From positions 1-27,397 of the IMG/VR virus record IMGVR_UViG_3300036846_000208: a stretch of DNA of 27,397 nt. One strand, given 5' to 3'. Made by a program: the position numbers and the translations under genes. Shown piece after piece: positions 1-27,397 of this stretch. Each line of letters opens with the position of its first letter. The stretch's first letter is position 1. The notes beneath the pieces are model-generated. The model did no database searches. It was not told the origin of the DNA and saw only the letters and a list, made by a program, of their open reading frames with translations. This DNA is from a virus.

Positions 1-31
1 CATATCCATGTTTGAGGAAAGGGGTTGACCT

Positions 32-1015
32 ATGGCGAGAACAGCATGGCTGGACCGTATGGTGCGCCGGGTTCGTGATGCGGACACCGAAGAGGAAGCC
101 CGCGAGGCGACCAAGGACTTTATCGACCCGACCGGCGCGCCAAACGGCGGCGGCGGTCCCGATGACGGTGACACTCATATCCATCTCCACATGGGCAAAG
201 GTGGCGAAGCGGGAGGCGCAGGTATGGCAGGGGATGACGACCCGCCGATTGATACGGGTGCTGGCGGGCAGCCGGATATCCAGCAACTCGCTGCCGCCGT
301 TGCCGAATTGTTGCAACGCGTCGAGCAACTCGAAGGCGGCGGCGGTAGCAACGGCGGCGGGGAGAACGGTGACGACGGTGAGGATGTCGAACTGGAAGAC
401 CCGGAAACCAAGGATCGACGGAGGTTCCGTATGCGGCGCGGTGACGCCATGACGCGTGATGATGACATTCCGGTGCCGGAACGCTTGGGTGAGGATATGG
501 TCGGCGAAACCGATCTGCCCGGTCTGGAAGACCTGAAGCAGGGTGGTTCCACGGGTGACCGTCGCCGCTACCGTGATTACGCGCGGACCCACGATTCGGC
601 GGATGCCGAAGACCTGTGGAGTGACACGATGGCGGCGGCCGAGATTCTTCAACCCGGTGTCAAGGTTCCGACCTTTGATGCGCGGTTGACCCTCGAAAGC
701 ACCGCGCGCCGTCTGTGCGCGTTCCGCCGCCGGGTACTGGATCACGCGCTGAGTGACGACAACACTAAGGCGATCATCCACGACGCGATCGGCACGATCG
801 ACACCAAGACGCTGACTTGTGACAGTGTCAAAATGGCGTTCAACGCCGCCGCCGCCCAGGTTCGCGTGCTCAATCGTGGCGGTATGACCCGGCAGGCGGT
901 GACGCGTGACAGTGGGAACGGTGTCGCCCGGCGCGGCCCACCGACAATTTCCGAGATGAACGCGCAAGCCAAAGAGTTCTGGAACACCCGGAACACCAAC
1001 GGCGCAACGCGGTAA
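32..1015 (+). CDS. Scaffold-like protein resembling the C-terminal part of DUF2213 head proteases
   Basis: 327 aa, preceded by a GGAAAGGGG ribosome binding site. The N-terminal half is acidic and Gly-rich, with a His-rich patch (DTHIHLHMG, about residues 46-55) and a short coiled-coil-like segment (VAELLQRVEQLEG). The C-terminal third (from about residue 205, EILQPGVKVPTFDARLT, then LCAFRRRVLDHAL and CDSVKMAFNAAA) resembles the tail region that follows the protease domain in DUF2213-type head maturation proteins. That family resemblance is from memory of the pattern, not a search. The catalytic DUF2213 domain itself is not visible, so this is probably a separate scaffolding or assembly protein, with any protease encoded upstream of the window. 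Its position directly before the cement and capsid genes fits. The last 20 residues contain MNAQAKEFWNTR, similar to the end of the protein at 4212-4826. Confidence 0.6.
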   Translation: MARTAWLDRMVRRVRDADTEEEAREATKDFIDPTGAPNGGGGPDDGDTHIHLHMGKGGEAGGAGMAGDDDPPIDTGAGGQPDIQQLAAAVAELLQRVEQLEGGGGSNGGGENGDDGEDVELEDPETKDRRRFRMRRGDAMTRDDDIPVPERLGEDMVGETDLPGLEDLKQGGSTGDRRRYRDYARTHDSADAEDLWSDTMAAAEILQPGVKVPTFDARLTLESTARRLCAFRRRVLDHALSDDNTKAIIHDAIGTIDTKTLTCDSVKMAFNAAAAQVRVLNRGGMTRQAVTRDSGNGVARRGPPTISEMNAQAKEFWNTRNTNGATR

Positions 1016-1045
1016 CAGTCACTTTTCGGGTAACAGGAGGGCGCG

Positions 1046-1564
1046 ATGCCTGATAGTGTTTTCACGTTCCGCATGCCAGCCGGTATTCCTGGCGAATGCA
1101 GCCGGTTCAATGTCATCGGCACCACGATCAAGCCGGAAAACCAGAACAGTACCACACCGTTCACCCTGTTCGGCCAAGTCGGTACCATTGACGCCAACGG
1201 GGCGCGCCCCGTCCTGGCGACCGACACCGCGATCCCGCCAGTGGTCGGTATCGCGGTGCGTCCGTTCCCGACCAGTGACATGACAGTGGCACTGCCGGGT
1301 GTGGTACCTTTTGGTCCCGGTGTTCCCGCGCCACGCGGTGTGATCGATATCATGTACCGTGGTTATGTCACCATGAAGCTCAACGGTGCCACAGCGGCAG
1401 CGAAGGGCGGCGCGGTGTACGTGTACTACGCCGCCTCTGCCGGTTCCCATGTCCAGGCCGGGATCGAAGCGGCGAGCGGTTCCAACCTGTGGCAGTTGAC
1501 CGGTGCCTATTTCTCTGGCCCGGCCGACGCCCAAGGCAACGTCGAGATCGCATTCCACATTTAA
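1046..1564 (+). CDS. Head decoration / structural cement protein (Gp24-like)
   Basis: 172 aa, with a clear AGGAGGG ribosome binding site before the ATG. It is a beta-rich protein with the pattern of phage structural cement proteins: an N-terminal PAGIPGECSR segment, a central IPPVVGIAVRPFP strand region, a PRGVIDIMYRGYVTMKL strand pair, then KGGAVYVYYAA and a C-terminal GNVEIAFHI strand. Proteins of this kind sit on the outer capsid surface and stabilise the expanded head. They are normally encoded just upstream of the DUF2184 capsid gene, as here. Length is in the usual range. Call by family pattern and gene order; no enzymatic role is expected. Confidence 0.72.
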   Translation: MPDSVFTFRMPAGIPGECSRFNVIGTTIKPENQNSTTPFTLFGQVGTIDANGARPVLATDTAIPPVVGIAVRPFPTSDMTVALPGVVPFGPGVPAPRGVIDIMYRGYVTMKLNGATAAAKGGAVYVYYAASAGSHVQAGIEAASGSNLWQLTGAYFSGPADAQGNVEIAFHI

Positions 1565-1606
1565 GGTTATGGGGTGACCACCCTGCGATAGAGGAGGGGT
1601 AACAAA

Positions 1607-2758
1607 ATGTACGCTCATCAGATGGCGAGCGCGGTAAACGGCGGGTGGCCAACCCTCGACCGTGCCTACAGTTACACCGATGCCGCAGACGGTAGTGTTC
1701 GTACCGTGGACTCTGCGGGTGCCTTTTTGGTGAACGAACTGGAACGGCTCGACCCGACCTTGCACATGCCGCTGGCGGCGGTGACTTGGTCGCGTGACAT
1801 CGATCTTCGCGAAGATGTCACGATCGCGGATGAGTCGGCGAGCTTCACCAACAGTACCTTTGCCGCGCCCGGCGGTATTGTTCCCGCCGGTATTAACTGG
1901 GGCGGTAAGGTGTCAACCGCGATCGCCGGTATCGCCACCGATATCAATAAGACCGCGCAGCCGTTGAACCTCTGGGAAATGGAACTCAAATACTCCATCC
2001 CGGAACTCGAGTCCGCGATCAAGGTCGGCCGACCTATTGATCAGCAAAAGTTTGAGGGATTAAACCTCAAACATCAAATGGACATCGATCAGGTTGTGTA
2101 CGTGGGTGACTCCACGATGCAGATGACCGGGTTCTACAACAACGCGAGTATCACGGTGAATACCGCCGTGGCGGGCGGTGGCGGCTCGACCAAGTGGTCG
2201 GGTAAGACACCGGCAGAAATCCTCGCCGATGTGAACACGGTTCTGACCAACACCTGGGCCGCGAGCGGTTACTCGGTGATCCCCGATCGCTTGATTGTTC
2301 CCCCGGCGCAGTACGGTGTCCTGATCTCGCAGGTTGTCAGTGCCGCTGGTAACATTTCGACCTTGAAGTTCCTCGAAGAGAACAACCTCGCTGCGCAGCG
2401 CGGTGGCAAGCTCGAAATCTATCCGTGCAAGTGGGGCATCGGCATGGGTGCCGGTGGTACACCGCAGGTATTGGGCACTGTCGATCGGATGATCGCCTAC
2501 AGCAAAGACCCGCTGCGGGCGCGCTACCCGATGACACCGCTGCAAAAGACGCCGATCCAATACCAGGGCATATATCACGTTACAACCTACTACTGCCGCC
2601 TGGGGCAGATGGAAGTGATATACCCGTCCACCTTCAGCTATTTGGACGGCATCGCCTCGCCGCATATCGCGGACGACCCGATCTCGCGCAAGTTCGCGGA
2701 GCCGGATGTCATGGGCGACACCGGGGCGATGATCAAGAAGCAGGCGGCTATCATCTAG
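1607..2758 (+). CDS. Major capsid protein, DUF2184 type
   Basis: 383 aa, with a strong GAGGAGGGG ribosome binding site. It shows the recognisable DUF2184 order: an N-terminal arm ending in AGAFLVNELERLDPTLHMPL, the ITWSRDIDL-type strand (here VTWSRDIDLREDV), the WEMELKYSIPELESA helix, the NLKHQMDIDQVVYVGDSTM loop and a C-terminal RLGQMEVIYPSTFSYLDGI strand segment. It forms the icosahedral shell with an HK97-type fold expected from the family. Neighbours (cement protein upstream, adaptor genes downstream) agree. The gene ends 56 bp before a homing endonuclease gene, a common insertion site next to conserved late genes. Confidence 0.88.
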   Translation: MYAHQMASAVNGGWPTLDRAYSYTDAADGSVRTVDSAGAFLVNELERLDPTLHMPLAAVTWSRDIDLREDVTIADESASFTNSTFAAPGGIVPAGINWGGKVSTAIAGIATDINKTAQPLNLWEMELKYSIPELESAIKVGRPIDQQKFEGLNLKHQMDIDQVVYVGDSTMQMTGFYNNASITVNTAVAGGGGSTKWSGKTPAEILADVNTVLTNTWAASGYSVIPDRLIVPPAQYGVLISQVVSAAGNISTLKFLEENNLAAQRGGKLEIYPCKWGIGMGAGGTPQVLGTVDRMIAYSKDPLRARYPMTPLQKTPIQYQGIYHVTTYYCRLGQMEVIYPSTFSYLDGIASPHIADDPISRKFAEPDVMGDTGAMIKKQAAII

Positions 2759-2762
2759 CTGT

Positions 2763-2790
2763 TTGTGACGTATAGATATGGTGTTATGCT
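2763..2790 (+). promoter_or_regulatory. Promoter-like sequence before the HNH gene
   Basis: TTGTGA at 2763-2768, a 16-bp spacer and TATGCT at 2785-2790 give a 4/6 plus 4/6 match to a sigma70-type promoter. Initiation about 7 bases after the -10 would fall near 2797, inside the hairpin that covers the HNH ribosome binding site. This would give transcripts without most of the 5' arm. Both hexamers are imperfect and the host sigma preference is unknown, so this is a prediction from pattern only. Confidence 0.4.
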
Positions 2791-2814
2791 TGCCTCTCCT
2801 ATGGGGAGGCAAGC
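2788..2814 (+). promoter_or_regulatory. Hairpin sequestering the HNH ribosome binding site
   Basis: 2788-2799 pairs with 2803-2814: twelve base pairs with one G-U pair and a three-base TAT loop. The 3' arm contains GGGGAGG (2803-2809), the only plausible Shine-Dalgarno sequence for the HNH gene, whose ATG begins at 2815 immediately after the stem. There is no T tract, so it is not a convincing intrinsic terminator. A stem this stable should block translation from read-through late mRNA. Confidence 0.75.
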
Positions 2815-3354
2815 ATGGAACGAAACAGGAAGTACCTGAACCCGCGATTGCGGAAGTTGTGGCGGTATGACCCGGAAACCGGTAACTTCCACCACTTGTT
2901 GCGGACGTGGGGGTATGCTGGGTCGATCTTGCCGGGCGACATTGCCGGTACACTAAAGGATGGTTATGTCCAACTGGGGCACGACGGCAAAACGTACCGG
3001 GCGCATATTCTGGCGTGGGTGTGGATGAAGGGAGAGTTACCACCGAAGGGTTCCGACATCGACCACAGAGACAGGAATCGTGCTCACAACAAGTGGACGA
3101 ATTTACGGTTACTGGGACGCGGCGGGAACAATTTGAACCACAATGGACCGCGCAGTGACAGTACGACCGGAGTTCGTGGAGTTTATCGTAATAGAGGTGG
3201 TAGAGCGGGAACCTTTTTTGCACGGATCACCATCGATGGTAAGATCGTTCACCTAGGTACGTATGACACCATCGAGGAAGCTGCCGAGGCGCGTCGCAGA
3301 GCGGAAGTGAAATTCTGGCGAGTACCAGTTTTAGAGGAGGCCGAAAATGCCTGA
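2815..3354 (+). CDS. HNH homing endonuclease with C-terminal AP2 DNA-binding domain
   Basis: 179 aa. The HNH core lies around residues 60-105: AHILAWVWMKGELPPKG, then DIDHRDRNRAHNKWTNLRL, with H84 and N88 and the following N96/N105-region residues in the expected metal and DNA contact positions. An AP2-like segment follows at about 116-170 (TTGVRGVYRN..., FFARITIDGKIVHLGTY, then EEAAEARRRAEVKFW). This HNH-AP2 pairing is typical of free-standing phage homing endonucleases that cut intron-less or endonuclease-less copies of neighbouring genes. It sits between the capsid gene and the gene at 3347. AGA/CGT/CGA arginine codons and TTA are more frequent than in its neighbours, suggesting separate origin. 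Its 3' end carries the ribosome binding site of the next gene and overlaps that gene by 8 bp. A hairpin covers its own start. Confidence 0.88.
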   Translation: MERNRKYLNPRLRKLWRYDPETGNFHHLLRTWGYAGSILPGDIAGTLKDGYVQLGHDGKTYRAHILAWVWMKGELPPKGSDIDHRDRNRAHNKWTNLRLLGRGGNNLNHNGPRSDSTTGVRGVYRNRGGRAGTFFARITIDGKIVHLGTYDTIEEAAEARRRAEVKFWRVPVLEEAENA

Positions 3355-3874
3355 TACGGTTTTTGTCACCAACCGCACGGTTGTGCAGTTGCCCGCGACA
3401 CCCGACAACCCGGATGGTGGCGTGGTGGTGTTGGAGCCGGGACTCAACGAGGTGCCGGACTACGCAGCGAAGGCACCGTTCCTCGTCAATCTGGCGCGTG
3501 TCTCCGCGCCCGAAGTCAAGCAGGCTCAGGCTGACGCTGAGGCTGCGAAGAAGGTTCTTGAGTCACAAGCACAGGCTTCTCAAGCGGTTGCCGAGGCACA
3601 GAAGGCGAACCTTGACGCCAAGATGAAGGCGGGCGAGGATTGGGCCGGAAAACGTCAAGCGGCGATGGATAAAGGGTTACCGTTCGCTGAGCCGCACCCC
3701 GATCCGGTGACCGAACAGTCTATTGTGCTGACCTCGCCGCCGCACGTTTACTCTGCCGCCGGGTTTATCGGCAAAGCCGAGCCGCTTGGTGGTGGTGCCG
3801 GTGGTGCGGCGCAACACGCGCCCCGTGTCACACCCGACACTGGTGAACATCACGGGGGCCGCGCCACCAAGTAG
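3347..3874 (+). CDS. Head-associated protein with Ala-rich coiled coil, function unknown
   Basis: 175 aa, with ribosome binding site GAGGAGG inside the end of the HNH gene. Residues 1-50 form a small beta-type domain (VFVTNRTVVQLPAT, VVVLEPGLNEVP, APFLVNLARV). About 55-105 is an Ala/Gln/Lys-rich helix likely to form a coiled coil (QAQADAEAAKKVLESQAQA and following). The tail is Pro/Gly/His-rich and probably disordered. I do not recognise a family with confidence. Position after the capsid gene, in what would be a continuous head operon without the HNH insertion, suggests a minor head or assembly protein. Confidence 0.6.
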   Translation: MPDTVFVTNRTVVQLPATPDNPDGGVVVLEPGLNEVPDYAAKAPFLVNLARVSAPEVKQAQADAEAAKKVLESQAQASQAVAEAQKANLDAKMKAGEDWAGKRQAAMDKGLPFAEPHPDPVTEQSIVLTSPPHVYSAAGFIGKAEPLGGGAGGAAQHAPRVTPDTGEHHGGRATK

Positions 3875-3881
3875 GTGACCA

Positions 3882-4073
3882 ATGGCTGATGTGACGGATT
3901 ACACCCAAATTTATTTGTCACCGTCCTGTGAGAAGTGTCGAGGCGAAGAGCGGACTTGGTGTCAGTCGGACGTGTACGATCCATGCCCGGAGTGCGGTCG
4001 GGTATCGACCTGTTATCTTGCGGCTGACCAAGTCCATGCGTTGGTGGAACAAGTAAGGCGGGCGGGTTACTGA
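3882..4073 (+). CDS. Small Cys-rich (zinc-ribbon-like) phage protein
   Basis: 63 aa. Two CxxC pairs, C16-x2-C19 (CEKC) and C35-x2-C38 (CPEC), with extra cysteines at 27 and 44, suggest a small zinc-binding fold. The WCQSDVYDPCPECG segment resembles a common group of unnamed phage mini-proteins found among head genes. The weak ribosome binding site TAGGTGA precedes the ATG. The stop overlaps the next start (TGATG). Role unknown; binding of nucleic acid or protein is possible but unsupported. Confidence 0.7.
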   Translation: MADVTDYTQIYLSPSCEKCRGEERTWCQSDVYDPCPECGRVSTCYLAADQVHALVEQVRRAGY

Positions 4074-4210
4074 TGACTGATCGCGAAGAACGTGTCCGCC
4101 AGCGTGCCGAGGAACTTTGGCGGGAAGCGGGTCAGCCCCAAGGCCGCGACGAAGAGTTTTGGCACAAGGCTGAGAAGGAGGTCGACGCCGACCCATCACC
4201 GGAGGTGTGA
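4073..4210 (+). CDS. DUF2934-like mini-protein
   Basis: 45 aa, starting at the ATG that overlaps the previous stop (TGATG). The sequence RVRQRAEELWREAGQPQGRD followed by EEFWHKAEKEV fits the DUF2934 pattern: a helix with ELW, a Gly-x-Pro-x-Gly-Arg-Asp turn, then a helix with W. DUF2934 proteins are frequent in alphaproteobacteria and have no assigned function. Translational coupling to both neighbours argues that it is real despite its size. The following gene starts one base after its stop. Confidence 0.72.
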   Translation: MTDREERVRQRAEELWREAGQPQGRDEEFWHKAEKEVDADPSPEV

Positions 4211-4211
4211 C

Positions 4212-4826
4212 ATGCCCTTGACGCCCAAAGGCGAGAAGATCAAATCCGCCATGCAGGAACAGTATGGCGAGGAAAAGGGCGAAAGTGTCTTCTATGCCAG
4301 CAAGAATAAGGGAACTATTTCCGGCGTCGACAAAACCACGGTGACTCATTCCCGATCTGTACCGGGGCTAGGGAGAACCACAGTGACACATACCAATGAT
4401 ATCGAACAACAGATCACTGGCCCTCTCCCAGTTCCCGAACGGCACGATGATTTGTTGGGTGAGGTGTCGGAACCCGAATCGACACCACGCGGCCCACAGA
4501 AGGCAGCCCCGGCACCGGAGAGTAACAAGAAGGCTGGTGACGCTGGTAATATCGTCAAGGGTGATCCTGGCCCGCCGCCAATGTCAGCTATGTTCAATCC
4601 CAAAAAGTTGGGTGACAAGAAAAAGGCCCAGGATCAGTCGAGTACCTTTTCCAATGTGCAATCCGGCGCGCCGATGAACAATCTCGGCATGGGTATTCCG
4701 ACACCCAATATCAGTGCCACGCCGGGCGCGCCGTCGAGTTCCTCGACCACGCCGCCGGTATCGACCGGTGACTCTTTGCGCTCGATGAACCAAGCCAATC
4801 GAGCCTTCTGGGCGCGCAAGCGGTGA
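4212..4826 (+). CDS. Conserved phage protein with N-terminal GEKIKSAMQEQYGEEKGESV module
   Basis: 204 aa from the ATG at 4212, chosen because it directly follows the DUF2934 stop and begins with MPLTPKGEKIKSAMQEQYG. This is a widely seen phage N-terminal module that continues EEKGESVFYASKNKGTISGV. An upstream in-frame start at 4092 would overlap the DUF2934 gene and add an Arg-rich sequence of shadow character. The rest is Pro/Ser/Thr-rich and low-complexity, ending in SLRSMNQANRAFWARKR. That end resembles the last residues of the protein at 32-1015, suggesting a shared head-assembly contact. Function unknown; probably a minor head or internal protein. Confidence 0.7.
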   Translation: MPLTPKGEKIKSAMQEQYGEEKGESVFYASKNKGTISGVDKTTVTHSRSVPGLGRTTVTHTNDIEQQITGPLPVPERHDDLLGEVSEPESTPRGPQKAAPAPESNKKAGDAGNIVKGDPGPPPMSAMFNPKKLGDKKKAQDQSSTFSNVQSGAPMNNLGMGIPTPNISATPGAPSSSSTTPPVSTGDSLRSMNQANRAFWARKR

Positions 4827-4837
4827 CAGGTGAGTGA

Positions 4838-5626
4838 ATGGCGCGTGTCTCGACCGGTGGTCCGTTCCCGGCGATCAGGCCGGATGAGACGGACTTCTTC
4901 ACCTTCGACTTTGGTCGAAAGCTAGGCTCGACCGGTAACATCATCGTCGCGACCTGGACATGCGCCTTTTCGCCGTCCAGCCCGCCCACGGTGTCTGACG
5001 ACGATCCGAACAGCCACGTCGACCCGCAGGATATCCCGCCGCCGCCACCGCAGATCAACCGGGTGGCGGCGCTCTGTGGTGGGTTTACCATCAACGGGGT
5101 CTACACCCTCAATGTCGTGGTTGAAGTGGACGACGGGCGTGTCCTGGCGCTCTCCGGTGACGTTAAATGCGCGACCGGCATCTCGCCTGCCGACGAGATA
5201 TTCACCGTCGAGGAATTCCGTGCTGATTACCCGGCCTTTGGTGACGCCTCGCGCTTTACCGACGAAGAGGTGCAGTACTGGATTGATCAGGCTTGCGCCC
5301 CGCCCAATTCGACACCAGCGCTCAACCAATATCGCTGGGGGCAGTTTTATCAGCTTGGCTTGCATCTGTGGGTAGCGCATAATCTCGCCGTTCAGGATAT
5401 GCTCAGCCAGCGGGCGGGAATGCCGGGGATGCCCGGCGCGACGTATATGTCGACCCCGCTGACAGGTTCTGGTGTCGCGAGTTCAAAGTCGGTCGATGGT
5501 GTCAGTGTTAGTTACGACAACCAGATCGGCATGGAACATGACGCGGGATGGTGGGGTTTGACACCGTGGGGGAACCAGTTCCTCTACTACCTGCGGATGG
5601 CAGGCGCAGCCCCGATCCAGTTGTGA
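4838..5626 (+). CDS. Head-tail adaptor: N-terminal beta domain fused to DUF4054
   Basis: 262 aa. Residues 1-120 form a beta-rich domain (FFTFDFGRKLGSTGNIIVATWTC, GGFTINGVYTLNVVVEVDDG) of a type often present as a separate small gene in phage head/neck operons. From residue 122 the protein follows the DUF4054 pattern: FTVEEFRADYPAFGDASRF, TDEEVQYWIDQA, a helix WGQFYQLGLHLWVAHNLAV, then a C-terminal GLTPWGNQFLYYLRMAG segment. DUF4054 proteins form the adaptor ring under the portal in contractile phages. The fusion of the two parts is noteworthy. The poor AGGTGAG ribosome binding site sits 11 bases after the previous stop, consistent with coupling. Confidence 0.8.
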   Translation: MARVSTGGPFPAIRPDETDFFTFDFGRKLGSTGNIIVATWTCAFSPSSPPTVSDDDPNSHVDPQDIPPPPPQINRVAALCGGFTINGVYTLNVVVEVDDGRVLALSGDVKCATGISPADEIFTVEEFRADYPAFGDASRFTDEEVQYWIDQACAPPNSTPALNQYRWGQFYQLGLHLWVAHNLAVQDMLSQRAGMPGMPGATYMSTPLTGSGVASSKSVDGVSVSYDNQIGMEHDAGWWGLTPWGNQFLYYLRMAGAAPIQL

Positions 5627-5627
5627 C

Positions 5628-5801
5628 ATGGAACAGCGAACAATCCTGACGATCAACGTCATTCGGGCACTGAAGGCGTTTTGGATCGCACAACCGGGTC
5701 AGATCGAGGAAGCGAACGCTATGCGGGAACTTTACCGTGCGCTCGACACTTACCTAGGAGGTGACAATGAACCCCAACGTGATAAAGAAACTCCAGCGTA
5801 A
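5628..5801 (+). CDS. Small helical protein, overlapping the next gene
   Basis: 57 aa, beginning one base after the adaptor stop. RTILTINVIRALKAFWIAQP and QIEEANAMRELYRALDTYLG look like two amphipathic helices. The reading frame continues 35 bp into the next gene, whose AGGAGG ribosome binding site it contains. No family recognised. Coding likelihood rests on perfect spacing and helical content; the last ten or so residues, in the overlap, are less convincing. Confidence 0.55.
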   Translation: MEQRTILTINVIRALKAFWIAQPGQIEEANAMRELYRALDTYLGGDNEPQRDKETPA

Positions 5802-6111
5802 CATCGACTATCACGCCGCGATGGCTGAGTACTACCAGGATAAGGTGGACAGCAAAAAGAAGAATGGCGACTCCGCAAAAGAGTCACCCCCGCCCAAAGA
5901 GGGTAGCCGCAAACCAACCGCTTCCGCGCAGCCGCCGCAGACTGACCAGGATCAGGTGCTGGCCGACCTGCACGCGGGTGTGGTGGAACAGCTTATGCCT
6001 ATCCTGCGGGCGGGTGCGGAACCGGACGCTATCGCCACCGCGCAACAGAGCATGCCGCTGCGGCGCAACGAAAGCGCCGACCTGAAGCCTGCGGCGGGCC
6101 GGTTCCACTAA
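5767..6111 (+). CDS. Hypothetical neck-region protein
   Basis: 114 aa from ATG at 5767, chosen over an in-frame GTG at 5761 because AGGAGGTG (5756-5763) would overlap that start. The N-terminus IKKLQRNIDYHAAMAEYYQ is helical, the middle is Lys/Pro/Ser-rich and charged, and 70-100 forms another helix (DQVLADLHAGVVEQLMPILR). No recognised domain. It lies between the DUF4054 adaptor and the gp10-like gene, so a structural or assembly role in the connector region is a reasonable inference. Confidence 0.6.
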   Translation: MNPNVIKKLQRNIDYHAAMAEYYQDKVDSKKKNGDSAKESPPPKEGSRKPTASAQPPQTDQDQVLADLHAGVVEQLMPILRAGAEPDAIATAQQSMPLRRNESADLKPAAGRFH

Positions 6112-6112
6112 G

Positions 6113-6706
6113 ATGGCACAGGGGCGGCGGGTCAACGCGCACCTGGAGATACTTGTGGACAACCATCAAATGGTGGCTGATGCAATCAAGCGACTGGCCA
6201 ACACTACCATTATGGTCGGTATCCCGTCCGATCAGGAACAACCGCACTACGACGAAAAGGGCGGGCACGCCAAGGGGGTCGAGAAGCGTACCGACACCCC
6301 CAGCGGGATCGGGAACGCCAACATCGGGTACATCCACGAAACGGGTGCGGGGAACGTACCGCCGCGTCCCTGGCTGTCACCCGGTGTCAGAGCGAACCAA
6401 CGGCAGTGGACAGCCTATATGAGGCGGGCCGGTGTGTTGTCCTTCGAGGGTAAGCCGGACGCTGCCGAGAAGGCGTGGCACGCGGCAGGGATGAATGCGG
6501 TGGATGGGGTCAAGGATCGTATCCAGTCCAACATCCCGCCGCCGTTGTCGGAAGTGACGGTGGCGCGCCGCCGCCAGCGCTCAGCCGGTAGCAGTTACCG
6601 GCGCAAGGCGATAACTGCCAGTGACACCACGGCGCTTATCGACACCGCGCAGTTGATCAACTCGGTGTCTTATGTCATCCGGCACAGAGGGCGTCAGGGA
6701 GACTAA
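6113..6706 (+). CDS. HK97 gp10-like / virion morphogenesis neck protein
   Basis: 197 aa. Characteristic gp10-type elements are a start helix followed by NTTIMVGIPSDQE, the central NIGYIHETGAGNVPPRPWLSPGV segment (residues about 65-87), an Ala-rich helix (DAAEKAWHAAGMNAVDGVKD) and the C-terminal TALIDTAQLINSVSYVIR. These proteins take part in head-tail joining or tail completion at the neck. Length and order between DUF4054 adaptor and the head completion gene agree with related phages. Confidence 0.78.
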   Translation: MAQGRRVNAHLEILVDNHQMVADAIKRLANTTIMVGIPSDQEQPHYDEKGGHAKGVEKRTDTPSGIGNANIGYIHETGAGNVPPRPWLSPGVRANQRQWTAYMRRAGVLSFEGKPDAAEKAWHAAGMNAVDGVKDRIQSNIPPPLSEVTVARRRQRSAGSSYRRKAITASDTTALIDTAQLINSVSYVIRHRGRQGD

Positions 6707-6710
6707 ACAA

Positions 6711-7124
6711 ATGCCGAGTCTCGACGTTACGGACGCCTTTGATGTCTCGTTCTGGGATCAGATTGTGGTGGTCCGGCGGAAGGCGTTTGTTGACAATCGC
6801 GGTCGAGTGGCGACGACCGATACGCCGATGACCGCGTTGGCGGTTGTCACCGCAGCGTCACCCGTCGACCTGCAACGGGTTCCCGAATGGGGCTGGATGA
6901 ACAAGACGATCTCGATTTACACCCCGTTCCGGTTACAGGGTCCGGCGACGGATGAGGCGGGAAATGTCACTCACCCCGATGAGGTGTTGTGGCGTAACTC
7001 TGTGTTTATTGTCAATTTCCTGGAGGATTATTCCGGTTACGGTCGCGGCTTTGTGCACGCGGTGGCGATCTCGAAGCAGAATGTTGACTACCCGCCGATA
7101 CCCGATCCGATGGGGAACGCGTGA
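6711..7124 (+). CDS. Head completion / head-tail joining protein
   Basis: 137 aa from the ATG at 6711, preceded by AGGGAGAC. An upstream in-frame start at 6672 would overlap the gp10-like gene by 35 bp and is less likely. Pattern: DAFDVSFWDQIVVVRRKAFV, MNKTISIYTPFRLQ, PDEVLWRNSVFIVNFLEDYSGYGRGFVHAVAI. The W-x-G/N-x-x-[FY]-I-V, D-[WY]-x-x-YGRG arrangement is typical of stopper or completion proteins near the LIC_12616 gene in such phages. The stop overlaps the next start (TGATG). Confidence 0.62.
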   Translation: MPSLDVTDAFDVSFWDQIVVVRRKAFVDNRGRVATTDTPMTALAVVTAASPVDLQRVPEWGWMNKTISIYTPFRLQGPATDEAGNVTHPDEVLWRNSVFIVNFLEDYSGYGRGFVHAVAISKQNVDYPPIPDPMGNA

Positions 7125-7816
7125 TGGCGTTTGTCACTGACAGTCGGTTAGCGGGGTATCTGGGTCCGGCGTCACCGGGACCAAACCCGCCGGAAGACGA
7201 TTCCTGGGAAGACTTCCTGCACGATGTCTTTGCTGGGGTTACCGGGTTGGACCCGACCCTGGTACGTCCACGCTGGCAGGAGGAACCGCCGCTGCGGCCC
7301 GATTTCACTGTCGATTGGATGGCGTTTGGTACCCAATCCACGCGTACCGATTTTGCCCCCGTGACTTTCCACCTCGATAATATCGGTGACGGTTACGACG
7401 CGATGCAGGAAATGGAGGAACTCGACATCCTGTGTTCGTTTTACGGACCCAATGCCGAGAGGTACCAAAGTTACTTAAGACGCGGTTTGTATGTTGACCA
7501 AAACCAATCGGTATTTCGGGCCAATGCGGTTGGTATGGTGTCCACTAGCGGGTTCACCCGTGCCGCCGAGTTCTTTAAGGAACGTTGGTGGCCGCGTAGT
7601 GACATGACGGTGACACTGCGCCGCGAGGTTCGGTACAACTACAACGTCCTGAACCTGTTGGGGGCAAAGGGTACAATCACCGCGCAGCCGCCCGGCAGGT
7701 TTGATGTCATTCACGATGATTTTGATACCGGTGTGACTCTGGAAACCGAAACATTGTGGGATAGTGGTAACACGACTTGGGATGCCAAACAAACCGTGTG
7801 GGATTTGCCGTCGTGA
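7124..7816 (+). CDS. Neck terminator protein, LIC_12616 / gp12-like
   Basis: 230 aa from the ATG overlapping the previous stop. The middle follows the LIC_12616-type neck protein: APVTFHLDNIGDGYDAMQEM, ELDILCSFYGPNAERYQSYL, RGLYVDQNQSVFRANAVGMV, then the FFKERWWPRSDMTVTLRREV strand region. Such proteins cap the tail end at the head junction. An extra C-terminal tail has three Trp-Asp pairs exactly seven residues apart (LWDSGNTTWDAKQTVWDL), a motif that reappears in the 66-aa protein at 11435-11635. The next gene starts with GTG overlapping the stop. Confidence 0.8.
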   Translation: MAFVTDSRLAGYLGPASPGPNPPEDDSWEDFLHDVFAGVTGLDPTLVRPRWQEEPPLRPDFTVDWMAFGTQSTRTDFAPVTFHLDNIGDGYDAMQEMEELDILCSFYGPNAERYQSYLRRGLYVDQNQSVFRANAVGMVSTSGFTRAAEFFKERWWPRSDMTVTLRREVRYNYNVLNLLGAKGTITAQPPGRFDVIHDDFDTGVTLETETLWDSGNTTWDAKQTVWDLPS

Positions 7817-8436
7817 CATCGGCCATCGATCCCAGCAAGCCGACAGAGGGCGAAGCCCTGACGGCGGATGTTCGGCAGAACTTCCAGATCGCTACCGATG
7901 AGATCAGTGACCTCCAGACCACGGTCGCCGCGCTGCAAGCCACTGTGCAGGATAATTACGACGCGATCACCGCGCTACAAGCCACGGTCGAGACGCTCAA
8001 GGCGCGGTCGCAGATCGCGGGAACATTGATCACCGTTAACCCGCCGAATACCAATTCAACTAGCTTTGTCACTGCCGGAATTGGTTTTCAGTTCACCCCG
8101 ACAAACGATAGTCGGGCGATCCTCTTACTTGACGGTCAGCTTGGTAATACCGGTAACGGTAGCGGCAGCGATCTCCAGGTGGTCTTTGGTATAGGGGCTT
8201 CTCCTGCTATAGGTACTCTAATCACCGCGACTAATGGAACTTTTGTTGGCAATTTGGTCAACATGGTCGCGACAAAACCCAATGATTTTGATCCGTTTGG
8301 TATCAGTACGATGCTGACCGGACTCGTGAGTGGTCAACAGTACTGGATCGATGCCGCTTACCGTGCGGAACAAGGTACTGCCACGTTATCGCAGATGTCA
8401 CTAACGATGTTTGAAGTACTGGACCCGCTGCCATGA
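7813..8436 (+). CDS. Fibre-like neck/tail decoration protein, paralogue A
   Basis: 207 aa from GTG at 7813, overlapping the previous stop by four bases. The start gives TSAIDPSKPTEGEALTADV, matching the start of the next gene. Residues 1-70 contain a DVRQNF... motif and a parallel coiled coil with repeated ALQATV units. From about 75 there is a beta-sandwich-like domain with IGFQF, AILLLDGQLG, GLVSGQQYWIDAAY and MFEVLDPLP. The N-terminal motif is frequent at the start of phage fibre proteins. Position between neck and sheath genes suggests collar fibres or decoration, by inference. Confidence 0.7.
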   Translation: MTSAIDPSKPTEGEALTADVRQNFQIATDEISDLQTTVAALQATVQDNYDAITALQATVETLKARSQIAGTLITVNPPNTNSTSFVTAGIGFQFTPTNDSRAILLLDGQLGNTGNGSGSDLQVVFGIGASPAIGTLITATNGTFVGNLVNMVATKPNDFDPFGISTMLTGLVSGQQYWIDAAYRAEQGTATLSQMSLTMFEVLDPLP

Positions 8437-9041
8437 CCTCGCAAATTGATCCTTCGTACCCGCGTGAAGGTAGCGCCTATACCGCCAACGTGCGGAGTAA
8501 CTTTAGTGCCGCGCAACAGGAAATCTCGGCGTTGCAGGATGCGGTTACGTCACTCAATACCCAGGTTAGTCAGTTACTCGCTGACAATGCCACCCTAAAG
8601 GCTCGCACGGTTGCGGCGACAAACCAGACATCGGATGTACCGCTTGACACCAATTCGCCGGATTTTGTCACTTCCGGTCTGGATATGCTGTTTCAGACGA
8701 CATCCAGTGCCCGCGCTATCTTTGGTATTGAGGGCGCGCTGGGCAATGATCAAGAGGGTAATGTCAGCGAGGTACAACTGGTGTGGGGAACCGGTAATAC
8801 GTCGCCACCAGCGGGAACCTTGGTAACTGATACAGATGGTACACTGACCGGTACTTTGGTTAGCATCACCGCGCCAGCGACGGGGGAATTACCCTTTGCG
8901 GCTACAGCACTGCTAACAGGTATGATACCGGGTGACAATTATTGGATTGGTGTCGCTTACCGTTCTCCGGCTGGAGGGAACGTCCTACTGTCTGCGTGCA
9001 CGATCACCGCGTTTGAACTCCTGGACCCGATTACCCCGTAG
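8433..9041 (+). CDS. Fibre-like neck/tail decoration protein, paralogue B
   Basis: 202 aa, start ATG overlapping the stop of paralogue A (ATGA). The protein aligns end to end with paralogue A: TSQIDPSYPREGSAYTANVR, a coiled coil (EISALQDAVTSLNTQVSQLL), then LDMLFQTT, RAIFGIEGALG, LLTGMIPGDNYWIGVAYR and FELLDPITP. It is clearly a tandem duplication that has diverged. The C-terminal fold pattern is also seen in the fibre at 23712-24683 (VTGLTIGTQYWFDVYLNV). No enzymatic residues seen. Confidence 0.7.
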   Translation: MTSQIDPSYPREGSAYTANVRSNFSAAQQEISALQDAVTSLNTQVSQLLADNATLKARTVAATNQTSDVPLDTNSPDFVTSGLDMLFQTTSSARAIFGIEGALGNDQEGNVSEVQLVWGTGNTSPPAGTLVTDTDGTLTGTLVSITAPATGELPFAATALLTGMIPGDNYWIGVAYRSPAGGNVLLSACTITAFELLDPITP

Positions 9042-9050
9042 GAGGGAACT

Positions 9051-10547
9051 ATGGCGCAAGGTTTGTCTGTCAGCCGCGTTGTTGACGTACAGGTCAATTT
9101 CTCTCCGCAGGCGATCCCGACAGCGCGGTTTGACACCTTGCTGATTATGGGTGACAGCGGTGTTGTCGATACCGGCGAGGCGATTCGCGAGTACAACACG
9201 ATCAACGACGTGGCGACCGATTTCACGACCACCGCGCCGGAATACCAAGCGGCGTTGTTGTTCTTCTCGCAGGTACCGCAGCCGAGTACCTGTTACATCG
9301 GCGCGTGGGCGAACACTGCGACCAAGGGTCGGTTGACCGGTGGGTTACTGACCAGTTTGCAGATGCTGATGTCAAACTGGACGACGGTCACCAATGGTGG
9401 GTTCAGTGTCAGTATCGACGGTGTCGCGACTCCGGTCCAGGTCAGCGGTTTGAATTTCAGCGCCGCCGCCAACCTGAACGCGGTGGCCAGTACGATCCAG
9501 GCTGCCCTACGCACCGCTGCCAGTGCCCCGACACTGACCTTTACTTGGAACGGTACCCAGTTCCTTTGCCAGAGCGGTACCAACGGTCCAACGTCATCGG
9601 TTGGGTTCTTTGGTGTACCGACCGGTGGTGGCACCGATATCTCGGCGCAGTTGATGATGACCAGCGCCACGGCGATCCGCAGCGTGGCCGGTATCGCAAC
9701 CGAAACCCCGGTGGCGGCTGTCGTGCGTGTTGATGGGCGCGGCTGGTACGCGGTGACTTTCGCCGCGTCGCGGGTACTGACCGACATCGAGCATATGGCG
9801 ATCTCGGCCTATATCGAGGCTGCCAGTGACAAGCATATGTACGGGATCACCACCAACGAGCAAACCTGTCTCGACCCGGCGAATGTCACTGATATTGGGT
9901 CACAGGCGATGTTGGCCGACTATATGCGGACGGTGATCCAGTGGTCACTGTACAGCCCCCACGCCATCTGTAGTTTCTTTGGCCGGGCCTTGACCGTGAA
10001 CTTTGAAGGGTCCAATACCACCTTGACCATGAAGTTCAAGGTGGAACCGGGTGCCACGCCCGAAGTGCTTTCCGGGTCGAACGCGACGACACTCGCGGCT
10101 AAACGGATCAATGTCTACATCCAGTACAACAATGGCGCGGCGATCACCCAGGAAGGCGTCATGTCGGGCCGGGCGTATTTTGACGAGATGCACGGCTTGG
10201 ATTGGTTGAGTAACCGGATACAGAACGACTTGTTCAATGTGCTCTATACGTCACCAAAGATACCGCAGACCAACCCCGGTGTGCATGTTCTGGTGACAAC
10301 CTGTGACGCCTCGTTGGCACAGGGGGTACAGAACGGATTGATCGCGCCCGGTGTGTGGAACGCGCCGGGTTTTGGTGAGCTTCATCAGGGAGACACTCTG
10401 CATAACGGGTTCTATACCTTCGCCAACAATGTTGACACGCAGTCACAGGCGGATCGTGAATCCCGTATTGCACCGCTGATCCAGATCGCCACCAAGTTGG
10501 CCGGTGCCATCCATTTTGTCGACGTGTTGATCAACGTGAACAGGTGA
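9051..10547 (+). CDS. Contractile tail sheath protein, DUF3383 family
   Basis: 498 aa, with strong ribosome binding site TAGGAGGG. The N-terminus VVDVQVNFSPQAIPTARFDT with LLIMGDSGVVDTGEAIREY and NDVATDFTTTAPEYQAALLF is diagnostic for DUF3383 sheath-type proteins. Central YIEAASDKHMYGITTNEQTC and the C-terminal GLDWLSNRIQNDLFNVLYTS helix followed by TPG-type loops also agree. It forms the contractile outer tube and is the main evidence that this is a myovirus-type particle. The gene is followed by an endonuclease/tRNA insertion before the tube gene. Confidence 0.88.
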   Translation: MAQGLSVSRVVDVQVNFSPQAIPTARFDTLLIMGDSGVVDTGEAIREYNTINDVATDFTTTAPEYQAALLFFSQVPQPSTCYIGAWANTATKGRLTGGLLTSLQMLMSNWTTVTNGGFSVSIDGVATPVQVSGLNFSAAANLNAVASTIQAALRTAASAPTLTFTWNGTQFLCQSGTNGPTSSVGFFGVPTGGGTDISAQLMMTSATAIRSVAGIATETPVAAVVRVDGRGWYAVTFAASRVLTDIEHMAISAYIEAASDKHMYGITTNEQTCLDPANVTDIGSQAMLADYMRTVIQWSLYSPHAICSFFGRALTVNFEGSNTTLTMKFKVEPGATPEVLSGSNATTLAAKRINVYIQYNNGAAITQEGVMSGRAYFDEMHGLDWLSNRIQNDLFNVLYTSPKIPQTNPGVHVLVTTCDASLAQGVQNGLIAPGVWNAPGFGELHQGDTLHNGFYTFANNVDTQSQADRESRIAPLIQIATKLAGAIHFVDVLINVNR

Positions 10548-10559
10548 TGGACTAAACCA

Positions 10560-10587
10560 TTGATATTGTTGTGTTTTTCAATATTAT
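10560..10587 (+). promoter_or_regulatory. Promoter-like sequence before GIY-YIG gene and tRNA-His
   Basis: TTGATA (10560-10565), a 16-bp spacer and TATTAT (10582-10587) match the sigma70 consensus at 5/6 and 5/6. They lie in an AT-rich 96-bp gap that stands out from the GC-rich surroundings. Initiation near 10594 would transcribe the endonuclease and tRNA independently of the late operon. The same stretch contains a weak 8-bp AT-rich inverted repeat (10561-10568 with 10579-10586). Confidence 0.5.
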
Positions 10588-10643
10588 TGCTACAGCCACG
10601 GCTGAAGCGTAGAGTAGAGAGGAGGTGACAGGAGGATTGTGAG

Positions 10644-11333
10644 ATGAGGCGACCCCGCGTGCTGATCGAGGGTGACTATTTTGTGTACGCACTCTTTAGA
10701 CCGGACAACGGGGCCGTGTTTTATATCGGAGGCGCTAGCAGAGAGAAGCGCCTCCGTGAACGAGGAACTAGAGGGCGAGGTAAGATGATTAGGGCTTTGG
10801 AACGGGCGGGTTATACGGAAATTCCATCTATCGTGATCCGGGCTGGGTTAACCCGTCTTGCGGCACAGGAATTAGAGAGTGCGTTTATACAGGCTATCGG
10901 ATGCATGCCTGATGGTCCGTTAGTTAATAAATTTCGTATTGGGGTTATTATTGATGAAGAGGGTCGGCGTAATATGTCACTCGCTGCTAAGGCGCGGGAT
11001 CGCTCCGGTGACGACGAGATGCGGCGACGCGCGCGGATGGGTGACCTGGATGTTCGGGTTAGGATGAGCGACTCGGCAAGGAAGCGAGAGCGGACAGTGG
11101 AGTTTGAAACGCGGCGATTAGCGGCGGCTCATTCACCGGAGGCACGGAAAAAGCGTGGTGTCAGCCAAGCTAGGCGAGGTTGGATCACTAATGGGATTGA
11201 GGAAGTTCGCGCTCTGAAAACCGATCCGATCCCCAATGGCTGGCGGCGTGGTCGATTATCCGGTGTCGCCTCTGAAGCGACCCGCGAAAGGATGAGAGCT
11301 AGTAGACTTCGTTACATCAAAGAGAGTGTTTGA
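10644..11333 (+). CDS. GIY-YIG homing endonuclease
   Basis: 229 aa, with AGGAGG eight bases before the ATG. The GIY-YIG nuclease domain covers about residues 10-95: the first motif is VYA (14-16), the second FYIGGAS (26-32), with basic KRLRERG...RGRGK following, and the metal-binding Glu is most likely E78 in QELESAFIQAIG. The C-terminal part has a Ser/Arg-rich HSPEARKKRGVSQA segment (NUMOD3-like) and WITNGIEEVRALKTDPIPNG with WRRGRLSG. This end piece is common in phage homing nucleases and likely contacts DNA. Codon use (AGA, AGG, TTA, GTT) is unlike the flanking sheath and tube genes, a sign of transfer. It lies directly upstream of tRNA-His. Confidence 0.82.
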   Translation: MRRPRVLIEGDYFVYALFRPDNGAVFYIGGASREKRLRERGTRGRGKMIRALERAGYTEIPSIVIRAGLTRLAAQELESAFIQAIGCMPDGPLVNKFRIGVIIDEEGRRNMSLAAKARDRSGDDEMRRRARMGDLDVRVRMSDSARKRERTVEFETRRLAAAHSPEARKKRGVSQARRGWITNGIEEVRALKTDPIPNGWRRGRLSGVASEATRERMRASRLRYIKESV

Positions 11334-11347
11334 GTAGGTGACTCTTT

Positions 11348-11423
11348 GGCGGGTGTAGCTCAGGGGTAGAGCGTTGGGTTGTGGTCCCGGCGGTCGCGGG
11401 TTCGAATCCCGCCACTCGCCCCA
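11348..11423 (+). tRNA. tRNA-His (GTG anticodon), CCA encoded
   Basis: Complete cloverleaf. G-1 (11348) pairs with C73. The acceptor stem is GCGGGTG with CACTCGC (one G-U pair). The D arm is GCTC/GAGC, the anticodon stem TTGGG/CCCGG with loop TTGTGGT (anticodon GTG), and the T arm is GCGGG TTCGAAT CCCGC. It is followed by an encoded CCA (11421-11423). The extra G-1:C73 pair is the identity element of tRNA-His, which supports the assignment independently of the anticodon. The two terminal U-G pairs in the anticodon stem make it somewhat weak. Confidence 0.93.
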
Positions 11424-11434
11424 AGGAGACAAAA

Positions 11435-11635
11435 GTGATTTCTGACGGTTTCCTGAAAATCGCCCCGTCACCTTATGCTGTGGATGGCGGCGGGCTGACG
11501 CAGTGGGATGAGCAAGTGACCAGTTGGGATAGCGGTACCACGATGTGGGATTTTAGTGTCACGACGGGTATCCGCTACAACATTGTTTGGGCACGTAACC
11601 AGTTACGTGGGGTTCACCTAAAGGTGACATCTTGA
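11435..11635 (+). CDS. Small tail protein with Trp-Asp heptad motif
   Basis: 66 aa from GTG at 11435, with AGGAG (from 11424) starting directly after the tRNA CCA. A longer in-frame start at 11381 lies inside the tRNA and is rejected. The middle holds three Trp-Asp pairs seven residues apart (QWDEQVTSWDSGTTMWDF), the same motif as the C-terminal tail of the neck protein at 7124-7816. A C-terminal beta segment follows (YNIVWARNQLRGVHLKV). No family recognised. Location before the tube gene suggests a small tail component or assembly factor. Confidence 0.6.
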   Translation: MISDGFLKIAPSPYAVDGGGLTQWDEQVTSWDSGTTMWDFSVTTGIRYNIVWARNQLRGVHLKVTS

Positions 11636-11647
11636 GGAGGGTGACAG

Positions 11648-12121
11648 ATGGCGACGTACAGTTTCAATGACAATATGTGCGCGATTGCCGGACCCAACGG
11701 TTCCTTCAACCTGGGTTACGGATCGTGTAACTCCGAAGGCGGTATCTCGGTGAACATGGTTGAAGACAAATCGACCATGACTATTGGGGCGGATGGGTGT
11801 GTCATGCACTCGCTGCATTCCGGTAAGGGCGCGACGGTCACTGTCCGCTTGCTGAAGACCAGCCCGACCAATGCGTTGCTGTCACAGATGTACGCGAATG
11901 ATACGGGCACTGCCGGGAACCCCGCCGGTACTGCCAATCACGGACAGAACCAGATCAGTATCCGTGACTTGCAGCGCAACGATGTTATTACCTGTCAACA
12001 GTGCGCGTTCGCGAAATTTCCCGATGTCACTTACGCGAAAGAGGGTGGCGAAATGGTGTGGACGTTCCATGCCGGTGTCGTTGACTTCATCCTTGGCACG
12101 GGACTCGCCGTCGCGTTCTGA
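11648..12121 (+). CDS. Tail tube protein, DUF3277 type
   Basis: 157 aa, with the AGGAGGGTGACAG ribosome binding site. The pattern TYSFNDNMCAIAGPNGSFNLG, then GGISVNMVEDKSTMTIGADG with VMHSLHSGKGATVTVRLLKTS, ALLSQMY, DLQRNDVITCQQCAFAKFPD and the final WTFHAGVVDFILG fits DUF3277 tube proteins, which pair with DUF3383 sheaths. It forms the inner tube through which DNA passes. The length is normal. Confidence 0.85.
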   Translation: MATYSFNDNMCAIAGPNGSFNLGYGSCNSEGGISVNMVEDKSTMTIGADGCVMHSLHSGKGATVTVRLLKTSPTNALLSQMYANDTGTAGNPAGTANHGQNQISIRDLQRNDVITCQQCAFAKFPDVTYAKEGGEMVWTFHAGVVDFILGTGLAVAF

Positions 12122-12145
12122 CATTAGTCACAAGGGAGGGTGACA

Positions 12146-12607
12146 ATGGAAGAACTAGAGATCAACGATGTCTGGTACCGCACCGGGAAACTCGACGCGT
12201 TCAAGCAGTTTCACCTGTTCCGCAAGCTGATGCCATTGTTTAGCGGGATGGGTGAGACTGCGGCGTCACAGGTTGCGGCGGCGGCACAGGCGGCGGGCGC
12301 ATCGGAGGAACTGGTGCGCTGGTCGTCACTCGGTCCTATCGCCCAAGCGGTCGCCGACATGTCACAACAGGACAGTGAGTTTATCATCAAGACCTGTCTT
12401 GCCGTGTGTACCCGCAAGAACCCGGTGGGGCAGTGGGTCCGTCTGGCGACACCGGCTGGTGACCTGATGTTCGAAGACATCGATCTGACGATCATGCTGC
12501 AACTGTCGTTTGCGGTGATCCAGGACAACCTTGCGCCTTTTTTTCCAGGCCGCTCCCTCAACGGTTCGGGAGCCGAGGTGGCCCAAGTATCGAATCCGCA
12601 GACATGA
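12146..12607 (+). CDS. Tail assembly chaperone (upstream frame)
   Basis: 153 aa from ATG at 12146 (the GTG at 12140 lies within the GGGAGGG ribosome binding site). It is a helical protein with VWYRTGKLDAFKQFHLFRKL, an Ala-rich centre, EFIIKTCLAVCTRKN, WVRLATPAGDLMFEDIDLTI and MLQLSFAVIQDNLAPFF. Placement between tube and tape measure is that of the tail assembly chaperone (lambda gpG analogue). The codons CCT TTT TTT at 12536-12544 form a T TTT TTT slippery heptamer; a -1 shift there joins this protein to the gene at 12604, giving about 212 residues. Confidence 0.78.
   Translation: MEELEINDVWYRTGKLDAFKQFHLFRKLMPLFSGMGETAASQVAAAAQAAGASEELVRWSSLGPIAQAVADMSQQDSEFIIKTCLAVCTRKNPVGQWVRLATPAGDLMFEDIDLTIMLQLSFAVIQDNLAPFFPGRSLNGSGAEVAQVSNPQT
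12538..12544 (+). promoter_or_regulatory. Programmed -1 frameshift site, T TTT TTT
   Basis: Seven Ts arranged as X XXY YYZ relative to the chaperone frame, in an otherwise GC-rich gene. From 12544 the -1 frame is open for 20 codons to the ATG at 12604 and is in frame with the downstream gene. Chaperone G/GT-type frameshifting is widely conserved in tailed phages, so this fits the known arrangement. I did not identify a clear downstream pseudoknot by eye. Confidence 0.72.
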
Positions 12608-12783
12608 CGGATGGCGAGTACTGGCTAATGCGCCCGGTACTCGAAGGGATGTGTCACTACGAATCGTTGAAGAACTGCGCATTGGATTTGTCAGACGTGG
12701 CGCGGATGAACGAGGCGATAGATGTGCGCAACGAAAACCGCGCGCGTGTCGAAGACGTGATGGAAGCAGAACGGAACCGGTGA
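12604..12783 (+). CDS. Tail assembly chaperone, downstream (-1 frame) part; DUF6889-like
   Basis: 59 aa if started at the ATG at 12604, which overlaps the chaperone stop (ATGA). The same frame extends 20 codons upstream to the slippery site and probably is translated mainly as the C-terminal part of a fusion. The sequence DGEYWLMRPVLEGMCHYESLK, then DLSDVARMNEAIDVRNEN resembles small proteins (DUF6889-type) found in this position. The T-type domain of such chaperones binds the tape measure or tube. The tape measure gene starts one base after its stop. Confidence 0.75.
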   Translation: MTDGEYWLMRPVLEGMCHYESLKNCALDLSDVARMNEAIDVRNENRARVEDVMEAERNR

Positions 12784-12784
12784 C

Positions 12785-15532
12785 ATGGCTGAAAGCGTCC
12801 TAGAGTCATTTGTCATCAAGCTTGGTTACCAGATTGACCAAGCGAGCGCGAAGCGTTTCATCACCACGATCACTGACGGTCTAAAGGGCGTCCTGGAGTT
12901 CTCAGGCGCGATCATGGGGATGGCGGTCGCGGCAGAGGAAGCCGTGCGCCGTACCGCTGCCCAGATGGCGCGGCTGTCGTTTGCCGCCACGATGGGCGGT
13001 ACCACGGTCAACAAGTTACGGGAGGTAGGCTACGCTGTCGAAGCGGTCGGTGGAAGTTACCAAGACCTTATTGGCGCACAGGTATCACTGAACCAGAAAC
13101 TGACCGAAGCCCCGTGGATGAAGGGCATGCTGCACTCGATGCTGCACGGTCACTCGATGGACATGGACGGTATCATCAAGCGGTACCACGAACTGTCGTC
13201 TGGCCCGCTGGGTGAAGCCTCCGCTGCGGCGGTGAACTTCTCCCGCGTCATGCGGGAACAGTACGGCGTCAATATGCAGATTGCCGAACAGTCGCACCGT
13301 CATTGGAAGGAATTCGCCGACGTACAGGAACACAATAGACAAGTTACCATGCTGTTCCGCAAGGAGATGGATCAGGCCGAGGCGAACTCGGTCAAGATGC
13401 AGTCTTCGTGGACAAAGCTGGGTTTCACCGTTGACACTATGTGGAAGAGTGTCACCGGGGGTTTGTCGGGTATCCTGTCGCATGTCTTTGATAAGTTTGA
13501 TGAGTGGTTACAGACGAGCGCGCCTGAAATCAACAAGTTTATGGAGGAACTCAATCCTCTCATTGACCAGATCACGACCGACATCCTGAACTGGATGGAT
13601 GACATAGTCAAACACCCGGAGAAGGTCAAAAAGGCGTGGGACGATGTCAAAGCTTTTGTGACTAACACCTGGGATAACCTCAAACAAATTTATCAGGTGA
13701 TGCATGATGCTGTTTGTGCGCTGGCTGGTGCCTTTCATTGGTTGAGTGAGAAAGTCGGTGGTGACGCTAATGCCGCCATAATCTTGTTTTTAGCGTATAT
13801 GGGAAGATACGCGATAATTGATACATTCGCCAAAGCGGTTGGTGGGTTGGCTAGCAGTTTATTCGGTGTCGCGACTCAGGGTGCCGCTGCCAACGGTATT
13901 CTCCGCACGATGGGCGGGTTGCTGATGGCGGGCGGCGGTATCGGTGCCGGTATCGTTGGTTTGGGCGCTGTTATGGCGTTGTTTTATAGTACCAAAGATT
14001 GGATGAAGAAGGTTGCCCCGATTAGTCACTCCGGTCCTGTAGAGAACCGCCCGAACTATTCAGACAAGCCTTGGTACGAACGGATATTTGGAATAGTACC
14101 CGGTAGTCACGAAAGTACCTATCATCGTGGTGGTAAACCGCCGGGGATGCAGCAAGGCGGTATTGTTCCGATTAACGCCCATGCGGGCGAGATGGTGTTA
14201 CCGTCACAGATTAGTACAGGGCTACAGTCCCTTTTTATGAGTGGTGGGCTTGGTGACTCGATGGAAGATTTGAGTCACTGGTTGATGAATGACTCTTCGT
14301 TTCAGCCTTTTGTCACATTTGCGACGGAAGTTTACGACAAGCTGACCGACGCGTTTGAGGAAGCCCTTGTTCGGGTTGGTGGTACCGGCGGCGGCGCTGG
14401 TGGTGGCGCTGGCGGCGATGGTGGCGGTGCATCTCCTGATGGTGGTGGTGCGACACCTGATCAGGGTGGACCGGCGGGAGCGGGGGCGATATCACAAAAA
14501 GCTGCTGAGCTAATCTCGCGGGCTGAAGGAACATTCACCAAAGCTGGTATTAATTACAACGCTATGTACAGCGGTGAGATGAAAGGACTCACCGAAATGA
14601 CAATAGCTAAGGTTATGGAGTATCAAAGGCAGCATATGGGGAGTCACACACCGATAGGTGCGTTCCAGATGACGAGGGATACGATAGCGGACACAATTAA
14701 GGCGCTCCACCTCGATCCCGAAACGACCAAGTTCAGCCCCGAAGTCCAACGTCAGTTGGCGGGGTACCTTTTGCAGCATCGCGGTATCCAGCCGTGGACG
14801 AATCAACACCCCGAACTCATGCGGCAAGTGAAGGAGATGGGGGCGGGTGCTTTTGAGACACAAGGGACTGGTGGCGGTGGTAGTGTCGGCAAATTTGGTA
14901 AGGGTAGTAGCACCGCGCTTTTGGAGATCATGAACCAAGCCTTCACGGCGGCGTTACCGTCTGGGTATAGCGTGAGACAGACATCCGGCGCGCGACCCGG
15001 CGGTGACCCATCTTCGGGTCACTATCGCGGTAAAGCTGCGGACTTTGAGATTATTGGTCCCGATGGCAAGGCGATCCCCAACGAAGGGGCTGATCGTTCC
15101 GGTTTATATCGTAAGGTCGCCATTCAAGCGTATCTCGCCGCGATGCAGAAGTATGGGCCGGAAATGGCCAAGCAATTGGGTTGGGGCGGTCACTTTGGTA
15201 GTCACATTCACGGCGGCGGTGCCGCCGATTTGATGCACTTCGATTGGTTGTTTAAAGGGATACGCGGTAAGATCGGAAATATGTATCAGGAGTATAATGA
15301 GGCACTAAAACTGTTTCAGACACAGAGACAGAATATGCAGGAAACCGTCCGACGTGACCAAAGCGATATCAAATATGGTACCGGTTTGAAGTCTCCAACT
15401 GTCGATAACAGTACCAACGTAACAAATATCCACGGTGTGACCGATCCACACGGGGTGGCTCGCGTGACGGCGGATTTGGGTGACAGGCGGTCGTCTTATC
15501 GTAAGCAGAACCAGAGGACGTATGTGTCATGA
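12785..15532 (+). CDS. Tape measure protein with lambda-endolysin-like and M15 peptidase-like domains
   Basis: 915 aa. Residues 1-310 are largely helical and include coiled-coil candidates. About 320-405 is hydrophobic and Gly/Ala-rich (ANAAIILFLAYMGRYAIID, LLMAGGGIGAGIVGLGAVMA), with likely membrane-inserting segments. About 530-568 is a Gly-rich linker. About 569-690 follows the lambda endolysin (GH104-like) pattern: LISRAEGT with candidate catalytic E581, YNAMYSGEM, PIGAFQ (623-628), then KFSPEVQRQLAGYLLQHRG. About 700-830 has the M15 (VanY / T5 endolysin type) signature: SGHYRGKAADF with H746 and D753 as metal ligands, and DLMHFDW with D815 as general base and H818 as ligand. The spacing H-x6-D and D-x2-H matches M15C peptidases. 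The protein sets tail length and probably degrades peptidoglycan during DNA entry. Composition becomes more AT-rich after about 13680, hinting at recombination. Confidence 0.85.
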   Translation: MAESVLESFVIKLGYQIDQASAKRFITTITDGLKGVLEFSGAIMGMAVAAEEAVRRTAAQMARLSFAATMGGTTVNKLREVGYAVEAVGGSYQDLIGAQVSLNQKLTEAPWMKGMLHSMLHGHSMDMDGIIKRYHELSSGPLGEASAAAVNFSRVMREQYGVNMQIAEQSHRHWKEFADVQEHNRQVTMLFRKEMDQAEANSVKMQSSWTKLGFTVDTMWKSVTGGLSGILSHVFDKFDEWLQTSAPEINKFMEELNPLIDQITTDILNWMDDIVKHPEKVKKAWDDVKAFVTNTWDNLKQIYQVMHDAVCALAGAFHWLSEKVGGDANAAIILFLAYMGRYAIIDTFAKAVGGLASSLFGVATQGAAANGILRTMGGLLMAGGGIGAGIVGLGAVMALFYSTKDWMKKVAPISHSGPVENRPNYSDKPWYERIFGIVPGSHESTYHRGGKPPGMQQGGIVPINAHAGEMVLPSQISTGLQSLFMSGGLGDSMEDLSHWLMNDSSFQPFVTFATEVYDKLTDAFEEALVRVGGTGGGAGGGAGGDGGGASPDGGGATPDQGGPAGAGAISQKAAELISRAEGTFTKAGINYNAMYSGEMKGLTEMTIAKVMEYQRQHMGSHTPIGAFQMTRDTIADTIKALHLDPETTKFSPEVQRQLAGYLLQHRGIQPWTNQHPELMRQVKEMGAGAFETQGTGGGGSVGKFGKGSSTALLEIMNQAFTAALPSGYSVRQTSGARPGGDPSSGHYRGKAADFEIIGPDGKAIPNEGADRSGLYRKVAIQAYLAAMQKYGPEMAKQLGWGGHFGSHIHGGGAADLMHFDWLFKGIRGKIGNMYQEYNEALKLFQTQRQNMQETVRRDQSDIKYGTGLKSPTVDNSTNVTNIHGVTDPHGVARVTADLGDRRSSYRKQNQRTYVS

Positions 15533-17139
15533 GTGACCCCCGCGATCTGGTTCCTCCACCCGGCGGGATTGGGGGTGGAGGCGGTGATACTTCTAACCTG
15601 CCCTCTGGTGTCGGTGGTGGGGCTGATCTTAGTCAGTATGCTAAAGCTAGCACTGACTTGTCGCTGGACAGCGACTTTAAATCCAAAAGTAGTGACAGGT
15701 TTCAATCGAGTGACTTGAGCCAGCCGTCGAGCGAAGCGGAATCTTGGCGCAGCGTGTCAGACCAGATGGAGCCATCGGATGGTGCCGGTTCCGGTAACAT
15801 CGAGAAGGAGTCAAAGCACAACGATGCGCAGTGGATTCGTAAGTTCAGTCTCGTCGTGTACAAGAGCGGTGTCACCGACATTGGTGGTGGCCAGGATATC
15901 GGTGCTACCGGTGATTATGGTGGTGGTGGGGATGCCCGTAGGCTAGACCTGTCCCGCGCTTTCCTGCCACGCGCCCGGCGTGGTAATGTTATCCCGTTCC
16001 GCCGCCCCGGCTTGCGCGACGATCCGGCGGTGTCGAGTACCGATAGCGGCGGTAACGCCCCGGCACCAGAACAAGAACAGGGACACAGTGAACCGGGCCT
16101 CGACCTGTCCAATCTACGCTGCAACTTTAGTATCCAAAAAACCACAAACAGCACGCCAAACGTCTTCTATGCGCGTGTCTATAATCTCGCGCCAGAGACA
16201 CTTGCCAAGGTAATCGAGTTCACCCGTGTACGGGTTCTGGCCGGGTACAAATACGCCAACTACGGATTGGTCTTTGATGGCACCGTGGTGCAGTACCGGC
16301 GCGGCAAAGAGAACCCGGTTGACAGCTATATCGAGATACACGCGGCTGACGGCAGGACGATCAACGACGCGACGATAGCGACATCGTTTCCGAAGGATAG
16401 TACCAAAGCGGATATCTACAAAAAGCTCCAGGAGGAGCGGCTGGCGTTGGATAAGACCGAGAAGGTAGGCACCACCGACTATAAGCAGTGGCAGGACAAG
16501 ATTCAGCGTATGCGGGTTCTCGCGGGTCATGTCCGTAACTATGAGCGCCAGCTTCATCAGGAAGACGATATGCACGGCTGGACGGAGAACGGCGAGTATG
16601 TGACAATTCTGAAGACCGCGTATCTTGACAGTGAGGCGGTGGTCTTGTCACCAAAAACCGGATTGGTCGGTCAGCCGGAAGTGACACCGCAGGGTATCCA
16701 GATCAAGTGTCTGTTGAACCCCCGGCTCAAGCTTGGCGGTTTGGTAAAGCTTGACACTAACATTATATCGGGTGTCGCTTACACGCCCGGCACCGCAAGC
16801 AAGACCGATGCAAACGGTCAGGTGATCCCAGGCGATCCGACCGGCGGTATGATCGAGGATGAAAACCTTCAGATGGCGAATTTTGGCGGGCAGTTGGAAA
16901 CCGCGTATACGTCACCAAAGGGTCGGTACAAGATACTCCTGATGACGATCTCCGGTGACACAAGAGGGAACCCGTGGTACTGCGATCTTGTCTGTGTTGC
17001 CTTGGACAGTAAAAATAGGGCGATCTTGGGAACCAACCAGTCCAACGCCTTCAACCGCAGGGCTTCGCAACAGGCGCGAGGGGATACTGAAGTCGCACCG
17101 ACAAGGAGGGTGATCGATGGCCGGTTCCGGCGGCGGTAA
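15529..17139 (+). CDS. Baseplate hub protein
   Basis: 536 aa, start ATG overlapping the tape measure stop. The first roughly 100 residues are Gly/Ser/Asp-rich and probably disordered. A second Gly-rich insert (DIGGGQDIGATGDYGGGGD) interrupts the start of the hub fold after WIRKFSLVVYKSG. The hub pattern resumes at LDLSNLRCNFSIQKTTNSTP, NVFYARVYNLAPETLAKVI, VRVLAGYKYANYGLVFDGTV and DSYIEIHAADGRTI, a typical gp27/P2-gpD-like order. The C-terminus carries a beta domain (GIQIKCLLNPRLKLGGLVKL, GRYKILLMTISGDTRGNPWY). It sits at the tail tip beneath the tube. Confidence 0.75.
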   Translation: MSDPRDLVPPPGGIGGGGGDTSNLPSGVGGGADLSQYAKASTDLSLDSDFKSKSSDRFQSSDLSQPSSEAESWRSVSDQMEPSDGAGSGNIEKESKHNDAQWIRKFSLVVYKSGVTDIGGGQDIGATGDYGGGGDARRLDLSRAFLPRARRGNVIPFRRPGLRDDPAVSSTDSGGNAPAPEQEQGHSEPGLDLSNLRCNFSIQKTTNSTPNVFYARVYNLAPETLAKVIEFTRVRVLAGYKYANYGLVFDGTVVQYRRGKENPVDSYIEIHAADGRTINDATIATSFPKDSTKADIYKKLQEERLALDKTEKVGTTDYKQWQDKIQRMRVLAGHVRNYERQLHQEDDMHGWTENGEYVTILKTAYLDSEAVVLSPKTGLVGQPEVTPQGIQIKCLLNPRLKLGGLVKLDTNIISGVAYTPGTASKTDANGQVIPGDPTGGMIEDENLQMANFGGQLETAYTSPKGRYKILLMTISGDTRGNPWYCDLVCVALDSKNRAILGTNQSNAFNRRASQQARGDTEVAPTRRVIDGRFRRR

Positions 17140-17974
17140 TGGTGACTTTGGCGGGGGCGGTCCCGGTGATAACCTCCCCAGTGACGGTACCGGCAGTGAC
17201 TTTGGTGGTGGTCACGACACCCTTGCCAATGTCAATTTTGGTGGCGATGTATTCGGGAACTGGCAACCGGCGTTTTTTATGCCGCACAGCCGGTCTATCG
17301 GTGGTATTGTCGCCCAGGTGACAATTGACGAGCAAGCCAGTGACGATATACAGATTACAGAGCATCCGGTGGAACAGGGAGCGCCGATAGCGGATCACGC
17401 TTTCAAGCGCCCGGCACAGGTGGCAATCCGCGCCGGGTGGTCACGGGATTTCGCTTACGATCTGAGTGCCGAGAGTGGTGTCTACGGCTTGTTACTGTCG
17501 TGGCAGGCGGCGCTGTTACCGTTTGATGTCTATACCGGCAAGAGACACTACACGAATATGCTGATCGAGCGGTTACAGGTGACCACCGATCAGCACTCCG
17601 AGTATGCGCTGATGGCGACAATCGCCTGTCGTCAGGTGATTATCGTGAACACCACGACGACCGATGTACAGATGGCGGGCAGTGACAATGATAAGTCGGA
17701 CCCGGCATCACAGGAAGGTGAAGTCAAGAGCGGTGATAAGCAGGCCACGGAAACCGGTACGGTGAGCGGTGACAGCGCGTCGTATTATGATCCGAGTACC
17801 GGACAGACCGTAACTTTTGACCCGGCAACCGGACTGCCTAACGCGTTACCCTCGACACCACAGGCCGGTGCGGTGAGTAGTCAGCTAAAGGCCAATAGCG
17901 CCGAATCGCCAAACAACCCATCGGTACCGGGGGTCGGGTCAGGGGATATCCCCCTCCTCGGTAATGTGGCATGA
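17117..17974 (+). CDS. Dit-like baseplate protein
   Basis: 285 aa, with AAGGAGGGTGATCG inside the end of the hub gene; overlap 23 bp. The first 40 residues are Gly/Asp-rich. The core, FGGDVFGNWQPAFFMPHSRS, IGGIVAQVTIDEQASDDIQI and TEHPVEQGAPIADHAFKRPA, is the hallmark of Dit_like phage baseplate proteins. WQAALLPFDVYTGKRHYTNM and LIERLQVTTDQHSEYALMAT follow. The C-terminal 90 residues are Ser/Thr/Pro-rich and low-complexity. The protein links tube, hub and peripheral baseplate. It is followed by the plug gene with an ATGA overlap. Confidence 0.78.
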   Translation: MAGSGGGNGDFGGGGPGDNLPSDGTGSDFGGGHDTLANVNFGGDVFGNWQPAFFMPHSRSIGGIVAQVTIDEQASDDIQITEHPVEQGAPIADHAFKRPAQVAIRAGWSRDFAYDLSAESGVYGLLLSWQAALLPFDVYTGKRHYTNMLIERLQVTTDQHSEYALMATIACRQVIIVNTTTTDVQMAGSDNDKSDPASQEGEVKSGDKQATETGTVSGDSASYYDPSTGQTVTFDPATGLPNALPSTPQAGAVSSQLKANSAESPNNPSVPGVGSGDIPLLGNVA

Positions 17975-18300
17975 GTACCATCTACGAAGTTCCGCTGACA
18001 TCGCGTGCGCAGCAACTGCGCCTCGATATCGGTGGCACTGTGTACACGCTGCATATCAAGTACAACCGGGTGTGCGGCTCCTGGGTGATGGATGTCAAGG
18101 ACTCCGCTGACGCTCCCTTGTTGGACGGTATCCCATTGGTGACAGGTACTGACCTGTTTGGTCAGTTTCGCTACCTGGGTATCGGCGGCGGTTTGCCGAT
18201 GATTGTGATGACGACCGGGCCGGGACGATCACCGGACGAGGTACCAACCTACGACAATCTGGGTACTGACGGTCACCTCTATTTTGAGACATTGGTGTAA
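17971..18300 (+). CDS. Baseplate plug protein, Pam3 gp18 / DUF6983 type
   Basis: 109 aa. IYEVPLTSRAQQLRLDIGG, YTLHIKYNRVCGSWVMDVKD and LLDGIPLVTGTDLFGQFRYL follow the pattern of the cyanophage Pam3 baseplate plug domain, a small beta protein that closes the tube end. GGGLPMIVMTTG and the YDNLGTDGHLYFE end also agree. The length is normal. The order Dit-like, plug, spike fits this family of baseplates. Confidence 0.78.
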   Translation: MSTIYEVPLTSRAQQLRLDIGGTVYTLHIKYNRVCGSWVMDVKDSADAPLLDGIPLVTGTDLFGQFRYLGIGGGLPMIVMTTGPGRSPDEVPTYDNLGTDGHLYFETLV

Positions 18301-18303
18301 CCG

Positions 18304-21968
<3,665 letters not shown>

Positions 21969-21969
<1 letters not shown>

Positions 21970-22187
21970 TGGCACAGGAATACATCGGGGTGATCATTGC
22001 CGCGAACACCGGAACCCCGGTCGCGGTGATCAATCCCAGCGACGATAGTGAACTCGACAACCCGCGTTTGTTACTGATCCGGGGTAGCGGCGAACCGCTG
22101 ATGATGGTGAAGGTACCGCGCGGTGACTACATGGGCTTGATGAATATGCAACAGGTGGCCGATTTGGTGGAGAGGTTCAAGTCGTGA
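21969..22187 (+). CDS. Small conserved-type fibre-region protein, unknown function
   Basis: 72 aa from the ATG overlapping the spike stop (TTGATG). The N-terminal strand segment AQEYIGVIIAANTGTPVAVI is followed by LLLIRGSGEPLMMVKVPRGD and a helix MGLMNMQQVADLVERFK. No family recognised. It lies between fibre genes with overlapping starts on both sides, so it may assist fibre folding or attachment. Confidence 0.65.
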
Positions 22188-23704
22188 CCCAGGTGTTTCT
22201 ACTTGGTAACGTAGGAACCATCCAGACATTCCCCGATCCGGGGAACTGGAACCCGACCAACAACATCGTTGAATGTGTTGGTTCAGGGGGAACTGCACAA
22301 CAAGTTGGCCCCTTTAGTAGCGGTGGCGGTGGTGGCGGTGCTTACGCATTTGGTCAAAACATTGCACCCACATGGCCTGCTTACTATTGTATTGGATCAC
22401 CCGGTGGTGCGGGGCCTTACGCGACGAATTTTAATGTCAATTCAGCTAACAACAGCACTCAGGCGGGGTGCGTGTCGGCAGCATCGGGCGCTCAAGGCTT
22501 AAATACTGGTGGCGGCGCGGGCGGTGCTGGCGGTAACAATTTTTATCCTGCGGGATTTTCCGGTGGGACTGGAGGTAATAACGGTGGCGGTGGTGGCGGC
22601 GCGGGTGGACCGCATGGTGCAGGTTCAAATGGGGTAGCTACATCTCCTTTTAACGGAGGTGCGGCAGACGGCGGTATAGTTCCCGGTCCAGCAAATGCGG
22701 GCCAAGCTGGTACGAGTGGAAAGACGTGGGATACGTCACACGGTTGCGGTAGCGGCGGTGCCGGTAGTGCTACTACTGGCGGGGCTGGCGGAAGTTATGG
22801 CGGCGGCGGCGGCGGATGCGGCAGCACTATTAATAATAACTACGGTCCCGGCATCGTTGTCCTGACCTATCTGCCGCTTGGGATGACACAGATTTTTATC
22901 ATTCCTAGCGGTTTTGGCGGGCAAGGATCGTTCCCTGATCCCGGCAACTGGAACCCGACCAACAACAAGGTTGAGCTTATATCTGCTGGTGGCAGTGGCG
23001 GTCCTTATAGCGCATTAAACCCAAACGGTGGCGGAGGCGGTGGCGGGGGTGCATATGCCTATGCAACAAACCAAAATTTTACATTCCCTGTACCGTGGTA
23101 TCTTTGGGGAACGGGTAGTTCTGGCACGGGTTCTTATTCTGTTTTTGGTAGCACTAATCAGGGAGGTGGGCTGACGAGCGGACCCGGTGTAAGCGCAACC
23201 AATGGAAGTGCTGCTTTACAAGGCGGCTCAGGGGGTGGCGGAGGAGCGTCGCCTTATCCTAGCGGTTATGTTGGTGGTAACGGCGCAAAGTGGAACTCAG
23301 TTTCTCCGACCAACGGTGGCGGCGGAGGTGGTGCGGCTGGTCCACACGGTGCGGGGCTAAACGCATCGGCTTCAATAACCACCTACGCTATTGCGGGCGC
23401 GCCCGGCGATGCTGGTGTAACGCCCGGTCAGGCAAACGGGGGATCGCCGGGCTGGACTGGGACGCAGCTTAATCCGTGGGGTGGTGGTGGTGCGTGGTAT
23501 GGAAGCGGTGGTGGAGGTCCCGGTGGTTCAGGGCCTACCCCTACGACGACCCGCAATGGTAACCCTGGTGGCAATTATGGCGGTGGCGGTGGCGGTGTTT
23601 ATCAAGCCAGCGGTTATACGCAGGGGACAGGCGGTTCCAGCATAGTCAGCCTTACCTATCTGCCGCTTCTGCCTTCCGGCGCGCGTGCAATTATCATGGC
23701 GTGA
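22184..23704 (+). CDS. Glycine-rich fibre/adhesin with two tandem units
   Basis: 506 aa from GTG overlapping the previous stop (GTGA). Two homologous units, residues 1-233 and 234-498, each begin with MTQ[VI]F, a FPDPGNWNPTNN segment and a VE strand, continue with runs of Gly (GGGGGGAYA, GGGGGGAGGPHGAG, SYGGGGGG), and end in VLTYLPL or SLTYLPL. The layered Gly-rich loops resemble phage adhesins that form polyglycine type II helices (such as the S16 gp38 tip), which is an inference from composition. The repeat start at 22883 is itself an ATG, suggesting fusion of two tandem genes. A receptor-binding role is likely. Confidence 0.72.
   Translation: MTQVFLLGNVGTIQTFPDPGNWNPTNNIVECVGSGGTAQQVGPFSSGGGGGGAYAFGQNIAPTWPAYYCIGSPGGAGPYATNFNVNSANNSTQAGCVSAASGAQGLNTGGGAGGAGGNNFYPAGFSGGTGGNNGGGGGGAGGPHGAGSNGVATSPFNGGAADGGIVPGPANAGQAGTSGKTWDTSHGCGSGGAGSATTGGAGGSYGGGGGGCGSTINNNYGPGIVVLTYLPLGMTQIFIIPSGFGGQGSFPDPGNWNPTNNKVELISAGGSGGPYSALNPNGGGGGGGGAYAYATNQNFTFPVPWYLWGTGSSGTGSYSVFGSTNQGGGLTSGPGVSATNGSAALQGGSGGGGGASPYPSGYVGGNGAKWNSVSPTNGGGGGGAAGPHGAGLNASASITTYAIAGAPGDAGVTPGQANGGSPGWTGTQLNPWGGGGAWYGSGGGGPGGSGPTPTTTRNGNPGGNYGGGGGGVYQASGYTQGTGGSSIVSLTYLPLLPSGARAIIMA
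22244..22967 (+). repeat. Direct repeat marking the two units of the glycine-rich gene
   Basis: The 22-base sequence starting AACTGGAACCCGACC occurs exactly at 22244-22265 and 22946-22967, coding NWNPTNN in both units; flanking bases are also similar. The 702-base spacing equals the unit length, supporting duplication inside the gene. Confidence 0.85.
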
Positions 23705-23711
23705 GAGTCAC

Positions 23712-24683
23712 ATGGCACTCGATTTCCCCAATAGCCCGACCAACGGCCAAATTTATGTGGCTGGTGATGGTAGCTGGCTGTGGGATACCGCGAAGTGGAA
23801 GTCCGGTAATGGTGTCGGGTTCCTCACGACCATCGGTGACACACCACCGCCAAACCCCCAACCGGGGTTACTGTGGTGGAACTCGTCACCCGGTATCGGG
23901 CAACTGTATGTGTCCTATAACGACGGTTCCTCACAACAGTGGGTCGCCGCCAGTAACATGGGTGGCGGGTTGTACCTGCCGTTGACCGGTGGGACGGTTA
24001 CCGGTAGCGTTACGATCAAGAACAACCTGACGGTAGGTGGCGGCGGTCTTGGTGATCTCTATATTGGTACTAACGATTATATCTTCTGGAATGCTGGTTC
24101 GCCTTCCAGTCCTTATATGTATGCCTCTTCTGACAATGCTGGTATGTACCTTATTATGGGGAATGTGGCTGGTTCGTTGATTGCGTTTGGTACTTACACC
24201 GGAACTGCGGGATCGATTAATAGTAACGGTGTGATGAATGTTACTGGTTCTTATCAAGTTAACGGGCGCAATGTCACGCCGGGGCAGATCGGCTTTGCCA
24301 GTTCGTTCCCAAATACCGTTCCCGCCGGGACTGCGGCAGGAATGATGGGCTTTGGTCGCCTCTTTACGCCCTATAGTAGCACGCGTGTGTTGGCGGTTAT
24401 AACGGGTTCTCTGACGTTTAATACACTCAATGCCACTGGTAGTGCATATCTGCGCTATGGGACTGGGACACCACCGGTTAATGGTGCGACTTCAGCCGGG
24501 GCGACGATTAATATGCAACAGTGTGCGACAAGTACAGCGAATGCTTTTCAGATACCCGTTACATTGATTGGTGTTGTAACTGGACTAACGATTGGCACGC
24601 AGTATTGGTTTGATGTGTATCTGAATGTGAGTACCGGTACGGGTATTTTCTTTAGTGACGGCTACACGTTTCTAGAGGTCTAG
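23712..24683 (+). CDS. Modular tail fibre protein A
   Basis: 323 aa from the ATG at 23712, chosen because LDFPNSPTNGQIYVAGDGSW aligns with the starts of the next two fibres. Order: N-terminal FP-x-x-PTNG/W-x-W module (1-35), LWW...QWV module (about 41-82, DNA 23832-23957), YLPLTGGTVTGSVTI module, then a middle segment ending in a RNVTPGQIGFASSFPNTVPA joint. The C-terminal beta domain (STRVLAVITGSLTF, YLRYGTGTPPVNGATSAGAT, VVTGLTIGTQYWFDVYL, FLEV) shares its pattern with the tandem paralogues at 7813-9041. Ribosome binding site is weak (GAGAG). Confidence 0.75.
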   Translation: MALDFPNSPTNGQIYVAGDGSWLWDTAKWKSGNGVGFLTTIGDTPPPNPQPGLLWWNSSPGIGQLYVSYNDGSSQQWVAASNMGGGLYLPLTGGTVTGSVTIKNNLTVGGGGLGDLYIGTNDYIFWNAGSPSSPYMYASSDNAGMYLIMGNVAGSLIAFGTYTGTAGSINSNGVMNVTGSYQVNGRNVTPGQIGFASSFPNTVPAGTAAGMMGFGRLFTPYSSTRVLAVITGSLTFNTLNATGSAYLRYGTGTPPVNGATSAGATINMQQCATSTANAFQIPVTLIGVVTGLTIGTQYWFDVYLNVSTGTGIFFSDGYTFLEV

Positions 24684-24687
24684 TCCG

Positions 24688-26001
24688 GTGCCTATGAATT
24701 TCCCCGACGCACCAACCAACGGCCAGACCTTTACGTCTGGTGGTGTGGTGTGGACATGGAATGGTGTATCCTGGAATCCGACATCGACACCGGGCGGTGC
24801 CGGTGTCTCCAATGTGTTTATCGGAGACACAGCACCGAGTAACTCTGTCAACGGGAACCTGTGGTGGAACTCGTCACCGGGTGACGGTCAACTGTACACC
24901 TTTTTTAACGATGGAACCTCTTCCCAGTGGGTGGTGGCGAACAATTTGGGGGCCGGACTCTACCTGCCGATGCTGGGAGGAACTTTGCAGGGACCGTTAC
25001 TATTGGCAGCGGACCCAGCCGCGAACGCCCCTCTTGGTGCCGCTACCAAGCAATATGTTGATGCCGCACCCCACAGTGTCGGACGTAACCTGTTACACAA
25101 TGGTCTGTTTAATGTCCAGCAACGTGGCACAGGACCGTGGACGACCAGCGGAATTTACACGGCTGATCGCTGGCGCGTAAATATCAATGGCGCTGACACT
25201 GATAGTTGGTCATTGGTAGCCTTGAGTGACACGGCCCGTAGTCAAATCGGTGATGAAGCTGCGATCTGGTGTCTATCAAACACGTTTACGGGTAGTGCCG
25301 CCGCTGGTTGTAGTAGTTACGTAGGGGAGAGGATCGAAAAAATCCGCCGTCTGAGCGGTAAGACTGCCACTGTATCGTTTTATGCTGCCGCCGCTTCCGG
25401 GTCACCACAATTAGCCATCAACGCCTTTGAGAGATTTGGCACTGGCGGATCACCTTCACCTGATGCGTGGGTTTTTGCTACAGGGTTTCCGGTAACCCTT
25501 AGTACCACATGGGCGCGATATTCTGTGACGTTTACGATACCGTCAGTAAGCGGCAAAACATTTGGGACGAATGGGGATGACTTTTTTGAGTTAGATTTCA
25601 TCTATACGTCCACGCCAGGAAATCCTATTGCCGGTAACATTCCCGCACAAAGCGGCACGATCCAATTGTGGGGCGTCCAGCTTGAAGTCGGCAGCGTCGC
25701 CACCCCGCTTGAGAAACCCGAATACCGGATCGATCTGGCTAACTGTCAGCGGTTTTATCAGGTGTTATGGGCGCTTTTAAGCGTCTATCAAAGCATCGGT
25801 GCGACAAATTATCAGTTTGCTGTACCTTTTGCGGTGCCAATGCGAGCATCACCGACACTGACAACACTAGTTAATAATAACACGAACATGTCAGGTTTTT
25901 CGTTAGCGGTTGCTAATGGTTATGTCTACACCAATGGTGCGGCAGCCGCAGCGGGTACAGCCACTGTCAATATTAATTTTACAGCATCAGCGGACCTATG
26001 A
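24688..26001 (+). CDS. Modular tail fibre protein B with carbohydrate-binding-like C-terminal domain
   Basis: 437 aa from GTG at 24688. The start is supported by the third fibre, which begins MPMNFPD with ATG at the same place. Modules: PMNFPDAPTNGQTFTSGG (1-30), LWW...QWV (DNA 24820-24945), GLYLPMLGGTLQGPLLLAAD, then APLGAATKQYVDAAPHS. From about residue 130, GRNLLHNGLFNVQQRGTGPW with TADRWRV starts a jelly-roll-like domain common at the receptor end of phage fibres, with IQLWGVQLEVGSVATPLEKP and RIDLANCQRFYQV as further typical elements. Inference: binds surface glycans. ATGA overlap with the next gene. Confidence 0.78.
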   Translation: MPMNFPDAPTNGQTFTSGGVVWTWNGVSWNPTSTPGGAGVSNVFIGDTAPSNSVNGNLWWNSSPGDGQLYTFFNDGTSSQWVVANNLGAGLYLPMLGGTLQGPLLLAADPAANAPLGAATKQYVDAAPHSVGRNLLHNGLFNVQQRGTGPWTTSGIYTADRWRVNINGADTDSWSLVALSDTARSQIGDEAAIWCLSNTFTGSAAAGCSSYVGERIEKIRRLSGKTATVSFYAAAASGSPQLAINAFERFGTGGSPSPDAWVFATGFPVTLSTTWARYSVTFTIPSVSGKTFGTNGDDFFELDFIYTSTPGNPIAGNIPAQSGTIQLWGVQLEVGSVATPLEKPEYRIDLANCQRFYQVLWALLSVYQSIGATNYQFAVPFAVPMRASPTLTTLVNNNTNMSGFSLAVANGYVYTNGAAAAAGTATVNINFTASADL

Positions 26002-26309
26002 ACATGGCAGAATACCAACAAATCTGGGATATGATGTCACCGGGCGCGATCTCGGAGACAATCCTGCGCACCGCAGATCAGGCACACATACCGCCTGATC
26101 CGGCCAACCGTGACCGACAGGAATACGAAACGTGGTTGGCTGGGGGTAACAACCCCGATCCGCCCGATCCGCTGCCGGAACCGCCACCGCCTCAACCGGT
26201 GACTCTACCGGCACACCCGGAGGGACCGATGGACGCGACGACAAAGGAATATGTTGATAGTCTGATAGCGTCGTTGCGAGCGCGGCTCGATGCTCTTGAA
26301 GAGAAGTGA
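25998..26309 (+). CDS. Small fibre-associated protein (assembly or tail-end type)
   Basis: 103 aa, start ATG overlapping the fibre B stop. The first half, MAEYQQIWDMMSPGAISE and IPPDPANRDRQEYETWLAGG with NNPDPPDP, has the N-x-x-x-x-EY-x-x-WLA-x-GN-x-PDP pattern seen in many small phage proteins near fibre genes. A Pro-rich linker follows. The C-terminus MDATTKEYVDSLIASLRARL with DALEE is a coiled coil like the TKQYVD/TTKEYVD segments of fibre shafts. It may be a fibre chaperone or trimerisation partner. Confidence 0.68.
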   Translation: MNMAEYQQIWDMMSPGAISETILRTADQAHIPPDPANRDRQEYETWLAGGNNPDPPDPLPEPPPPQPVTLPAHPEGPMDATTKEYVDSLIASLRARLDALEEK

Positions 26310-26315
26310 CATCCG

Positions 26316-27397
26316 ATGCCAATGAACTTCCCAGACACACCGACCAATGGTGCCACCTTCACCAGTGGCGGCAGTACCTGGACGTGGTTTACGACACCGG
26401 GTGCCTGGAAAGCGGCTACGGCATCCGGTGGTGTAGCAAATTTGTATCTGCCGCTGACAGGTGGAACTCTTAGTGGATTACTTACTGCACCTCTTGGATT
26501 ACGCGCTTCAGGTAGCGCCTTTAATCTAGGGAACACACCCACTTGGGCTTTGTTAAACACAGCATTTAATACGCTCGCCAACAGTGGTTCAATGGGTATT
26601 GGGTGGAACTATTCCAACGGCGGCGGTGAGACAAGTTTCTTTATCAATCGGGGCGGCGGTAACACAGGTGGTCTGATTATTTACGATTTCCCAAATACCT
26701 CGGGAACTCCAACACCGCTTTTGGCGCTTAATGGGGTGGGTGGGTTAGTCCTTGGCGCAGCCAATATGCAAGCGCCCCAACAAATCCAACCCGGCTCAAT
26801 TATGGCAAGCGTCTTGACCACCTTGGGCGCGACGGGGCTGTTTAACAATGTCTATAACGACACGTCGGGTAACAACCATCTGATTGCCAACGCGATGGCA
26901 ACCGCGATGAATAATAGCAGTGGTAATTTTGGTTTTTATCGTGCCGCCGCTGCCGCTGTCGGTTCCGCACCCGTTTGGATACAGAGCGTTGGAATTGGTA
27001 CTGTTGGTAATCTCGCGGTCTATTGTGACCAAAACTATGCGCTCCAAATTTCAAACCAAGCTGGTACCACCAATATCCTAAAGATTTCCGGTAGCAACAC
27101 TATCGATCCTGCTTGGCCAAGCATCCGCAGTGACGGGAACAATCTCGTCCTCAATCCTAAGAGCGGTGGTGAGATTTATTTATCATATGATGTAACATCT
27201 GGTTTTGTGTGTGTCGGTAGTACAACTAATAATGTTAATGACCCACTGGAAATACACACACCTACGACCAATTACTGTCGAGTAAGATACTATACTAGTC
27301 GAACATGGAGTGCTGGTGCTTTTGGCTCTGGTGCTGGTGCAAGTTCGGGTATGTTTGGTCTTGCTGATGAGAGCGGCGGTAAAATAGAACTAACACT
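26316..27397 (+). CDS. Modular tail fibre protein C, incomplete at window end
   Basis: Open frame from ATG at 26316 to the window end: 360 complete codons, no stop. The start PMNFPDTPTNGATFTSGGST with WTWF repeats the N-terminal module of fibre B, but the LWW...QWV module is absent. YLPLTGGTLSGLLTAPLGLR follows at about residue 46. The rest is beta-rich with SIRSDGNNLVLNPKSGGEIY and RVRYYTSRTWSAG patterns, typical of fibre shaft or knob. The true C-terminus and any receptor domain or chaperone lie outside. Confidence 0.75.
   Translation, partial: MPMNFPDTPTNGATFTSGGSTWTWFTTPGAWKAATASGGVANLYLPLTGGTLSGLLTAPLGLRASGSAFNLGNTPTWALLNTAFNTLANSGSMGIGWNYSNGGGETSFFINRGGGNTGGLIIYDFPNTSGTPTPLLALNGVGGLVLGAANMQAPQQIQPGSIMASVLTTLGATGLFNNVYNDTSGNNHLIANAMATAMNNSSGNFGFYRAAAAAVGSAPVWIQSVGIGTVGNLAVYCDQNYALQISNQAGTTNILKISGSNTIDPAWPSIRSDGNNLVLNPKSGGEIYLSYDVTSGFVCVGSTTNNVNDPLEIHTPTTNYCRVRYYTSRTWSAGAFGSGAGASSGMFGLADESGGKIELT

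Follow-up and report, generated by a model that had tools for sequence, protein, structure and literature searches.

A contractile-tail tape measure protein carrying two different predicted peptidoglycan-degrading domains

Introduction

Wall-degrading domains in phage tape measure proteins have been established for T5 pb2, TM4 and phiIPLA35 (PMC6116005). A two-enzyme protein, CwlP of SP-beta, has been proven biochemically, according to the works cited in PMC5380687 and PMC10653849. In 2017, it was stated that virion lysins with two lytic domains all come from phages of Gram-positive hosts (PMC5380687).

Here, we analysed a virus record of 27,397 bases (hereafter, the window), which contains a block of head and contractile-tail genes. 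The product of the gene at 12785-15532 contains two different domains predicted to cleave peptidoglycan, which places it, by homology, among the two-enzyme virion lysins.

Results

The tape measure gene and its surroundings

The reading frame at 12785-15532 (+) encodes 915 residues and is open throughout, with no stops. This long gene lies between those of the tail chaperone and the hub, and residues 1-120 of its product match the tape-measure family PHROG 12506 (E = 2e-14). The gene order of sheath, tube, chaperone, 12785-15532 and hub (Table 1) also fits a tape measure. By homology and position, these results identify the protein as a tape measure from a phage whose tail is contractile and has a sheath of the DUF3383 type.

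In the same structural block, an HNH endonuclease gene (2815-3354, +) adjoins the major head protein gene. A 59-codon reading frame (12604-12783, +) overlaps the chaperone stop codon (ATGA) and ends just upstream of the tape measure gene; a small reading frame occupies the equivalent place in Burkholderia phage BgManors32. The baseplate hub (15529-17139, +) has a long Gly/Ser/Asp-rich N-terminal extension, and its hub homology begins at residue 179.

Table 1. Coordinates of the tape measure gene, its predicted domains and the neighbouring tail genes in the window
Feature	Position	Strand	Basis
Tail sheath	9051..10547	+	PHROG 205; relatives annotated DUF3383
Probable tail tube	11648..12121	+	PHROG 280; relatives have DUF3277 here
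Tail assembly chaperone	12140..12607	+	PHROG 1688
Tail tape measure protein with both domains, 915 aa	12785..15532	+	PHROG 12506, gene order, residue check
N-terminal tape-measure region, residues 1-290; 84-98% identity to L002	12785..13654	+	
Hydrophobic middle, residues 291-470; 23-59% identity between two otherwise close relatives	13655..14194	+	Sequence, L002 comparison
Gly/Pro/Asp-rich linker, residues 531-565	14375..14479	+	Sequence
Lambda-endolysin-like (GH104-like) glycan-cleaving domain, predicted, residues 566-693	14480..14863	+	Profiles, AF2 model, HHalign
E581, candidate catalytic acid, opposite the SEGT glutamate of lambda R	14525..14527	+	Invariant in 22 relatives
GAFQ motif, residues 625-628 (lambda R: GRYQ); G and Q invariant	14657..14668	+	Alignment
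Short Gly-rich linker joining the two enzymes, residues 691-705	14855..14899	+	Sequence
M15-type (LAS-fold) zinc peptidase domain, predicted, residues 706-838	14900..15298	+	Family alignment, AF2 model, T5 alignment
H746-x6-D753, predicted zinc ligands	15020..15043	+	Invariance, T5 alignment
D815-x2-H818, predicted catalytic acid and third zinc ligand	15227..15238	+	Invariance, T5 alignment
Baseplate hub gene, overlaps tape-measure stop	15529..17139	+	PHROG 196; Pfam E217_GP41

The lambda-endolysin-like domain

For either enzyme domain, Pfam and PDB searches with the single sequence were too weak to be decisive; with the family alignments and predicted structures described below, both exceed chance. 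A mixed alignment of nine sequences gave no pattern usable for scanning the collection. For the first domain, one alignment (A2) was set aside as circular, because it included lambda R itself, and was replaced by A3, built without lambda R and without the N4-like protein, and by the wider A5, with 22 members. The A3 profile matched the lambda lysozyme structures 1am7/3d3d at E = 6e-5 and the structure 11mn, a "66 kDa protein", at E = 2e-10. The A5 profile matched 1am7 at E = 8e-6 and aligned to lambda R with an HHalign probability of 95.6. Both hallmarks of the lambda endolysin, the catalytic Glu in (S/A)EGT and the G-x-(Y/F)-Q motif, are present, and E581, G625 and Q628 are invariant across the A5 alignment.

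The AF2 model of this domain was of medium confidence (mean pLDDT 77), and its top two PDB matches were both lambda lysozyme (1am7 and 3d3d; Foldseek probability 0.99 and 0.97), with a TM-score of only about 0.5 and Foldseek E-values above 0.001. The Burkholderia phages BgManors32 and Magia, cyanophages, Agrobacterium phage Atu_ph07 and N4-like phages carry related segments in a tape measure or virion protein. The relative in cyanophage DSL-LC02 is annotated as glycoside hydrolase family 104, to which the lambda endolysin belongs.

The profiles made without lambda R, the predicted fold and the alignment agree in assigning residues 566-693 to the lambda-endolysin (GH104-like) family, as had been proposed in the first-pass annotation from E581 and the SEGT/AEGT and GAFQ/GRYQ correspondences. 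Since lambda R is a lytic transglycosylase, the same chemistry is likely for this domain by analogy.

The M15-type peptidase domain

The second domain matched M15_3 of Pfam at 17.0 bits (E = 0.007), which as a single sequence does not reach the curated cut-off of 23.2, a value that is an annotation convenience and no biological feature. Its relatives (25-43% identity) include rhizobial siphophage and prophage tape measures, several of them with Pfam TMP_2, as well as other virion proteins. In the alignment of 16 family members, H746, D753, D815 and H818 are invariant (16/16), and the M15 pattern HxxxxxxD ... (D/E)xxH is present with every residue conserved. Among the same 16 members, M15_4 was matched in seven, M15_3 in three and VanY in two, all weakly (best E 0.006-0.009), and the family profile matched VanX (1r44) in the PDB, again weakly (E = 0.91).

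The AF2 model of this domain was also of medium confidence (mean pLDDT 70), with model residues 105-114, just before D815, below 50. Most of the 20 best PDB matches of this model were Hedgehog N-terminal domains, which share the LAS/M15 fold; the E-values were weak (>0.001), and the matches were consistent. In the viral library, the model matched five phage proteins of 520-1070 residues (E <0.001, probability 1.00).

Because a literature search on the T5 endolysin residues found nothing, its active-site residues were read from the sequence itself, extracted from AY543070. They comprise H66-x6-D73 and D130-x2-H133, and in the alignment to the family profile H66, D73, D130 and H133 stand opposite H746, D753, D815 and H818, respectively. 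The local alignment score was 22.2, and 100 shuffles reached at most 17.2. The two aspartates lie 62 residues apart here versus 57 in the T5 endolysin, so that the earlier description "spacing as in T5" holds approximately.

The invariant residues, their position opposite those of T5 and the Hedgehog-type predicted fold indicate that residues 706-838 form an M15-type (LAS-fold) zinc peptidase. The M15 part of the initial "M15C-type" assignment is thus upheld, together with its four key residues, whereas subfamily C in particular is only likely, because the relatives match several M15 Pfam families, all weakly. Overall, the profile and structure-prediction searches supported both folds, and the residues named at the outset are the conserved ones: a residue check placed E581, EGT581, GAFQ625, H746, D753, D815 and H818 exactly where they had been claimed.

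Conservation of the two-enzyme cassette

Related-locus searches with single proteins identified one close relative of 12785-15532, the contig L002, which covers residues 1-838. Between L002 and the window, the lysozyme domain shows 99% amino acid identity, with 11 silent codons versus 1 changed, and the peptidase domain 97%, with 23 silent versus 4 changed. These results indicate that the two-enzyme cassette is under purifying selection. Conversely, the hydrophobic residues 291-470 show 23-59% identity, with 30 silent codons versus 100 changing ones. Silent changes dominate in the cassette and changing ones in the middle; the enzyme cassette has therefore been maintained, whereas the hydrophobic middle has been replaced or is diverging fast.

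Tape measures of phages with related sheaths

Tape measures were sampled from 17 phages whose sheaths are related to the one here, and the spread of the domains was followed with local HMMs. One recognised glycan-cutting domain, in the C-terminal half, was found in 6 of the 17: the lambda-like domain in BgManors32 and Magia, SLT in EKP1, yong1 and Erwinia Y2, and Phage_lysozyme2 in Acinetobacter MD-2021a. The other 11 contained no recognised glycan-cutting domain, and the M15 domain was found in none of the 17, indicating that a second enzyme is unusual within the DUF3383 group. Literature searches on DUF3383 tape measures and on M15 tape measures found nothing.

These six tape measures bear out, alongside T5 pb2, TM4 and phiIPLA35, the first-pass statement that tape measures with one such domain are known. 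Its further statement, that the combination of two is unusual, stands for the sampled DUF3383 phages (0/17 others) and fails in general: a domain for glycan and one for peptide cleavage already occur together in single tail or virion proteins, as exemplified by CwlP, S-CREM1 gp47, freshwater contigs with lysozyme and M23 domains, RHph_TM30 gp295 and the L022 protein described below.

A nuclease-like domain was observed in probable tape measures of Chaseviridae, where proteins in the tape-measure position match the YqaJ viral recombinase (exonuclease) domain. The match was above the cut-off in Aeromonas phage H1 (L103:9514-13089; E = 3.4e-9), and E was 0.0012 in Vibrio phage VPs20 (L102:9537-13367).

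Discussion

We consider it very probable that this tape measure carries two successive virion-associated peptidoglycan-degrading domains, which would make a hole locally through which tube and DNA could pass. During infection, the tape measure would exit the tail tube, its C-terminal part probably leading. Flexible Gly-rich linkers join the two predicted enzymes near the C-terminus, and ejection of the protein would carry both enzymes into the periplasm. There, the lambda-endolysin-like domain would cut the glycan strand between MurNAc and GlcNAc, probably by lytic transglycosylation like lambda R, and the M15 zinc peptidase would cut a stem-peptide or cross-link bond. Should the peptidase belong to M15C, this bond is probably L-Ala-D-Glu, the one cut by the T5 enzyme. 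Together, the glycan and peptide cuts would open the local hole.

The lysozyme-like domain might instead open the wall by itself, with the M15 domain acting as a trimmer of the D,D-carboxypeptidase or dipeptidase type, or persisting as a degenerate binding module, that opens no cross-links. The roughly equal and weak matches of the wider family to VanY, M15_3 and M15_4, the weak PDB match of its profile to VanX, a dipeptidase, and the sampled DUF3383 relatives that do without an M15 domain are in keeping with this explanation. However, a carboxypeptidase would be of little use in making a hole, and the domain evolves under purifying selection with its four catalytic residues invariant; we regard the explanation as unlikely.

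A role of both domains in lysis at the end of infection, with the tape measure doubling as endolysin, is very improbable, although no separate endolysin gene was recognised within the 27.4 kb fragment and "endolysin" appears among the PHROG annotations of relatives. It was rejected as the main explanation, since the fragment covers mainly structural genes and the domain sits within a structural protein, as is the case in many phages with an endolysin of their own. It is more improbable still that the second domain reflects an assembly artefact fusing two phages, as might be suspected from its closest isolate relatives, which are Rhizobium siphophages and hence of a different phage group. The independent contig L002 has the same arrangement in divergent DNA and the reading frame is open throughout, and an artefact was likewise rejected as the main explanation.

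The additional M15 module may have been acquired from a pool of tape measures common among rhizobial phages. We further propose, with more doubt than confidence, that a group of phages infecting Gram-negative bacteria added to a tape measure with one enzyme an M15 module known chiefly from tape measures of rhizobial siphophages, and that the pair became a conserved two-bond entry cassette whose evolution is uncoupled from that of the membrane-like middle; this would run counter to the 2017 statement. At the level of sequence, the window, whose host is inferred only from relatives, and the cyanophage cases contradict that statement (PMC5380687). The window would extend the short list of two-enzyme entry proteins by a contractile phage of Gram-negative type and suggests that tail proteins cutting both glycan and peptide are commoner than the literature states, a point of relevance to phage entry and to the antibacterial use of virion-derived lysins.

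Among known systems, CwlP (YomI) of the Bacillus subtilis prophage SP-beta is similar in that a muramidase domain and a domain cutting peptide cross-links share one polypeptide, which is very large and probably a tail protein (PMC5380687). It differs in its SLT-type and M23 domains, its Gram-positive host, its size of 252 kDa and its proven activity. In Synechococcus phage S-CREM1 gp47 (L006:4276-7326, 1016 aa), a domain of the same lambda-like family precedes an M15 peptidase (VanY, E = 2e-9), the order seen here, and the protein is likewise encoded next to hub genes; however, it belongs to a T4-like cyanophage, and its peptidase comes from a different M15 branch. The IMG/VR proteins L033, L043 and L056 and Synechococcus phage S-SRM01 gp41 likewise have the same lambda-like domain followed by a metallopeptidase, which in these proteins is M23. 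The 413-aa protein of L022 (L022:5953-7194) combines both families in the reverse order, with an N-terminal M15 domain and then a lambda-R-like one, and is too short to be tape-measure-sized; by its domains, it is probably another virion-associated two-enzyme lysin.

The same M15 family (33-40% identity) occurs in the tape measure of Rhizobium phages L338C/P11VFA, where it lacks a glycan-cutting partner, and in L018, where it is accompanied by Phage_lysozyme2. RHph_TM30 gp295 shows a weaker match to this M15 family, also together with Phage_lysozyme2; in both of these latter cases, the lysozyme family differs from that of the window. Conversely, the Burkholderia phages BgManors32 and Magia share with the window the DUF3383-type contractile tail and the lambda-like domain in the tape measure, but not the M15 domain.
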